Source: Sulfuriflexus mobilis
Lineage (GTDB): Bacteria > Pseudomonadota > Gammaproteobacteria > AKS1
Assembly (NCBI RefSeq): GCF_003967195.1
Contig: NZ_AP018725.1
Span: 806,001-870,000 of the forward strand
Direction of reading: 5' to 3'
Length of the DNA stretch: 64,000 bases
A program made the translations under genes and the position numbers. Numbering within the stretch: the stretch's first letter is position 1; the number at the start of each line of letters is the position of its first letter. Positions 1-64,000 of this stretch are shown here, piece after piece. The notes beneath the pieces are model-generated. The model was not told where the DNA came from and did not search any database. It was given only the letters and a program-made list of their open reading frames with translations.

Positions 1-1
1 T

Positions 2-238
2 GACGATGATGCGTTGTTCAACGTACTGGCCCCGGCAGTGCCAGAAACGCATATTACCGCCGGCTTTACTTATCGCCCGACCGGTAAAGACGACAATGAA
101 GTGACCGTGGCCTTCATGCATGCGGTCCGTAACGAGGTCAAAAACGATAGAGGCAATGCCTTCTTTGCTATGGGCGCGCCAACCGAGATCAGCATGTACC
201 AGAACGCCGTGGAGATCGGTTATTCCTGGAAGTTCTAA
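2..238 (+). CDS. FadL/OmpP1-family outer-membrane transporter, C-terminal part
   Basis: This is the 3' end of a gene that begins left of the window, read in the frame that starts at base 2 and ending in TAA at 236-238. The 78 visible residues contain LFNVLAPAVPETHITAGFTY, a stretch typical of the last strands of FadL-type long-chain fatty acid or hydrocarbon porins. The chain ends in Phe after a strand with alternating residues (EIGYSWKF), as outer-membrane beta-barrels usually do for recognition by the Bam machinery. The assignment to FadL rests only on this C-terminal similarity, and the substrate cannot be inferred. A strong terminator follows, so the gene is not cotranscribed with the efflux genes. 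Confidence 0.75.
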   Translation, partial: DDDALFNVLAPAVPETHITAGFTYRPTGKDDNEVTVAFMHAVRNEVKNDRGNAFFAMGAPTEISMYQNAVEIGYSWKF

Positions 239-260
239 GCTTTGTTACACAGTCGTATAG

Positions 261-289
261 AAAAGGGGCCCGACAGGGCCCCTTTTTTT
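261..289 (+). terminator. Rho-independent terminator after the FadL-type gene
   Basis: A GC-rich hairpin (GGGGCCC, loop GACA, GGGCCCC) is preceded by AAAA and followed by seven Ts. The flanking A and T runs extend the stem, so it could also act on the opposite strand. Confidence 0.93.
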
Positions 290-393
290 ATGCCCAAAGT
301 AGCCCCAAAAGGCCCCCTGAAGCAGGCACAAGACTAGGCCTGCGGCCTTGAGTCGGTATAATAGGCGGAAGACTGATTGTTTCCGGAGGCATG

Positions 394-1443
394 ATGCCCA
401 CTACTCGTCACCTGCTGCTGATACTCAGCGGCCTTATCCTGCACACTGCCGCGCTGGCGGAGGTGTCCCTTAATACGGTCACGCTGGCCTACGAAGAGGT
501 TGTCAGCCAACGCGAGTTTGATGGCCTGATCGAGGCGGTCGACAAGGCAACGATTACCGCCGAGGTCTCCGATCGTATTGTCGAGATCAATTATGACGTC
601 GATGATTACGTACCGAAGGGCGCGGTGATCCTGCGTTTCCGTGATACGCGTCAGCGTGCGCAACTGGAACAGGCCGAGGCGGCATTACGCGAGGCAGAAG
701 TGGGGGCCCAGGATGCCGAAAAGGAGTTTGCGCGCATTCGTGATATTTATGCGAAGAAACTGGTCGCCAAGGCGGCACTCGACAGGGCCAGTGCTACGCT
801 GAATGCCGCCAAGGCGCGCAAAGAGCAGGCGCAGGCGCGCGTCCGTGAGGCATCAGACCAACTGGAACGTACCGTGTTACGCGCCCCTTATAGCGGTATT
901 GTTACCGAACGGCATGTCGAACTGGGCGAAACACCGACCATTGGGCAAAAGATTATTACTGGCCTGTCACTCGACCGGCTGCGTGTGGTGACGGATGTCC
1001 CGCAGCAATTTGTCTCGGTCCTGCGTGGTGATTGTTGCCCGGCACGTATCCTGTTGCCCGGGGACGGCGAGCGTTTCGTAGCCGTCGAAAAACTTACGGT
1101 TTCTCCGCTTGCCAGTGCGAATACTCATAGCTTCCGCGTGCGTGCCGACCTGGCGAAGGGGCAACATGATTTGTATCCCGGGATGTTCGTCAAGCTGGTG
1201 CTGGATATTGCAAAACAATCGCGTCTGCTGGTACCACGTGCGGCGATAGTGCACCGTAGTGAAGTCACCGGCGTGTATGTTGTTGCAGAGGCGGGCCAGG
1301 TCAGTTTCAGGCATATTCGTAGCGGACGCATGCATACCGATGGCCGTGTCGAGGTACACGCCGGACTCGAAGCCGGGGAGAAGATCGCCCTGGAACCCCT
1401 GGCGGCGGGTATTTACCTGAAAGGACAGCCGGGTCATGAGTGA
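394..1443 (+). CDS. RND efflux periplasmic adaptor (membrane fusion protein)
   Basis: This is the periplasmic adaptor of a tripartite RND pump, linking the inner-membrane permease encoded next to an outer-membrane channel. The N-terminus has a signal sequence with a hydrophobic run and probable cleavage after ALA near residue 22. A lipoyl/barrel-sandwich half (ITAEVSDRIVEINYDVDDYV) is followed by a long alpha-hairpin rich in Ala, Glu and Arg (about residues 85-165), then the second lipoyl half (RTVLRAPYSGIV) and beta-barrel and membrane-proximal domains. At about 350 residues it has the usual family length. Two ATGs lie side by side (391, 394); the GGAGG at 385-389 is better spaced for 394. 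The stop overlaps the permease start by 8 nt. A TATAAT at 357-362 may be its -10 box, but no good -35 is visible. No outer-membrane partner gene is in the window. Confidence 0.9.
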   Translation: MPTTRHLLLILSGLILHTAALAEVSLNTVTLAYEEVVSQREFDGLIEAVDKATITAEVSDRIVEINYDVDDYVPKGAVILRFRDTRQRAQLEQAEAALREAEVGAQDAEKEFARIRDIYAKKLVAKAALDRASATLNAAKARKEQAQARVREASDQLERTVLRAPYSGIVTERHVELGETPTIGQKIITGLSLDRLRVVTDVPQQFVSVLRGDCCPARILLPGDGERFVAVEKLTVSPLASANTHSFRVRADLAKGQHDLYPGMFVKLVLDIAKQSRLLVPRAAIVHRSEVTGVYVVAEAGQVSFRHIRSGRMHTDGRVEVHAGLEAGEKIALEPLAAGIYLKGQPGHE

Positions 1444-4400
1444 AGGCATGGGACTGTCAGGGCGTATTGCCAAGCAGTTTCTGCGAACCGAGATCACGCC
1501 ACTGCTGGCCATCTTGGGTTTGTTACTGGGTCTGTTTGCTGTCCTTGTAACGCCGCGTGAAGAGGAGCCGCAGATCAGCGTGACCTTCGCCAATGTCTTT
1601 ATTCCCTTCCCCGGTGCCACGGCAAAAGAGGTCGAACAGCTCGTTACCACCTCGGCCGAGCAGGTGCTTGCCGAGATAGAAGGCGTCAAGCATATTTACT
1701 CGGTGTCGCGTCCGGGCATGTCGGTACTGACTATCCAGTTTAAGGTGGGTGAGCCACGCACAGCGGCCATTGTTCGACTCTATAACGCGATTTATTCCAA
1801 CCGCGACTGGTTACCGCCCAATATCGGTGTCGGCCAGCCGCTGATCAAACCACAGGGTATTGATGATGTGCCAATCGTCACCGGCACCTTGTGGACGGAT
1901 GACGAGGCAATCGGTACCCATGAGTTACTGCGTGTCGCCCATGCCATCGAGGCGGAACTCAAACGTGTCCCGGGGACACGCGATATTTATACCATCGGCG
2001 GCCCGGACAGTGCGGTTAACGTGGTCCTCGACCCGCAGCGCATGGCCGCCTACAACATTGCCTTGCCCGATCTTCGCAGCGCCCTGCAGGCAGCCAATGT
2101 AGCCGGTGATGTAGGCCAGTTGGTGGAGAATAATGCGGCCATCACGATTCGTGCCGGGGAGTTTCTGTCGCGCGCGGAGGATGTTGCGCAACTGGTGGTG
2201 GCCATGTACGAGGGGGCGCCGGTCTATCTTGAGGATGTCGCCGAGGTCTCGCTGGGCCCCGACCGTCCTGAGCAATATGTCTGGTTTGGCACGGGCGCCG
2301 CCGCCGGGAGTAAGGGCATAAGCCGACAAGGCCGTTTCCCGGCCGTAACCCTGGCCATTGCCAAGCAACCGGGGACCAACGCCGTTGAGATTGCGGAACA
2401 GGTCATCAAGCGCTTTGAGCAGTTAAAGGGCACGATTGTGCCGGAGGGGATCCAGGGCACGCTGACCCGCAACTATGGTGAAACGGCCAATGACAAGGCC
2501 AAGACCCTGATCGGTAAACTCATGTTTGCCACCGGCTTCGTGGTGTTACTGGTCCTGGTTGCCCTGGGCTGGCGTGAGGCCTTCATCGTCGGCACGGCCG
2601 TGGTCATCACGCTGGCCGTGACCCTGTTCGCCTCCTGGGCCTGGGGTTTTACCCTGAATCGTGTCTCCCTGTTCGCACTGATCTTTTCTATCGGTATCCT
2701 GGTTGATGATGCCATTGTCGTTGTCGAGAATATCCATCGTCACATGGGCAAGGGCGGTTTGAGTCTGGCCGAATCGATCCCGCTGGCGGTCGATGAAGTC
2801 GGCGGACCAACCATCCTTGCGACCTTTACCGTGATCGCCGCACTGTTGCCAATGGCCTTTGTCACCGGTCTGATGGGGCCCTACATGAGCCCTATCCCGA
2901 TCAATGCGAGTATCGGTATGTTGATTTCGCTGGCCGTGGCCTTCGTCATCACGCCGTGGATGACCTTTAAGGTGCTACAACATGTGAAACCAGCGCATGC
3001 CGCGGCAGACAATGATGGCCGTCTGTATCAGTTCTTTAATCGTTACGTCGGGCCCTATCTGAATGGTCAGGATGGCGCGCCGCGGCGGCGCCGTTTATGG
3101 GTGATCATCCTGATCATGATCGTCTTGTCCATATCCCTGGTCGGTTTCAAGCTGGTGGTATTAAAGATGCTGCCGTTCGATAACAAATCCGAGTTCCAGG
3201 TGGTGGTCGATATGCCCGAGGGCACGACACTGCAACAAACCGCCAGGGTCATTGATGAACTGGGGAGCTACCTTGCACAGGTCCCCGAGGTGAGTGACTA
3301 CCAGGCCTATGTCGGCACCGCGGCGCCGATTAATTTCAATGGCCTCGTACGCCAGTATTACCTGCGTAAGGGCGATAATGTCGCTGACATCCAGGTAAAT
3401 CTGGTGGATAAGAAACACCGTGATCGCAAGAGTCACGAGATCGCCCTGGCTATGCGGGTGCCGCTGCAAGCGATCGGTGCTGGTCTGAATGCTAATGTGA
3501 AGGTCGTCGAAGTCCCGCCGGGACCACCGGTCTTTTCACCCTTGGTAGCCGAGGTATACGGTATCGACTATGCCGGTCAGATACAGGCAGCGAAAAAAAT
3601 TCGCCGTGTCTTCGAACAAACAGATGATGTGGTGGATGTTGATGACAGTATTGAGGCCGATGCCGGGCAATGGCTGCTCCGTGTTGACAGGCAGAGGGCA
3701 GCGCGGCTGGGTGTTTCACAGCAGCAGATCGTTACTGCCATTCAGACTGTCTTAGAGGGTGAGGATGCCAGTTACCTGCATGTCGAAACCGCCAAGTATC
3801 CGGTGCCGATTCGCCTTGAGTTTGCTGACAGCGACAAGACCGATATTTCATCGCTGCTGGCACTTAAGCTGCGTTCACACAGTGGTGCTCTGGTGAGCCT
3901 GGGGGATGTCGTGTCTATCAGTGCCGCGGAACGCGAGCATGCGATTTACCATAAAGACCTGTTGCCGGTTGTATACGTGACCGCTGATATGGCTGGCGAT
4001 CTGGACAGCCCGTTGTATGGCATGTTCGATATCTTCGGGAAATTAAATGAACAGGGTCTGCAGCAATACCTGATTCAACAGCCGGAACACCCGTTTGACT
4101 TCAGTCTGAAGTGGGACGGTGAGTGGCAGATCACTTACGAGACCTTCCGCGACATGGGTATAGCCTATGCTGTGGGGATGATTCTTATATACCTGCTGGT
4201 GGTCGCACAGTTCCGTTCCTATATGGTGCCCCTGATCATCATGGCACCTATCCCTTTAACCATTATTGGGGTGATGCCGGGGCATGCCCTGTTTGGTGCG
4301 CAGTTTACCGCGACCTCTATGATCGGCATGATTGCCCTCGCCGGGATCATCGTACGTAATTCGATCCTGTTGGTGGACTTTATCAATGAGACCGTGCGGC

Positions 4401-4630
4401 AAGGTGTGCCCTTACAGGAGGCGGTGATCCGTGCCGGGGCGGTGCGCTCAAAGCCCATTGCCCTGACTGCGCTGGCCGCCATGCTGGGTGCCGTCTTTAT
4501 TCTCGACGACCCCATCTTCAGTGGGCTGGCCATTAGCCTGATCTTTGGGATACTGGTCTCAACCCTGTTGACCCTGGTGGTGATACCAGTGCTTTATTAT
4601 GCCTATATGTACCGGCGCATGAAGGTCTAG
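1436..4630 (+). CDS. RND efflux permease (AcrB/HAE-like family)
   Basis: This is a 1064-residue inner-membrane proton/drug antiporter of the RND superfamily, with the duplicated architecture of one TM helix, a large periplasmic loop and a six-TM block in each half. The paired aspartates of TM4 are present in GILVDDAIVVVEN, equivalent to D407/D408 of AcrB. In the second half, GIIVRNSILLVDF carries Arg where AcrB has the proton-relay Lys940. The periplasmic loops are typical porter-domain sequence. Translation is coupled to the adaptor (8-nt overlap). Substrates cannot be predicted; the gene is not obviously linked to motility. It ends 8 nt before the convergent ycgR. Confidence 0.92.
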   Translation: MSEGMGLSGRIAKQFLRTEITPLLAILGLLLGLFAVLVTPREEEPQISVTFANVFIPFPGATAKEVEQLVTTSAEQVLAEIEGVKHIYSVSRPGMSVLTIQFKVGEPRTAAIVRLYNAIYSNRDWLPPNIGVGQPLIKPQGIDDVPIVTGTLWTDDEAIGTHELLRVAHAIEAELKRVPGTRDIYTIGGPDSAVNVVLDPQRMAAYNIALPDLRSALQAANVAGDVGQLVENNAAITIRAGEFLSRAEDVAQLVVAMYEGAPVYLEDVAEVSLGPDRPEQYVWFGTGAAAGSKGISRQGRFPAVTLAIAKQPGTNAVEIAEQVIKRFEQLKGTIVPEGIQGTLTRNYGETANDKAKTLIGKLMFATGFVVLLVLVALGWREAFIVGTAVVITLAVTLFASWAWGFTLNRVSLFALIFSIGILVDDAIVVVENIHRHMGKGGLSLAESIPLAVDEVGGPTILATFTVIAALLPMAFVTGLMGPYMSPIPINASIGMLISLAVAFVITPWMTFKVLQHVKPAHAAADNDGRLYQFFNRYVGPYLNGQDGAPRRRRLWVIILIMIVLSISLVGFKLVVLKMLPFDNKSEFQVVVDMPEGTTLQQTARVIDELGSYLAQVPEVSDYQAYVGTAAPINFNGLVRQYYLRKGDNVADIQVNLVDKKHRDRKSHEIALAMRVPLQAIGAGLNANVKVVEVPPGPPVFSPLVAEVYGIDYAGQIQAAKKIRRVFEQTDDVVDVDDSIEADAGQWLLRVDRQRAARLGVSQQQIVTAIQTVLEGEDASYLHVETAKYPVPIRLEFADSDKTDISSLLALKLRSHSGALVSLGDVVSISAAEREHAIYHKDLLPVVYVTADMAGDLDSPLYGMFDIFGKLNEQGLQQYLIQQPEHPFDFSLKWDGEWQITYETFRDMGIAYAVGMILIYLLVVAQFRSYMVPLIIMAPIPLTIIGVMPGHALFGAQFTATSMIGMIALAGIIVRNSILLVDFINETVRQGVPLQEAVIRAGAVRSKPIALTALAAMLGAVFILDDPIFSGLAISLIFGILVSTLLTLVVIPVLYYAYMYRRMKV

Positions 4631-4638
4631 GCGGGTTA

Positions 4639-5355
4639 TTACCGCTGGCTGCGGCGAATCATGTCGCGTTCGAGTTGCACCACAAAGCGTTGGATCTGTC
4701 TTTCCTCGATCGGTCCCATATGAATAAAGCGGGCACCTACGCGGACCATGTTTTTGTCTTCATAGGCTTTGATATTGCGGATTTCCAGGGCACATTCAAA
4801 ATCGGTTTTGTCGCCGGTGGCAAACCTGCAAACAGGAAGAATCATATTCTTCTCAAAGGGCATGGTCTGTTTACCAGCAAACTGTGCGGCAATACCGCCC
4901 AGTGAAATATTTGTGATGAGCCCCTTGCATTGATTGCCGGCCTCATCGCGCACCGAGATTTCGGCGTTGTCTCCCATACTGACAGGTGCACGGAAAGAGG
5001 CACGTCTTTGATGGTAACGGAGTACCTCGGGGTATTTCACCCGATAGGCCGGTTTGCCGCCATCATCAATGACTGAATCAATATTGCCATTGAAACCAAA
5101 TTCAATCCCCTGATACTGTGCGGAAACAGTGAACTGTCGTTCCTTGAGTATTTGCTGATGTCCGGATTCCGGGTGCAGGGCATCAAGTAATATATATTTT
5201 TGCTCGGCATCTACGTCTATAAGGATACTATTATAAAAACGATCACTATCAGGCATGTGTACATTGAGTAAAACATGATCGCGCAACAGGCGGCGCAGAT
5301 GACCAGTGATAATATTGGGTTGGCTGATTAATTCGATGTCGTTGGTATCTGTCAT
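4639..5355 (-). CDS. ycgR: YcgR-type flagellar brake protein, PilZ domain
   Basis: This cytoplasmic c-di-GMP receptor is expected to slow or bias the flagellar motor. In the enteric YcgR it binds the stator/FliG interface when loaded with c-di-GMP. The N-terminal about 105 residues form the YcgR/PilZN-like barrel. The C-terminal PilZ domain shows the c-di-GMP binding signature intact: RASFR (RxxxR) followed about 45 residues later by NISLGG (N/DxSxxG). Length (238 aa) is normal for the family. It lies downstream of flgA-flgM-flgN on the same strand, 73 nt after flgN, a placement also found in Pseudomonas-type loci, so it may share their transcripts. Confidence 0.9.
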   Translation of the reverse strand: MTDTNDIELISQPNIITGHLRRLLRDHVLLNVHMPDSDRFYNSILIDVDAEQKYILLDALHPESGHQQILKERQFTVSAQYQGIEFGFNGNIDSVIDDGGKPAYRVKYPEVLRYHQRRASFRAPVSMGDNAEISVRDEAGNQCKGLITNISLGGIAAQFAGKQTMPFEKNMILPVCRFATGDKTDFECALEIRNIKAYEDKNMVRVGARFIHMGPIEERQIQRFVVQLERDMIRRSQR

Positions 5356-5428
5356 GTTACTATCTCGCGCACAGCAGCAAACATACTGCGCAGCGGGTTA
5401 CTTTTTTTTCGTTATTGTGCAGAAGGTA

Positions 5429-5905
5429 TCAGGCACGTGTAAGCGAGTGTTCTAATGAGTGATCGATTATTTTACCACCACGCCCATAGATTTCTTTATT
5501 TTGTGTTTGTCCCTGTAGCAGGGCGATGAGTTGTTTGATATTACGTTGTGAATTTTCCAGGACACTACCATTGAGGTGGTTCTGTTCACGGCAGCGACCG
5601 AGTACGTCGAGGAGCTGGTCCCAGAGTTTCTGTAGTGGCTGGTGGAATTCTTCAGTTTGAGCGGTGATAAAGGCCTGCATATCTCCGGCATGCGGGTCCT
5701 CACCACTGGTCAGCTGCTGGCGACGACGCTGTGCACTCTCATCAAGCTGTTCGGCAACTTGACGTTTGTCCTTCGCGATTTTCTCCAGGGAGTCGCCATT
5801 ATTCTTCGCCAGCGCCTGTCGTTCTGCATCCAGTAAAGTGAGAAGCGTCTCGGCATATCTGATTTCATCTTCCAGACACACCTTTATATACGTTATGTTC
5901 GCCAT
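5429..5905 (-). CDS. flgN: FlgN export chaperone for hook-filament junction proteins
   Basis: This is a small (158 aa) cytoplasmic helical protein of the FlgN family, which in known systems binds the C-termini of FlgK and FlgL and pilots them to the flagellar export gate. The sequence is predominantly charged, helical and coiled-coil-like (for example LLTLLDAERQALAKN, then a Lys/Gln/Arg-rich hairpin), with no signal peptide or membrane segment. It starts 15 nt after the flgM stop, so the two are surely cotranscribed. Identification rests mainly on context plus the characteristic N-terminal helix; sequence conservation in this family is weak. Confidence 0.85.
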   Translation of the reverse strand: MANITYIKVCLEDEIRYAETLLTLLDAERQALAKNNGDSLEKIAKDKRQVAEQLDESAQRRRQQLTSGEDPHAGDMQAFITAQTEEFHQPLQKLWDQLLDVLGRCREQNHLNGSVLENSQRNIKQLIALLQGQTQNKEIYGRGGKIIDHSLEHSLTRA

Positions 5906-5920
5906 GGGTTCAGTCGCCTG

Positions 5921-6241
5921 TTAACGCCCCAGACCCTGTTCAAGGTCGATTAGTTTGTCTGCCACACGTTGCGCGTCGACCTGGTAGCTGCCATCGGCCA
6001 GCGCCTGTTTGATGGACTCGACACGCTGCGTGTCGACGACCGGCAGTTCCGCCAGGGTGTTTTCCAGACTACGCAATTGTGCCGAGGCATTGGTCAGACT
6101 AACCGTGTCGGCGGTAGAAGGGCGACCCGTTTCCTGCTGATCGTTACTGGCCTCATCACGTGAGACATTGGCCTCAGGGCGCTCAGTACGATTGTTGAGG
6201 ATCGTGTTATTACTGTTCTGACCCGTAATTTCAATTGCCAT
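5921..6241 (-). CDS. flgM: FlgM anti-sigma28 factor
   Basis: FlgM binds FliA (sigma28) and holds late flagellar genes silent until the hook is complete, when it is exported. This 106-residue protein has the usual design: a disordered, polar N-terminal half (many N, E, T, S) and a C-terminal half with the sigma-binding helices ([15 protein letters not shown] and [17 protein letters not shown]). The ribosome binding site CTGGAG lies upstream of ATG 6241. A possible sigma28 promoter lies 30-60 nt upstream on the minus strand. Its cognate sigma factor is the fliA gene at 50382 in this same window. Confidence 0.93.
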
Positions 6242-6272
6242 GATACTGCTCCAGTTTTTGTATCTGTCCTAT

Positions 6273-6299
6273 ATAACGGACAGTGCTTCTAAATCTTTA
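6273..6299 (-). promoter_or_regulatory. Possible sigma28 promoter of flgM-flgN
   Basis: On the minus strand TAAAGATT is followed after exactly 11 nt by TCCGTTAT. The -35 half is 7/8 to consensus, the -10 half 5/8. The spacing is exact and a sigma28 promoter for flgM is usual in gammaproteobacteria, but the weak -10 lowers certainty. Confidence 0.45.
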
Positions 6300-6325
6300 G
6301 GGTATATTAGTCAAAAAATCGCCGT

Positions 6326-7102
6326 TTACATATTTATTTTTACATTGCCTCTGGAAGTCACTGTTCCTTCTACAATTTTCTTTGTGGAGAGGTTTTTTAC
6401 CCGAATTACCTCGCCGATACGGCCACTTGTCATGGCCGTGCCCTGGCTACGCACCTGGATCTGGGTATTTTCCGCCAAAATCATGACGTTTTGACCACGT
6501 TTGACAAGGTTTTGCTGCTTCAATAGCCTGGGGGAGACAACTTTCCCCTTGGCCAGGGCCGATTTCGGTAACTGACCGACGACCTCTTCAAGACGGGTCA
6601 GGTATTGCCCGTGCAAGCGGTTGACGGCCCGGCGCTCCAGCGTCAGTTGTTGCGCCTGGATCGGGGTATTACGTGATAGCCGTTGTGTGGAGACGACGAC
6701 CTCGGCAAATTGTTTGATATTGACGGGCACGAAGATCGACCAGCGGTGGTTATCGTCGAGGCAGCGAATGCCCACGGCCATACGCTGTGTGATTCGCCCG
6801 GCATCATGTGTATAACTCTCTGTATTATCAGTACATTTAGCCAGTCGCAGACGGGGGTCCAGGCGGTCGGCCCGCACCTCTATGTCGCTGCTATCCTGAC
6901 TGAGCAGGTCCTTTACATGGGCCTCGGCCTGTTGACGAATATCCTCGAGGGCCTGAAATTCAAGGGCCTGGCTCTGGCCGGCAGAAAGGCATAGCAGGAC
7001 GGCAAGGACTTGCCAGACACGGGCAATAAGCGGCCTATGAGCGAGGCCGCGAAGATCGGTGTTATCTATTAAGTGTTTGTTTATCAAAGCATCTAATCTC
7101 AT
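6326..7102 (-). CDS. flgA: FlgA, periplasmic chaperone for P-ring assembly
   Basis: FlgA assists polymerisation of FlgI into the P ring in the periplasm. The 258-residue product has a hydrophobic signal segment (VWQVLAVLLCLSAGQSQA, ending near residue 46 of a somewhat long N-terminus), an N-terminal domain with one cysteine pair typical of the family, and a C-terminal SAF-like domain (LVKRGQNVMILAENTQIQV, then GRIGEVIRVKNLSTKKIVEG). It is divergently oriented from cheV and has its own sigma54-type promoter 27-43 nt upstream. The gap of 84 nt to flgM contains that gene's putative promoter. Confidence 0.93.
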   Translation of the reverse strand: MRLDALINKHLIDNTDLRGLAHRPLIARVWQVLAVLLCLSAGQSQALEFQALEDIRQQAEAHVKDLLSQDSSDIEVRADRLDPRLRLAKCTDNTESYTHDAGRITQRMAVGIRCLDDNHRWSIFVPVNIKQFAEVVVSTQRLSRNTPIQAQQLTLERRAVNRLHGQYLTRLEEVVGQLPKSALAKGKVVSPRLLKQQNLVKRGQNVMILAENTQIQVRSQGTAMTSGRIGEVIRVKNLSTKKIVEGTVTSRGNVKINM

Positions 7103-7128
7103 TACTGAGGGGGTTTACAGGTAGTAAA

Positions 7129-7145
7129 TGCAAGTCTTGTGCCGG
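7129..7145 (-). promoter_or_regulatory. Sigma54 promoter of flgA
   Basis: The minus strand reads CCGGCACAAGACTTGCA. The GG and GC dinucleotides are 12 nt apart as sigma54 requires, and only the T before GG is replaced by C. It points to flgA, whose ATG is 26 nt downstream of the -12 element. Confidence 0.7.
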
Positions 7146-7156
7146 TTTTCACAAAC

Positions 7157-7183
7157 TTAAGTTCTTCAGGCAGATGCCGATAG
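7157..7183 (+). promoter_or_regulatory. Sigma28 promoter of cheV
   Basis: TTAAGTTC, an 11-nt spacer and GCCGATAG match the FliA consensus at 6/8 and 7/8. It reads towards cheV and lies beside the oppositely directed flgA sigma54 promoter. Confidence 0.7.
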
Positions 7184-7226
7184 TAAAATGCAGTGACAAG
7201 TATTTAGCCGATTTCAGGAGTTTATT

Positions 7227-8156
7227 ATGGCCGGTGTTCTGGATGCCGTTGATCAACGTACCCGTCTGGCAGGGCAGAATCGTCTCGAATTATTGCTGTT
7301 CAAGCTAAAGGGACGACAGACCTTTGGCATCAATGTGTTCAAGATCCAGGAAGTCATACAGTGCCCGCCGCTGAACCACATGCCAAAGTCGAACCATTTT
7401 GTTACCGGTGTGGCGAATATGCGTGGCCGGACCATACCGATTATCGATTTGAGCCAGGCGATTGGTCGTTCAGCGATTAGTGACCATGCGAATGCCTATG
7501 TCATTGTCAGTGAGTTTAACCGTAAGGTGCAGGGCTTTCTGGTGGGCGGGGTGGACCGTATTATTAACCTGAACTGGGAGGACGTCCTGCCCGCACCGAA
7601 GAGTGCTGGCAAGAATCATTACCTGACTGCCGTCACCCGTGTGGACGGCGAGATCGTTGAGATTATTGATGTCGAGAAGATCCTGGCCGAGGTGATCGGC
7701 GAAACCCTGATTGTTTCCAATGATATCTTGAGCCGGGAAGATGCCGGTATCCAGTCGGGCAAGCGTATCATGGTGGTGGATGACTCCAGTGTCGCCCGTA
7801 ATCAGATTAAACGTACCTTAGAGCAGCTGGGTATCGAATGTCTGCTCGCTCACGATGGCAAGCAAGCCCTTGATCAGCTCAAGGAAATGGCCGGCACCGG
7901 CCCCATAGAATCACAGATCGATATGCTGATCTCGGATGTGGAAATGCCGGAGATGGATGGTTATACCCTGACCTCATCTATACGCAAGGACCCGCGCCTG
8001 CAGGACCTGTTTATTGTCCTGCATACGTCTCTGAGCGGGGTCTTTAACGAGAGCATGGTGAAGAGTGTTGGCGCGAATCGGTTTATTGCAAAGTTTAATG
8101 CCGATGACCTGGCCAACTTTGTCCTCGAATACCTGAAAGGTGATCAGGTTGATTAA
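7227..8156 (+). CDS. cheV: CheV chemotaxis coupling protein (CheW-REC fusion)
   Basis: CheV is a scaffold of chemoreceptor arrays with a regulated receiver domain. The N-terminal CheW-like domain (about residues 15-165) shows FKLKGRQTFGINVFKIQEVI and later GVANMRGRTIPIIDL, the signature SH3-like core. The C-terminal receiver domain begins at KRIMVVDDSSVARN with the acidic pair, has its phospho-acceptor Asp237 in LISDVEMPEMDGY, and ends with the conserved Lys in FIAKF. Length 309 is standard. AGGAG precedes ATG 7227. It is followed 109 nt later by cheR, as in Pseudomonas, and is probably cotranscribed from the upstream sigma28 promoter. Confidence 0.95.
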   Translation: MAGVLDAVDQRTRLAGQNRLELLLFKLKGRQTFGINVFKIQEVIQCPPLNHMPKSNHFVTGVANMRGRTIPIIDLSQAIGRSAISDHANAYVIVSEFNRKVQGFLVGGVDRIINLNWEDVLPAPKSAGKNHYLTAVTRVDGEIVEIIDVEKILAEVIGETLIVSNDILSREDAGIQSGKRIMVVDDSSVARNQIKRTLEQLGIECLLAHDGKQALDQLKEMAGTGPIESQIDMLISDVEMPEMDGYTLTSSIRKDPRLQDLFIVLHTSLSGVFNESMVKSVGANRFIAKFNADDLANFVLEYLKGDQVD

Positions 8157-8265
8157 GCGTCGCTATCCCCATCTTAAAAGTGGTTAAGCAGGCAAAAAAA
8201 GGTAATAAGCCCTTGATTACGGTATCCTATCCCTCGCGTCCAGGTAAACATCAGGTATTACACCC

Positions 8266-9099
8266 TTGAGCAAAGTCATTACACCAGAAGAATACAAGCT
8301 ATTTAGCGGCTTTCTTGAGAAAGCCTGCGGCATTACGCTGGGTGAAAACAAGCAATATCTGATCGCCAGTCGCCTGCAACGTCTCATGGATGAACTGGAG
8401 ATCCTGAATTTGGCCGATCTGGTGAAACGCATGGAATCCGGCAGGGACAAGACCTTGCAGGTACGTATTATTGATGCGATGACGACCAATGAAACCCTCT
8501 GGTTTCGAGATAGCCACCCCTTCGATATCTTGCGTAATGAAATCTTTCCGGAGCTCACCAAGCAGCGTACCCGGCCGATCCGCATCTGGTCGGCGGCCTG
8601 CTCATCCGGGCAGGAGCCCTACACCATGAGCATGGTGACGCAGGAATATGGCATGGCCAATCCCGGCGGGATGGCGAAGGGTGTGGAGATCCTTGCCACC
8701 GATATCTCCAAGACGGTGCTCGAGCAGGCCAAGCTCGCGACGTACGATAATATGTCCCTGGCCCGTGGCATGTCAGACGAGCGTAAGCAACGCTATTTCC
8801 GTGAGCTCGCCGACAAGCGTTGGGAGCTACGCCCGGAAGTCCGTAGTCGTGTGCGTTTTAGTGAACTCAACCTGATGCAAAGCTATGCCTCGCTGGGGAA
8901 ATTCGACATTATCTTTTGCCGTAACGTGCTCATCTACTTCTCGGCCGACCTCAAGCGCGACATCCTTGATCGCCTGGGCAAGGCGCTCAACCCCGGGGGC
9001 TACCTGTTCCTGGGTTCTTCAGAATCACTCGCCGGGCATAATAACGCCTTCGACATGGTCCGCAGTGGCGGTGCCGTGTATTACCGCCTCAAGTCCTGA
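8266..9099 (+). CDS. cheR: CheR, chemoreceptor glutamate O-methyltransferase
   Basis: CheR transfers methyl groups from S-adenosylmethionine to glutamates of chemoreceptors during adaptation. An N-terminal helical domain (about 1-75) is followed by the SAM-binding Rossmann domain with IWSAACSSGQEPYTMSM, the conserved motif of the family, and FDIIFCRNVLIYF further on. Length (277 aa) is normal. The only in-frame start between the upstream stop at 8245 and the conserved N-terminus is the TTG at 8266, so a non-ATG start is required. A second, later CheR is not present; CheB, its opponent, is at 54421. Confidence 0.95.
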   Translation: MSKVITPEEYKLFSGFLEKACGITLGENKQYLIASRLQRLMDELEILNLADLVKRMESGRDKTLQVRIIDAMTTNETLWFRDSHPFDILRNEIFPELTKQRTRPIRIWSAACSSGQEPYTMSMVTQEYGMANPGGMAKGVEILATDISKTVLEQAKLATYDNMSLARGMSDERKQRYFRELADKRWELRPEVRSRVRFSELNLMQSYASLGKFDIIFCRNVLIYFSADLKRDILDRLGKALNPGGYLFLGSSESLAGHNNAFDMVRSGGAVYYRLKS

Positions 9100-9212
9100 A
9101 CCGCGGCCGGGCCTACCGGTCTTTGCCGCTGGCAGGCATTGCCTTGCCGCCCTGGTGGCAAGCCGCCATCGAAAAAATCCATAAGCATCTGTAAGTAAAG
9201 TAAAAATTAAAC

Positions 9213-9229
9213 TTGGCACGGCCCTTGCT
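9213..9229 (+). promoter_or_regulatory. Sigma54 promoter of the flgB operon
   Basis: TTGGCACGGCCCTTGCT is a near-perfect sigma54 site (TGGCAC, 5 nt, TTGC), 37 nt upstream of the flgB start and the only promoter-like element between cheR and flgB. Confidence 0.92.
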
Positions 9230-9265
9230 CCTGTCTGATGTGAACACAACACAGCGGAGCGACAC

Positions 9266-9664
9266 ATGATACTGAGTTTTGACAATGCATTCGGGATACA
9301 CCCCCAGGCCATACAGTTGTATGCCCGTCGCAGCAGCGTGCTGGCTTCGAATCTGGCCAATGCCGATACCCCGAATTACAAAGCCCGTGATATTGATTTC
9401 CGCAGTGCCTTGAATCAGGCCAAGGGCGATGCCGGTCGGGTCCAGGCCACTCACGCCCGGCACTTCGGTATGGGCGGCAGCGGTGGCGACATGGCGGCAG
9501 AACCCGCCTATCGCACACCATTACAGCCCTCACTGGATGGCAATACTGTCGATGTACAGGTCGAACAGGCCGCCTTTGCGGATAACTCCATGCGCTATAT
9601 GGCCAGTCTGCGTTTTGTCACCGGTAGCGTGCAAGGTTTGTTGACCGCGCTGAGGGGGGAATAA
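9266..9664 (+). CDS. flgB: FlgB, proximal rod protein
   Basis: FlgB is one of the proximal rod subunits, exported by the flagellar type III apparatus and placed on FliE. The 132-residue protein shows the rod-family N-terminus with the asparagine-rich motif SSVLASNLANADTPNYKARD, and a C-terminal helix (FADNSMRYMASLRFVTGSV). There is no cleavable signal, as expected for a type III substrate. It is the first gene of the rod-hook operon behind the sigma54 promoter, and ends 3 nt before flgC. Confidence 0.96.
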   Translation: MILSFDNAFGIHPQAIQLYARRSSVLASNLANADTPNYKARDIDFRSALNQAKGDAGRVQATHARHFGMGGSGGDMAAEPAYRTPLQPSLDGNTVDVQVEQAAFADNSMRYMASLRFVTGSVQGLLTALRGE

Positions 9665-9667
9665 GTC

Positions 9668-10081
9668 ATGTCTTTATTCGGAAACTTTGATATCGCCGGT
9701 TCTGCCCTGAGTGCCCAGTCAGTGCGTTTGAACACCGTTGCCTCCAACCTCGCCAATGCCGATACCGTGAGCAGTAGCGCCGAAGGTACCTACCGAGCAC
9801 GTCAGCCACAGTTTGAAACGATTTTTAACGATGCCATGAACAACCCGCAAAGCGCAGGCGTTCATGTCAGGCAGATCCTTGAGAGTGAGGCCGCACCGCG
9901 GCAGCAGTACCAGCCGGAACATCCGATGGCAGATGAACAGGGTTATATCTGGCTGCCAAACGTGAATGCCATTGAAGAAATGGCCAATATGATCTCGGCC
10001 TCACGTACCTACCAGTCTAATGTCGAAGTGATGAATACATCCAAGCAATTGTTGTTACGTACCTTGAGTCTCGGTCAGTAA
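9668..10081 (+). CDS. flgC: FlgC, proximal rod protein
   Basis: This proximal rod subunit has 137 residues, the family norm. The N-terminal rod motif SVRLNTVASNLANADTVSSS and the C-terminal motif EEMANMISASRTYQSNVEVM, typical of axial proteins that pack as coiled coils, are clear. It is translated directly after flgB and before flgD in the same operon. Confidence 0.96.
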   Translation: MSLFGNFDIAGSALSAQSVRLNTVASNLANADTVSSSAEGTYRARQPQFETIFNDAMNNPQSAGVHVRQILESEAAPRQQYQPEHPMADEQGYIWLPNVNAIEEMANMISASRTYQSNVEVMNTSKQLLLRTLSLGQ

Positions 10082-10097
10082 CAGGGAGTGATTGAAA

Positions 10098-10781
10098 ATG
10101 AGCACAATTAATACAGATGCCTTGCAGAGTTTGGGGATTGCCGCTACTCAGCCAGGCACAGGTAAAGACTACAAAACGAAAGATGAACTCGGGCAGCAAG
10201 AGTTTCTTGAACTGATGGTTGCCCAGGTACGCAATCAGGACCCGTTCAAGCCACTGGAAAATGGCGAGTTCCTTTCCCAGATCGCGCAGTTTAGTACCGT
10301 GAACGGGATCCAGGACTTGCAAAGTTCGTTCTCGTCACTGGCAGGCTCGCTGAATTCCAACCAGGCCTTACAGGCCTCGGCACTGGTCGGCCGTTCAGTC
10401 ATGGTCAACAGCGACGTGGGTGTGCTGACGGCGGGAGGCACAATCAGTGGTGCCATCGGCTTGCCTGAGAACAGCAGCGAGGTTGCAGTTGGTTTTTATA
10501 ATGTTGCCGGTGAGTTGATCCGTGAAGTGCCGTTGGGTCCACAAAACAAGGGCATTATCGAATTTAAATGGGATGGCCTTAACGATGCCGGTGCTGCCGC
10601 AGCAAAGGGTGCTTACAAGATTGTCGCCCGGGCCAGGATTGACGGCGAGGATGTCGCACTCGCCACCCTGGTCAGGGATAACGTTGAGAGTGTCATCCTC
10701 GGACGCCCGGGTGAGGGCACCGTCCTGAATTTGTCAGCGCTCGGTGCGACTGACCTTAACCGCGTAGAAGAAATCCGCTAA
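10098..10781 (+). CDS. flgD: FlgD, hook-capping protein
   Basis: FlgD forms the cap under which hook subunits polymerise and is discarded when the hook is finished. The N-terminal segment has the export and cap region (QEFLELMVAQVRNQDPFKPL), followed by the beta-rich Ig/Tudor-like region (about 85-215) with KGIIEFKWDGLNDAG. ATG 10098 is preferred over TTG 10092 because AGGGAG at 10083-10088 is 9 nt from the ATG but only 3 nt from the TTG. The length (227 aa) is usual. Confidence 0.95.
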   Translation: MSTINTDALQSLGIAATQPGTGKDYKTKDELGQQEFLELMVAQVRNQDPFKPLENGEFLSQIAQFSTVNGIQDLQSSFSSLAGSLNSNQALQASALVGRSVMVNSDVGVLTAGGTISGAIGLPENSSEVAVGFYNVAGELIREVPLGPQNKGIIEFKWDGLNDAGAAAAKGAYKIVARARIDGEDVALATLVRDNVESVILGRPGEGTVLNLSALGATDLNRVEEIR

Positions 10782-10814
10782 TTGCGGGTAACCATGTAAC
10801 AGGAGAATTTTACC

Positions 10815-12398
10815 ATGCCATTTCGTACAGCACTTAGCGGACTCAATGCCGCCTCATCAGAACTGCGAATCATCGGTCATAACGTCGCCAACTCTTCAAC
10901 GGTGGGGTTTAAAAAATCCCGTGCCGAATTCGCCGACGTCTTTGCCAGCAGTGCGCTGGGGGTCTCTTCTAACGCCATTGGTACCGGTGTTCGGGTTGCC
11001 GCCGTATCTCAGCAGTTTTCACAGGGCAATGTCGGTTTTACCGATAATAATCTCGACCTGGCGATCAATGGTCAGGGCTTTTTCATCTTTAATGATAACG
11101 GCATCAGCTCTTATTCACGTGCCGGCCAGCTGGGTGTCGACCGTGAAGGGTATGTCGTCAATACTGGGGGGAGTCGCCTGACTGTCTTCCAGGCGGATCC
11201 GGCCGGCAATGTCACGGGTGGCCTTGGTGACCTGCAGCTGGATACCTCCGATATCGCACCTAATCCGACCTCGTTGGTCGACCTGGCCCTGAACCTTGAT
11301 TCCTCAGCGGCTATACCGGGCGCAGCAACCACAACAGATATTACCCTGGGTGGTACGACGCTGGATACTAACGATAGCCCATACACCTCACCAGGGTTCA
11401 CCCTTTATGACAATGATGGTCTGGGCGTACCCGCTTCCACACTGCTCTTCACCTATACCGGTGGTGGCGCACTGTGGGATGTTGAACTGCGTCCAGGTGG
11501 GGCGGCAACCGTGCCACCAACCATTCAGACAGGTGTGGATATTGGTACCGATACGGCATTGCTGAACTGGGACCCGGATGGTTCCGGTGCCCAGTTGAAT
11601 ATACCGATCACGATTGATACCACGGGTCTTACTTCGCAAACGGTTGCCGCGGCAGCCTCCAACACGACAGCATCCAGTACCCAGACCCAGGGTCCGTTCG
11701 ATGCCACCAATGCCAATACCTATAACAGCTCGACTTCGTTAGAGGTCTTTGACTCCCTCGGGGCCTCACACCTGGCGACAACCTACTACCGCAAGACCGA
11801 CGTGCCAAATCAGTGGCAGTCATACATGTTTGTGGATGGTACCCAGGTCAACGGTCCGGAGGTATTGGAGTTTTCACCCCAGGGTACGATTATTACCCCG
11901 GTTGCCCCGTCACAAGTCACGGTGGCGCCCTTTAACCCGGGTGGGGGTGCCGCCAATCTGGGTATCACGCTGGACTATGCCGACACCACCCAGTACGGCA
12001 GTGGCTTCTCGGTGAATGCACTGGTACAGGACGGTTTTACCACCGGTCGCCTGAGCGGTATTGATGTCAGCACTACCGGTGTGATCACCTCGCGCTTTAC
12101 CAATGGTCAGTCACGTACCCTTGGCCAGGTGGCACTCGCCAACTTTGCCAATCCACAGGGGCTGCGCCAGTTGGGTGGTACCACCTGGTCAGAGAGTTTT
12201 GACTCCGGCGCGGCACTGGTCAGTGCCGCTGGTTCAGGCAGCCTGGGTGTTATCCAGTCAGGTGCACTGGAGGGTTCCAACGTGGACCTGACCGAGCAAC
12301 TGGTCGGCATGATCACCGCGCAGCGTAACTTCCAGGCCAATGCTCAGGTGATCACTACGGCCGACACCATCACCCAGACGATTATCAATATTCGTTAA
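10815..12398 (+). CDS. flgE: FlgE, hook protein
   Basis: FlgE is the structural subunit of the hook. The N-terminal motif ALSGLNAASSELRIIGHNVA and the mid N-terminal motif DLAINGQGFFIFNDNG are typical, as is the C-terminal helix ending ITTADTITQTIINIR. At 527 residues it is longer than the enteric protein (about 400), the extra length being Thr/Ser/Gly-rich beta sequence in the surface domains (about residues 130-400). The Ser/Thr-rich insert is common in non-enteric hook proteins. Confidence 0.96.
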   Translation: MPFRTALSGLNAASSELRIIGHNVANSSTVGFKKSRAEFADVFASSALGVSSNAIGTGVRVAAVSQQFSQGNVGFTDNNLDLAINGQGFFIFNDNGISSYSRAGQLGVDREGYVVNTGGSRLTVFQADPAGNVTGGLGDLQLDTSDIAPNPTSLVDLALNLDSSAAIPGAATTTDITLGGTTLDTNDSPYTSPGFTLYDNDGLGVPASTLLFTYTGGGALWDVELRPGGAATVPPTIQTGVDIGTDTALLNWDPDGSGAQLNIPITIDTTGLTSQTVAAAASNTTASSTQTQGPFDATNANTYNSSTSLEVFDSLGASHLATTYYRKTDVPNQWQSYMFVDGTQVNGPEVLEFSPQGTIITPVAPSQVTVAPFNPGGGAANLGITLDYADTTQYGSGFSVNALVQDGFTTGRLSGIDVSTTGVITSRFTNGQSRTLGQVALANFANPQGLRQLGGTTWSESFDSGAALVSAAGSGSLGVIQSGALEGSNVDLTEQLVGMITAQRNFQANAQVITTADTITQTIINIR

Positions 12399-12423
12399 GG
12401 CTAAGGGTTAAGAGGAGAGACGC

Positions 12424-13167
12424 ATGGACAGATTGTTATACATCGCAATGACCGGTGCCAGCCAGGTAAGTCGTGCACAGGCAGTGAACAGTAACAATCT
12501 TGCGAATGCCAGCACGCAGGGTTTTCGCGCTGACCTTGATGCTTTCCGTAGCTTGCCGTTGAACGGCCCGGGCCACAGCAGTCGTGTCTATGCTGTGGAT
12601 TCGGGACAGGGTGTGGATTTCAGCCTGGGCTCCCTGAATGCTACCGGTAACTCACTTGATGTCGCCCTCAATGGTCAGGGCTGGATCGCCGTACAGGCCG
12701 CCGATGGCAGTGAGGCCTATAGCCGTGCCGGCAACCTGCAGGTTAATGAACTCGGCCAGTTGTTGACCGGTGCCGGTCAACCGGTGATCGGCCAGGACGG
12801 CGGTCCCATCTCGATCCCGCCGTTTGAAAAACTCGACATTGGTGATGACGGCACGATCTCGATTCGTGCCCAGGGGCAGGAGGCCGCCACCCTTGCCAAT
12901 GTCAATCGCATCAAGCTGGTAAACCCGGATACGGCAAACATGTATAAGGGGCACGATGGTCTGATGCGAGTGCAAGAGGGTGTTGCCGTCGTCGCCGATG
13001 CCAATATCAAATTACTTAACGGCATGATTGAAGGCAGTAATGTCAATGCCGTGGAATCCCTGGTCAACATGATCACCCTGGCGCGCCAGTTTGAGATGCA
13101 CGTCAAGATGATGTCTACGGCACAGGAAAATGATGCCGCATCAACGCAGTTGATGCGCATCGCTTAG
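12424..13167 (+). CDS. flgF: FlgF, proximal rod protein
   Basis: This rod subunit of 247 residues has N-terminal rod motif NSNNLANASTQGFRADLDAF and the shared hook/rod motif NSLDVALNGQGWIAVQAADG. The C-terminal motif is NAVESLVNMITLARQFEMHV, which packs in the rod core. It lies between flgE and flgG with short gaps (25 and 44 nt) in the sigma54-driven operon. A GAGAGACGC ribosome binding region precedes the ATG. Confidence 0.95.
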   Translation: MDRLLYIAMTGASQVSRAQAVNSNNLANASTQGFRADLDAFRSLPLNGPGHSSRVYAVDSGQGVDFSLGSLNATGNSLDVALNGQGWIAVQAADGSEAYSRAGNLQVNELGQLLTGAGQPVIGQDGGPISIPPFEKLDIGDDGTISIRAQGQEAATLANVNRIKLVNPDTANMYKGHDGLMRVQEGVAVVADANIKLLNGMIEGSNVNAVESLVNMITLARQFEMHVKMMSTAQENDAASTQLMRIA

Positions 13168-13211
13168 TTTGTCACACAACACAGTAAGAACACACAACAG
13201 AGGAAAGAATC

Positions 13212-13997
13212 ATGAACCCAGCACTCTGGATAGCAAAGACAGGGCTTGAGGCGCAACAAACCCGCCTTGGGGTTATTTCGAACAACCTGGCCAATGCCAA
13301 TACCACCGGTTTCAAAAAGGATCGCGCCCTTTTTGCCGATTTGATCTACCAGAACATTCGCCAGTCCGGTGCCTCGAGCACCCAGGACACACAGTTACCT
13401 ACCGGTTTAAACCTGGGTACGGGTGTGCGTACGGTTGCCACACAAAAGATCCATGTACAGGGCAATATTGTTCAGACTGAAAATGCACTGGATGTCGCGA
13501 TCCAGGGCGATGGTTATCTGCAGGTGCTGCGCCCGGATGGTACCCAGGCCTATACCCGTAACGGTGCCCTGCAGGTGGATTCGACCGGCCAGGTGGTTAC
13601 CGCAAACGGTGAAAGTATTCAGCCGGCGATCACCATCCCGCAGGATGCAATCTCAATCACTATCGGTAACGATGGCACAGTATCTGCTTTACAGCCGGGC
13701 ACGGCCGCACCGACCCAGGTCGGCACGGTGCAGCTGGCCGGCTTCGTCAACCCGGCAGGTTTACAGCCCCTGGGTGACAATCTGTTTGCCGAAACCGCAT
13801 CCAGTGGTGCCGCGCAGACAGGTAACCCAGGCCTGAATGGACTCGGTTCCCTGCTACAGGGCTTTGTAGAAAGCTCGAATGTCAACGTCGTCGAAGAACT
13901 GGTCAACATGATTGAGACCCAGCGCGTCTATGAGATGAACTCGCGCAGTATCTCCACGGCCGATCAGATGTTGCAATACGTTTCCAATAATCTCTAA
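13212..13997 (+). CDS. flgG: FlgG, distal rod protein
   Basis: FlgG forms the distal rod that crosses the P and L rings. The 261-residue sequence contains [20 protein letters not shown] at the N-terminus, [20 protein letters not shown] in the middle and [20 protein letters not shown] at the C-terminus, all diagnostic. The family-specific rod loop before the NGxG-type motif distinguishes it from FlgE. AGAGGAAAG provides its ribosome binding site. Confidence 0.96.
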
Positions 13998-14029
13998 GGC
14001 TTGAAAATTAATCGGCCCGGGAGGCAAAT

Positions 14030-14749
14030 ATGAATACCATTACTAATTTGATTTCAAGAGTTGTGTTGTTGTGTGTGTGCGTCATGTCACTGGTCGCCTG
14101 TCAAAGTTTGCCGGAGCGCGATCCGGCTTATGCGGCAGTTCGGCCAGTGGCACTGCCGCCTTTACAGAACAACAGCGGTTCTATTTATCAGGCGGGTTAC
14201 GATGTCCGCCTGTTTGAGGACAGTCGTGCACGACGTGTTGGTGACCTGCTGACGATTAATCTCGTTGAGAGCACCAATGCCAGCAAACAGGCCGCGACTG
14301 AGCTGAGCAAAACCACCGATACAAGTGTGGCCAACCCGACCATCCTCGGTACCACGCCGCAGTTCAATACGCCGGGTATTCTGCCACTGGCCAGTAACAA
14401 GAATAACAATCTTGGTTTTGGCCTGAGTTCGAGTAACGATTTTGAAGGCGATGGTTCGAGTAGTCAGAGCAACAGCCTGAAGGGTAGCATCACGGTAACC
14501 GTGGCCGAGGTCCTGCCGAATGGCTATCTGGTCGTGCGTGGTGAGAAGGTCACCAGCCTGAATCAGGGTCATGAGTATGTGCGTCTCTCGGGTATCGTTC
14601 GCCCGACGGATATCCGCCCGGATAACACCGTACTCTCAACCCAGATCGCCGATGCCCAGATCGCCTATACCGGTTCCGGTGCGGTGGCCGAGACCAATAC
14701 CATCGGCTGGCTGGCCCGCTTCTTTATCAGCGCACTCTTCCCCTTCTAA
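14030..14749 (+). CDS. flgH: FlgH, L-ring lipoprotein
   Basis: FlgH forms the outer-membrane L ring. The N-terminal signal ends in the lipobox LVAC (Cys about residue 24), so the mature protein is lipid-anchored. The body contains the conserved RARRVGDLLTINLVESTNAS and, near the C-terminus, EYVRLSGIVRPTDIRPDNTV. At 239 residues it is normal in size. It is the last gene of the flgB-led run before the separate sigma54 promoter of flgI. Confidence 0.96.
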   Translation: MNTITNLISRVVLLCVCVMSLVACQSLPERDPAYAAVRPVALPPLQNNSGSIYQAGYDVRLFEDSRARRVGDLLTINLVESTNASKQAATELSKTTDTSVANPTILGTTPQFNTPGILPLASNKNNNLGFGLSSSNDFEGDGSSSQSNSLKGSITVTVAEVLPNGYLVVRGEKVTSLNQGHEYVRLSGIVRPTDIRPDNTVLSTQIADAQIAYTGSGAVAETNTIGWLARFFISALFPF

Positions 14750-14757
14750 TCCCATAG

Positions 14758-14774
14758 TTGGCACCGACCTTGCA
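14758..14774 (+). promoter_or_regulatory. Sigma54 promoter of flgI
   Basis: TTGGCACCGACCTTGCA matches the sigma54 consensus with exact spacing, 56 nt upstream of the flgI start and 8 nt after the flgH stop. It implies an extra entry point inside the rod-ring gene series. Confidence 0.88.
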
Positions 14775-14830
14775 TTGTCTAGTGTAGAGACATTCAGGGT
14801 CGGTGATCGACCCCAAACGGGATAAATAAA

Positions 14831-15940
14831 ATGAAAAATCTGCTGAGTTCATGTTTGATTGGCCTGACCCTGCTGGGGCTGGCAAATGGCGCAAAGGCTG
14901 AAAGAATCAAGGATATAGCCTCAGTTGCCGGGGTGCGCAGCAATCAGCTGGTCGGATATGGCATCGTCGTCGGCCTCGATGGTACTGGTGACCAGACCAG
15001 CCAGACCCCGTTTACCGTACAGAGCCTGACAAACATGTTGGCGCAGAACGGCATAGCCTTGCCGCCCGGCGCCAATCCGCAATTGAAGAATATTGCCGCC
15101 GTCTCTATTCATGCCGAACTGCCGGCCTTCGCCAAGGTGGGGCAGACTATCGATATTACCGTTTCCTCGATTGGTAATGCCAAAAGCCTGCGCGGGGGCA
15201 GCCTGCTGATGAGTCCGCTGAAGGGTGCCGATGGTCAGGTCTATGCCGTGGCGCAGGGGAATCTCGTCGTCAGCGGCTTTGGCGCCGCTGCCGATGGTTC
15301 CAGTGTGACGGTAAACGTGCCCAGCGCCGGCCGCATCCCGGGTGGGGCAACCGTGGAGCGTGTCGTTGCCAACCCCTTTGGCAACGGTGACGGCATTGTG
15401 CTTAATCTGCATAGCGCAGACTTCACGACGGCCACGCAGACAGCCCTCTCCATTAATCAGACAATGGGTCTCGGTACCGCACAAGCCCTGGATGGGGCCT
15501 CGATCCGCGTCAATGCCCCACTGAGCCGGTCGCAGCGCGTGGCCTTTGTCTCGCTGCTGGAAAATCTTGAAGTCATTACCGGAGATGCCGCCGCTAAAGT
15601 GATTGTTAATTCACGTACCGGCACAGTTGTCATTGGTCAGAACGTCCGCGTCAAGCCGGCGGCTGTCTCGCATGGTTCCCTTGTCGTCACCATCAGCGCC
15701 AATCCGATCGTCAGCCAGCCGGGGCCACTGGCCGTGGCGGGACAGACCGTGGTCGTGCCGCAATCAGATATAGCGATCACCGAAGGCGACAACAAGATGT
15801 TCCTGTTTAACCCGGGGGTGTCACTGGATGAGATCGTCCGTGCGGTCAATCAGGTAGGGGCCGCGCCGGGCGACCTGGTGGCCATTCTTGAGGCACTCAA
15901 ACAGTCTGGTTCATTGAGTGCTGAGCTGATTATTATTTAA
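14831..15940 (+). CDS. flgI: FlgI, P-ring protein
   Basis: FlgI forms the P ring in the periplasm around the rod. The N-terminal signal peptide (hydrophobic [12 protein letters not shown], cleaved after AKA near residue 23) directs Sec export. The conserved N-terminal motif [20 protein letters not shown] and the downstream [14 protein letters not shown] are diagnostic. Length 369 equals the family. It is followed 12 nt later by flgJ. Confidence 0.97.
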
Positions 15941-15952
15941 CGGACAAGACAA

Positions 15953-16888
15953 ATGAGCGCACCGGCATCGACAGCAGTATTCAACGACCTTGGCGGCCTC
16001 GCCAGCTTGCGTGGGCGCGCCAATGGTGGTGACCAGCAGGGGGCATTGAAAGAGGCCGCCAAACAATTCGAGGCGATCTTCCTCAACATGATGCTCAAAC
16101 AAATGCGCGAGGCCAGCTTTGGTGACCCGCTGTTTGACAGCTCGGCCGGAGACAATTATCGCAGCATGTTCGATCAACAACTGGCGTTGAACCTGTCGGA
16201 GTCCGGCAGCCTGGGCATTGCCAAGGTCATTGAACGCCAACTGGGCGGGCAGTTACCGAGTGAGTCGGCAAACAGTAATCCATTCAAAGACTACGCCTTT
16301 GTTGCGCCACGGCCCACTGCCGTAAACGTACCGACAGCCCCTGTGGTAAGTGAGGCTCGTCCGGTATCAGCGGCCGGTTCGCGTGTCGGCCAGGACAAGG
16401 CTTTCGACAGCCCGGACGCCTTCGTCGCCGCGATCTGGCCGCATGCCGAAAAGGCCGCGCAGGCGCTGGGGATCCCGACCGAGACCCTGGTGTCACAGGC
16501 GGCGCTGGAAACCGGTTGGGGCAAGTACATGATGAGCCATGCCGATGGCCGCCCCAGTTACAACCTGTTTGGCATCAAGGCCGATCAGCGTTGGGGCGGG
16601 GAACAGGTTTCAGTACAAACCACAGAATACCGTGACGGTGTGGTACAAAAGGAACGCGCCAACTTCCGCGCCTACAGTTCCCTGGGCGAGGGTTTTGCCG
16701 ATTACGTCGACTTCCTCAAGGGCAGTTCACGTTATAGCGAGGCCCTGAAGAGTCAGGGCAGTGCCAGGGACTTCCTGGTCAACCTGCAACAGGCCGGTTA
16801 CGCCACCGACCCTGCTTATGCCAATAAGATCCAGGGGATTATGCAGGGAGAAACACTGGAAGTGGCCCGGGCGAAACTAAACATTTAA
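15953..16888 (+). CDS. flgJ: FlgJ, rod-cap and peptidoglycan hydrolase
   Basis: This is the two-domain form of FlgJ. The N-terminal about 110 residues are the rod-scaffold domain (KQFEAIFLNMMLKQMREASF). The C-terminal part (about 155-311) is a glucosaminidase-type hydrolase that opens the cell wall for the rod, with the catalytic region LVSQAALETGWGKYMM and the motif YNLFGIKAD. A Pro/Ala-rich linker connects them. Size 311 matches the enteric protein. Confidence 0.96.
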   Translation: MSAPASTAVFNDLGGLASLRGRANGGDQQGALKEAAKQFEAIFLNMMLKQMREASFGDPLFDSSAGDNYRSMFDQQLALNLSESGSLGIAKVIERQLGGQLPSESANSNPFKDYAFVAPRPTAVNVPTAPVVSEARPVSAAGSRVGQDKAFDSPDAFVAAIWPHAEKAAQALGIPTETLVSQAALETGWGKYMMSHADGRPSYNLFGIKADQRWGGEQVSVQTTEYRDGVVQKERANFRAYSSLGEGFADYVDFLKGSSRYSEALKSQGSARDFLVNLQQAGYATDPAYANKIQGIMQGETLEVARAKLNI

Positions 16889-16966
16889 GCCGCAAGTCCG
16901 TTATAGAGGGCAGTGAGATGAAAAATGTGAAACCACATAACCGACATATTATGCAGGTGAGCGATC

Positions 16967-18904
16967 ATGGCTAGTGTCACAGACATTGGTACATCGGCAT
17001 TGCTGGCCTTTCAGCGCAGCCTCAGCACGGTTGGGCACAATATCGCCAATGCCACCGTGGAGGGTTATAGTCGTCAACGTGTAGGCCTGGGTACACAGGT
17101 GCCGAGTTTTACCGGGGCAGGCTATTTTGGTAATGGTGTGCGGGTGAACGATATCTCACGCCTTTATGACCAGTTTACGAATGACCGGATCCTCGTTAAC
17201 ACCACCAACCTGAGTCGTTCAGAGCATTTTTTAGGGCTTGCCTCGCAGGTGGATAATTTATTGGCCGACCCGGATGCCGGACTCTCACCTGCACTGCAAA
17301 ATCTTTTCAACTCACTGCAAAATTCTGTAGATGATCCGACTTCAACACCGGCCCGCCAGGTCCTGCTGAGTGATTCAGAGTCCCTGGTACAACGTTTCCA
17401 TAGTATTGATTCGCGTCTTCGGGAACTGGGTCTGAATGCTGAACGTGACTTGGTGAATATCACCACCGAGATTAATGGCCTGGCCCGTGCCCTGGCGAGT
17501 GTTAACCAGGACATTGTTAACGGCACCCAGGCCGGCGGTGATGTGCAACCTAATGACCTGCTCGATGAACGTGACCAACTGGTCAGGGAATTATCCGCAC
17601 TCACCAAGGTGGAGACGGTTCAGCAAAAAGATGGTGCCCTGAATGTCTTTATTGGCAATGGCCAGGGCCTGGTCGTCGGCGTCACCGTCAACGAACTCGG
17701 GGCCGTCCGTAACGCCTTTGACCCCGAGCGTTTTGATATTGTTGTCAAACAGGGACGGGTAAATGTGGACATTACCAAACAACTGGCTGGTGGGCGTCTT
17801 GGTGCGGTGGTGGATTTCCGAGAACAGGTACTGGTGCCCGGTCTCAACTCCCTGGGGAAAATTGCCATTGGTCTGAGTGCACAATTTAATGCCCAGCATG
17901 CGCTGGGGATAGACCTGCAAGGTGACCCCGGCCGCGCCTATTTCGATGTGCCGACCCCGGTTGTCGTGCCGAGCACGAATAACACCGGTTCGGGGACCTT
18001 GGCCGCAAGCCTCGTCGATGTAAGCAATCTGACCGCGAGTGATTACGAGGTATTGTATGACGGCGCCAATTACCGGGTGACGCGTCTTAGCGACAATGTA
18101 AATCTGTTTACCGGCTCGGCGGCAGCCCTCAACGCAACCCCGATTGACGGCTTTCAGATAAACGTCGCCGGTGCCCCGCTGGCAGGGGATACCTTCCAGG
18201 TGCGGCCAACCCGCCAGGCCTCGCGTGATATCGGCGTGGCGATTAAAGACCCCTCTCTCATTGCGCATGCGGCACCGCTGCGTGGTGTTACCGGCATCAG
18301 CAATACAGGCAATAGCAAATTTTCATTGGCACCGCTAGCGAATACCAGTAGTTTGCCTTTAGCGGCAGATATTAATCTGGCGTTTAGCCTGGATGCTGAT
18401 GGAGGGGGTAATCCGGGTTTTATCATTTCCGGTGGCCCGGGCGGGTTCGTACTTTACGACCCGGCAACGGAAAGTGCAGGCAAGCAGTTCACCCTGGCCG
18501 TACCCTATGATGGTATTGGCTTTACGATCAGCGGGGTGCCCGCTGCAGGCGATACCTTAAACATTGCCAATAATACCAACGGTGTTGGTGACAACCGTAA
18601 TGGCCTGTTATTGGCAGCGTTGCAAAGTGAGATCAGCCTGCGTGGAAATAATACCTTTCAAAGCGCATTTGCTGAATTGATCGCCGATGTCGGTACGCGC
18701 ACACGTCAGGCGCAGCTTACCAGTGATGCACAAGAGGTATTGCTGGAACAGTCGGTTGCCTCGCGTGAGGCGATCTCCGGTGTGAATCTGGATGAAGAGG
18801 CCGCCAACCTGGTTCGTCTGCAGCAGGCCTACCAGGCTGCCGCACAGGTCATCCAGGTTTCCAACAGTTTGTTTGATGAAGTGATTGCCGCCCTGAGAAG
18901 GTAA
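16967..18904 (+). CDS. flgK: FlgK, hook-filament junction protein 1
   Basis: FlgK joins hook to filament and is a FlgN client. The N-terminal axial motif LSTVGHNIANATVEGYSRQR and the C-terminal motif NLDEEAANLVRLQQAYQAAA are diagnostic. At 645 residues it is about 100 longer than the Salmonella protein, with additional beta-sandwich sequence in the central exposed region (about 330-530). A possible sigma28-like element upstream was too weak to list. It is followed 4 nt later by flgL. Confidence 0.95.
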   Translation: MASVTDIGTSALLAFQRSLSTVGHNIANATVEGYSRQRVGLGTQVPSFTGAGYFGNGVRVNDISRLYDQFTNDRILVNTTNLSRSEHFLGLASQVDNLLADPDAGLSPALQNLFNSLQNSVDDPTSTPARQVLLSDSESLVQRFHSIDSRLRELGLNAERDLVNITTEINGLARALASVNQDIVNGTQAGGDVQPNDLLDERDQLVRELSALTKVETVQQKDGALNVFIGNGQGLVVGVTVNELGAVRNAFDPERFDIVVKQGRVNVDITKQLAGGRLGAVVDFREQVLVPGLNSLGKIAIGLSAQFNAQHALGIDLQGDPGRAYFDVPTPVVVPSTNNTGSGTLAASLVDVSNLTASDYEVLYDGANYRVTRLSDNVNLFTGSAAALNATPIDGFQINVAGAPLAGDTFQVRPTRQASRDIGVAIKDPSLIAHAAPLRGVTGISNTGNSKFSLAPLANTSSLPLAADINLAFSLDADGGGNPGFIISGGPGGFVLYDPATESAGKQFTLAVPYDGIGFTISGVPAAGDTLNIANNTNGVGDNRNGLLLAALQSEISLRGNNTFQSAFAELIADVGTRTRQAQLTSDAQEVLLEQSVASREAISGVNLDEEAANLVRLQQAYQAAAQVIQVSNSLFDEVIAALRR

Positions 18905-18908
18905 TATT

Positions 18909-20801
18909 ATGCGTATCTCGACCAGTCAGTTAAATGCGACAGCGATTAATTCCATTCTTGACCAGCAGGTCGCACTGAGCCGGACACAATTACAGATCGC
19001 CGCTGGTCGACGCATCCTTGCGCCGTCGGACGACCCGGCCGGTGCCGCGCGCGCGTTGAATCTGTCTGAGTCGATCTCGGCGACGACACAGTACGAAAAA
19101 AATGCTGATACCGCCACGGCAAGGCTTCGCCTCGAAGAAATAAGCCTGACCAGTGTGACAGAACTTATTCAGCGTGTGCGCGTACTGACTCTCCAGGGTA
19201 ATAACGATGTGCTGGATAATGAGTCGCGGCCACAGATCGCAGCCGAGATACGCCAGCGTCTGGATGAACTGGTGTCACTGGCAAATACACGCGATGCCAA
19301 TAATGAGTATATCTTCTCGGGCTTTCAGTCACTGACAAAGGCCTTTACGGTGAATCCTGACGGCAGTGTTTCCTATAATGGGGATGAAGGGCAGCGCTTC
19401 CTGCAAATAGGGCCGTCACGGCAGATCGCCACCGGCGATTCGGGTGCCGAAATCTTTGGCCTGCTGGGCAGCGGTAATGGCGAGTTTAGTTCAAGGGCGC
19501 ATGCATTTAATACCGGCAGCGGGGTTATTGGCACAAACACTATCGTCGATCCGGCAACGTATATTGCCGATGACTATACCGTGGTACTGGGCGAGCAAAC
19601 AGCAGTCACCGGCGGTGCAATCGGTCTTACGGACACGAATGCCAACGACACCCTGCAATACGAATTACAAATCAATGGCACCCTCATTGATACCCTCGGC
19701 GAAGGTGACTCACGCACGCTGGCGCAAATAGAAACGGCCATCAATGTAGAAACGCCCACCACCGGTGTCAGGGCCTATATCGATGCCGGCCAACTCTATC
19801 TTGCCAATACCCTGCCAACAGCGACACCGATCACCGTGAGTGAAACCCTCACCGGTGCCACTGACGGTGCAGCGGATACGGTGACCGGTTTCTTCGGTTC
19901 GGCCCTGACCGGTGCGGCACCCACCAATGATGTTATTTTTGATGCGGCCAATGGTTACCTTGTCCTGGATAGCAGCAATGCAATTGTTACATCGGCTGCC
20001 TATGTCGATGGCGGCAGCATCAATTTTAATGGCCAGCAGCTGACAATTAGCGGCACGCCCAGTAACGGTGACCAGTTTTTAAGTACACCGAACAGCCAGC
20101 AAGACCTGTTTGGCACCTTACAGAGCCTGATTGGCGCGCTCGAGTCGCCCTCGACAAACACCTCGGCGGTACCCACGACTGCCTCGTTGGCAAGTATTAC
20201 AGAACCCGTGGCCGCAGGCGGCGGTGAGACCTTCCAGGTCACCATTGATGGTATTGACCTGATCAATGTCGCCCTGCCGGGTGCCGGTACGGTCACTGCC
20301 GCGCAACTGGACACCGCAGTGGCCAGCTTTATCAATGCTAATGCGGGTTACAGAATTGCCAGTGGCTCGTTTGCCGGCGCTGACCTGGTGCTGCAAAAGG
20401 ATGATGGCAGCGACCTGGTGATCGCCATCCCGCAAAACACCACGGCAACCCCGGCGGTCCTGGCGGGGCTCGTGGGGTCGGCGACTAACGGCACGCCGGC
20501 TGACCTGACGATTTCCTCAGGCTTTCACGCCATCATAGATCGTGTCCTTGGCAACCTGGACAGCAATCTTGGCAATATTATTGATACACGTGCCAGCATC
20601 GGTGCCCGACTCAACTCTATCGATGATCAAAACAATCTTAATGAGGCCTCTATCATCCAGGTGCAGACGACCCTGTCCGAGATCCAGGACCTCGACTACG
20701 CCGAGGCCATCAGCCAACTCGAACAGCAGCGTCTCAGCCTGCAGGCGGCGCAGCAGTCGTTTATCCGTATCCAGAGCCTGAGCCTGTTTAACTTCCTGTA
20801 A
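18909..20801 (+). CDS. flgL: FlgL, hook-filament junction protein 3, with large insert
   Basis: FlgL is the second junction protein. N-terminal flagellin-like helices (LSRTQLQIAAGRRILAPSDD) and the C-terminal coiled coil (LDYAEAISQLEQQRLSLQAA) are typical. The length of 630 residues is twice that of the enteric protein (about 317). The excess is an Ala/Thr/Gly-rich central region of about 300 residues with at least two IN-motif-like units, at about residues 245-310 and 435-525. The second (VTIDGIDLINVALPGAGTVT, then DLVLQKDDGSDLVI) resembles a segment of the second flagellin (about 24035-24320), suggesting a shared surface domain. Confidence 0.93.
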   Translation: MRISTSQLNATAINSILDQQVALSRTQLQIAAGRRILAPSDDPAGAARALNLSESISATTQYEKNADTATARLRLEEISLTSVTELIQRVRVLTLQGNNDVLDNESRPQIAAEIRQRLDELVSLANTRDANNEYIFSGFQSLTKAFTVNPDGSVSYNGDEGQRFLQIGPSRQIATGDSGAEIFGLLGSGNGEFSSRAHAFNTGSGVIGTNTIVDPATYIADDYTVVLGEQTAVTGGAIGLTDTNANDTLQYELQINGTLIDTLGEGDSRTLAQIETAINVETPTTGVRAYIDAGQLYLANTLPTATPITVSETLTGATDGAADTVTGFFGSALTGAAPTNDVIFDAANGYLVLDSSNAIVTSAAYVDGGSINFNGQQLTISGTPSNGDQFLSTPNSQQDLFGTLQSLIGALESPSTNTSAVPTTASLASITEPVAAGGGETFQVTIDGIDLINVALPGAGTVTAAQLDTAVASFINANAGYRIASGSFAGADLVLQKDDGSDLVIAIPQNTTATPAVLAGLVGSATNGTPADLTISSGFHAIIDRVLGNLDSNLGNIIDTRASIGARLNSIDDQNNLNEASIIQVQTTLSEIQDLDYAEAISQLEQQRLSLQAAQQSFIRIQSLSLFNFL

Positions 20802-20845
20802 AAGGAATTGATGAAGGGTAGTGCGCCTTTATTACCTCTTACCAC

Positions 20846-20933
20846 GCAAAGGGTCGCTCTTGTACATCCATGTACTTCGCGACACTTGTGCATCCTGCAC
20901 ATCGCGCGAAGGCGCAAAGGTCGCGGAGAAAAA
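20846..20933 (+). repeat. Composite palindromic repeat downstream of flgL
   Basis: Two consecutive short hairpins, GTACAT-CC-ATGTAC (20862-20875) and GTGCA-TCC-TGCAC (20888-20900), are framed by the related sequences CGCAAAGGGTCGC (20846) and CGCAAAGGTCGC (near 20913). No ORF with gene-like properties covers it. Its appearance is that of a dispersed intergenic palindromic element; copies elsewhere in the genome cannot be checked here. Confidence 0.55.
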
Positions 20934-20940
20934 ATTTCGT

Positions 20941-20975
20941 GTAGGCCGGATTAGCATATAGCGCGTAATCCGACG
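20941..20975 (+). repeat. REP-like imperfect palindrome
   Basis: GCCGGATTA (20945-20953) pairs with TAATCCGAC (20966-20974) with a single mismatch across a 12-nt loop. The GTAGG-CCGGATTA...TAATCCGAC design is like the extragenic palindromes widespread in proteobacteria. The rest of the 336-nt stretch between flgL and the flagellin promoter shows nothing else I can name. Confidence 0.6.
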
Positions 20976-21137
20976 TGCCCATGTTGAGTCATGCGTCGGT
21001 CATACGTCGCTCACCCCCCAGATTGCTTTACATCTTTTGCGTTGGGCTTTTCATATCAATATCGCAGCGGTTTTTTCGCCCTGCCTGACCTGAAACCCAT
21101 AAACCCTTAATACCGTATTTTTTATATCACATTAACC

Positions 21138-21164
21138 TAAAGGATTTTTCCTGGCTGACGATAA
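21138..21164 (+). promoter_or_regulatory. Sigma28 promoter of the protease flagellin gene
   Basis: TAAAGGAT, an 11-nt spacer and GACGATAA match the FliA consensus (6/8 and 7/8). Transcription would begin near 21172, giving a leader of about 120 nt. Confidence 0.87.
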
Positions 21165-21292
21165 GAGTTCTGAAGAGGGTAAATATCCAGCCATGAGGCG
21201 GGGTATATCCGTCAAAGACAACCTTGAACCCCGCAGGTACCGGCCCGCCGTTGAATGGTGAGGAGTGGTACAGAGGGGTACTGGAAACAGTC
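21165..21292 (+). promoter_or_regulatory. Conserved flagellin 5' leader, copy A
   Basis: The untranslated region shows long blocks identical to the leader of the second flagellin, including GGTATATCCGTCAAA (21202-21216) and GGTACAGAGGGGTA (21267-21280), although promoter spacers and ribosome binding sites differ. Five GGTA motifs recur at 21178, 21202, 21236, 21267 and 21277. The only candidate ribosome binding site is TGGA (21282-21285), 7 nt before ATG 21293 and weak. It matches no riboswitch I recognise. Confidence 0.6.
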
Positions 21293-23026
21293 ATGCAGAT
21301 CGTCAGTACCAACATTGCGTCGCTGAACTCGCAGCGCAATCTGAACCGTTCCCAGTCGCAACTGGGCGTTTCTCTGCAACGCCTGTCATCCGGCCTGCGT
21401 ATCAACAGTGCCAAAGATGATGCGGCGGGCCTGGCTATTTCCGAACGCATGACGACCCAGATCCGCGGTATGAAACAGGCGCGGACCAATATCAATGACG
21501 CCATCTCCATGATGCAAACCAGTGAGGGGGCACTCACCGAAGTCAGCAATCTTTTCCAGCGTGGCCGTGAACTGGCGGTGCAGGCAGCCAATGCCACGAA
21601 TTCCCAAACTGACCGCGCGGCCATCCAGCTTGAAATCGATCAACTGCTCAGCGAAGTCGATCGCATTACCAGCACCGCAGATTTTAACTCGGTAAAATTA
21701 TTCGGCGGTGGTGATACCGCCGTGACCTATGATCCTGCCAGCACCGGCCTGACACCCGATCAGGAGCGTGTACTCGAAAGCCTCAAGATCTCGTGGCTGG
21801 AACAGAGTGAAAGTCTCGTCAGCCAATATCTGGGGATCACTGCGAGTAACGTCGACCTCGATATCATCTTCGATACCGATACGGGTGCCGCTGATGCCTA
21901 TGTCACGACCAGTGGTTCAACGGTTGAGTTGCACCTCAACACAGATACCTTCCTGGCAGTCATGAATGCACAAGGCGACTGGCCCAACCAGCCGTTAGAC
22001 AATCTGATTGCCCACGAGGTCGTGCATGCAGTCATGGTGGCGACTACCAGTCTGGGTACCAATCCCGGCGCGATGCCAAAGTGGTTTTCCGAGGGCGTGG
22101 CCGAGTTCCTGCCCGGCGGTGATCTGCGCCTGGACAATGTACTTAACAGCGGTGCCAGCGCCGCCGATGTGATCGCCGAACTTGACAATATCCAGGGATC
22201 AAACTGGAATACGACGGATATCCAGTACGCGGCGGCCTACACCGCTACGCGTATCCTGCATGATGAGATTATTGCCGGTGGTCAGGCCGATGGGGTGAAG
22301 CACCTGACCCAGTGGCTGGCAGCTGACAATACGCGCACCCTCAACGATTATTTCTCCACTGTCCTGCAACCGGCGAAGGGCGGGGATGTGAACTATGCCG
22401 ATGCCAATGCCTTTATCGACAATGTCGTGCAAGCGGGCGGCGCTGCCTACATCGGCGGCCTGACCCTGAACAATCTCGATGACACCGGCGGCATCGGTGG
22501 TGGTGAGGCGGATGGTGGCGGTCGTGATACCTCTTATACCGGGAGCGTCCCCGATATTGCCAACCTCAGCAACGACCCACTGGCCGGCTTCAACGAAAGC
22601 TTCCCAACGGGGTCGCGCGCGATCCTGCTCAGCTCCACGCAAACCCTGCAGTTTCAGGTCGGGGCCAATGTCGGTGAGACCATTGACGTCAGCCTGGTGG
22701 GTATTAATGCCGGCAACCTGGGGGTTTCTGATGTTGACCTGACGACGAATGCAACCCAGGCCCTGGGCAAATTTGATGTGGCACTGGATGCCATTAACAC
22801 CGAACGTGCGCGGCTCGGGGCCACCCAGAACCGGCTCGAGACCGCGGCCGCCTCGCTGGAAACGAGTATCGAGAACAACAGTGCCGCGCGCTCACGTATT
22901 CGTGATGCCGACTTCGCCGAAGAAACCGCTGCCCTGACCCGTAGCCAGATCCTGCAGCAGGCCGGTGTGGCTATCTTGCAGCAGGCAAACTCATTGCCAC
23001 AGCTGGCCTTGAGTTTGCTCCAGTAG
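21293..23026 (+). CDS. Flagellinolysin: flagellin with an internal zinc metalloprotease domain
   Basis: This 577-residue flagellin has standard polymerisation ends. Residues 1-140 (NIASLNSQRNLNRSQ, then LSSGLRINSAKDDAAGLAIS) form N-terminal D0/D1; the last about 130 residues, including SRIRDADFAEETAALTRSQI and a final LALSLLQ, form C-terminal D1/D0. The variable region is replaced by about 300 residues with H241-E-V-V-H245, in LIAHEVVHAVM, and 19-27 residues further W264-FSEGVAEF272. In M9-like gluzincins the glutamate of EG (here E267) is the third zinc ligand and E242 the catalytic base. A Gly-rich linker (GGIGGGEADGGG) leads back to D1. ATG 21293 is chosen because the conserved MQIVSTNIASL starts there. 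The proteolytic flagellin family is known; activity and substrate of this member are not. Confidence 0.93.
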   Translation: MQIVSTNIASLNSQRNLNRSQSQLGVSLQRLSSGLRINSAKDDAAGLAISERMTTQIRGMKQARTNINDAISMMQTSEGALTEVSNLFQRGRELAVQAANATNSQTDRAAIQLEIDQLLSEVDRITSTADFNSVKLFGGGDTAVTYDPASTGLTPDQERVLESLKISWLEQSESLVSQYLGITASNVDLDIIFDTDTGAADAYVTTSGSTVELHLNTDTFLAVMNAQGDWPNQPLDNLIAHEVVHAVMVATTSLGTNPGAMPKWFSEGVAEFLPGGDLRLDNVLNSGASAADVIAELDNIQGSNWNTTDIQYAAAYTATRILHDEIIAGGQADGVKHLTQWLAADNTRTLNDYFSTVLQPAKGGDVNYADANAFIDNVVQAGGAAYIGGLTLNNLDDTGGIGGGEADGGGRDTSYTGSVPDIANLSNDPLAGFNESFPTGSRAILLSSTQTLQFQVGANVGETIDVSLVGINAGNLGVSDVDLTTNATQALGKFDVALDAINTERARLGATQNRLETAAASLETSIENNSAARSRIRDADFAEETAALTRSQILQQAGVAILQQANSLPQLALSLLQ

Positions 23027-23139
23027 CAGGCCTCTACCCCTCAATCGAGTCGTTAATAAAGCCCCTAAAACGCCTATCTTATTGATATATAATAAATAAA
23101 AATATTTCCGTCATCGTCCGTATTTTTTACCCCAGGAAT

Positions 23140-23166
23140 TAAAGTTTTTCCGCCAGGCACCGATAA
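23140..23166 (+). promoter_or_regulatory. Sigma28 promoter of the second flagellin gene
   Basis: TAAAGTTT (8/8), an 11-nt spacer and ACCGATAA (7/8) give the best FliA promoter in the window. The upstream stretch 23027-23139 after the first flagellin is AT-rich with no evident terminator hairpin. Confidence 0.93.
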
Positions 23167-23287
23167 AGAGTGTGGAGGCGGTAAATACCCACCCACTGAG
23201 GGCAGGTATATCCGTCAAATACAAACCTTGCACCCCGCGGGTACCGACCTATAGAGGCATGGTACAGAGGGGTATAGGAGCATTATC
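23167..23287 (+). promoter_or_regulatory. Conserved flagellin 5' leader, copy B
   Basis: This leader shares blocks with copy A: GGTAAATA, GGTATATCCGTCAAA (23205-23219), ACCCCGC-GGTACCG and GGTACAGAGGGGTA (23261-23274). GGTA motifs lie at 23180, 23205, 23240, 23261 and 23271. Unlike copy A it ends in a good ribosome binding site, AGGAG at 23276-23280, 7 nt before the ATG. Confidence 0.6.
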
Positions 23288-24778
23288 ATGCCACAGATTA
23301 TTAACACTAATATTGCGTCGCTGAACTCGCAACGTAACCTGAACAAATCCCAGTCAGACCTGGGTGTTTCCCTGCAACGTCTGTCATCCGGTCTGCGTAT
23401 TAACAGCGCCAAGGATGACGCGGCTGGCCTCGCTATTTCGGAGCGTTTTACCACGCAGATCCGCGGTATCAACCAGGCCGTGCGTAACTCTAACGACGGT
23501 ATCTCCCTGGCCCAGACCGCTGAAGGTGACCTGGCGCAGATCACCAACAACCTGCAGCGTGTGCGTGAGCTGGCTGTACAGTCTGCCAACGCCACCAACT
23601 CCTCGTCTGACCGTGCTGCCCTGCAGCTCGAAGCCTCACAGCTGATTTCTGAAATCGACCGTGTTGCCTCAACCAGTGCCTTTAACGGCGTCAAGCTGCT
23701 TGATGGTAACTTTTCCAGCCAGCAGTTCCAGGTTGGCGCTAACCAGGGTGAAACGGTAAGCATTTCATCTATTGCCAGTGCCCGTACAGACGCACTCGGC
23801 CAGGCAAACGTTGCCACGGACGTAGGTGCCGCCACATTAGCAGCAGGTGGCCTGACTGCAGGTGACCTGCTGGTTAACGGTACCGACGTCGGCACCGTAG
23901 CCAACCCGGGTGTTGCCGGTTCCTTGTCCGCTGATATTGCCGCCGCTATTACCGCCGCTGATTCAGCGGTGACGGTTGCAGTGGGGGCTTCTTCATTTGC
24001 GGTAGGTGCCTTTGCCGCTGTTTCTGATGCGGCAACAAATGATGACGGCGTTTATGACCTGACGGTTGAAGGCGTGTCGGTTATTAATGTCACAGATGTT
24101 GGTGCGACGGGTAGCACCGTAGCGGCTGCCGATGTGGATAATGCCCTGGCCCTCACCGCGGTTACGGATGCCCTGACCGCCGCCGGTGTCAGCTTCACGG
24201 GTACCGCCGCCGGTGGTGACCTGACCTTCAGCAAGACCGATGGCAGCAACCTGAACCTGACCGAGACCCGTACTATTGGTACCGGTGGTACACCGGCACT
24301 GACTGGTAACGGTTTTGCCAACCTGGGTACGGGTACAGCGACCGGTTCAGCCGAGGCCTACGGTGCCCTGACCCTGACCTCATCAGCCGACATCGTCATT
24401 GCGGGTGCAGCGCCTGCTAATGCCGGTCTGGGCGCAGGTACTGAGGCGGCTGCCTTAACAGGTGTCACAATTACCGCTACCGACATCTCTAGCGTATCCG
24501 GTGCTAACGATGCCCTGGCCTCGATTGATGCGGCCTTGACCACCATCAACAGCAGCCGCGCGAACCTGGGTGCTATCCAGAACCGCTTCGAGTCTGTTGT
24601 CTCAAGTCTTTCAACTTCGGTTGAGAACCTGAGTGCTGCACGTTCACGTATCCGTGATGCCGACTTCGCTGAAGAAACTGCATCGCTGACACGTAACCAG
24701 ATCCTGCAGCAGGCTGGTGTGTCTATCCTGTCCCAGGCCAATTCACTGCCACAGTTGGCATTGAGTCTCCTGCAGTAA
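23288..24778 (+). CDS. fliC: Flagellin, probable major filament subunit
   Basis: This 496-residue flagellin has conserved ends: NIASLNSQRNLNKSQ, LSSGLRINSAKDDAAGLAIS and NLQRVRELAVQSANATN at the N-terminus, and SRIRDADFAEETASLTRNQI with LPQLALSLLQ at the C-terminus. The central part (about 175-400) is an Ala/Thr/Gly/Val-rich beta region and contains a segment (YDLTVEGVSVINVTDVGATG, then DLTFSKTDGSNLNL) similar to one in FlgL. Strong sigma28 promoter and good ribosome binding site suggest that this, rather than the protease flagellin, is the bulk subunit. It has no protease motif. Confidence 0.95.
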   Translation: MPQIINTNIASLNSQRNLNKSQSDLGVSLQRLSSGLRINSAKDDAAGLAISERFTTQIRGINQAVRNSNDGISLAQTAEGDLAQITNNLQRVRELAVQSANATNSSSDRAALQLEASQLISEIDRVASTSAFNGVKLLDGNFSSQQFQVGANQGETVSISSIASARTDALGQANVATDVGAATLAAGGLTAGDLLVNGTDVGTVANPGVAGSLSADIAAAITAADSAVTVAVGASSFAVGAFAAVSDAATNDDGVYDLTVEGVSVINVTDVGATGSTVAAADVDNALALTAVTDALTAAGVSFTGTAAGGDLTFSKTDGSNLNLTETRTIGTGGTPALTGNGFANLGTGTATGSAEAYGALTLTSSADIVIAGAAPANAGLGAGTEAAALTGVTITATDISSVSGANDALASIDAALTTINSSRANLGAIQNRFESVVSSLSTSVENLSAARSRIRDADFAEETASLTRNQILQQAGVSILSQANSLPQLALSLLQ

Positions 24779-24796
24779 CGGGGTCATTGAAGAACC

Positions 24797-24820
24797 GCAC
24801 CCGGACCTCGGTCCGGGTGC
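24797..24820 (+). other. Perfect hairpin between fliC and flaG
   Basis: GCACCCGGACC and GGTCCGGGTGC form a perfect stem of at least 10 bp with a CTCG tetraloop. No T-run follows, so it is not a canonical terminator. It could protect the 3' end of the flagellin mRNA or attenuate read-through to flaG. Confidence 0.7.
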
Positions 24821-24850
24821 AATTCTCCGATAACTGAGAGGTGAGTGGTT

Positions 24851-25318
24851 ATGGCTAACGAAATAAGCAGTCAAATCACATCGACAGTCCTGAATCTAAG
24901 CAGACCCGCTGAACAGGCCGGCAACCGGCCGGCTGAGCAGGCCCGCGAACGGGCAATCAATGCCGTGGATGATGTCAGCAACCGGCAAGATATTGCCGCC
25001 AAGAGTGCTAATCAACCAGAAAGTGCCGAAGTTCAGGGCAACGATAGTGAACAGTTTGCGACCAAGGCACAGCTGGAACAGGCCGTGAGTGATATCAATG
25101 CCTATGTACAGACGATTAACCGTGAGCTCCAGTTCCGTGTGGACGAGGCGCTACCGCTGGGTCGTACGGTGGTAACAGTGATTGATGCCGATACGGAAGA
25201 GACGATTCGTGAATTTCCTTCCAAAGAGGCCCTGGCCCTGGCACACCGTCTTAAGGCGGAAGCGGGCGATGCGACGCGTTCACAGATCGAAGGGCTGATT
25301 ATTTCTGCCCGTGCCTGA
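24851..25318 (+). CDS. flaG: FlaG family protein
   Basis: FlaG-type proteins lie between flagellin and fliD in many polar-flagellum loci and affect filament length; the exact role is unsettled. The N-terminal half is polar and Ala/Gln/Asn-rich. The conserved FlaG domain occupies the C-terminal part: AQLEQAVSDINAYVQTINRE, then FRVDEALPLGRTVVTVIDAD and EETIREFPSKEALALAHRLK. ATG 24851, 9 nt after AGAGG (24837-24841), is preferred over GTG 24845. Product 155 residues. Confidence 0.92.
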   Translation: MANEISSQITSTVLNLSRPAEQAGNRPAEQARERAINAVDDVSNRQDIAAKSANQPESAEVQGNDSEQFATKAQLEQAVSDINAYVQTINRELQFRVDEALPLGRTVVTVIDADTEETIREFPSKEALALAHRLKAEAGDATRSQIEGLIISARA

Positions 25319-25321
25319 GTC

Positions 25322-25337
25322 TGGCATTAATTCTGCA
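25322..25337 (+). promoter_or_regulatory. Possible sigma54 promoter of fliD
   Basis: TGGCAT, 5 nt, CTGCA keeps the essential GG and GC dinucleotides 12 nt apart but differs at two conserved positions. It lies 36 nt upstream of the fliD start. Confidence 0.45.
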
Positions 25338-25372
25338 TACATCCCGAGTATCACGACTCGATCGAGGGTAGC

Positions 25373-27388
25373 ATGGCAATAACATCTGCAGGAATTGGTT
25401 CAGGATTAGATATTAATAGTCTGGTCACGCAGCTGGTTGCGGCTGAGGCCCAGGCCCCAACGGCACGCCTGGATCGGCGTCAGTCCGACTTGCAATTACG
25501 CCTGTCTGCCTATGGACAGCTGAAAAGCTCACTGTCTTCTTTATCCTCGTCTCTGGGCAACCTAAAGAATTTCTCCACCTTTCGCTCCTACACGGCCACC
25601 AGTAGTGACAGCGATGTCTTTACCGCCAGCAGCAGCGGCAAGGTCAGCAAGGCAAGTTATGATGTAAACGTCACGGCCCTGGCCAAAAATCACCAATTAT
25701 CCACTGACCCCACGCTCGCCGGGGCGCAGTTTACCGATGTCACCGACACGCTGAGTACCGGCACCCTGACCTTCAAGTTTGGTACGACGACGTACGATTC
25801 GGGTACAGACGTTTATACTGGCTTTGTGCAAAACCCCGAGAGGGCCGCCGCCACCGTCACCATTACCGACAGCAGTCTGGAAGGCGTGCGCAATGCCATT
25901 AACGAGGCCGATATTGGTGTGACAGCCTCACTGATTTTTGATGGTACTAATTACAGATTGAGTGTGAGCTCGGATGATACCGGTGCCGATAACAGTTTAG
26001 AGATTACCGTCGCCGATGATGATGGTTTTACGAATGACGGCTCGGGCCTGTCATTGCTGAGCTTTAATGGCACCGATAACGACCTGCTGCAAAATGAAGC
26101 CGGGGTTAATGCCGGGCTGACGCTGAATGGAATTGCTATCACTAGTAGCAGTAATACCGTGGCCAGTGCGATTGATGGTGTGAGCCTTAATCTTAAGACG
26201 CTTGGCAGCGCCAGCCTGAATGTTGATACCGACAAGACAAAGGTAAAGACGGCCATTACCGCATTTGTCGCCTCCTATAATGCCTTTATCGGTGCAGTCA
26301 ACCAGTTAACTGCCTATAACCCGGATACCAACACCGCCGGTGAGTTAAACGGTGATGGCGTGACGCGCAGTATTACCTCGAATATTCAACGCCTGCTGAG
26401 TAACCCGGTAGGAGTTCTCGGTAGTGATTTCACCATTCTCGCTGAGGCCGGCATTACTACCAACCCGGCGGATGGCCGCCTGGTTATTAATGACACGACG
26501 CTGGATAAACAGCTGAATGATAACTTTGACAAGTTTATTACCCTGTTTTCGGCCTATGGTGAAACCACTGATATTTACACGAACTTCGTTTCATCGACAG
26601 ATGATACGACGGTGGGTAACTATGCAGTCAATATCACGACCCTGGCCTCGCGTGGTGATCTGGTAGGTTCTGCCGCGGCGAACCTGACCATTACAGGCGG
26701 CAGTAATGATGTCATCACCCTGGACATCGACGGGGTGAGTGCATCAGTGACTCTGTCTGCAGGGACGTATACCGCAGCGGAACTGGTCACCGAGTTAAAA
26801 ACCAAGATTAATGATAATACTGATTTTAGCAATGCCGGCATTAGTGTCGATGTTACCGAGTCTGCGGGTGTATTGAGTCTGGTTTCGCGGTCCTACGGCT
26901 CTTCCTCCCTGGTCGACATTACCGGCGGCAATGGTAAAACGGACCTGGTGGGCGCTGCCGCAACCAGTACGGCAGGTGTCGATGTGGCTGGTACTATCGG
27001 CGGTATAGCGGCAACGGGTAAAGGTCAGTTGTTGACGGGGACGGGTGTCACTTCGGGTCTGATAGTAGAAATTACAGGTGCGACACTGGGTGATCGCGGC
27101 AGCATTGATTTCAAGCGTGGTTATGCTGAGCAGTTGGGTAACTATGTTGATTCGCTGCTGGCATCAGATGGTTTTTTTGAGTCATCAACGTCTTCCTTAA
27201 AGGGGCGTCTCGAAGATATCGCCGATGAACGTACTGCCCTGGCCGACAGGCTGAATTTGATTGAAACACGCCTGCGCAGCCAGTTCGGTGCCCTTGATGC
27301 CTTGATAGCGCAGCTACAAAACACCAGTAGTTTCCTGCAACAGCAATTGTCAGCATTGCCGCAGATTGGCGGCTCAAATAGTCGCTAA
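25373..27388 (+). CDS. fliD: FliD, filament cap protein
   Basis: FliD forms the cap under which flagellin polymerises and may contact surfaces. The N-terminal motif GIGSGLDINSLVTQLVAAEA is diagnostic; the C-terminus has the coiled-coil LEDIADERTALADRLNLIET typical of FliD. The 671-residue length exceeds the usual about 460 because of extra beta domains in the middle, including flagellin IN motif-like sequence (DVITLDIDGVSASVTLSAGT) near residues 445-520. fliS and fliT follow. Confidence 0.95.
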   Translation: MAITSAGIGSGLDINSLVTQLVAAEAQAPTARLDRRQSDLQLRLSAYGQLKSSLSSLSSSLGNLKNFSTFRSYTATSSDSDVFTASSSGKVSKASYDVNVTALAKNHQLSTDPTLAGAQFTDVTDTLSTGTLTFKFGTTTYDSGTDVYTGFVQNPERAAATVTITDSSLEGVRNAINEADIGVTASLIFDGTNYRLSVSSDDTGADNSLEITVADDDGFTNDGSGLSLLSFNGTDNDLLQNEAGVNAGLTLNGIAITSSSNTVASAIDGVSLNLKTLGSASLNVDTDKTKVKTAITAFVASYNAFIGAVNQLTAYNPDTNTAGELNGDGVTRSITSNIQRLLSNPVGVLGSDFTILAEAGITTNPADGRLVINDTTLDKQLNDNFDKFITLFSAYGETTDIYTNFVSSTDDTTVGNYAVNITTLASRGDLVGSAAANLTITGGSNDVITLDIDGVSASVTLSAGTYTAAELVTELKTKINDNTDFSNAGISVDVTESAGVLSLVSRSYGSSSLVDITGGNGKTDLVGAAATSTAGVDVAGTIGGIAATGKGQLLTGTGVTSGLIVEITGATLGDRGSIDFKRGYAEQLGNYVDSLLASDGFFESSTSSLKGRLEDIADERTALADRLNLIETRLRSQFGALDALIAQLQNTSSFLQQQLSALPQIGGSNSR

Positions 27389-27427
27389 TGGGTAAGAAAT
27401 ATTGCAAATGTATTTTATAAAATAGAC

Positions 27428-27454
27428 TTGAGTTTGCGCAGCAGCGGTCGATAA
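27428..27454 (+). promoter_or_regulatory. Sigma28 promoter of fliS-fliT
   Basis: TTGAGTTT, an 11-nt spacer and GTCGATAA match the FliA consensus at 6/8 and 7/8 in the 127-nt gap between fliD and fliS. Confidence 0.6.
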
Positions 27455-27515
27455 AGAAAGTAGAAGTATTGGGCAATTATGCATTGATCTGATGTCGGTA
27501 AAAAAGGTGTAAATT

Positions 27516-27956
27516 ATGAATATGGCAGCTATGCAAAGTGCACTTAATCAATACAAGCAAGTCGGCGTGCAAAGTGGTATTGAGAGTGCCAGTCCTCATC
27601 GTCTTATTCAGATGTTGATGGAAGGCGTGCTGGAAAAGGTCTCTTCAGCGAAAGGCTATATGAGTCGGGGCGAGATCGGTAAGAAGGGCGAATACCTGGG
27701 TTGGGCAATCAGTATTCTTGATGGCCTGCGTGTCAGTCTTGATAAGTCCATCGATGCAGAACTGGTTCATAATCTTGATGCACTGTATGAATACATGTCG
27801 CGCCGCCTGCTGGAAGCGAATATGAACAATGACCAGGATGTCCTCGATGAGGTTATGGGTCTGATGCGGGAGATCAAGGCCGGCTGGGATGGTATTGCAG
27901 AGGAAGCTGCGCACATCGAAGAAGCGAAACTGAAGGCTGCGCATCAAGGTGGCTGA
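27516..27956 (+). CDS. fliS: FliS, flagellin export chaperone
   Basis: FliS binds the C-terminal D0 of flagellin and prevents cytoplasmic polymerisation. The 146-residue sequence has the typical NQYKQVGVQSGIESASPHRL and LIQMLMEGVLEKVSSAKGYM at the N-terminus and a helical bundle throughout (LVHNLDALYEYMSRRLLEAN). With two kinds of flagellin subunit in this locus, a single fliS presumably serves both. The fliT-like gene overlaps its end by 8 nt. Confidence 0.95.
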   Translation: MNMAAMQSALNQYKQVGVQSGIESASPHRLIQMLMEGVLEKVSSAKGYMSRGEIGKKGEYLGWAISILDGLRVSLDKSIDAELVHNLDALYEYMSRRLLEANMNNDQDVLDEVMGLMREIKAGWDGIAEEAAHIEEAKLKAAHQGG

Positions 27957-28272
27957 TATTGTTTCTTTGCATAGTGATTGGCAGGCCTTGTTGAGTGCCA
28001 GTGAGCGAATGCTTGAGTTTGCACACAGTGAAGACTGGTTAAGTCTTGCTGAAGAAGATCTGCAGCGCCAGGCCTTGCTAAAGAAATACTTTGCCGAAAA
28101 TGGCAACAATGTCTCAGACATCCTGCAAACAGAACGCATCCAGCATTTACAATATATTGAAAAAGAACTGCTAAGCCTGTGTACTGCCGGGCGTGATAGT
28201 ACCGCCAACAACCTGCATGATATACAGCGTGGTAAAACGGCCGATAAGGCCTATCTGAGTAACAGCATATAG
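27949..28272 (+). CDS. fliT: FliT-like flagellar chaperone
   Basis: This is a 107-residue helical cytoplasmic protein beginning with GTG that overlaps the end of fliS. Position and size fit FliT, the FliD chaperone (and in enterics a regulator of FlhDC, absent here). Sequence features are limited to an N-terminal helix (SDWQALLSASERMLEFAHSE), a charged middle and a final helix. FliT-family members are poorly conserved, so the call leans on context. An alternative is a second FliS-like protein such as FleP of Pseudomonas. Confidence 0.7.
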   Translation: MADIVSLHSDWQALLSASERMLEFAHSEDWLSLAEEDLQRQALLKKYFAENGNNVSDILQTERIQHLQYIEKELLSLCTAGRDSTANNLHDIQRGKTADKAYLSNSI

Positions 28273-28432
28273 GGATTGATGTTGGCGAAATGATTGTCTG
28301 GTTATAGGTCGAGCATCCCTCGGCAATCATAAATCATTAATGTCTTTTTCCATGGCCAGGACACCGTCAGGCTTACCTGGACGTCGTTTCACAGCCAGGC
28401 CTGTCTATAGCGGTCGTTGATGAACATGCCGT

Positions 28433-28473
28433 AGATCATCAATCTGTAGTCTTAAATCATCAATCATCAATTT
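28433..28473 (+). repeat. ATCATCAAT short repeats upstream of the PilZ gene
   Basis: ATCATCAAT occurs in GTAGATCATCAATC and twice overlapping in AAATCATCAATCATCAAT, within the 223-nt gap between fliT and the PilZ gene. A TATAGT at 28481-28486 could be a -10 box. No other structure is evident in this gap. Confidence 0.4.
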
Positions 28474-28495
28474 CTTTTGCTATAGTTAGACCATC

Positions 28496-29023
28496 ATGAC
28501 TATGGACACCTCAGACAACCATTTTGCCATGGGCATCAGTTTTTCGATGTCTGCGCCCCTGGCGTGGCATATGGCCAGTGGCGAGCTCACATCCCAGCAG
28601 TGTGAAGAGAATGAAAAGCTGTTACGGGTCATCCTGGCCCTGGATGAACACCCGCCTGAACATAGTGATGAGCTGGGCGCGCTCGATTTCAAGGTCAATA
28701 TTGTCCTCGAGCTGCTCGGGGATTTACTGTTGCAGCAGCTGGACCTGCCTGCCGCAGTCAACCTGCGCCTGGGGGCCACGGCATTGATGTGGTCCGGGGA
28801 CGGTGGGCTGCCGGCCGTCGGTGATCATATCGAGTTATCGATTTACCTGCACCGTACCTTCCCCCGGCCCGTGCTGCTGCGCGGTCGGGTCAATGCTGTT
28901 GAAGCCGACACCTGCCATGTACATCTGGATACATTGCCAGATGCCATGCAGGACATGTTTGAAAAATTTATCTTTGCCCATCACCGCCGTGAAGTTGCCC
29001 ACGCACGCCATAGCCAGTCATAA
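28496..29023 (+). CDS. Atypical PilZ-like protein next to fleQ
   Basis: This 175-residue soluble protein belongs, as far as I can recognise, to the PilZ-like proteins found between fliS/fliT and fleQ in several gammaproteobacteria. The N-terminal half is helical (EENEKLLRVILALDEHPPEH, then FKVNIVLELLGDLLLQQLDL). The C-terminal half is beta-rich with a conserved LPAVGDHIELSIYLH and ends in FEKFIFAHHRREVAHAR. The classical RxxxR and (D/N)xSxxG motifs are not in their usual positions, so c-di-GMP binding is doubtful. No Shine-Dalgarno sequence is obvious; ATG 28502 is an alternative start. Confidence 0.7.
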   Translation: MTMDTSDNHFAMGISFSMSAPLAWHMASGELTSQQCEENEKLLRVILALDEHPPEHSDELGALDFKVNIVLELLGDLLLQQLDLPAAVNLRLGATALMWSGDGGLPAVGDHIELSIYLHRTFPRPVLLRGRVNAVEADTCHVHLDTLPDAMQDMFEKFIFAHHRREVAHARHSQS

Positions 29024-29079
29024 GCCTGTACCCCTATGTAAAGCGTCATGATTATGGCGTTCGTCTGTGATCTCAATGC

Positions 29080-29095
29080 TTTGTTAATTAACAAA
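29080..29095 (+). promoter_or_regulatory. Perfect palindrome upstream of fleQ
   Basis: TTTGTTAATTAACAAA is a perfect 16-bp palindrome in the 234-nt region before fleQ. It is a candidate operator, with GTTAATTAAC as core. There is partial resemblance to the FleQ-box type GTCAAT-N2-ATTGAC, but the regulator is unknown. Confidence 0.45.
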
Positions 29096-29152
29096 AAAAC
29101 ATAATTTTTATGATGCTGACACAATCTTTAACGCATTTCAGACGACAATATT

Positions 29153-29181
29153 TTGACATGAGCATGGTGCAGTGCTTAACT
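29153..29181 (+). promoter_or_regulatory. Possible sigma70 promoter of fleQ
   Basis: TTGACA (6/6) is followed after 17 nt by TTAACT (3/6 to TATAAT). It lies 77 nt upstream of the fleQ start. The strong -35 and normal spacing support it; the weak -10 suggests activator help. Confidence 0.4.
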
Positions 29182-29257
29182 TACGAATCGTTATGAATAA
29201 TAAGTAATTAAACGCCAAGAGGCCGATACTGAATGGCCTGGATGAGGATATAGCACC

Positions 29258-30715
29258 ATGTTGACGTCTAAGTTGCTGCTTATAGAAGATGATAGCGAAC
29301 AGCAGCGCGATCTACGGGTGATATTTGATTTCCTGGAATGTGACGATGTTTCCATTAGCACAACCGCGGAATGGCAGGCCGGGGCCGTTGATTTTGCGGC
29401 CGTACAAACCATCTTGCTCGGCAAGTGTGGGGGCGACAAACAGCGTAATAAGCTCCTTGCCGAAATCCAGGCACTCGATGAAGATATCCCGGTCTTGCTA
29501 CTCAGCACCGAGAGCTCGGCGGCACAGCTTGATGCCCTGACATCTACCGATAGTGTCCTCGGCAGCGTCCAGTTACCCGCCAGTCATAGCCAATTAACCC
29601 GTATGCTGGATAAGGCGCGTATTTACCGTGAGAGTCGTCGCACCGAGGCCAATGAACGTCCGGTAACCCTGTTCAGGAGCCTGGTGGGAAGCAGCCGGGC
29701 AATCCGTCAGGTTCGCCGACTTATCGAGCAGGTGGCGGCGTCCAATGCCAACGTCCTGATCCTCGGCGAGTCGGGCACCGGCAAGGAAGTGGTTGCCCGT
29801 AATCTGCACTATAACTCCAATCGTCGTGAGCAGCCCTTTGTGCCCATTAACTGTGGTGCGATTCCTGCCGACTTACTGGAAAGCGAACTGTTTGGCCATG
29901 AAAAGGGCGCCTTTACCGGGGCCATCACCGCCCGCCAGGGACGTTTTGAGATGGCCGAGGGCGGCACCCTGTTCCTCGATGAAATCGGTGATATGAGTCT
30001 GAATATGCAGGTGAAATTACTGCGTGTTTTGCAGGAACGCACCTTTGAACGGGTTGGCAGTAACAAGAGCATCAAGACCAATGTGCGCATCATCGCTGCC
30101 ACCCATCGCAACCTCGAAGAACGCATCGCGGAAGGCGAGTTCCGCGAGGATTTATTCTACCGCCTGAATGTCTTTCCCATCGAGATGCCGCCACTGCGTG
30201 AACGCAGCAGTGATATCCCCCTGTTGGTCAACGAACTGATCAGCCGTTTTGAAAAGGACAAGCGCGGTTCGGTGCGTCTGACCCCGGCGGCGATTATCTC
30301 ACTGTGCCAGTATCACTGGCCGGGTAATGTCCGGGAACTGGCCAATCTTATCGAGAGACTCGTGATCCTGTATCCCTATGGGGTGGTCGATCTGGCCGAG
30401 TTACCGGAGAAGTTCCGTATCCAGGGTATCAATATGGCCGAGTTGGGAGGACGAGACGAGGAAAATGATGACGACGAGGTGCCGGGTGACAGTTACCGTA
30501 CAGCCGCGACCTTGAGTCCCCAGCTGCCGAATGAAAACTTCGATCTGAAGGAACACCTCTCGAATATGGAGTACAACTTCATCAAGCAGGCGCTGGAAGA
30601 GGCCAATGGGGTTGTAGCCCATGCCGCCAAGCGCCTGAATATGCGTCGAACCACCCTGGTCGAGAAACTGCGAAAATACGACCTGCAGCGCGGTGATGAA
30701 GCGACAAACTTTTGA
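29258..30715 (+). CDS. fleQ: FleQ/FlrA, master activator of flagellar genes
   Basis: FleQ is the sigma54-dependent, c-di-GMP-responsive master regulator of flagellar genes in polar-flagellated gammaproteobacteria. The N-terminal domain (1-125) is receiver-like but has ILLGKCGG where a phospho-acceptor Asp would be, as in known FleQ. The AAA+ domain has Walker A GESGTGKE from residue 170, the sigma54-contact loop GAFTGA at 217-222 and Walker B GGTLFLDEIGD. A Fis-type helix-turn-helix (VAHAAKRLNMRRTTLVEKLR) ends the 485-residue protein. The leader has a palindrome and a sigma70-like promoter rather than a sigma54 site. Confidence 0.95.
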   Translation: MLTSKLLLIEDDSEQQRDLRVIFDFLECDDVSISTTAEWQAGAVDFAAVQTILLGKCGGDKQRNKLLAEIQALDEDIPVLLLSTESSAAQLDALTSTDSVLGSVQLPASHSQLTRMLDKARIYRESRRTEANERPVTLFRSLVGSSRAIRQVRRLIEQVAASNANVLILGESGTGKEVVARNLHYNSNRREQPFVPINCGAIPADLLESELFGHEKGAFTGAITARQGRFEMAEGGTLFLDEIGDMSLNMQVKLLRVLQERTFERVGSNKSIKTNVRIIAATHRNLEERIAEGEFREDLFYRLNVFPIEMPPLRERSSDIPLLVNELISRFEKDKRGSVRLTPAAIISLCQYHWPGNVRELANLIERLVILYPYGVVDLAELPEKFRIQGINMAELGGRDEENDDDEVPGDSYRTAATLSPQLPNENFDLKEHLSNMEYNFIKQALEEANGVVAHAAKRLNMRRTTLVEKLRKYDLQRGDEATNF

Positions 30716-30780
30716 CTTCCCCGTGGCCTGTTTAGGTCACTCTAATTGTAACCCCTTGTTATAAAATAAAGATACCTGGT

Positions 30781-30797
30781 TAGGCACGCTTCTTGCT
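30781..30797 (+). promoter_or_regulatory. Sigma54 promoter of fleS-fleR
   Basis: TAGGCACGCTTCTTGCT retains GG and GC at the required distance, with AGGCAC-N5-TTGC in place of TGGCAC. It lies 51 nt upstream of the fleS start and fits FleQ control of fleSR. Confidence 0.8.
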
Positions 30798-30847
30798 CCA
30801 TGATTGACGGACAACAATAACCGTCACGAAAGTGGAGTAAGACCAGT

Positions 30848-32083
30848 ATGAGTCAAGCGGCCCTATCGACCAGTGCAGACCTGCAGAATGCCTTCGAGGT
30901 ATTTAATGACGTCTCCAGGCAGTTGGCCGACTCCTACCAGGAACTGGAAAGCCGTGTCGCCAGCCTGAATCAGGAACTGGTGACGGCACAGAACGAACGC
31001 CTGCAGGAACTCACCGAGAAAGTCCGCGTTGCCGACCGTCTGCAGAGCCTGCTCAAGGCCTTGCCGGCCGGGGTGGTCGTGCTCGATGGTGAGGGCATGG
31101 TGGTCGAATGTAACCCCGCTGCCGAAGACCTGCTGGGTGAACCCCTCTCGGGTATACCATGGCTGGATGTTATCAAGCGTGCCTTTGAGCCGCGCGTCGA
31201 CGATGGTCATGACACCTCTTTACGTGATGGTCGTCGTGTCAGTATTTCGACCCAGGCCCTCGGCAACGAGCCGGGCCAGATCCTGTTACTGCAGGATGTC
31301 ACCGAAACCCGCAAGTTGCAGGAGGGTCTGAGCCGCCACAAGCGCCTGTCCGACCTGGGCGAGATGGCCGCTTCGTTGGCCCACCAGATACGTACCCCGC
31401 TTTCATCGGCGCTGTTGTATTGCTCGCACATCGAGCGTCCCCGGATTGAAATCGAACAGCGTTTGCGCGTGGCCGGCAAGATCCGTAACAGTCTGCATCA
31501 GCTTGAGACACAGGTGAACGATATGTTGATGTTCGCCAAGGGCGGCAGTGGTGGTGGCGAGCAGATCCAGATTGATGAATTTGTCAACGAGGTCCGTGAG
31601 TCCATGGAGGCCCAGTTACAGCAATACCAGGCGAAGTTTGAATTAAACACGACCAATGGTGATGCCGTGCTGATGGGTAACCGCGAAGCCCTGCGCGGGG
31701 CCATGCAGAATCTTATTAACAATGCCTTGCAGGCCTGCGGTGAGAAGGCAGAGTTGCTGTTATCGGCAAGCCTGTGTGAGCAAAATGGTGTGCAGGCCGT
31801 GGTGATTTCCCTGGCCGACAATGGTCCCGGTATTCCCAAGACATTACAGGAACAAATCTTTGAACCGTTTTACACCACGCGCAGTCGCGGTACCGGTCTG
31901 GGTCTGGCTGTGGTTAAGGCTGTGGCCCATGCGCATAACGGTACGATGTGGGTGGACTCCGAAGAAGGCCGCGGCACGCGCTTTAGTTTATTCCTGCCAT
32001 TGAATGTAAAGAACTCTGCATTGAGTTCAGGTCAGTCTGCAATAACTGCACTACGAACCGTAAAGAATGAGGAAAGAACATGA
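30848..32083 (+). CDS. fleS: FleS/FlrB sensor histidine kinase
   Basis: FleS phosphorylates FleR in response to basal-body assembly. There is no membrane segment. An N-terminal coiled coil (LADSYQELESRVASLNQELV) is followed by a PAS-like domain (about 60-160, LLKALPAGVVVLDGEGMVVE), the H box with His179 in LAHQIRTPLSSALLY, and a HATPase domain with N box NALQACGE, DNGPGIP and GTGLGLAVV. Length 411 is normal. The stop overlaps the fleR start (ATGA). Confidence 0.95.
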   Translation: MSQAALSTSADLQNAFEVFNDVSRQLADSYQELESRVASLNQELVTAQNERLQELTEKVRVADRLQSLLKALPAGVVVLDGEGMVVECNPAAEDLLGEPLSGIPWLDVIKRAFEPRVDDGHDTSLRDGRRVSISTQALGNEPGQILLLQDVTETRKLQEGLSRHKRLSDLGEMAASLAHQIRTPLSSALLYCSHIERPRIEIEQRLRVAGKIRNSLHQLETQVNDMLMFAKGGSGGGEQIQIDEFVNEVRESMEAQLQQYQAKFELNTTNGDAVLMGNREALRGAMQNLINNALQACGEKAELLLSASLCEQNGVQAVVISLADNGPGIPKTLQEQIFEPFYTTRSRGTGLGLAVVKAVAHAHNGTMWVDSEEGRGTRFSLFLPLNVKNSALSSGQSAITALRTVKNEERT

Positions 32084-33456
32084 ATCAGGCAAATGTACTC
32101 ATTGTTGAAGATGATGCCGCCCTGCAAGAGGCGTTGAGCGATACCCTTGAACTGGCCGGTTTTCATACCCTGACAGCGAATGATGGTCGCATGGCCATGG
32201 ATATACTCGCCAATGAGTCTGTCGATATGGTGGTGAGTGATGTACAGATGCAGCGTATGGATGGCCATGCCCTGTTACGTGAAATTAAAACCCGTGATGC
32301 AGCATTGCCTGTGTTACTGATGACCGCACACGGCTCGATCGAACGTGCCGTCGAGGCGATGCGCGAAGGTGCGGCCGATTACCTGGTTAAGCCTTTCGAT
32401 GCCGAGGTGCTGGTGGCTATGGTTAGCCAGTATGTCTCTGTTGATAATACCGACAGTGATTTTATCGCCGTCGCCCCAAGCAGTCGTGAGGTACAGCAGG
32501 TAGCCACGCGCGTTGCCGACAGCGATGCCACGGTCATGATCACCGGCGAGAGCGGGACGGGCAAGGAGGTGCTGGCCCGGTATATTCACCGCCAGTCACC
32601 ACGTGCTAAGGCGCCATTTGTTGCCATTAATTGCGCGGCGATCCCGGAAAATATGCTCGAGGCGACCCTCTTCGGTTATGAAAAGGGTGCCTTTACCGGC
32701 GCCTACAAGGCCAATGCCGGCAAATTTGAACAGGCCCAGGGCGGTACCCTGCTGCTGGATGAGATTTCGGAAATGGACCTCGGCCTGCAGGCCAAGATCC
32801 TGCGCGTCCTGCAAGAGCGTGAAGTCGAGCGTCTTGGCGGCAATACGCTACTACCTCTGGACGTGCGTGTGCTCGCCACCTCCAACCGCGACATGCGTGC
32901 CGAGGTGACAGCCGGTCGCTTCCGTGAAGACTTGTTTTATCGCCTGAATGTATTCCCGGTGCATCTTTCGCCGTTACGTGAACGGACAGAAGATATTCAG
33001 CCGATCGCCGTACAACTCCTGCGGAAGCAGGCCGTGCGCGCCGGCAAACCGGTGTCATCGCTTTCGGCTCAGGCCATACAACAACTGACCTTGCATAGCT
33101 GGCCGGGCAATGTGCGTGAACTGGATAACGTCATGCAACGGGCACTGATCCTGTGTTCGGGTAATGAGATTGATGCCAGCGATTTGATTTTTGAAGCCGC
33201 GCCGGCCCCTGCCGTGGTAGACGAAGCGGTTGCCGCTGCGCCAGTCGTGCAGGCCAGCTTGGTAGATATGCCGGAGACAACAGAGGCTTCGCTGGGCGGT
33301 GACCTGAAACGACATGAACACACCAGGATTATCGATATGCTGAAAAACTGTATGGGCAATCGCAAACTGGCGGCAGAAAAACTGGGTATCAGCCCGCGTA
33401 CCCTGCGTTACAAACTGGCGCGTATGCGCGATGACGGTATTGTTCTGCCCGGTTAA
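32080..33456 (+). CDS. fleR: FleR/FlrC sigma54-dependent response regulator
   Basis: FleR activates the sigma54 promoters of rod, hook and ring genes. The receiver domain has the acidic pair in LIVEDDAAL, phospho-acceptor Asp54 in VVSDVQMQRMDGH, the Thr of LLMTAHGS and Lys of YLVKPFDAE. The AAA+ domain has GESGTGKEV, GAFTGA at about 203 and GGTLLLDEISEMD. A Fis-type helix-turn-helix (GNRKLAAEKLGISPRTLRYK) ends the 458 residues. fliE follows after 27 nt with no visible promoter, so the switch/export genes may be read from here. Confidence 0.95.
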   Translation: MNQANVLIVEDDAALQEALSDTLELAGFHTLTANDGRMAMDILANESVDMVVSDVQMQRMDGHALLREIKTRDAALPVLLMTAHGSIERAVEAMREGAADYLVKPFDAEVLVAMVSQYVSVDNTDSDFIAVAPSSREVQQVATRVADSDATVMITGESGTGKEVLARYIHRQSPRAKAPFVAINCAAIPENMLEATLFGYEKGAFTGAYKANAGKFEQAQGGTLLLDEISEMDLGLQAKILRVLQEREVERLGGNTLLPLDVRVLATSNRDMRAEVTAGRFREDLFYRLNVFPVHLSPLRERTEDIQPIAVQLLRKQAVRAGKPVSSLSAQAIQQLTLHSWPGNVRELDNVMQRALILCSGNEIDASDLIFEAAPAPAVVDEAVAAAPVVQASLVDMPETTEASLGGDLKRHEHTRIIDMLKNCMGNRKLAAEKLGISPRTLRYKLARMRDDGIVLPG

Positions 33457-33483
33457 GGCCGTGCTCTGATTGAGGATGTGATG

Positions 33484-33804
33484 ATGACTGAAATGAATGT
33501 GAATCAATTACTCGCACAAATGCGTTCAATGGCGGAAGTCGCCAAGGGTGTCCAGGTCGACCAGGCGGCGGAGCCCGGGGCCGCCAATTTTGCCGATATG
33601 CTGAAAACCTCGATAGATAAAGTGAATGATGTGCAAATGACAGCGGGTCAATTATCCGAGGCCTTCCAGAAGGGTGACCCGAATGTGGCCCTGTCTGATG
33701 TAATGATTTCAATGCAAAAGGCCAGTGTTTCATTCCAGGCCATGGTGCAGGTACGAAACAAACTGGTTAACGCCTACAGTGACATTATGAACATGCCTGT
33801 ATAA
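33484..33804 (+). CDS. fliE: FliE, MS ring-rod junction protein
   Basis: FliE joins the MS ring (FliF) to the proximal rod. The 106-residue protein shows the typical C-terminal motif NVALSDVMISMQKASVSFQA followed by MVQVRNKLVNAYSDIMNMPV. Three in-frame starts lie together (GTG 33478, ATG 33481, ATG 33484); the GAGGA at 33472-33476 best suits 33484, with 33481 possible. No promoter fits in the 27-nt gap after fleR. Confidence 0.94.
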   Translation: MTEMNVNQLLAQMRSMAEVAKGVQVDQAAEPGAANFADMLKTSIDKVNDVQMTAGQLSEAFQKGDPNVALSDVMISMQKASVSFQAMVQVRNKLVNAYSDIMNMPV

Positions 33805-33834
33805 GGCCTCTGAGCAGAAACGGATAGTAATAAC

Positions 33835-35463
33835 ATGGCACTAGTGAAAGCAGAAAATGTAAGCAACCAGTTTAATGGCTTCAGTGGCCTGCCGGTATTT
33901 CGTCAACTCGGCCTGATGATCGGCCTGGCGGCGAGCGTGGCCCTGGGTGTGGCCATCGTCATGTGGTCACAAACGCCCAGCTATCGCTTATTGTTTAACA
34001 ACCTCTCGGCACAGGATTCAGCGCAGGTTGTCGATGCCCTGCAAAAGTCCGGGATGGAGTACAAACTCGACGAGGCCGATGGCAGTGTCTGGGTAGCGGG
34101 TGATGCGCTGCATGAAGCGCGTATGAAACTGGCATCACAGGGTTTGCCGGAAGGCACCGGTGTCGGTTTTGAGCTCATGGATGGCAAGGACGGTTTTGGT
34201 AGCAGTCAGTTTATGGAATCGGTGCGTTACCAACGTGCACTCGAAGGGGAATTGTCGCGGACTATCTCGACTCTGAAGTCGGTGCAAAGTGCGCGGGTCC
34301 ATTTGGCGATCCCGAAACAGTCTGTCTTCGTGCGTAATCGCAAAAAATCGAGTGCCTCGGTGACAGTCAGTCTGTACCCCGGACGTAATCTTGAGCCGGG
34401 CCAGATACAGGCAATTGTGAATCTGGTGAGTTCGAGTGTGCCGGAACTCGAGTCGGGTATGATTACAGTGGTTGACCAGCAAGGTCGCCTGCTCACCGAT
34501 GAACCGGACTCCGGTATGGTCTTTAGTGCCAAGCAATTGGACTATAAACGGCAGATCGAAAATGGTTATATGAAACGCATTGAGGATATCCTCACCCCAA
34601 TCGTAGGCCCGGGCAAGGTCAAGGCCCAGGTGAATACAGAACTGGACTTCACCGTCACCGAGCAGACCCAGGAGGTCTTTAACCCGGACCAGGTGGCCAT
34701 GCGCAGCGAGCAGACCATGGAGGAGATGCGCGGCGGTAGTGAGGGTATGGCCGCCGGGGTGCCGGGTGCCCTGAGCAATCAACCACCGGAAGGTGGCACG
34801 CTCGGGAACGGTGAGGCACCCCCAAGCATGAGCCAGCCAGCGGTGACAAATAGTACCCGCCGTGCCACGCGTAATTTTGAAGTCGACAAGACCATTAGCC
34901 ACACGCGCCTGGCCACGGGAACTATCCGTCGCCTGTCCGTGGCCGTGCTGGTTGATAACAAAGCTAGTGCTACAGGCGAGGGCACCCCCTATACAGATGA
35001 AGAGATCCAGCGTTTTGTCCAGCTGGTTCAGGATGCCGTGGGTTTTAGTGTGCAGCGAGGGGATCGGATTAACGTATTGAATGCCGCCTTCACCGTGGTA
35101 CCCGAGCCCGAGCCACTGCCTGAAGAACCGATCTGGAAGCAGGCCTGGGTGCTGGAAATGGGCAAACAGCTGCTGGGTGCGATAGCCATACTGGTACTGG
35201 TGTTTACCGTGTTACGTCCGGTCATGCACGAGCTGGCCAAGAAAGGCGTTGATATGAGGGAGTTGGCAAAAAAGATCGGCCATGGCGAAGCCTTCGATGA
35301 TGAGGATGATGACACCGTCACCCTGTCGGGCAAGGAGACGGCAAGGCAGTTGCAACAGCAGACACATGAGGCACAATTGTCGACAGCCATGAGCATGGTC
35401 GATCAGGACCCGCGCACGGTCGCACAGGTATTAAAAAATTGGGTAGGTAACGATGCCGGATGA
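33835..35463 (+). CDS. fliF: FliF, MS-ring protein
   Basis: FliF forms the MS ring in the inner membrane. It has two TM helices, one near residues 26-46 (LGLMIGLAASVALGVAIVMW) and one near 445-462 (LLGAIAILVLVFTVLRPVMH). The ring-building motifs lie between (FELMDGKDGFGSSQFMESVR and ASVTVSLYPGRNLEPGQIQA). The cytoplasmic tail that binds FliG ends the 542 residues (RTVAQVLKNWVGNDAG). It overlaps fliG by 11 nt. Confidence 0.96.
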   Translation: MALVKAENVSNQFNGFSGLPVFRQLGLMIGLAASVALGVAIVMWSQTPSYRLLFNNLSAQDSAQVVDALQKSGMEYKLDEADGSVWVAGDALHEARMKLASQGLPEGTGVGFELMDGKDGFGSSQFMESVRYQRALEGELSRTISTLKSVQSARVHLAIPKQSVFVRNRKKSSASVTVSLYPGRNLEPGQIQAIVNLVSSSVPELESGMITVVDQQGRLLTDEPDSGMVFSAKQLDYKRQIENGYMKRIEDILTPIVGPGKVKAQVNTELDFTVTEQTQEVFNPDQVAMRSEQTMEEMRGGSEGMAAGVPGALSNQPPEGGTLGNGEAPPSMSQPAVTNSTRRATRNFEVDKTISHTRLATGTIRRLSVAVLVDNKASATGEGTPYTDEEIQRFVQLVQDAVGFSVQRGDRINVLNAAFTVVPEPEPLPEEPIWKQAWVLEMGKQLLGAIAILVLVFTVLRPVMHELAKKGVDMRELAKKIGHGEAFDDEDDDTVTLSGKETARQLQQQTHEAQLSTAMSMVDQDPRTVAQVLKNWVGNDAG

Positions 35464-36484
35464 AGCCTTAGTTGCGGTTGAGAGTAATCTTAACGGCGTA
35501 GAACGAGCCGCCGTTTTCCTGTTGTCCCTGGGTGAGGACCGCGCCTCCGAGGTGCTCAAGCATATGGGGCCGAAGGAGGTGCAGGCACTGGGTGCGGCCA
35601 TGGCCGACCTGGCGAATGTCTCCAAGCGTGAGGTCACTACTGTCCTTTCTGAATTTATAACGATTGCCGAAGACCAGACCGCATTGGGTATCGGTAATGA
35701 TGAGTACATCCGTAACATGCTCACCAATGCCCTCGGTACCGACAAGGCCAATGGCATTATTGACCGCATCCTGTTTGGCAAGAACAGCAAAGGTCTTGAG
35801 CAGTTGAAGTGGATGGATGCGCGCCAGACGGCAGAGTTAATTCGTGTCGAGCATCCACAAATCATTGCTATTATTCTTGCCTACCTCGATAACGATCAGT
35901 CCGCCGAGGTTCTGTCCATGTTGCCCGAGAATATGCGTCTGGATATCATGATGCGCGTCGCCTCGCTGGATGGTATACAACCGAATGCCCTGAGCGAACT
36001 CAACGATATCATGGAAAAACAATTTCTTGGTGAGAATACCAGCAGTATCAAGTCTTCCAGTGTTGGTGGCGTCAAGGCCGCGGCAGATATACTCAATGTC
36101 ATGGAGACGTCGATCGAAAATGACATTATGGATAAGATGAAGGAAGTCGATGCAGACCTGAGTCAGGCCATTCTCGATAATATGTTTGTCTTTGCCAACC
36201 TCTCGGAAATAGACGACCGTGGTATTCAGTCATTGTTGCGTGAGACCTCTACCGACAACCTGGTGACGGCCCTGAAGGGTGCCGATACAACCCTGAAAGA
36301 AAAGGTCTTCAAGAATATGTCCAAACGTGCCGGCGAAATGCTGCGTGATGACCTGGAGTCAAAAGGCCCTGTGCGTCTCAGTGAGGTGGAAGAGGCACAA
36401 AAGGAAATTATTGCCATTGCGCGTCGCATGACCGAGTCCGGCGAGATATCACTGGGAGGCAAGGGTGATGAGTTCGTCTCCTAA
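35453..36484 (+). CDS. fliG: FliG, motor switch protein
   Basis: FliG is the C-ring component that binds FliF and meets the stators to give torque. N-terminal (NGVERAAVFLLSLGEDRASE), middle (EHPQIIAIILAYLDNDQSAE, the FliM-binding EHPQ motif) and C-terminal torque domain with charged residues (MSKRAGEMLRDDLESKGPVR) are all present. 343 residues is close to the usual length. It overlaps both neighbours, so translation is coupled. Confidence 0.97.
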   Translation: MPDEALVAVESNLNGVERAAVFLLSLGEDRASEVLKHMGPKEVQALGAAMADLANVSKREVTTVLSEFITIAEDQTALGIGNDEYIRNMLTNALGTDKANGIIDRILFGKNSKGLEQLKWMDARQTAELIRVEHPQIIAIILAYLDNDQSAEVLSMLPENMRLDIMMRVASLDGIQPNALSELNDIMEKQFLGENTSSIKSSSVGGVKAAADILNVMETSIENDIMDKMKEVDADLSQAILDNMFVFANLSEIDDRGIQSLLRETSTDNLVTALKGADTTLKEKVFKNMSKRAGEMLRDDLESKGPVRLSEVEEAQKEIIAIARRMTESGEISLGGKGDEFVS

Positions 36485-37154
36485 CAAACCTCGACTGATA
36501 GATGGTGAAGGCATTGCCTGTGACCGCTGGGAGGCCCCTTCAATACAAAAGCCGACGGCAAAGGAGCTCGCCGAACAGCAGGCTCAGAAAAAGGTGGTTG
36601 AGCATCAGCGCATGCTTACGGCCGAGGCGATTGAAAAGCTGCAACAACAAGCCTACGAGGAAGGTCGAGCTGAGGGGCTGCAAAAAGGCCTCGATGAGGC
36701 GGTAGAAGAGACACGCCAACGTGTCGGTCATCTCGAGGCCATTCTGAATAAACTCGAACAACCTTTGCAGGACCTCGACGAACGCCTGGTTGAGCAGATG
36801 GTGAACCTGTCGGTGACAATTGCCCGGCAGCTGGTACGGCGCGAATTGCGGATCGACCCCGGCCAGGTCGTCGCCGTGGTGCGTGAAACCATCTCTAATC
36901 TGCCGGTGGGGGCACGCAATATCCGGGTCTTTCTTAATCCTGAAGATGCCGAAGTGGTTCGTGGTGTCCTGGCTGTGGGTTCAGCCGAACAACGCTGGGA
37001 AATCGTTGAAGAACCGGTGATGAGTCGGGGTGGTTGCAAGGTGATTACCGATTCATCGCGTATTGACGCAAGCATGGAGACACGCCTGACATCGATAGCT
37101 GCCAGTCTGCTGGGTGGCGAGCGTAAAGAAGACGATGAATCCGGCACAGATTGA
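36468..37154 (+). CDS. fliH: FliH, regulator of the export ATPase
   Basis: FliH binds FliI as a peripheral stalk and links it to FliN and the export gate. The protein has an N-terminal variable region, a long charged coiled-coil middle (Gln/Glu/Lys-rich, about 25-105) and a conserved C-terminal domain ([20 protein letters not shown], then [20 protein letters not shown]). ATG 36468 is preferred: GGGAGG (36454-36459) is 8 nt away. 228 residues. Overlaps fliG by 17 nt and fliI by 20 nt. Confidence 0.93.
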
Positions 37155-38541
37155 CCGCAGCCAGAGCTGGTGTGATGAACTGGCGCGTTACCAACAACGC
37201 GCCGAGCAGACACCACAAATGATGGTTGAGGGCAAACTCACCCGTATGGTTGGTATGACCCTGGAGGCCATCGGTTGCCTGGCCCCGGTGGGTGCCGTGT
37301 GCGATATCGTCGCGCCGAATGGCGACATTGCCAAGGCCGAGGTCGTCGGCTTTGCAGGCGAGCGGTTGTTTCTTATGCCAACTGAAGAGATCCACGGCCT
37401 GGTACCCGATTCACGGGTCATCCCTACCGGTGAGATTTATAATGTCCCTGTCAGCGATGACATTCTTGGCCGGGTGATCGATGGCGCCGGCAGGCCCTTG
37501 GATGGCAAGGGGCCGATTTCCAGTGAGGAAAGCGTCTCCCTGAATGGCAAACTGATCAATCCCATGCAACGTAAACCCATCCACGAACCACTGGATGTGG
37601 GGGTACGTGCGATCAATGCCTTGTTAACCGTAGGCCGCGGCCAACGTATGGGTTTGTTTGCGGGCAGTGGTGTCGGCAAGAGTGTTCTGCTCGGTATGAT
37701 GACGCGTTTCACTACCGCCGACGTGATTGTCGTCGGCATGATCGGCGAGCGTGGCCGAGAGGTAAAAGAATTTATCGAGAGGACACTCGGTGAGGAAGGT
37801 ATGCGCCGTGCCGTAGTGGTGGCGGCTCCTGCCGATACCACTCCGCTGATGCGTATTCATGGTGCCATGCTCGCAACCAGTATTGCCGAGTACTTCCGAG
37901 ACAAGGGTCATAACGTGTTATTGCTCATGGACTCCCTGACCCGTTATGCGCAGGCACAACGTGAAATTGCCCTGGCCATCGGCGAGCCGCCTGCCACCAA
38001 GGGTTATCCGCCATCGGTCTTTGCCCGCCTGCCGCAACTGGTCGAAAGGGCCGGCAATGGTGATCATGGGGGGGGCTCGATCACGGCCTTTTATACCGTG
38101 CTCGCCGAGGGCGATGACCAGAATGACCCGATCGCCGACGCCGCACGCGCAATCCTCGATGGACATATCGTGCTGACTCGTGACCTGGCCGATTCAGGGC
38201 ATTACCCGGCGATTGATATTGAAAAATCCATTAGTCGTGCCATGACCGAGATCGTGGCAGAGAATCAGCAGACCGATGCGCGCAGGTTCAAGAAATTTTA
38301 TTCTACTTATGAAAAGAGTCGTGACCTGATCTCGGTGGGCGCCTATATCCCGGGTCATGATGTCCGTCTGGATGCGGCGGTGCAGATACACCCGCAGTTA
38401 GTCGAGTTTTTGCAGCAAGGCATGAACGAGCCGGTCGACCTTGGGCGTAGTTGTGCCACACTGGATGGTATCGTTAATGCCGATCAGCGCCAGCTTCAGG
38501 CTGAACAGACTGTACAGGATATCCAGGAAACACGCTTATGA
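37135..38541 (+). CDS. fliI: FliI, flagellar export ATPase
   Basis: FliI is the F1-beta-like ATPase that helps engage and unfold export substrates. It contains Walker [17 protein letters not shown], Walker [16 protein letters not shown], and the F-type signature region [13 protein letters not shown]. 468 residues from ATG 37135; an upstream GTG at 37114 would add seven residues and cannot be fully excluded. ATGA overlap with fliJ. Confidence 0.96.
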
Positions 38542-38984
38542 CCAAGTCAGAGCGCCTGAAACCGGTTGCCCAGATTGCCGAATCACGTGAGCGTGAGGCC
38601 GCGCGCATCATGGCAGAACAGCAACAACACCTGGAACAGCAAATTCAACGCCTGGAGGAATTACGTAACTACCGCAGCGAATATGCCCAGCGTATGCAGG
38701 ATGCCGGTTGCCAGGGTATCGATGCCGGGCAGATGGTGGAATACGGCAATTTCATTCGTCGCCTTGATGAGGGCGCACAATTCCAGCTGCAAAAGATCGA
38801 AGAGGCCAGGCGCCTGCTGGACATCCGCACACGTGAATGGCGTGCGCTGCATACCAAGACTGAAGCCCTGAATAAGGTCGTCGACCGCTTCCAAAACAAC
38901 GAGCGCCATCTCAGCGACCGGCGCGAACAGAATGAGAACGATGAACGTGCGCAGTACCGTCGCCGCGACTTCCACGACAAGTAA
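38538..38984 (+). CDS. fliJ: FliJ, export chaperone-escort and ATPase stalk protein
   Basis: FliJ is a 148-residue antiparallel coiled coil resembling the gamma subunit of F1, inserted in the FliI ring. The sequence is almost entirely Gln, Glu, Arg and Leu helix ([20 protein letters not shown] and [20 protein letters not shown]). Directly coupled to fliI by an ATGA overlap. It ends the fliE-J group; a sigma54 promoter follows for fliK. Confidence 0.93.
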
Positions 38985-39018
38985 TAAGCCCCCCGCATTA
39001 CCCACACCGTCTAAATGG

Positions 39019-39035
39019 TTGGCACAGTCCTTGCT
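39019..39035 (+). promoter_or_regulatory. Sigma54 promoter of fliK
   Basis: TTGGCACAGTCCTTGCT is a near-perfect sigma54 site, 48 nt upstream of the fliK start and 34 nt after fliJ. Confidence 0.92.
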
Positions 39036-39082
39036 CTTTCCTGTGTAGAGAACGTTATCAGGTTAGAAATTGGAGAACGACC

Positions 39083-40345
39083 ATGTCAGAACAATTGCCG
39101 ATTACGCCCGCCCCGGCGCCGAAAAATAACCTCAATAAGGTATCGTCGACACGTGCCTCGAATGAGGTAAGTGATGAAAAACAAAGTGAATTTGGTGGCG
39201 TCCTGGCAAACCAGGTGGAACAGAAAGGCACTGCAAAGAAGGCCGGGGTGAGCGCCTCGGGCCCGGAGACGGAAACGGATCAAGCCGCCATTAACACGGA
39301 AAAGACTGAAGAAGGCTTGCCGCAGGGCGGCAAGGACTTGCCGATCGAAGCGGCATTGGCCGAACGAGACGTGGAATGGCTCGAATTGGGCAGCGGACAG
39401 GTAGAAACTGCCCCGGAAACGGTGGAAGTGGCCGAGACGACTTTGACCGACGCGATTAGCGTTGATGAGGTCGCGTTGAGTGATGAAACGCTTACAACGG
39501 TGGTCGCCGGGACGGCCACAGCGACGGCGGTCGTCGTCGATGAAAAAATAGCTGTAACCGGCAACGTTGGTACAGACAAGCCGGTGACGCCGGTTCTGGT
39601 TCAGGAGGCGGCCAAGCGGGTGATCAGTGGACAGGTCGCCACAAATGCCATCGATGATGGTGCCCAGACCCAGGTGGTCGAACAGCAACGTCGTGATGCC
39701 TTTCTGCCCGGCAATGTGATTTCACTTGCCGCGCGTGCTGAGTCAGAAAAGACCCCCTTTCAGGCTAATCGCATCATTGAACAGTTTACCGATGTCAGTG
39801 CCCGTCAGGCAGGCAATGCCCAGCCCAGTACTGCATCCACGCTGACGCCACTCAGCCCGGTGACGACCACGGGCAGTGCCACCAGCAGTGCCACGGGGCT
39901 GCAGCAGGTGAGTATTGATGTCCCCGTGCAGCATCAGCAGTGGCAAAAGGCCTTTGCCGAGCGCGTCGTTTGGTCGGTCGGTAATAACCAATCCATACAG
40001 GTGCGGGTCAATCCTGCCGAGCTGGGCCCTATTGATATTCAGGTGAATGTCACCAAGGAACAGGCCCATATAACCTTTAATACTGCCCATGCCAGTACAC
40101 GAGATTCTATCGAATCGGCCCTGCCGAGGTTGCGTGACATGCTGGCCAATGAGGGACTGAGCCTCGGTGATGTTGATGTACGCCACCAGGACAGTTCTGC
40201 ACAGGGGCAGACGACTGGGCACGATGGACAGGGCAGAGGCACCGCACAGGTCGATTCGGCTCAATTGACTGCTGCCAGCGAACAGGCTGAGGTCATGTTA
40301 CGTCCGGTCATGGTCAGTGACAGGGCGGTGGATTATTATATCTGA
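39083..40345 (+). CDS. fliK: FliK, hook-length control protein
   Basis: FliK measures hook length and switches export specificity through FlhB. The N-terminal two-thirds are low-complexity, Glu/Thr/Val/Ala-rich and probably disordered, as expected of the ruler. The conserved C-terminal domain begins about residue 290 (VRVNPAELGPIDIQVNVTKE, then STRDSIESALPRLRDMLANE) and contacts FlhB. 420 residues. A second FliK-like gene lies at 62357. Confidence 0.94.
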   Translation: MSEQLPITPAPAPKNNLNKVSSTRASNEVSDEKQSEFGGVLANQVEQKGTAKKAGVSASGPETETDQAAINTEKTEEGLPQGGKDLPIEAALAERDVEWLELGSGQVETAPETVEVAETTLTDAISVDEVALSDETLTTVVAGTATATAVVVDEKIAVTGNVGTDKPVTPVLVQEAAKRVISGQVATNAIDDGAQTQVVEQQRRDAFLPGNVISLAARAESEKTPFQANRIIEQFTDVSARQAGNAQPSTASTLTPLSPVTTTGSATSSATGLQQVSIDVPVQHQQWQKAFAERVVWSVGNNQSIQVRVNPAELGPIDIQVNVTKEQAHITFNTAHASTRDSIESALPRLRDMLANEGLSLGDVDVRHQDSSAQGQTTGHDGQGRGTAQVDSAQLTAASEQAEVMLRPVMVSDRAVDYYI

Positions 40346-40357
40346 ACGATGACGAAT

Positions 40358-40390
40358 AACCGCTAGTGATCAGTGACTTGGCGGTTTTTT
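40358..40390 (+). terminator. Probable terminator after fliK, with alternative arms
   Basis: AACCGC (40358-40363) can pair with GCGGTT (40381-40386), followed by TTTT. A third arm, AACCGC at 40395-40400, can pair with the same GCGGTT, so two hairpins exclude each other. The loop of the first is long (17 nt), but an inner AGT/ACT pairing shortens it. Confidence 0.5.
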
Positions 40391-40558
40391 ATATAACCGC
40401 GTCAGGATTTTGTCATGATGATCGGGATTGGCGTATGCGTTGCCTGCACTTTGTGAGTACGCCGACATCTCTCTAACCTGCTGTTTATCAAAATATTAAT
40501 GTAATTTCCGCAGTCTTTTTCGGCCAGGGACAGGGCGTATTGCCTATAATCCTGCCAG

Positions 40559-40574
40559 TGGCATGGCTCTTGCT
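40559..40574 (+). promoter_or_regulatory. Sigma54 promoter of the fliL operon
   Basis: TGGCATGGCTCTTGCT has the required spacing with TGGCAT instead of TGGCAC. It lies 36 nt upstream of fliL in the 263-nt gap after fliK, which otherwise holds only the terminator. Confidence 0.8.
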
Positions 40575-40608
40575 ACATCAGTGACGAGAAGAACCAGGAG
40601 TCACTTTT

Positions 40609-41142
40609 ATGGCGATCGAAGAAGAAGATTTGGAGCTTGATGCCGAGGCTGCCGTTAAGGGCAAATCAAGCAAGGTCAAAATTATTATTATTGCACTGGT
40701 CGTACTCATCCTGATGGGTACTTCGATCGGGGTGACCTTGTATTTTACCGGTGCCTTCGGCTCCGCAGAGGAGCAGGGTGAGGAAAAGGCCGAAGCTGAG
40801 GTCAAGCAACCTGAGCAGGCTGGCAAACTAATCTACCACGCCTTCGAGCCCCCCTTCGTCGTGAATTTTGAAGACAAGGGTGTTGTCCGATTTTTGCAGA
40901 TTGGCCTGAGTGTAATGACCAAGGATGAAGGCGTTATTACCAGCATCCAGCAGCACGACCCGGTACTGCGTAACAATCTGGTGTTGTTATTTAGCAGTCA
41001 GTCTTTCAAGACCCTGACTACGCGTGAAGGCAAAGAGGCCCTGCGTGCGCAAACTCTCAAGGAGATCCAGGGCGCACTGGAAAAACAGGGTGCCAAGTCG
41101 GCTGTCGAAGAGGTCTTTTTCACCAGCTTCGTGATTCAATAA
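40609..41142 (+). CDS. fliL: FliL, stator-associated membrane protein
   Basis: FliL is a single-pass inner-membrane protein that surrounds or supports the stator. An acidic cytoplasmic N-terminus (EEEDLELDAEA) precedes one TM helix (about 26-48, IIIIALVVLILMGTSIGVTL) and a periplasmic stomatin-like domain (FEPPFVVNFEDKGVVRFLQI). 177 residues. First gene of the fliLMNOPQR-flhB operon; 2 nt separate it from fliM. Confidence 0.94.
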   Translation: MAIEEEDLELDAEAAVKGKSSKVKIIIIALVVLILMGTSIGVTLYFTGAFGSAEEQGEEKAEAEVKQPEQAGKLIYHAFEPPFVVNFEDKGVVRFLQIGLSVMTKDEGVITSIQQHDPVLRNNLVLLFSSQSFKTLTTREGKEALRAQTLKEIQGALEKQGAKSAVEEVFFTSFVIQ

Positions 41143-41144
41143 TC

Positions 41145-42170
41145 ATGTCCGTCAACGACTTACTTTCACAGGAAGAGATCGATGCGCTGTTGCATGGCGT
41201 ATCGGGTGGTGATGTTGAAACCGGTGGTGATGTGTCGGCCGATGACGGCTCAATGCGCTCCTATAACTTCGCAGTAGAAGACCGGATTGTCCGTGGTCGT
41301 TTACCGACCCTGGAAATGATTAACGAACGTTTTGCAAGATTATTCCGTGCCAGCCTGTTCAATCTGTTACGCCGTTCTGCCGAGATTTCAGTTGGTGGCG
41401 TGCAGATGATGAAATTTGCTGAATACATACATAGCCTGTTTGTGCCGACCAGCCTGAATCTGGTGAAGATGTCGCCATTACGCGGTACTTCCTTGTTTGT
41501 CCTCGACCCGAAGCTGGTGTTTATCCTGGTAGATAACTTTTTTGGTGGGGCGGGGCGTCATGCCAAGATTGAGGGGCGTGAATTCACCCCGACCGAGCTG
41601 CGCATTGTGCAAATTGTGCTTGCTGATATTTTCAAGAATCTCGAAGCGGCCTGGCGTCCGATATTTGATATCGCGTTTGAATACCAGAGCTCGGAAGTTA
41701 ACCCGCAGTTTGCAAACATCGTCAGCCCGACAGAAGTCGTGGTATTGACCAAGTTCACGATCGAACTGGATGGCGGCGGCGGCGATCTGCACATTACTAT
41801 GCCTTACTCCATGCTTGAGCCCATTCGTGAATTGCTCGATGCCGGTGTGCAAAGTGATCGGTCCGATACCGATATGCGCTGGATTTCCGCCCTGCGTGAT
41901 GAAATTAAAAGCGCCAAAGTCGAAGTCGATTGTCGGCTGACTGAAACTGAACTCAGTGTCCAGGAAATCCTGGATATGAAGGCAGGCGACATTATTCCTA
42001 TTGAGATGCCGGAAACGGTCATTCTGCGTTCAGGTGGCATCCCGATACTACGTGGTATTTACGGTGAGTCGCATGGCAATAAAGCGATTAAGGTCTTCTC
42101 GCCGATTGAAAGGCCTGATAACAAACAACTTGTCGAATTGATTCCTAAGAAGGATATGGCAAATGAATGA
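41145..42170 (+). CDS. fliM: FliM, motor switch protein and CheY-P receptor
   Basis: FliM is the C-ring component that binds CheY-P. The N-terminal CheY-binding peptide is intact (LLSQEEIDALLHGV, residues 5-18). The middle CheC-like domain includes RLPTLEMINERFARLFR and the GGAG motif region (NFFGGAGRHAK); the C-terminal SpoA domain resembles FliN (MKAGDIIPIEMPETVILRSG). 341 residues. It overlaps fliN by 8 nt. Confidence 0.97.
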   Translation: MSVNDLLSQEEIDALLHGVSGGDVETGGDVSADDGSMRSYNFAVEDRIVRGRLPTLEMINERFARLFRASLFNLLRRSAEISVGGVQMMKFAEYIHSLFVPTSLNLVKMSPLRGTSLFVLDPKLVFILVDNFFGGAGRHAKIEGREFTPTELRIVQIVLADIFKNLEAAWRPIFDIAFEYQSSEVNPQFANIVSPTEVVVLTKFTIELDGGGGDLHITMPYSMLEPIRELLDAGVQSDRSDTDMRWISALRDEIKSAKVEVDCRLTETELSVQEILDMKAGDIIPIEMPETVILRSGGIPILRGIYGESHGNKAIKVFSPIERPDNKQLVELIPKKDMANE

Positions 42171-42585
42171 CACAACTGATGAAAATGAACAATCTGCTGA
42201 TGTCGCTGATGACTGGGCGGCCGCGATGGAAGAGTCAGGCGATGCAGCGGCAGTGACTGATAGTGATGCGCAGGCAGCGCCCATGCCGCAGCTGGAAGAT
42301 GACGCCGAGGCAGTGACAAACGAAGATGCCAATATCGATGTCATCCTCGATATACCCGTGACAATTGCTATGGAAATCGGTCGTACTACGATCAATATCA
42401 GGAACCTGTTGCAATTGAATCAGGGTTCAGTGGTAGAGCTGGATCGTCTCGCGGGTGAACCCATGGATGTCATGGTCAATGGCACCCTGATTGCGCATGG
42501 CGAAGTAGTGGTGGTGAACGACAAGTTCGGTATTCGTCTAACCGATGTAGTCAGTGCCGCTGAACGTCTGAAAAAGCTCAAGTAA
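42163..42585 (+). CDS. fliN: FliN, motor switch protein
   Basis: FliN forms the base of the C ring and docks FliH. An acidic N-terminal extension (about 1-60, rich in Asp, Glu, Ala) precedes the conserved SpoA domain (DVILDIPVTIAMEIGRTTIN, then GSVVELDRLAGEPMDVMVNG). 140 residues, as in Pseudomonas-type FliN. Coupled to fliM by overlap; fliO follows after 7 nt. Confidence 0.96.
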   Translation: MNDTTDENEQSADVADDWAAAMEESGDAAAVTDSDAQAAPMPQLEDDAEAVTNEDANIDVILDIPVTIAMEIGRTTINIRNLLQLNQGSVVELDRLAGEPMDVMVNGTLIAHGEVVVVNDKFGIRLTDVVSAAERLKKLK

Positions 42586-42592
42586 CCCGCCC

Positions 42593-43048
42593 ATGTCTGT
42601 GCGTCAATCAATCATTAGTTGTCTGTACCTGTTACCCATGGCCTCAGTCAGTGCACAGGCCGCGGAGACCCTGGCGCAGGCAGATAAGACCGTAGGGCGT
42701 GTCAATGTCGAGCCGGTATCCGGCGGCACCCTGGCGCAGGTCGCCCTGGGTCTGTTGCTGGTGTTATGCCTGATCCTTGCGGTTGCCTGGTTATTAAAAC
42801 GCGTGGGTGGCTTTTCCGTTTCGGGCAACGGTGCCTTGAAGATACTCGGTGGGCTTTCGATGGGTGCCAGGGAGCGCGTGGTATTGATGCAGGTCGGTGA
42901 AGAGCAAATCCTGATAGGTGTCAGCCCGGGACGTGTGCAGACCCTGCATGTGCTGAATAAGCCTGTTGTCGACACGGCCAAGGCCAATACCGAGATTGGT
43001 TTTGCCGATCGCCTGGCGGAGGCACTGGGGCGGAAGCGCGAAGCATGA
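42593..43048 (+). CDS. fliO: FliO, export gate assembly protein
   Basis: FliO helps assemble the FliP ring. An N-terminal signal-like segment (ISCLYLLPMASVSAQA) is followed by a TM helix (about 47-66, LAQVALGLLLVLCLILAVAW) and a cytoplasmic domain (MGARERVVLMQVGEEQILIG) characteristic of the family. 151 residues. ATGA overlap with fliP. Confidence 0.92.
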   Translation: MSVRQSIISCLYLLPMASVSAQAAETLAQADKTVGRVNVEPVSGGTLAQVALGLLLVLCLILAVAWLLKRVGGFSVSGNGALKILGGLSMGARERVVLMQVGEEQILIGVSPGRVQTLHVLNKPVVDTAKANTEIGFADRLAEALGRKREA

Positions 43049-43803
43049 AGGCCTTAATGATAAAAACTTGTCTGCCGTTGTTGTTCCTGTTGGGTATGGC
43101 AGGCAGCATGCCGGCACTCGCCGAGCAGGGCCTGACGGCACTAAGCGTGACAACAAATGCCGATGGCGGGCAAAAGTATACGCTGAGCATTCAGGTGCTC
43201 ATGTTGATGACGGTGCTGACCTTATTGCCGGCAGCGTTAATGATGATGACGGCCTTTACCCGTGTCGTCATCGTCTTGTCGATTTTGCGTACCGCACTGG
43301 GTACGGCACAAACCCCAACCAACCAGATTATTATTGGCCTGAGCCTGTTTATGACTATTTTTATTATGTCGCCGGTTATCAACACGGTAAACAGTGATGC
43401 CGTGCAGCCTTACCTCAACGAAAAAATCGGCGCCGTCGCGGCGCTGGAGCTGGCGCGGAAACCGATTGCCGACTTCATGATGAGACAGACCCGCGAGGCC
43501 GACATCGATTTGTTTGCAGGTATTGCCGGTATCGAAAACCTGGAGTCTCCGGATGATGTGCCGTTCTCCGTTCTGATCCCGGCCTTTGTTACCAGTGAAC
43601 TTAAAACGGCCTTCCAGATCGGGTTTTTGCTATTCATTCCCTTTCTGGTCATAGACCTGGTTGTTGCCAGTGTCCTCATGGCGATGGGGATGATGATGCT
43701 ATCACCTTTGATTATTTCCTTGCCGTTCAAGATTATGTTGTTCGTGCTGGTAGATGGCTGGTCGCTGGTGTTGGGAACACTGGCCTCGAGTTTTTACATA
43801 TAG
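43045..43803 (+). CDS. fliP: FliP, export gate protein
   Basis: FliP forms the core of the export gate with FliQ and FliR. A cleavable signal peptide (LPLLFLLGMAGSMPALA) precedes four TM helices. Conserved motifs are LLPAALMMMTAFTRVVIVLS and TPTNQIIIGLSLFMTIFIM, with FQIGFLLFIPFLVIDLVVAS later. 252 residues. An alternative ATG 43057 would shorten the N-terminus by four residues. Confidence 0.97.
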   Translation: MKALMIKTCLPLLFLLGMAGSMPALAEQGLTALSVTTNADGGQKYTLSIQVLMLMTVLTLLPAALMMMTAFTRVVIVLSILRTALGTAQTPTNQIIIGLSLFMTIFIMSPVINTVNSDAVQPYLNEKIGAVAALELARKPIADFMMRQTREADIDLFAGIAGIENLESPDDVPFSVLIPAFVTSELKTAFQIGFLLFIPFLVIDLVVASVLMAMGMMMLSPLIISLPFKIMLFVLVDGWSLVLGTLASSFYI

Positions 43804-43812
43804 GTTATCGCC

Positions 43813-44082
43813 ATGTCACCGCAAGACGTATTACAGATCATGCAAAACACCCTGCAAGTCATCGTTATTATGGTTTCGGTGGTGTTGTTACCGGCGCTGG
43901 GTATTGGTTTGCTGGTGAGTATGTTCCAGGCGGCGACACAAATTAATGAAATGACCTTGAGTTTTATTCCGAAGCTGTTGGTCACCTTGTTAACCCTGGC
44001 CCTGGCCGGACCATGGATGTTGCGCTTGTTGATGGACTTCACCAAGCGCTTGATTGAAAACATTCCCTACGTCATAGGTTAA
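43813..44082 (+). CDS. fliQ: FliQ, export gate protein
   Basis: FliQ is a two-helix export gate subunit, 89 residues. The first helix is VIVMVSVVLLPALGIGLLVS, followed by the conserved MFQAATQINEMTLSFIPKLL and the second helix TLLTLALAGPWMLRLLMDFT. It is in normal position between fliP and fliR. Confidence 0.97.
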   Translation: MSPQDVLQIMQNTLQVIVIMVSVVLLPALGIGLLVSMFQAATQINEMTLSFIPKLLVTLLTLALAGPWMLRLLMDFTKRLIENIPYVIG

Positions 44083-44112
44083 TCAACTCATCCGGGGCAT
44101 CGTTGAACGCGT

Positions 44113-44889
44113 ATGAACTTCACGAGCACTGAAATACTGGCACTGGTATCTGGCTATTTATGGCCGCTGTTTCGTATTGCTGCGATGGTTACAGCCGCTC
44201 CTTTGCTCGGTACACGGATGTTGCCAATGCGCGCGAAATTATTGTTTGCGCTGGCCCTGACCATCGTCATTACCCCGGTGATACCTCCCCCCCCTGCTAT
44301 TGAAATGTTCAGCATGGCAGGTTTTATCGTTGTGCTACAGCAGGTGTTGATAGGTATGGCAATGGGTTTCGCCCTGCAACTGGTGTTTGCGGCATTTGTT
44401 CTCGGTGGTCAGGTGGTTGCCCTGACCATGGGCCTGGGTTTTGCCTCCCTGAATGACCCCGCAACCGGTGTGATTGTACCGACAGTCAGTCAACTGTATT
44501 CCATTTTTGTCAGCCTGGTGTTCTTTGCCATCAATGGTCACCTGGTCATGATAGAGGTGATCGCTGACAGCTTTTATTCCTTACCTGTCGGGATGACGGG
44601 CATTAGCCTGGACAGCTTGTGGCTGTTACTGAAATGGACTGCCTATATGTTTTCGGGTGCGGTACTCATCGCCTTGCCGGCAGTGGCTTCGATGCTGGTG
44701 GTGAATGTCGGTTTTGGTGTAATGACCCGTGCCTCGCCGCAGTTAAATATTTTCGCCATCGGTTTCCCGGTCATCATGACACTCGGTTTTGTCGTGATCC
44801 TTATATCCTTGCCGAGTATTATTCCGCAGTTTGAGACCCTGCTCGATGGTGCCTTTGTGCTCATGCGCAGCCTGGTAGGGGGGCGCTAG
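44113..44889 (+). CDS. fliR: FliR, export gate protein
   Basis: FliR completes the FliPQR gate and contacts FlhB. It has six hydrophobic segments, with the conserved FRIAAMVTAAPLLGTRMLP near the N-terminus and VNVGFGVMTRASPQLNIFAI near the C-terminus. 258 residues. The next gene, flhB, starts 1 nt after its stop. Confidence 0.97.
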   Translation: MNFTSTEILALVSGYLWPLFRIAAMVTAAPLLGTRMLPMRAKLLFALALTIVITPVIPPPPAIEMFSMAGFIVVLQQVLIGMAMGFALQLVFAAFVLGGQVVALTMGLGFASLNDPATGVIVPTVSQLYSIFVSLVFFAINGHLVMIEVIADSFYSLPVGMTGISLDSLWLLLKWTAYMFSGAVLIALPAVASMLVVNVGFGVMTRASPQLNIFAIGFPVIMTLGFVVILISLPSIIPQFETLLDGAFVLMRSLVGGR

Positions 44890-44890
44890 C

Positions 44891-46021
44891 ATGGCTGAGC
44901 AGGGTGGTCAGGAACGGACAGAACAACCAACACCAAAACGCCTCAATGACTCACGGCAAAAAGGGCAGATCGCCCGTTCCCGTGAACTCAACACCACCGC
45001 GGTTTTGCTGACGGGGGCCGCGGCGATGTTGTTGCTCGGCGACAGTCTCATGCAGGGCATTAGCGACGTCATGACCCGGGGTCTGATGCTGGAGCGCAGT
45101 CAGGTATTTGATACCACGGCAATGTTAAGGCTGTTGGAGGCCCGCGGTATCGACGCCTTGCTGACCCTTAGCCCCTTGTTTGTATTGCTGGTGGCCTCGG
45201 CCTTTCTGGCGCCGATGGCCCTGGGTGGCTTTTCCTTCAGCGTTCAGGCCCTGGCCTTCAAGTGGGACAAACTTGACCCGATCAAGGGTCTTGGCCGTGT
45301 GTTTGCCTGGCGCGGGCTGGTCGAACTGCTCAAGGCCCTGGCCAAGTTTCTGATTATTGGTGCCGTCACGGTGACCTACCTGTGGACGCATATTGGTGAT
45401 TTCCTGCAACTCGGCAACATGGGTATCGAGGATGCCCTGTCACGGGTCGGTGACTTGTTGTTCTGGTCCTTTCTGGCGATCAGCAGTGCCCTGATCCTGG
45501 TGACCCTGGTTGATGTGCCGTTCCAGTTATGGGACCACAAGCGTCAGCTCATGATGACCCTGCAGGAAGTAAAGGATGAACATAAGGAAACCGAGGGGCA
45601 TCCGGAGGTCAAACAACAAGTTCGTAACCTGCAGCAACGTATGGCCGAACGCCGCATGATGCAGGAAGTGCCGAAGGCCGATGTGGTCGTGACCAACCCG
45701 AGTCACTATGCGGTAGCGCTTAAATATGATCAGAATTCAATGGTCGCGCCACGTGTGGTCGCCAAGGGCGTAGACCTGGTTGCAGCCGAAATTCGTAATG
45801 TCGCACGCGATAACAATGTGGCAGTGGCCACGGCACCGCCACTGACCCGCGCCTTGTTCTATAGCACCGAGCTGAATGAAGAGATCCCGGCGGGTCTGTA
45901 TCTGGCCGTGGCACAGGTGCTGGCCTATATCTACCAACTGCGTGAACGCAGTGGTTATAAACCGAGTGAGACGATCGAGCTGCCGGATGTACCGATCCCG
46001 GATGACCTGCAACATGACTGA
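44891..46021 (+). CDS. flhB: FlhB, export specificity switch protein
   Basis: FlhB switches export from rod/hook to filament substrates by autocleavage. The N-terminus has the typical cytoplasmic motif ERTEQPTPKRLNDSRQKGQI, followed by four TM helices (to about residue 210) and the cytoplasmic domain. The cleavage motif reads N269-P270-S271-H272 instead of the canonical NPTH, at exactly the Salmonella positions. 376 residues. A stand-alone homologue of the C-terminal domain is encoded at 62018. Confidence 0.96.
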   Translation: MAEQGGQERTEQPTPKRLNDSRQKGQIARSRELNTTAVLLTGAAAMLLLGDSLMQGISDVMTRGLMLERSQVFDTTAMLRLLEARGIDALLTLSPLFVLLVASAFLAPMALGGFSFSVQALAFKWDKLDPIKGLGRVFAWRGLVELLKALAKFLIIGAVTVTYLWTHIGDFLQLGNMGIEDALSRVGDLLFWSFLAISSALILVTLVDVPFQLWDHKRQLMMTLQEVKDEHKETEGHPEVKQQVRNLQQRMAERRMMQEVPKADVVVTNPSHYAVALKYDQNSMVAPRVVAKGVDLVAAEIRNVARDNNVAVATAPPLTRALFYSTELNEEIPAGLYLAVAQVLAYIYQLRERSGYKPSETIELPDVPIPDDLQHD

Positions 46022-46055
46022 TGTCATGCCTGGTATTTAAGAGAGATACGCGATA

Positions 46056-48161
46056 ATGGAACAGGTAACAATTCTTAATGGGCTACGCAGTGCCAGCCAA
46101 AGCGGTTTGGGCGCACTGTTCATGGTACTGGTCATGCTGGCGATGATGGTCGTGCCGCTGCCGCCGTTTCTGCTCGACATCTTATTCACCTTCAATATTG
46201 CCCTGGCACTGGTGGTATTGCTGGCCGGTATCTATACCAAGCGGCCGGTCGACTTCACGGCCTTCCCGACGATATTGTTGATTGCCACCTTGTTACGCCT
46301 GGGTCTGAACGTGGCCTCGACGCGTGTAGTGTTGCTGGAGGGACACACCGGATCGGATGCCGCCGGTGAGGTGATCTATGCCTTCGGTGATTTTGTCGTG
46401 GGTGGCAACTATACCGTCGGTCTGGTGGTGTTTGCGATCCTCGTTATTATTAATTTTGTCGTCGTCACTAAGGGCGCGGGTCGTATTTCGGAAGTGAGTG
46501 CGCGTTTCACCCTCGATGCCATGCCGGGCAAGCAAATGGCGATTGACGCGGACCTGAACGCCGGGCTTATCGACCAGGATGAGGCGCGTAAACGCCGTAG
46601 TGATATTGCCCATGAGGCAGACTTCTATGGTTCCATGGATGGTGCCAGTAAGTTTGTGCGCGGTGATGCGATCGCCGGGATCCTGATCCTGTTTATTAAC
46701 ATTATCGGTGGTCTGTCCATCGGTATGGTGCAACATAACCTGCCGTTCTCTACCGCCATCGAGTATTACACCTTACTGACCATTGGTGATGGCCTGGTTG
46801 CCCAGATCCCTTCGCTGGTCCTGTCGACGGCAGCGGCGATCACTGTTACGCGAACCACCTCCGAACAGAACATGGGGCAGAATATCCTCACTGAGCTGTT
46901 CGGTAACCCACGTGCCCTGTTTGTGACCGCGGGTATCATCGGTATCATCGGCCTGATTCCGGGCATGCCAAACCTGGCCTTCCTGACCTTGGCCGGACTA
47001 AGTGGTGGCGCTGGCTGGATGATCCTGCAACGCAAACAAAATGCCTCGCACCGTGAGGCCGCTGAGGCCGCCGTTGAGGCACAGACGCAACCGAGTCCTG
47101 AGCAGCTGAGTGAGAACAAGGAACTGAGCTGGGAAGATGTGGTGCCGGTTGACATTATTGGTCTGGACGTAGGTTACAAACTGATCCCGCTGGTTGATAA
47201 AAAGCAGGGTGGACAGTTACTCACCCGCATCAAGGGCGTGCGCAAGAAGCTGACCCAGGAGCTGGGCTTCCTGATCCCCTCGGTGCATATTCGCGACAAG
47301 CTCGACCTTGAACCCGGTCATTATTCGATCTCGCTTATGGGCGTGCCCGTCGGTGAGGCCGAGATCTATCCGGAACGGGAAATGGCCATTAACCCGGGTC
47401 AGGTCTTCGGTGTCATCGACGGTATCATCACCAAGGACCCGGCCTTCGGCCTCGATGCCCTGTGGATCAACCCGGCACTACGCGATGAGGCCCAGACAAT
47501 GGGCTATACCGTGGTCGATGCCAGTACCGTGATAGCCACCCACCTGAGCCAGATCCTGCACAGCCATGCGCATGAATTGCTGGGCCGTGAGGATGTGCAG
47601 CAATTACTCGATAATCTTGGCAAGGTGGCACCGAAACTGGTTGAGGGTTTTGCCCCGGAGACCCTGCCTATCGGGGTGGTACAGAAGGTCCTGCAGAACC
47701 TGCTCGAGGAGCGGGTGCCGATCCGCGACATGCGGACGATCGTCGAGACTTTGGCGGTAGCAGGGGCCCAGAGTCAAGATGCTGCCACCCTGACCGCCCA
47801 GGTGCGCGTCGCCCTCGGTCGATCAATTGTCCAATATATCAATGGCATGGCAGATGAGTTGGCTGTTATCACACTGGATCCAACTTTGGAACAGATGTTG
47901 CAAGAGTCACTACTGTCAGTCAACGATAGCGGTGCCGGGCTTGAACCCGGGCTCGCCGACCGCTTGCTCAAATCCTTGCAGGATTCGGCGCGGCAGCAGG
48001 AGACAGCAGGGAAAAACCCTGTACTGGTGGTCTCTCCGGCATTGCGGTTACTGATGGCGCGTTTTGTGCGCTATGCGATTCCGGAGTTACACGTACTGGC
48101 ATTCAGTGAGATCCCGGATACCAAGCAGATACGTATTGTGGCCAGCGTCGGGCGTGAATAG
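46056..48161 (+). CDS. flhA: FlhA, major export gate protein
   Basis: FlhA forms the nonameric export ring and docks chaperone-substrate complexes. The first about 330 residues hold eight TM helices, with conserved FPTILLIATLLRLGLNVAST and the FHIPEP-equivalent region DAMPGKQMAIDADLNAGLID. The C-terminal cytoplasmic domain (about 355-701) has the family features up to RFVRYAIPELHVLAFSEIPD. Length 701 is normal. Immediately followed by flhF. Confidence 0.97.
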   Translation: MEQVTILNGLRSASQSGLGALFMVLVMLAMMVVPLPPFLLDILFTFNIALALVVLLAGIYTKRPVDFTAFPTILLIATLLRLGLNVASTRVVLLEGHTGSDAAGEVIYAFGDFVVGGNYTVGLVVFAILVIINFVVVTKGAGRISEVSARFTLDAMPGKQMAIDADLNAGLIDQDEARKRRSDIAHEADFYGSMDGASKFVRGDAIAGILILFINIIGGLSIGMVQHNLPFSTAIEYYTLLTIGDGLVAQIPSLVLSTAAAITVTRTTSEQNMGQNILTELFGNPRALFVTAGIIGIIGLIPGMPNLAFLTLAGLSGGAGWMILQRKQNASHREAAEAAVEAQTQPSPEQLSENKELSWEDVVPVDIIGLDVGYKLIPLVDKKQGGQLLTRIKGVRKKLTQELGFLIPSVHIRDKLDLEPGHYSISLMGVPVGEAEIYPEREMAINPGQVFGVIDGIITKDPAFGLDALWINPALRDEAQTMGYTVVDASTVIATHLSQILHSHAHELLGREDVQQLLDNLGKVAPKLVEGFAPETLPIGVVQKVLQNLLEERVPIRDMRTIVETLAVAGAQSQDAATLTAQVRVALGRSIVQYINGMADELAVITLDPTLEQMLQESLLSVNDSGAGLEPGLADRLLKSLQDSARQQETAGKNPVLVVSPALRLLMARFVRYAIPELHVLAFSEIPDTKQIRIVASVGRE

Positions 48162-48221
48162 ATCCCAGAGCGATAACATTTGACTCAGGCCTCAGGCGGC
48201 AGGGGTCAGGAGCAAGACAGA

Positions 48222-49505
48222 ATGAAAATAAAACGATTCTTTGCCAAAGACATTAGCGGGGCGATCCGCAAGGTGCGTGAAGAACTGGGAGCGGATGCCG
48301 TGATCCTCTCCAATACCGAGGTTAGTGGTGGTATTGAGATCGTTGCCGCGATTGACTATGACGAGGCCCTCTTCGATGGCCTGGGTATGCAGGGCAGTCA
48401 GGGTCATTCATCTCGTTCTTCCCATCCAGAGCCTGAGCCGGTACTTGCGAAGGCCACGGCCAGCCAATCAACCCGTCAGCCAGATGGCAAACCCACCCTT
48501 GAGGTGGTGGCAAGCCCCGCCGCCGAATCGGCGCAGAGGCCGGCCGTGAAGATCGAATGGTCCCAGGAGCCAACCCTGGTAGAGATGCGTCGTGAAATGC
48601 AGAGCCTGCGTGGCATGATGGAGAACCGTTTGACCGGCCTGGCCTGGGGCGAGCAGGCCCGCAGTCGACCACAACATACCCGCCTGTTGCGCGAACTTCT
48701 CAATATTGGCCTGGACCCGGCACTTTGTCATGAACTGGCCGCCGAGCAGGATGAGGGTGACGATTACGATTATATGTGGCGTGAAAGCCTGGGTCGTCTG
48801 GCCCAGCGCCTGCCGATCAGTGATAGCGATATTCTTGATGAGGGCGGGGTGATTGCCCTGCTCGGACCGACCGGTGTCGGCAAGACCACCAGCATTGCCA
48901 AACTCGCCGCCCGTTATGCCTTACGCCATGGCAGTCACAACGTGGCCCTGGTAACGACCGACAGTTACCGTATTGGTGCACATGAACAACTGCGTATCTA
49001 TGGTCGTATCCTCAATGTGCCGGTACGCATTGCCAACGATGGCCATGAACTGCATGAAACCCTGGCCAGCCTGCAAGACAAACGCCTGGTGCTGATCGAT
49101 ACCGCCGGTATGAGTCAGCGCGATATTCGGCTCTCAGAACAGATTGCCGTTATCCATGAGGGTTCGCCGATGGTGCGCAGTTTCCTGGTGCTGTCGGCGA
49201 CAACACAGTTCACGGCCCTGGACGAGGCGGTGAAGGTGTTTGCCGCGGCAGAGCCGGAGGGTTGCATCATCACCAAGACCGATGAGGCCAGTAGCCTGGG
49301 TCCGGTATTGTCCGTGATTTATAAACATAATTTGCCGGTGGCCTACGTCGCCGATGGCCAGCGTGTGCCGGAAGACCTGCGACTGGCCCGTGCGCATAAT
49401 CTGGTAAAACAGGCGATGGAACTCAAACAGGACGAAGAACGTATGCTCGAACAGGACCTGCTGGCCATGGCCGCGGAAGGACAGGGCACCCATGTACATG
49501 GCTGA
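48222..49505 (+). CDS. flhF: FlhF, SRP-like GTPase for polar flagellum placement
   Basis: FlhF sets the site and number of polar flagella together with FleN. The start MKIKRFFAKDISGAIRKVRE is conserved, so ATG 48222 (AGGAG at 48208-48212, spacing 9) is chosen over TTG 48180. A linker of low complexity precedes the NG domain with G1 GPTGVGKTTSIAKLAARYA, the DTAG-type motif LIDTAGMSQRD and TKTDEASSLG near the C-terminus. 427 residues. Confidence 0.96.
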   Translation: MKIKRFFAKDISGAIRKVREELGADAVILSNTEVSGGIEIVAAIDYDEALFDGLGMQGSQGHSSRSSHPEPEPVLAKATASQSTRQPDGKPTLEVVASPAAESAQRPAVKIEWSQEPTLVEMRREMQSLRGMMENRLTGLAWGEQARSRPQHTRLLRELLNIGLDPALCHELAAEQDEGDDYDYMWRESLGRLAQRLPISDSDILDEGGVIALLGPTGVGKTTSIAKLAARYALRHGSHNVALVTTDSYRIGAHEQLRIYGRILNVPVRIANDGHELHETLASLQDKRLVLIDTAGMSQRDIRLSEQIAVIHEGSPMVRSFLVLSATTQFTALDEAVKVFAAAEPEGCIITKTDEASSLGPVLSVIYKHNLPVAYVADGQRVPEDLRLARAHNLVKQAMELKQDEERMLEQDLLAMAAEGQGTHVHG

Positions 49506-50385
49506 GGCACGTATTGATCAGGCTGCGGGTATGCGCCGCATGACGCAAGCGAAGCCTGTGCGGGTGATCGCTGTTGCCAGTGGCAAGGGTGGGGTGGGTA
49601 AAACCAATGTCTCTGCCAATCTGGGCATGTCGATGGCGGCGATGGGCAAGCAGGTCATGTTGCTGGATGCTGACTTGGGCCTGGGTAATGTGGATGTCAT
49701 GCTTGGTGTACACCCTGTATACAATTTGTCGCATGTGATCAGCGGTGAACGGACACTCGAAGAAGTCATTGTCGAAGGCCCGGCTGGTTTACAGATTGTC
49801 CCTGCCGCCTCCGGTATCAAACGCATGGCCGAGCTTAAGCCAGGAGAACATGTTGGCCTGGTGCGTGCCTTCAGTGAACTGAATAACGATGTTGAGGTGT
49901 TGATTATCGATACCGCAGCCGGGATCTCAGACAGTGTCATCAGTCTGACCCGTGCCGCCCAGGAAGTACTGGTTGTGGTTTGTGATGAACCCGCCTCCAT
50001 TACCGACGCCTATGCATTAATAAAGGTATTAAACCAGGAACATGGCATCGATAAGTTCCATGTGCTGGTTAACATGGTGCATAGCGTACAACAGGGACAT
50101 GATTTGTTTGCCAAGATGCTCAAGGTGACCGACAAATTTCTTGATGTCACCCTCGATTTCATAGGCACGGTCCCTTATGACGATTACTTGCGTAAGGCGA
50201 TTCAGCGTCAGCGCGCGGTGTGTGATGCTTATCCGCGTAGCCGTTCGGCACTGGCCTTCAAGAAACTGGCGCAGGTAATCGATAAATGGCCCATGCCGGG
50301 ATCGGCACGTGGGCATCTGGAGTTTTTTGTCGAACGGCTGATTCAGAATAAATCTGATCAATGGCTTGTGGAGAATGTGTCATGA
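49492..50385 (+). CDS. fleN: FleN/FlhG, MinD-like ATPase limiting flagellar number
   Basis: FleN is a P-loop ATPase that restrains FleQ and works with FlhF to keep flagellar number low. It has the deviant Walker A VASGKGGVGKTNVSANLG, the switch region LLDADLGLGNVDVMLG and LIIDTAAGISDSV, and a C-terminal amphipathic/basic region. ATG 49492 fits the AAGGA at 49477-49481. 297 residues. ATGA overlap with fliA. Confidence 0.96.
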   Translation: MYMAEARIDQAAGMRRMTQAKPVRVIAVASGKGGVGKTNVSANLGMSMAAMGKQVMLLDADLGLGNVDVMLGVHPVYNLSHVISGERTLEEVIVEGPAGLQIVPAASGIKRMAELKPGEHVGLVRAFSELNNDVEVLIIDTAAGISDSVISLTRAAQEVLVVVCDEPASITDAYALIKVLNQEHGIDKFHVLVNMVHSVQQGHDLFAKMLKVTDKFLDVTLDFIGTVPYDDYLRKAIQRQRAVCDAYPRSRSALAFKKLAQVIDKWPMPGSARGHLEFFVERLIQNKSDQWLVENVS

Positions 50386-51113
50386 ACGGACTTGCAATGT
50401 ATACAGATAACCAGGGACTTTCATCTGAGCAATTGATTATCGAGCATGCGCCGCTGGTCAAGCGCATCGTTTACCACATGATGGGACGATTGCCTGCCAG
50501 CGTCTCAGCGGATGATCTGACCCAGGCCGGGATGATGGGTCTGCTGGAGGCCTCGCGTAATTACGATGCCAGCCAAGGTGCCAGTTTTGAAACCTATGCC
50601 GGCATTCGTATCCGTGGTTCCATTCTTGATGAGGTGCGCAAAAATGACTGGGCACCACGCTCGGTCTACAAGAAGGCCCGTACGATCTCCGAGGCGGTTC
50701 GCAAGGTTGAGAATCGTGAGGGTCGTGATGCCCGTGACATTGAGGTCGCCGAGGAACTGGGGCTCAGCATCGGGGAATACAACCAGATGTTGCAGGATGC
50801 CAGCGCCCAGCGCCTGACCAGCTTCGATGAGGTGTCCGGCCAGGGCGAGGCCATCATCAATAGCCTGGTTGGCGAACATGCCGAGCCGTTTGAGGGCGTA
50901 CAAAAGGGTGACTTTCGTCAGGCACTGGCAGAATCCATTGCCGGCTTGCCGGAGCGTGAGCGTCTGGTGATGGCCCTATACTACGATGAAGAGCTGAATT
51001 TACGTGAAATTGGCGAGGTTCTGGGCGTCACTGAGTCGCGTATCAGCCAGATCCACAGCCAGGCCATTCTGCGCCTGCGGGCCAGAATGACCGATTGGGT
51101 CACAGACGGCTAA
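50382..51113 (+). CDS. fliA: FliA, sigma28 of the flagellar regulon
   Basis: FliA directs RNA polymerase to late flagellar and chemotaxis promoters and is inhibited by FlgM. Region 2 (LVKRIVYHMMGRLPASVSAD, then FETYAGIRIRGSILDEVRKN) and region 4 (LREIGEVLGVTESRISQIHS) are clear. ATG 50382 overlaps the fleN stop and has GGAG 8 nt upstream, better than ATG 50361. 243 residues. Promoters matching its specificity occur before cheV, both flagellins and fliS. Confidence 0.97.
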   Translation: MNGLAMYTDNQGLSSEQLIIEHAPLVKRIVYHMMGRLPASVSADDLTQAGMMGLLEASRNYDASQGASFETYAGIRIRGSILDEVRKNDWAPRSVYKKARTISEAVRKVENREGRDARDIEVAEELGLSIGEYNQMLQDASAQRLTSFDEVSGQGEAIINSLVGEHAEPFEGVQKGDFRQALAESIAGLPERERLVMALYYDEELNLREIGEVLGVTESRISQIHSQAILRLRARMTDWVTDG

Positions 51114-51184
51114 ACCATTTCGGTCAGCTGCCGACAGTATAGATATATCGGGCCTTTTTGCCCATACTAATTATGTGTATTTTG

Positions 51185-51190
51185 TATAAT
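51185..51190 (+). promoter_or_regulatory. Possible -10 box of the cheY operon
   Basis: A perfect TATAAT lies 26 nt upstream of the cheY start in the 102-nt gap after fliA. No convincing -35 is found at 16-18 nt. Confidence 0.3.
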
Positions 51191-51215
51191 TGGGCGACTA
51201 AGACGGGAGGTTGCT

Positions 51216-51602
51216 TTGGATAAGAATATGAAGATCCTGGTTGTGGATGATTTTTCGACCATGCGTCGCATCATCAAGAACCTGTTGCGGGATCTCGGTT
51301 TTAATAACACCAGCGAGGCCGATGATGGTCAGACTGCGTTGCCCATGCTGCAGTCCGGAAACTTCGATTTTCTGGTGACCGATTGGAATATGCCGGGCAT
51401 GACCGGTATTGAGTTACTCAAGGCCGTGCGTGCTGATGCCAAGCTGTCTTCCTTGCCGGTATTAATGGTTACCGCCGAGCAAAAGCGTGAGCAGATTGTT
51501 GAGGCGGCACAGGCTGGTGTTAATGGTTATATCGTCAAACCGTTCACAGCAGAGGTACTACGCGAAAAGTTGAACAAGATCTTTGAGCGTGTCGACGGCT
51601 AG
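51216..51602 (+). CDS. cheY: CheY response regulator
   Basis: CheY, when phosphorylated by CheA, binds FliM and changes rotation. It is a single receiver domain: acidic pair in [18 protein letters not shown], phospho-acceptor Asp56 in [12 protein letters not shown], Thr in LMVTAEQ and Lys in [12 protein letters not shown] 51216 lies 5 nt after GGGAGG, so I prefer it to ATG 51228, which is 17 nt away; the extra residues MDKN also occur in related proteins. 128 residues. Confidence 0.96.
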
Positions 51603-51618
51603 TGAGCGGAGATTAGTG

Positions 51619-52374
51619 ATGGAAGAACAGAACGAACAAAAAGAACTGAGCGAATTTTATCTGAGCAAGGTGCAGTCTCTACTTAGTGAAGTCGAAGCGG
51701 GAAATACCCAGGCGGCGGACCGGATTATTGAGGAATTGGCACGTGAGCGTGATAAGAACATGTTTCAGGAAATCGGTAAACTCACCCGCGAGTTACACGA
51801 GGCCCTGAACGGTTTTCGCCTTGATGCAGAGCTAACTGAACTGGCCGGTAAGGACATTCCCGATGCTCGCGAGCGCTTGCAATATGTTATTACGATGACT
51901 GAGCAATCGGCCAATAAGACATTGAATGCGGTAGAAGAATCGATTCCGCTTTGTGACCAGCTGGAGGCGCGCAGCAAGGATGTCCATGATCGCTGGCAAC
52001 GTTTTATGCGTCGGGAGATGGAACCTGATGAGTTTCGTGAGATGTGCAAGGAAATTGATGATGTACTCGAGAAACAGCACGAAGGTTCAGCACAGCTAAA
52101 GTCAGCATTGACTGAAATACTGATGGCGCAGGACTTTCAGGATATTACCGGGCAGATCATCAGCCGGGTCATCACGCTGGTATCTGATCTGGAAAACAGT
52201 CTCGTCAAACTGATTAAAGAAAGTGGCGCTCTGCTTGCTGACGGTGAGGCTATAGAACAATCCAAGAGTGGTCGCGACAGTCTCGATGGTCCTCAGGTGC
52301 CGGGACTTGTCAGCGAAGGGGCGGTATCCGGGCAGGATGAAGTCGATGACCTGCTTTCCAGTCTTGGTTTTTAA
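51619..52374 (+). CDS. cheZ: CheZ, CheY-P phosphatase
   Basis: CheZ removes phosphate from CheY-P. It is a long helical hairpin with the catalytic region EILMAQDFQDITGQIISRVI, containing the Asp and Gln that act on CheY-P, and the CheY-binding tail QDEVDDLLSSLGF at the very C-terminus. 251 residues from ATG 51619, which has GGAG 7 nt upstream; the longer reading frame starts inside cheY. Confidence 0.96.
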   Translation: MEEQNEQKELSEFYLSKVQSLLSEVEAGNTQAADRIIEELARERDKNMFQEIGKLTRELHEALNGFRLDAELTELAGKDIPDARERLQYVITMTEQSANKTLNAVEESIPLCDQLEARSKDVHDRWQRFMRREMEPDEFREMCKEIDDVLEKQHEGSAQLKSALTEILMAQDFQDITGQIISRVITLVSDLENSLVKLIKESGALLADGEAIEQSKSGRDSLDGPQVPGLVSEGAVSGQDEVDDLLSSLGF

Positions 52375-52395
52375 GATTTATTAGGGAGTGTCAGA

Positions 52396-54408
52396 ATGTC
52401 TTTTGATGCCGATGACGAAATTTTACAGGATTTTCTTGTTGAGGCAGGTGAGATCCTGGAGCAGCTCGGTGGTCAGCTAGTCGATCTTGAGCAGAGCAGC
52501 GGTGATTCCGATCTGCTGAATGCTGTATTTCGTGGTTTCCATACAATTAAGGGCGGCGCCAGTTTCCTGAGTCTGGAGCCGCTGGTGCAACTCTGTCACC
52601 GTGCCGAGGATGTCTTCAATGCCTTGCGTAATGGTGAGCGCAGTGTCGATGCACAACTCATGGACATCATCCTGCCGGTTCTGGACAGCCTTAATGATAT
52701 GTTTGATCGGCTCAAGGCGGGCGAATATCCCCCGGATGCCGACCCGGCGCAACTACAGGCCCTTGATGCCCTGCTGCAGGGCGATAGCGCCCCGGCAGCA
52801 GCGGAACCGGTTGCCGTGTCAGCCGATGCCGCCGATGATGAATTTGAGGCCATACTGGAAGCGGCCCAGGATAAACCGGCTGCCGTTGCCGATACCCCAG
52901 CGGCCACTAGCTCAGACGAGATCAGCGATGATGAATTTGAGGCCTTGCTCGACGAACTGCATGGCAAGGGCCAGTTTAGTGCTGTACCAGATGCACCAGA
53001 GGCCAAGGTCGAGGCACCGAAGCCCACGGGTGACATGATTAGCGACGATGAGTTTGAGGCCTTGCTCGACGAATTGCATGGACAAAAGGCTGCCCCCGGT
53101 GCCAAGCCGGATGCCCCGGAAGTGGCTGCCGCCGAGCCAGCAGCGGCCAAACCTGCAGAGAAGGCCCCGCCACCTGAGGCGGTGGCAGAAAAACCGGCCG
53201 CCAAGCCGGCTGCCGCGCGCGAGGCCGCAGCACCGCAAGGCGAAACCACGGTACGTGTCGACACCAAGCGCCTCGATGACATCATGAATCTGGTGGGAGA
53301 ACTCGTGCTGGTGCGTAATCGTTTGTCGACACTACAGAGTACAGTAGAGAATGAACATGTCTCTTCTGCCGTCGCAAACCTCGATGTGGTGACGGCAGAC
53401 CTGCAAAATGCGGTAATGAAGACCCGTATGCAGCCTATCAAAAAGGTATTTGGTCGCTTCCCGCGTGTGGTACGTGACCTGGCACGCGCGCTTAATAAAG
53501 AGATCGTCCTTGAAATGGAAGGCGAAGACACAGACCTCGACAAGAACCTGGTTGAGGCCCTGGCCGATCCCCTCGTGCATCTGGTACGTAACGCGGTTGA
53601 CCACGGTATTGAAATGCCGGATGCGCGTGAGACTGCGGGCAAGTCACGTGCCGGCACCGTGTTATTAAAGGCCTCTCAGGAAGGTGATCATATTGAATTG
53701 ACCATTGCCGATGACGGCGGCGGTATGGACCCGGATAAGCTGCGCGGCATTGCCGTGTCCAAGGGGCTCATGGATACCGATGCCGCCGGGCGTCTGTCAG
53801 ATCATGAATGTTACAACCTGATCTTCGCCCCCGGCTTTTCGACCAAGGAACAAATCTCGGATATCTCTGGCCGTGGTGTGGGCATGGACGTGGTGAAGAC
53901 GCGTATTGTGCAGCTAAACGGCTCGGTGGAGATCGACTCCAAGCTGGGTGAGGGTAGCAGCCTGGTTATCAAGGTACCGTTGACCCTGGCGATCATGCCA
54001 ACACTGATGGTAGTACTGGGCGAACAGGCCTTTGCCTTGCCGCTGGTGAATGTCTGCGAGATCTTTGACCTGGACCTGAGCAAGACCAATATCGTCGATG
54101 GCCAGCAGGTTGTGGTCGTCCGCGACAAGCCGTTACCACTTTATTATCTGAGTGAGTGGCTGGTTGAAGGACGTAGTCGGGCCGATCGCAAGACTAATGG
54201 CCATGTTGTGATCGTCGGTGTCGGTACCCAGCGTGTTGGTTTTGTTGTCGATGAACTACTGGGTCAGGAAGAAGTAGTGATTAAACCGCTGGGCAAGATG
54301 ATCCAGGGTACGGATGGGCTGGCCGGTGCAACCATTACCGGTGATGGCAATATCGCACTGATCCTCGATGTGCCGGGCCTGTTAAAAGCCTATGCACGAA
54401 AATATTAA
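52396..54408 (+). CDS. cheA: CheA chemotaxis histidine kinase with repeated linker motif
   Basis: CheA phosphorylates CheY and CheB. P1 (1-105) has His49 in GFHTIKGGASF. P3 dimerisation starts near residue 288 (LDDIMNLVGELVLVRNRL), P4 kinase includes LVRNAVDHGIE and FSTKEQISDISGRGVGMDVV, and P5 ends the 670 residues. Between P1 and P3 an Ala/Pro/Glu-rich linker of about 160 residues carries ADDEFEAILEA once and SDDEFEALLDELHG twice. No folded P2 is obvious. The motif may be the array-localisation segment known from CheA proteins encoded with ParC/ParP, or a CheY-binding mimic. Confidence 0.96.
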   Translation: MSFDADDEILQDFLVEAGEILEQLGGQLVDLEQSSGDSDLLNAVFRGFHTIKGGASFLSLEPLVQLCHRAEDVFNALRNGERSVDAQLMDIILPVLDSLNDMFDRLKAGEYPPDADPAQLQALDALLQGDSAPAAAEPVAVSADAADDEFEAILEAAQDKPAAVADTPAATSSDEISDDEFEALLDELHGKGQFSAVPDAPEAKVEAPKPTGDMISDDEFEALLDELHGQKAAPGAKPDAPEVAAAEPAAAKPAEKAPPPEAVAEKPAAKPAAAREAAAPQGETTVRVDTKRLDDIMNLVGELVLVRNRLSTLQSTVENEHVSSAVANLDVVTADLQNAVMKTRMQPIKKVFGRFPRVVRDLARALNKEIVLEMEGEDTDLDKNLVEALADPLVHLVRNAVDHGIEMPDARETAGKSRAGTVLLKASQEGDHIELTIADDGGGMDPDKLRGIAVSKGLMDTDAAGRLSDHECYNLIFAPGFSTKEQISDISGRGVGMDVVKTRIVQLNGSVEIDSKLGEGSSLVIKVPLTLAIMPTLMVVLGEQAFALPLVNVCEIFDLDLSKTNIVDGQQVVVVRDKPLPLYYLSEWLVEGRSRADRKTNGHVVIVGVGTQRVGFVVDELLGQEEVVIKPLGKMIQGTDGLAGATITGDGNIALILDVPGLLKAYARKY

Positions 54409-54420
54409 GGGCTGAATTTT

Positions 54421-55467
54421 ATGGCTGTACGCGTTCTGGTTGTGGATGACTCGAGTTTTTTCCGGCGTCGAGTCACGGAAATGTTGTCATCTGATCCCCG
54501 TATTGAGGTGATTGGAACGGCTGCCGATGGTGCCGAGGCAGTCAAGCAAGCCGAAGCCTTAAAGCCGGACGTGATTACCATGGATATCGAGATGCCGGTC
54601 ATGGATGGCATCACGGCGGTGCGACGCATTATGCAAAAAATGCCCATCCCGATCCTGATGTTTTCCTCGCTGACTACCGATGGGGCCAAGGCGACACTTG
54701 ATGCCCTGGATGCCGGAGCCGCGGATTTTCTGCCGAAAAAGTTTGAAGACATATCCAATGACCGCGATGAGGCCCGACGTATACTTTGCGCGCGAGTGCG
54801 TCTTATCGGCGCCAAGGGACTGGCCAAACCAGCGGCGACGGCTGCAGCAGCAACACCGATCAAAGCGGCAGCGGCCCCGGCGCGTCGTCCGCAGCGCGGC
54901 AATTATGACCTGGTGGCGATAGGGACCTCGACAGGTGGGCCTGTAGCCCTGCAGGACGTGCTGACAAAATTGCCGGGGAATTTCCCTAAACCGATCATCC
55001 TGATCCAACACATGCCGGGCAGCTTTACGCCGGCCTTTGCACAACGTCTTGATGGCCTCTGCCAGATCCAGGTCAAAGAGGCCGCTGACGGCGATCAGCT
55101 CAAACCGGGCCTGGCCCTGCTGGCGCCGGGCGGCATGCAAATGCTACTGGAGTCCCGCGGCGGGGCGGTTGTGGTGCGGATCAAGGAGGCCGAGGCCAGC
55201 CAGACTTACAAACCGAGCGTTGACCTGAGTTTCAGTTCGGCGGCCAAGGTCTTTCCAGGCAAGGTACTGTCTATCATTCTCACCGGCATGGGCGCCGATG
55301 GCCGTGAGGGTGCGCGGGAATTGAAACAGGGCGGCTCGAAGTTATGGTCGCAGGATGAGGCCAGTTGTGTAGTCTATGGCATGCCTGCCGCCGTGGCTGA
55401 GGCCGGTTTATCTGATTACGTATTGCCCCTGAACGAGATTGGTACAAGCCTGGCTCAGGCGGTGTAG
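54421..55467 (+). CDS. cheB: CheB, chemoreceptor methylesterase/deamidase
   Basis: CheB removes methyl groups from receptors after phosphorylation by CheA. The receiver domain has [11 protein letters not shown], phospho-acceptor Asp55 in [12 protein letters not shown] and a Lys near FLPKKF. After an Ala-rich linker, the esterase domain contains the catalytic Ser in [11 protein letters not shown], His in [10 protein letters not shown] and Asp in [11 protein letters not shown]. 348 residues. cheR, the opposing enzyme, is at 8266. Confidence 0.96.
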
Positions 55468-55474
55468 GGCCTAA

Positions 55475-56215
55475 ATGGATATTCTCAGTCTCATCGGCGT
55501 GATAGTTGCTCTCGGTGCCATTATTGGCGGAAATATCCTTGAGGGCGGACATACCCGATCTCTGGTGCAACTCACGGCCTTTGTGATCGTCATGGGCGGT
55601 ACGCTGGGCGCGATTCTCTTACAAATACAAATGCCGGTGTTTACGCGCGCCATGCGTATGACCATATGGGTGTTTTTACCACCCAAGGTCGGTAGTGCCG
55701 AGGCGATTGAGCGCATTGTCGACTGGAGTAATACGGCACGTAAGGAAGGCCTGCTGGGTCTTGAATCCATCGCCGAGTCGGAAAGCGATACCTTCTCCAG
55801 CAAGGGTCTGCAATTGCTGGTGGACGGTAGTGAGCCGGAGGTGATCCGTAAGATCATGGAAGTGGAGATTGATGTCAAAGAGCACCATGACACCCAGGCC
55901 GCGAAGGTATACGAAGGCATGGGCGGTTATTCGCCGACTATCGGCATCATCGGTGCGGTCATGGGCCTGATCCATGTCATGAACAACCTGGCCGACCCGA
56001 GCGCATTGGGTCCGGGGATCGCGGTGGCCTTCGTCGCGACAATTTATGGCGTTGGCATGGCGAACCTGTTTTTTCTGCCCATGGCCGCAAAGCTCAAGGC
56101 CATCATTCATCAGCAGACTCAGTATCGTGAAATGATCCTGGAAGGGGTGATCTCGATTGCCGAAGGTGAGAACCCGCGTAATATTGAGACCAAGCTGCAA
56201 GGTTACCTGCACTAA
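55475..56215 (+). CDS. motC: MotC, MotA-like stator subunit
   Basis: MotC is the membrane ion-channel component of a stator unit paired with MotD. It has four TM segments (DILSLIGVIVALGAIIGGNI, FVIVMGGTLGAILLQI, GIIGAVMGLIHVM and AVAFVATIYGVGMANLFF) and a large cytoplasmic loop with charged residues that interacts with FliG. 246 residues. Location after cheB and before motD matches Pseudomonas motCD. No MotAB pair is in the window. Confidence 0.93.
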   Translation: MDILSLIGVIVALGAIIGGNILEGGHTRSLVQLTAFVIVMGGTLGAILLQIQMPVFTRAMRMTIWVFLPPKVGSAEAIERIVDWSNTARKEGLLGLESIAESESDTFSSKGLQLLVDGSEPEVIRKIMEVEIDVKEHHDTQAAKVYEGMGGYSPTIGIIGAVMGLIHVMNNLADPSALGPGIAVAFVATIYGVGMANLFFLPMAAKLKAIIHQQTQYREMILEGVISIAEGENPRNIETKLQGYLH

Positions 56216-56233
56216 GTGACAGGATGAACCACC

Positions 56234-57394
56234 ATGGCCAGAAAACAAAAACATGAGGAGCACGAGAACCACGAGCGTTGGCTGGTGTCTTATGCCGATT
56301 TTATAACGCTGTTGTTTGCGTTTTTTGTAGTGATGTATTCCATTTCTTCGGTGAACGACGGCAAGTATCGGGTGCTTTCTGATACCCTGGTAGCGGCCTT
56401 CAAAGACACCGGTCGTCGTATGGACCCGATTCAGATCGGTACGCCTTCGAAGATGCTTAACCCATTGAGCCATGGTGTGATCAGCCCGCGAGTCAGTGAA
56501 AGACCTCAGGCGGCCATTCAACAGGTGCAGAATGCCGCCGGCCAATCGGAAACCGGCAGTGGTCGGCCGGACGTTACCGGGGCCACTGCCGGTTCAACCC
56601 ATCTGCAGACCACGCCAGGCAGGGGTGGGCCACAAGAATCACTGGATGCCCTGAGTGAAGAAGTGCAGAACAATATGGCCTCAGTGATTGATCAGAGCAT
56701 GATGACCCTGCGGCGTCACAAGGATGCGCTGGAGATCGAACTCAAGTCGAATATCCTGTTCTCGCGGGGTCGGGCCCGCCTGTCTATCCCTGCCGAAAAG
56801 ATTTTGATCCGTCTTGCCTCGACCCTGGCAAAATTTCCCAACGCGGTACAGATCGAAGGGCACACCGATGACAAGTTTTACAGTTCGGGTCTGTACCCGA
56901 GTAACTGGGAATTGTCTTCAGCACGTGCTGCCGCTGTTGCCCACTTGTTTACCGAACACGGCATGGACCCGGAGCTGATGTGGGCCGTAGGTTATGGTGA
57001 GTATCGTCCGAAGGTAGAGAACCTTAATGATGAAATGCGCGGTCAGAACCGTCGTGTCGTACTCATGATCCGCCCGAACTTGTCGGGCCTTAAAAAGGCC
57101 GATACGGCGCAGACCGATGCGAGTGTATTGAATAATGCCTCAACCACAGCGGACCCCGGGGCGGAGACCAAGGCGGGGGAATTGAACCGACTAAGCCAAC
57201 CGATGCTGGAAAAGGCCGCCGGGACGGAGACCGAGGTCGAGGAGTTGAATACAGAGTCCCAGCCGATGCTGGAAAAGGCCACTGAGCCGTCAAGCGAGAC
57301 AACACCCCTGCAAGGTACACCGGTCGAGCCGGTGATCGCGCCGATTCAGTTACCCTTCCCCGTACGTCCGGCGATAGGCGGGAACGGGCAATGA
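56234..57394 (+). CDS. motD: MotD, MotB-like stator subunit with OmpA domain
   Basis: MotD anchors the stator to peptidoglycan. A short basic N-terminus precedes the TM helix with the proton-carrying Asp in YADFITLLFAFFVVMYSIS. The OmpA-like domain (about 165-275) has IEGHTDDKFYSSG, NWELSSARAAAVAHL and GQNRRVVLMI. The C-terminal extension (about 280-386) is acidic and Pro/Thr-rich and holds a 21-residue unit repeated twice (ends in SQPMLEKA). It overlaps parC by 4 nt. Confidence 0.93.
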   Translation: MARKQKHEEHENHERWLVSYADFITLLFAFFVVMYSISSVNDGKYRVLSDTLVAAFKDTGRRMDPIQIGTPSKMLNPLSHGVISPRVSERPQAAIQQVQNAAGQSETGSGRPDVTGATAGSTHLQTTPGRGGPQESLDALSEEVQNNMASVIDQSMMTLRRHKDALEIELKSNILFSRGRARLSIPAEKILIRLASTLAKFPNAVQIEGHTDDKFYSSGLYPSNWELSSARAAAVAHLFTEHGMDPELMWAVGYGEYRPKVENLNDEMRGQNRRVVLMIRPNLSGLKKADTAQTDASVLNNASTTADPGAETKAGELNRLSQPMLEKAAGTETEVEELNTESQPMLEKATEPSSETTPLQGTPVEPVIAPIQLPFPVRPAIGGNGQ

Positions 57395-58191
57395 AGGTCT
57401 GGGCCATCGCCAATCAGAAGGGTGGGGTAGGCAAGACCACCACCGCGGTGAGCCTGGCCGGGCTCCTGTCGCAGGCTGGCCACCGTACCCTGCTCATGGA
57501 TGCCGACCCGCACGGTTCGATGAGTGTGTATTTCGGCAATGACCCGGATACCACCCCGGGCGGCCTGTATCAGCTGTTTCATGACTTTGACACCTTAAGT
57601 ACACAGTCTGTGCGCAATATTATTTTGCGCAGTAATTATGACAATATCGATATTATGCCCGCCTCCAGTTCGATGGCCGCACTGGATCGACAAATGGGTA
57701 CGCGTAGTGGCATGGGACTGGTATTCAGCAAGGCCCTGGGCCTGATCGATGAAGATTATGATTTTGTCTTGATCGATTGTCCGCCCTTGCTGGGTATCCT
57801 GATGGTGAATGCGCTGGCCGTTTGTGATGAACTGCTGGTGCCGGTACAAACTGAATTCCTTGCCCTTAAGGGGCTTGAGCGTATTGTGCATACCCTGCAT
57901 ATGATCATGCAGTCACGTAATGAGATTTTGCATTACACTGTGGTGCCGACACTGTATGACCGACGGACCAATGCCTCGCGTGGGGCGCTGGAGGCCTTGC
58001 AGGAACAATACCCGGAAACACTGTGGCCGGGTGTGATCCCGGTGGATACCCAGTTCCGTGAGGCCAGTCGCGTCGGCGCGCCGTTGTCGATGATGCTACC
58101 GGAATCACGTGGTGCGCTGGCCTACAGCAAGCTGCTGGAATACCTGCTTGCAGACAACCGCGCCGTTTCACAGTCGGTGGTGAACTCATGA
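57391..58191 (+). CDS. parC: ParC, ParA-like ATPase for polar chemotaxis arrays
   Basis: This is a MinD/ParA-type ATPase of the ParC subgroup, which positions chemoreceptor arrays at the pole in Vibrio and Pseudomonas and is always near parP and cheW. It has Walker A IANQKGGVGKTTTAVSLAG, the LLMDADPHGS switch and FVLIDCPPLLG. 266 residues. ATGA-type overlaps with motD and parP indicate tight cotranscription. Confidence 0.9.
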   Translation: MKVWAIANQKGGVGKTTTAVSLAGLLSQAGHRTLLMDADPHGSMSVYFGNDPDTTPGGLYQLFHDFDTLSTQSVRNIILRSNYDNIDIMPASSSMAALDRQMGTRSGMGLVFSKALGLIDEDYDFVLIDCPPLLGILMVNALAVCDELLVPVQTEFLALKGLERIVHTLHMIMQSRNEILHYTVVPTLYDRRTNASRGALEALQEQYPETLWPGVIPVDTQFREASRVGAPLSMMLPESRGALAYSKLLEYLLADNRAVSQSVVNS

Positions 58192-58901
58192 ATACACGCA
58201 CAGAGGCCGATAAAAAGCTTATCGGGCTGGTAGAGCCCAACGAGGTATTGACGGATTACCTGAATGCCTTGCTGGGTGAAGTAGAGACCCGGGAGGCCCT
58301 CGAACCGGCGACAGAGGTCGTCACTGAAACGATCGCCGAGCCGCTGCTGCCCGAACCTGAGATAGCCGAGGCAGAACACCACATCCCTGAACAGCTTGAG
58401 GTGAATAGCGGGACAGATGGGCAGTTAGCGACCCGCGTCGAGGCACCATCGGCTAAGGCTGATTTCCAGATACTGCTCTTTCATGTGGCCGGGATTACCC
58501 TGGCGGTACCACTGGATAAACTGGATGGTATTCTGGAGTGGAATGAAGAGGTCACGCCGATGCCCAACCGATCGCCATGGTTTCTTGGCTTGCTGCCTGA
58601 ACGTGGTAACCAGATCAAGATCATCGACACGGCGATGCTGGTGGTGCCGGAAAAATTTCGGGTTAATCACCGTCGTGAAGATATGCAAAAGATCATCCTC
58701 ATCGGCGATGGGCAATGGGGGCTGGCCTGTGATGGGGTCTCCGAGGTGGTCACCCTCAGCCATGATCAGGTCCGATGGCGGGGTGAGGGTGGTACACGTC
58801 CCTGGTTGGCGGGCACGGTTGTCGAGCAGATGTGCGCCCTCCTGGATATAGAGCAATTTGTTGAGCTATTGAGTTCGGAAAAACTGGAGCCTGCCAGCTA
58901 G
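58188..58901 (+). CDS. parP: ParP, CheW-like array positioning protein
   Basis: The 237-residue product has a variable acidic N-terminal region that includes VEPNEVLTDYLNALLGEVE and a C-terminal CheW-like domain (about 95-230, FHVAGITLAVPLDKLDGILE and LLPERGNQIKIIDTAMLVV). In known systems ParP binds ParC, CheA and receptors and keeps arrays at the pole. The parC-parP-cheW order supports the name; by sequence alone it could be called a divergent CheW. Confidence 0.88.
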   Translation: MNTRTEADKKLIGLVEPNEVLTDYLNALLGEVETREALEPATEVVTETIAEPLLPEPEIAEAEHHIPEQLEVNSGTDGQLATRVEAPSAKADFQILLFHVAGITLAVPLDKLDGILEWNEEVTPMPNRSPWFLGLLPERGNQIKIIDTAMLVVPEKFRVNHRREDMQKIILIGDGQWGLACDGVSEVVTLSHDQVRWRGEGGTRPWLAGTVVEQMCALLDIEQFVELLSSEKLEPAS

Positions 58902-58904
58902 GAT

Positions 58905-58921
58905 TTGGCACGAAAACTGCT
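58905..58921 (+). promoter_or_regulatory. Sigma54 promoter of cheW
   Basis: TTGGCACGAAAACTGCT matches the sigma54 consensus (TGGCAC, 5 nt, CTGC). It lies 105 nt upstream of cheW and suggests that cheW and its neighbours are also read from their own promoter. Confidence 0.8.
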
Positions 58922-59025
58922 TTATTTTACTTAAACAGGCAAAGTGACGGCTTTTTGGCGGGTTTTTTTCAATTCTCACCAAGGGCCTGAATAAGCAAAG
59001 ATTGATAAATGAAGAGGTCGTAGTC

Positions 59026-59502
59026 ATGACAGAGGCTGCAGAACTGACAGACGATATTATGTTGCAATGGGTCACTTTCCGGCTCGAGGATGAATTGTAT
59101 GGCATTAATGTCATGCAGGTGCAGGAGGTGCTCAGATATACCGAGATAGCCCCTGTGCCCGGCGCGCCGGATTATGTGCTTGGCATTATCAACCTGCGAG
59201 GCAATGTGGTCACCGTGATCGATACACGCCGCCGCTTTGCACTCATGGACCGTGAGATTGATGACAATACGCGGATCGTGATCATTGAGGTGGATGGACA
59301 GGTTGTTGGCCTGCTGGTCGATAGTGTTGCGGAGGTGGTCTACCTGCGCGAATCAGAGATCGAAAAGGCCCCGGAAGTCGGTAACGACGAAAGTTCCAAG
59401 TATATCCAGGGTGTGGTCACCCGCGAGAAGAGCCTGTTGATCCTGGTGGATGTGAACAAGTTGCTCAGCGGTGATGAATGGCAGGAGATGGCCGAGTTGT
59501 AA
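59026..59502 (+). CDS. cheW: CheW, receptor-kinase coupling protein
   Basis: CheW couples receptors to CheA. The two SH3-like halves show WVTFRLEDELYGINVMQVQE and GIINLRGNVVTVIDTRRRFA, with VVGLLVDSVAEVVYL later. ATG 59026 with GAGG 8 nt upstream is preferred over the TTG at 59002. 158 residues. Together with CheV and ParP the locus encodes three CheW-domain proteins. Confidence 0.96.
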   Translation: MTEAAELTDDIMLQWVTFRLEDELYGINVMQVQEVLRYTEIAPVPGAPDYVLGIINLRGNVVTVIDTRRRFALMDREIDDNTRIVIIEVDGQVVGLLVDSVAEVVYLRESEIEKAPEVGNDESSKYIQGVVTREKSLLILVDVNKLLSGDEWQEMAEL

Positions 59503-59518
59503 GCGGCTAGTTGCGTAA

Positions 59519-59689
59519 ATGGTCGAGATACGTGATGTCAGACCATTAGGCCCGATTTGGCATAAACGGCCGAATGAGTCGGTGCAGAAGAGTGAGGATA
59601 AACCCTCCTCAGAACAAGACCCGGGTAAGCAGCAGGAAAAGGACGATGATGAGGATGACGGGCGTCCACACGTGGACGAGTATGCCTAG
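59519..59689 (+). CDS. Small acidic protein of unknown function (56 aa)
   Basis: An open frame of 56 codons lies in the 219-nt gap between cheW and the DUF2802 gene. It starts MVEIRDVRPLGPIW, continues Ser/Glu/Lys/Gln-rich, and ends with a run of Asp and Glu followed by GRPHVDEYA. The composition is that of a disordered acidic peptide. I recall similar short ORFs with a basic-Pro start and a DEYA-like end at this position in related genomes, but cannot verify it. No clear ribosome binding site is seen, though the short distance to cheW (16 nt) permits reinitiation. Function is unknown. Confidence 0.6.
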   Translation: MVEIRDVRPLGPIWHKRPNESVQKSEDKPSSEQDPGKQQEKDDDEDDGRPHVDEYA

Positions 59690-59721
59690 GTCTGCAGGTA
59701 GCGTTACAAGGGTAGAGGCTG

Positions 59722-60135
59722 ATGAATATTGAAACACTGACAAGCTTTCAGCTATTGATAGCAGCATTTTTTATTGCCAGCCTGATCTTGCACCTGCTGC
59801 AAGTCGGTCGCCTGCGCCGAAATAAACATCAACTTGCCGCTATGCAGGCAAACATTCAGGGCCTCAGCAATGATTTACGCGCCATGTTCAGCGCCTCTGT
59901 TGGCCTGGATAAACGTGTGGCACGCATCGAAAAAAAGGCCCGGATGCAGGCTGAACGCCAGGATAAACTGGAACTACATGAGCCCAACCTTCAGGTATAT
60001 GGTCAGGCGGCAAGATTGGTGCGCAAGGGTGCCGATCTGGATGAGGTGGTCAATACCTGCGGTCTGTCACGCGGCGAAGCAGAATTGATCCTGTTTCTGA
60101 ATGGCGAGCATAACGTCACGCAAGCTACACACTGA
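59722..60135 (+). CDS. DUF2802 membrane-anchored protein
   Basis: This 137-residue protein has one TM helix (about 10-28, LLIAAFFIASLILHLLQVGR), a coiled-coil region (about 30-85) and a C-terminal helix-turn-helix-like part, YGQAARLVRKGADLDEVVNT followed by CGLSRGEAELILFL. This is the DUF2802 family, which lies next to cheW in Pseudomonas-type loci. No function is established to my knowledge; the location suggests a link to arrays or motility. It ends 3 nt before the convergent EAL gene. Confidence 0.85.
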   Translation: MNIETLTSFQLLIAAFFIASLILHLLQVGRLRRNKHQLAAMQANIQGLSNDLRAMFSASVGLDKRVARIEKKARMQAERQDKLELHEPNLQVYGQAARLVRKGADLDEVVNTCGLSRGEAELILFLNGEHNVTQATH

Positions 60136-60138
60136 ACG

Positions 60139-61986
60139 TCAAACTACCGTCAGGGATGGCAGTTCCCCGGTCGGCTGGCCAACGTAGTGGCCCTGCAAAT
60201 AATCAATTCCATAGTCGCCTAACATTGTTGCCAGATCCCGGTTTTCGACGTGCTCGGCAACCACTTGCATCCCCAGGGTATGACCGATATCAATCATCGA
60301 GCGTACCAGGGCCTGATTGGTAGTGTCCTGCTGAAGGTTGTGAATAAATGTGCCATTAATCTTCAGATAATCCACCGGGAAGTGTTTCAGGTAGTGGTAC
60401 GAATTGAATCCCGTGCCGAAGTTATCAATTGAAAAGCGACACCCCAGTTCGTGCAGACGCAATACCATACTCCGGCTCTGCTCGTATTCTTCGATGACAG
60501 CGGTTTCGGTAATCTCAAAGATGAGTTTTTCACCCGCCACACCCGTTTCCTCCAGGAGTGACTCAATCAGACCAAGCAATGAGTGGTCATGGAAGGCATG
60601 GACCGAGAGGTTGATGCTGATGCACGGTCGTTCGCGTCTGGGGCAGGTCGCCAGCTTTTCGATGATATGTCGGATCACCCAGCGGTCGATTTCATGGATC
60701 AGGCCACGTCGTTCGGCGACCGGGATAAAGGCGGCTGGTCCGATCAAATTCTCGCCGTCCTGTAAACGCAGCAGGGCCTCGTGATGTTCAACCTGTTGTG
60801 TCTGCGTATTTAGAATAGGCTGGAAGAGCACGGTAAAATTATTCTTTAACAGGGCGGCACGAATGTGTTGCAAGCACTGGCTATCCTGCTGGTGGAGTAA
60901 TACTTCGTGGTCAGAGGGGGTGTAGAGGTGCAGGGTATTGCGGCCATTGAGTTTGGCGGCATAACAGGCCTGGTCGGCCTGGGCGAGGATGTGACTGGCC
61001 GGGCATGCAATATCGTTGGCAATTACAGACAGGCCGATACTGGCTGTTAACGGATAGAACCTGTCGTTATAGATAAAGTCATATCTGGAGCAACGCTCCA
61101 AGTATGCCTGCCCCACCTGCATGGCCTGCTGTTGTGAGGTGTTTTCAAGTAATATGGCGAAGTTGTCGGCACCAATGCGCGCAATGACTGCGCGGGCGCC
61201 GAAGTGCTCACGTAACAAGAGTGAAAAATCTATCAACAACTGATCACCGGTGCTATGCCCCTCACAATTGTTGATGATCTTGAAGTGGTCTATATCGATA
61301 TACAGTAGGGCGCTATCCTTACCCTGATAACGGGCGCTCATGATCGCCTGCTCCAGGACTTGTTCCAGGCGACGTCGGTTAAACATGCCGGTCAGATCAT
61401 CGTGATTGACCAGGTATTTCAGCCGTGCCTCGGCTATCTGATATTCATGCAGCTGATGTTGCAGGAGTTGTTCATGATGCAGGCGCATATCGCGTTCACG
61501 TTTCTGGGTCAGGGCGGAAGTGACCCGGGGTATCAGCTCCACACTGCGCACGGGTTTGAACATGATATCCGTGGCTCCGTTCTCAAAACTGGCATGGGCT
61601 GCCTCTTCACGCCACTTGTTTTCAGAGGTGATCATGATGGTGGGGATGCGTTGCCACTCTTCACGGGTTTGCATGGCACGGCAGACACTGAAACCATCTT
61701 TGCTGGGCATAATGATATCCAGCAACACCAGATCAATTGCACAATCGCCGGCCTTACTGTTTTCTTCAAGGTGCCTGAGGGCCTTGCTGCCGTCTTCTGC
61801 TGTGAGGATGTTGGAAAACCCGCCGTGCTCAAGGATGGCGCGGATGAGGATAATATTGGTGGGCATGTCATCGACAACGAGGATGCGCATGTCGCGTAAA
61901 TCGTCCATGCGGGCCTTGCCAGCGCCCGCTCGTCGCCCTTGTTCTGAGGGCGGGCTGGTCGGGGATAAGGTGTGCTTTTTCAGCAT
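60139..61986 (-). CDS. REC-GGDEF-EAL signalling protein, probable c-di-GMP modulator
   Basis: A receiver domain (MRILVVDDMPTNIILIRAIL, with phospho-acceptor Asp in VLLDIIMPSKDG) is followed by a GGDEF domain and an EAL domain. The GGDEF site is degenerate (GADNF in RIGADNFAILL), so no cyclase activity is expected. EAL residues are mostly present (EALLRL, SINLSV, IFEITE, DYLKING, AEHVEN), but the DDFGTG motif reads DNFGTG. Activity as a phosphodiesterase is therefore uncertain. ATG 61986 avoids overlapping the preceding gene; an upstream ATG (62073) would add 29 residues. 615 residues. Confidence 0.88.
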   Translation of the reverse strand: MLKKHTLSPTSPPSEQGRRAGAGKARMDDLRDMRILVVDDMPTNIILIRAILEHGGFSNILTAEDGSKALRHLEENSKAGDCAIDLVLLDIIMPSKDGFSVCRAMQTREEWQRIPTIMITSENKWREEAAHASFENGATDIMFKPVRSVELIPRVTSALTQKRERDMRLHHEQLLQHQLHEYQIAEARLKYLVNHDDLTGMFNRRRLEQVLEQAIMSARYQGKDSALLYIDIDHFKIINNCEGHSTGDQLLIDFSLLLREHFGARAVIARIGADNFAILLENTSQQQAMQVGQAYLERCSRYDFIYNDRFYPLTASIGLSVIANDIACPASHILAQADQACYAAKLNGRNTLHLYTPSDHEVLLHQQDSQCLQHIRAALLKNNFTVLFQPILNTQTQQVEHHEALLRLQDGENLIGPAAFIPVAERRGLIHEIDRWVIRHIIEKLATCPRRERPCISINLSVHAFHDHSLLGLIESLLEETGVAGEKLIFEITETAVIEEYEQSRSMVLRLHELGCRFSIDNFGTGFNSYHYLKHFPVDYLKINGTFIHNLQQDTTNQALVRSMIDIGHTLGMQVVAEHVENRDLATMLGDYGIDYLQGHYVGQPTGELPSLTVV

Positions 61987-62017
61987 TGAAAATCCATATA
62001 ATTTGGTTTCTAAAGGC

Positions 62018-62353
62018 TCAACCAGACCGACTGTAATCGGCGGCCTTACCACTGATAAGATAAGCGAAGGCAATCACTTCGGCAACTGTAATATAGAGTT
62101 CACGGGGGATTTCATCACCGATATCCAGCCTTGAGAGCAGGGCGGCGAGGTCGGCATCTTCATGCATGGGGACATCATGTTCACGTGCCAGCTCAAATAT
62201 GCGTTTGGCAATCTCATCAGAGCCCTTGGCCGTGATCTTGGGGGCATTCTTGCCGTCGTATTTGAGTGCGATGGCGCGCGTGACCTCCTCCGGGACAGGA
62301 CCACCGACGACCTCGCCGTGCAGGCTGCGGTGCTGGTGATTAGGCTTCTTCAT
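62018..62353 (-). CDS. FlhB C-terminal-domain homologue (FlhX-like)
   Basis: This 111-residue protein matches only the cytoplasmic C-terminal part of FlhB: RAIALKYDGKNAPKITAKGS, then IAKRIFELAREHDVPMHEDA and DEIPRELYITVAEVIAFAYL. It starts about where FlhB-C begins after autocleavage and has no NPTH and no membrane segments. Comparable small proteins (FlhX/FhlB type) can complement FlhB-C in some bacteria. It is 3 nt downstream of the second FliK-like gene, suggesting they act together. Confidence 0.9.
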   Translation of the reverse strand: MKKPNHQHRSLHGEVVGGPVPEEVTRAIALKYDGKNAPKITAKGSDEIAKRIFELAREHDVPMHEDADLAALLSRLDIGDEIPRELYITVAEVIAFAYLISGKAADYSRSG

Positions 62354-62356
62354 ACC

Positions 62357-63760
62357 CTATGCCTCGGTGCGCACCAGTCCGCTGGAGGCGGGCTGGTCCA
62401 TGGTGTTGTGTGCGCTGCCGGTAGTAAAACTAAACGCGACACTTTCGAGTCCCGCCAGCTGTAATCGTTTTTTGAGCAGGCCGATATGATGACGAAACAG
62501 TTCGGTCGTAGCCGGGTCTTCACTCTTGAACTCCGTGCTGAGCAGACCGCCGCGGACACCGATAAGGGCCTGTACCTTGCCTATTTGCGGCAGGTCGAAA
62601 TTGATAACGGCACGCCACTGATGCTGATGCTCTTTTTGTTGTTGCTGGCTGGTTTCCTGTTCGATGCGGATACCGATATTGGTGAATTGTTGCTGATAGA
62701 AGACCGGTAACTCTGTATTGATAAGGGTGCGTACGGGTTCGTCACCGGGCATGGCGCTGAGTTGGTGGTGCTGAATCCGCGCCAGCCCGGCCTCGAGCTG
62801 GTTGAGGATATCGGCGGCGATCCGTAACAATGCCTGGGCCGGGGTCGCGGCGGTGTTACCGGTATTAGCGGTGACCACGGGGGACACCTTCGGTGTGGTC
62901 GCCAGTCCGGCCGGTAACAGGCGCTCGAGTAAGTGTTGCAAGCCCCCGAGTAAGCCCTTGCCCTGGCCAGGGTCTGCTGGGGCCGGCGACAGCAGTGGCG
63001 GCAACAGGGGGCGTGATGACGGGGTCAGCGGTGCTTGTCCGGCGAGTTTGCTGTTCGCGGCATTGACTAAGGCATTATACAGTTCAAGCCCGGCAGGCTG
63101 CTTAGTGGCATTGCCCGGTAGCCCGTTCGAGGTGGACTGCGGGGCACTGGTCTGTTGGGATTGCCATTGCAGGACCTGCCGGGCCAGACGCAACAGGCCG
63201 GCCTTGAGGTCCTGCAGGGTGTTGGGAGGCGGCTGGCCTGGCGCAGTTTGTAGCAGACGGGCCTCCAGTTGCGGGCCAGACTGATTCAGGGCCAGGCGTA
63301 GGCCCTCAGGCCTGGACAGCGTGGTCAGGTTGGGGCTGTGCTGAATCAGTTGGCCAATGGCCTCACGAATGGGTCGAGGCAACTGTTCTGCCCCGGGTTG
63401 TGCCAAGGCCCGCTGTAATTGCGTAAAGACCTCGGCCAGGGGTTTTTGCCTGGGCAGGGCACTACGCCAGGCACTGGCAAGGGTTTCCAGTTGTTGTGCC
63501 GCCTGACGGGCGCGTAACAGGGGGCCCTCGCTGGAGTTTTCCACTTGCAGCGACAGGGGCTGGCCGGGGGCGAGGTTTAGCGGTGACTTGACCCGCAGGG
63601 TTGCCGTGCCAATCCGCAGTTCTGCCTCGCCACCGGGCAAGAGCCGTTCCACACTGGCCTGCAGGGTTTGCCCCGGAGGTAATTGCTGTAGCAGCTCGCT
63701 GGGGCGAGAGGGGGTCAGCAGGGGGTGAGCTGACAGGATGTTGGGACCAATTGTACTCAT
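62357..63760 (-). CDS. Second FliK-like hook-length control protein
   Basis: This 467-residue protein has a Gln/Leu/Pro/Ala-rich N-terminal two-thirds and a C-terminal part of the FliK family (WRAVINFDLPQIGKVQALIG, then GGLLSTEFKSEDPATTELFR). It differs in sequence from the FliK encoded at 39083, so it is not a recent copy. It is paired with the FlhB-C homologue. A role in export switching or a related task is inferred from family and neighbour, not shown. Confidence 0.85.
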   Translation of the reverse strand: MSTIGPNILSAHPLLTPSRPSELLQQLPPGQTLQASVERLLPGGEAELRIGTATLRVKSPLNLAPGQPLSLQVENSSEGPLLRARQAAQQLETLASAWRSALPRQKPLAEVFTQLQRALAQPGAEQLPRPIREAIGQLIQHSPNLTTLSRPEGLRLALNQSGPQLEARLLQTAPGQPPPNTLQDLKAGLLRLARQVLQWQSQQTSAPQSTSNGLPGNATKQPAGLELYNALVNAANSKLAGQAPLTPSSRPLLPPLLSPAPADPGQGKGLLGGLQHLLERLLPAGLATTPKVSPVVTANTGNTAATPAQALLRIAADILNQLEAGLARIQHHQLSAMPGDEPVRTLINTELPVFYQQQFTNIGIRIEQETSQQQQKEHQHQWRAVINFDLPQIGKVQALIGVRGGLLSTEFKSEDPATTELFRHHIGLLKKRLQLAGLESVAFSFTTGSAHNTMDQPASSGLVRTEA

Positions 63761-63781
63761 GACGGGCTATACCGGTGTTGT

Positions 63782-63810
63782 TTGAACCGTTATTATGACT
63801 AGTATATATA
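63782..63810 (+). promoter_or_regulatory. Possible sigma70 promoter of the right-end gene
   Basis: TTGAAC, a 17-nt spacer and TATATA (4/6 and 5/6) lie 49 nt upstream of ATG 63859 in the divergent region. Confidence 0.45.
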
Positions 63811-63858
63811 AAGTATAGGGACTTGCCCGATTACTCTGATTAAAGTGATGTAAAGCGT

Positions 63859-64000
63859 ATGAATGAGCAGATAGGCGGTCGTTGGTATACAAGGCGCGGG
63901 GGTAAGGTCAGCGGGCCTTTTGCCGCGGGCCTGGTCAGTCGCCATATTCTCGTCGGTCGTCTCGACCCCAAGGATGAAGTTAGCAACGACAAGGAAAACT
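63859..64000 (+). CDS. Start of a GYF-like domain protein (cut by the window end)
   Basis: The first 47 codons are visible. They contain GRWYTRRGGKVSGPFAAGLV, which resembles GYF_2/DUF4339-type N-termini (WY...G.v.GPF), followed by RHILVGRLDPKDEVSND. The rest lies beyond the window. Comparable proteins precede unrelated housekeeping genes in some gammaproteobacteria. It starts the next transcription unit and is divergent from the FliK-like gene. Confidence 0.6.
   Translation, partial: MNEQIGGRWYTRRGGKVSGPFAAGLVSRHILVGRLDPKDEVSNDKEN

Follow-up and report, generated by a model that had tools for sequence, protein, structure and literature searches.

More than half of all CheA homologs do without a P2 domain and have an unstructured region there instead, and the CheA survey by Berry et al. 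views P2 as dispensable (PMC10542144). A further CheA segment, the LID (localization and inheritance domain), was described directly before P3, as bound by ParP and as confined to CheAs that go together with ParC and ParP (PMC5706961; PMC7534058). On the side of the motor, FliM grips phosphorylated CheY via an EIDALL motif (PMC9126983). One face of CheY is common to FliM and CheZ, as discussed for VcCheY3, a CheY of a similar cluster (PMC3774744), and that paper cites Zhu et al. 1997 for an overlap of the CheZ-, CheA- and FliM-binding surfaces.

Here, we analysed the flagellar CheA of Sulfuriflexus mobilis, which is encoded in a window of 64,000 nucleotides (contig NZ_AP018725.1, positions 806,001 to 870,000). 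The gene order of its flagellar locus is fliA-cheY-cheZ-cheA-cheB-motC-motD-parC-parP-cheW. In the linker between P1 and P3 we found a short tandem motif that is real, old within the Gammaproteobacteria and under strong constraint at the protein level, and that is probably a peptide replacement for the lost docking domain. The distribution of the motif is well supported; its function is what we infer. The open-access papers that we searched gave no description of it.

Results and discussion

The cheA gene encodes the following parts:

52396-54408, + strand: cheA, 670 amino acids; P1, disordered linker, P3, P4 and P5, without P2
52417-52719, + strand: P1 (Hpt) domain, residues 8-108 (Pfam PF01627)
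52795-53244, + strand: P1-P3 linker, rich in Ala, Pro and Glu, predicted to be disordered, in the place of P2
53245-54390, + strand: P3 dimerisation, P4 kinase and P5 CheW-like domains, residues 284-665 (Pfam)

Pfam assigned Hpt (residues 8-108), H-kinase_dim (284-343), HATPase_c (391-530) and CheW (537-665). Even at E <= 1, residues 108-284 matched neither a P2 nor any other CheY-binding model. Pfam is insensitive for P2, and the predicted disorder of the linker is thus the stronger argument for its absence. No solved structure related to the linker was found. In two single-chain AlphaFold runs, the linker was disordered and had a short helix exactly at each motif copy. The first, sequence-only reading of this DNA had claimed that CheA lacks an obvious P2 and had named a folded P2 in predictions as evidence against its idea; neither Pfam nor AlphaFold revealed a detectable sequence or fold of this kind between P1 and P3, and the claim holds. 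The S. mobilis protein thus resembles the P2-less CheAs of Berry et al. in the unstructured region that replaces P2; their survey mentions no linear motif in that place (PMC10542144). With the P2 of E. coli CheA it has in common the location between P1 and P3 and the proposed job, but the E. coli P2 is a folded domain, whereas S. mobilis CheA has a disordered linker with short helices. A match of the linker to the Pfam model GemA was below the cut-off and was disregarded. The S. mobilis genome has two further CheA-like genes (G000:C1:315750-318746 and 2001544-2003706), of which one is a multi-Hpt, ChpA-like open frame of 1788 aa and the other encodes 877 aa.

A repeat finder detected one family of three in-frame DNA repeats in the linker, at 52822-52871, 52915-52964 and 53032-53081, which correspond to three motif copies:

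52822-52872, + strand: motif copy 1, weak, ADAADDEFEAILEAAQD; core present, LHG tail absent
52915-52965, + strand: motif copy 2, DEISDDEFEALLDELHG
53032-53082, + strand: motif copy 3, DMISDDEFEALLDELHG

One motif peptide of the CheA linker is ISDDEFEALLDELHGKG; the motif has the core I-[ST]-[DE]-[DE]-E-F-[DE]-x-L-L-D and the tail L-[HQ]-G-x-G. The translated linker contains ADDEFEAILEAAQD once and ISDDEFEALLDELHG twice, exactly, so that the repeat noticed in the initial reading was recovered as two in-frame copies and a weaker one. Over the stretch ISDDEFEALLDELHG, four base changes separate copy 2 from copy 3, every one of them synonymous, indicating that the protein sequence was held as the DNA drifted.

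This type of CheA was present in 146 of 370 gammaproteobacterial genomes in a class-wide search, and we take this large class of kinases to cover the principal chemotaxis CheAs of Pseudomonas, Vibrio and Shewanella. For 136 loci, neighbour genes were identified by profile and the P1-P3 linkers extracted; 133 linkers were readable, that of S. mobilis included. They contain 327 core copies; 500 shuffles that preserved the composition gave 0.67 ± 0.78 and never more than 4. With a slightly widened pattern the motif occurs in 133 of 133 linkers, while the regular expression alone misses two; variants outside the expression are TISDTEFEALLDDLYG in locus L075 and the degenerate LDDDLEAILDQVHG in L143. 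Each linker has one to eight copies, mostly two or three, at a median spacing of 42 residues, and the last copy lies about 64 residues N-terminal of P3. Outside the motif, only Ala/Pro/Val words are common to the linkers, the most frequent in 24 of 133, and no other conserved element was found among them. All 80 named relatives (Alteromonas, Glaciecola, Paraglaciecola, Pseudoalteromonas, Rheinheimera and others) have the motif in two to four copies each. A phylum-wide search yielded no relatives of at least 45% identity over most of the CheA length outside the class. The longest linkers seen, with about 550 residues, are those of L158 (G036) and L019, in which roughly twelve PAKPAA units in tandem come after eight motif copies.

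Both this CheA type and a second one co-occur in many genomes. The second type (L160, the second CheA of S. mobilis, and 23 readable relatives) has the motif in 0 of 24 cases, and nearly all 24 have a conserved, folded-looking block of about 90 residues between P1 and P3, with the signature W-x-I-x-F-x-P ... G-N-D-P ... L-G-E-L ... S-W ... F-x-W-V-x-D-x-C. Motif and P2-like block are mutually exclusive between the two CheA types. We regard the block as P2 by its position, its conservation and the literature on the class with E. coli CheA, since sequence comparisons gave a weak match or none: Pfam did not recognise the block and thus misses it too, a sequence search found no match among solved structures, and the second-type profile matched E. 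coli CheA weakly over 27 residues (197-223), where P2 lies. The sequence-only reading had asked whether repeat number tracks the loss of P2 and the presence of parP; for parP, no clear separation was seen, with one to eight copies in ParP-positive and one to four in ParP-less genomes. In one genome, a ParC ortholog adjoins the second-type CheA and not the flagellar CheA (G015:C37:9882-10640).

How might a CheA without P2 find CheY? The window encodes the proposed ligand and two peptides with which the motif can be compared:

51216-51602, + strand: cheY, proposed ligand of the motif; NCBIfam PRK10610 above cut-off, ATG likely at 51228
41160-41198, + strand: N-terminal CheY-binding peptide of FliM, LLSQEEIDALLHG
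52333-52371, + strand: C-terminal tail of CheZ, QDEVDDLLSSLGF

The C-terminal tail of CheZ belongs to a known class of CheY ligands, and the repeats had been likened to both peptides, whose sequences agree with those given in the first reading. When 140,587 peptide windows (0.46 Mb of the S. mobilis genome as background) were queried with the FliM core SQEEIDALL, the CheZ tail ranked 2nd and the two CheA copies tied 5th to 8th. The CheA copies thus come close to a proven ligand in their likeness to FliM, but a handful of unrelated windows match the FliM core as well as the CheA copies do, and a match within a linker of about 150 residues has a chance probability of roughly 1% on its own. With a joint FliM and CheZ matrix or the CheZ matrix alone, the CheA copies were absent from the top 14. 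Hence, the likeness to FliM stands and that to CheZ less so. As the likeness to FliM is not unique, the argument for CheY is made by resemblance, position and conservation together.

With the EIDALL peptide of FliM, the motif has in common a short acidic amphipathic helix, predicted in the case of CheA, an E-[IF]-[DE]-A-L-L core, a disordered tether and a lead-in that ends in [ST]-[QD]-[DE]. The CheA version E-F-E-A-L-L, predicted to be helical, has Phe in place of the Ile of the FliM-type E-[IV]-D-A-L-L; the central residue is thus Phe in CheA, Ile or Val in FliM and Val in CheZ. In contrast to FliM, the motif is arranged in tandem, lies inside the kinase rather than the motor, and has a conserved tail D-x-L-H-G-x-G without a FliM counterpart at the same spacing. 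The CheZ tail, D-E-V-D-D-L-L-x-x-L, aligns gap-free with D-E-F-E-A-L-L-D-x-L of CheA, but it is C-terminal, single and ends in G-F, and the CheA motif is less similar to it than to FliM. In this type of CheY, the residues that face P2 were altered upon its recruitment to the P2-bearing CheA (PMC7184735). Read from its sequence, S. mobilis CheY has the older state at these residues, R and Q.

For structure prediction of CheY and linker in one chain, cheY and cheZ were read on into cheA as a single frame, by means of one four-base step (GGCT) and with Gly in place of stop codons. This fused chain is an artificial reading that joins CheY and the linker and makes no claim that the organism reads so. 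A second fused chain was taken from L145, where cheY lies directly upstream of cheA. Other loci read likewise served as alignment rows, except for L109, which was left out on account of out-of-frame CheY and CheA in its segment. Block-mean pLDDT was moderate for the motif helices (roughly 51-76) and 67-76 for the CheZ tail. In the two AlphaFold runs, neither the motif nor the CheZ tail as positive control docked confidently on CheY; since confident docking was missing for the positive control too, the prediction neither supports nor refutes binding.

The locus also encodes the partners of the LID:

57391-58191, + strand: parC, ParA-family ATPase, polar positioning
58188-58901, + strand: parP, N-terminal ParC-binding part, proline-rich linker and C-terminal CheW-like AIF domain

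An alignment of ParP proteins (58188-58901 included) showed an N-terminal amphipathic Q-x-x-A-L-x-x-Y-L-x-x-L-L-x-E before the proline-rich linker, which presumably is the ParC-binding element. Eleven genomes with this CheA type have no ParC or ParP ortholog genome-wide, absence of ParC being defined by a best ParA-like match of at most about 150 bits (true ParC at least 190 bits) and absence of ParP by nothing above the ordinary CheW level (at most 42 bits). The motif occurs in all ten with a readable linker, which belong to seven families, with a clean core in nine and a degenerate form in one; in the eleventh, the linker is interrupted by an assembly gap. All of these loci contain cheY. In three genera of one ParC/ParP-less family (L097 in G265, L106 in G337 and L146 in G177), the core is part of a new and longer repeat, LPEGVDPDG-DITDDEFEALL-x-QR, and the LHG tail is missing from all copies, indicating that the core persisted and was amplified without ParP. 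No cheZ was found between cheY and cheA in L104 (G157), L109 (G025) and L145 (G092), where cheY directly precedes cheA and CheA nevertheless keeps the motif. Two of these genomes, G025 and G157, also have no ParC/ParP and retain one full copy.

On balance we slightly favour the explanation that the tandem short linear motifs dock CheY instead of P2. Each copy would fold into a short amphipathic helix and dock on the alpha4-beta5-alpha5 face of CheY, the one used by FliM and CheZ; the CheB receiver domain might be docked as well. Docking would retain the substrate close to the phospho-histidine of P1, which is the job of the folded P2 in E. coli CheA, and with several copies the local concentration of CheY would rise. 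In genomes with parC and parP, the L-[HQ]-G-x-G tail, mostly of the two copies nearest P3, may serve as the LID or overlap with it. We infer CheY binding, avidity and these separate tasks of core and tail; observed are the position and predicted disorder of the motif-bearing linker, the conservation of the motif as its lone conserved element, the exclusion with the P2-like block, and the persistence independent of ParC/ParP. The recruitment of CheY in place of P2, as conjectured in the sequence-only reading, fits the last two in particular, while AlphaFold docking was unconfident.

If the motif docks CheY, it would give a simple answer, for one large class, to how CheY is selected by the P2-less CheAs that make up more than half of these kinases (PMC10542144). 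Kinase, phosphatase and motor would then compete for one CheY surface via near-identical peptides, motif number would offer a way of tuning substrate choice, signal termination and motor binding, and single point mutations would suffice to test how the class selects CheY. The motif would also suggest a defined element of 15 residues as candidate LID. The full combination, in which FliM-mimicking tandem motifs replace P2 for CheY throughout the gammaproteobacterial flagellar CheA class and the linker doubles as ParP anchor, may apply, although in our estimate it falls a little short of an even call.

But, could the repeats simply be the LID, held by the AIF domain of ParP and unrelated to CheY? 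The locus contains parC and parP, and the literature sets the LID before P3 and only in ParC/ParP CheAs (PMC5706961; PMC7534058). Compared by description, the LID of Vibrio CheA resembles the motif in its site before P3 and in a CheA encoded with parC/parP. The motif is the sole conserved element in ParC-linked CheA linkers, so the LID, if it lies in the linker, must overlap with it, and the LHG tail is present in 194 of 261 copies in ParC-linked loci compared to 7 of 18 in ParP-less loci. However, with a single count per family this difference is no more than borderline (P = 0.05-0.22, depending on stringency), and a CheA explained in this way would be left without any CheY docking site. The ten ParC/ParP-less genomes that keep the motif also set it apart from a LID confined to ParC/ParP genomes; a ParP-binding segment thus cannot be the whole story, and the motif has a function independent of ParP. 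We therefore consider the LID alone unlikely, and of the ParP-binding segment put forward initially only an additional role may hold, in which the published LID would coincide with the LHG tail or the last two copies. A reading that assigns CheY to the core of each copy, and ParP to the tail or the last two copies, overlaps with our preferred one and would place array anchoring and substrate docking on one linker, where they may compete. The tail occurs in 79-86% of the last two copies and in 43% of the third from the end, and two ParP-less lineages (f53 and f91) lost the tail and kept the core; five other ParP-less lineages retained it, however, and we consider this dual role plausible, though less likely than not.

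Two readings without any partner of chemotaxis fare worse. A short helical oligomerisation module of the SHOCT type (PF09851) matches the multi-copy linker of L147 above the cut-off and that of L108 just under it. The match covers only the second half of the profile, however, and S. mobilis CheA reaches 13.3 bits against a cut-off of 27 bits. SHOCT is typically C-terminal and single, unlike the tandem linker motif, and we regard this origin as very improbable. Still harder to sustain is a neutral low-complexity linker in which the repeat arose by slippage. The Ala/Pro/Glu-rich composition and the variable copy number would fit, but the reading is contradicted by the conservation of the motif, with a core near-invariant across many families in linkers that otherwise have no words in common beyond low complexity, and by the purely synonymous differences between copies 2 and 3. 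The partial SHOCT matches of the L147 and L108 linkers could mislead automatic annotation.
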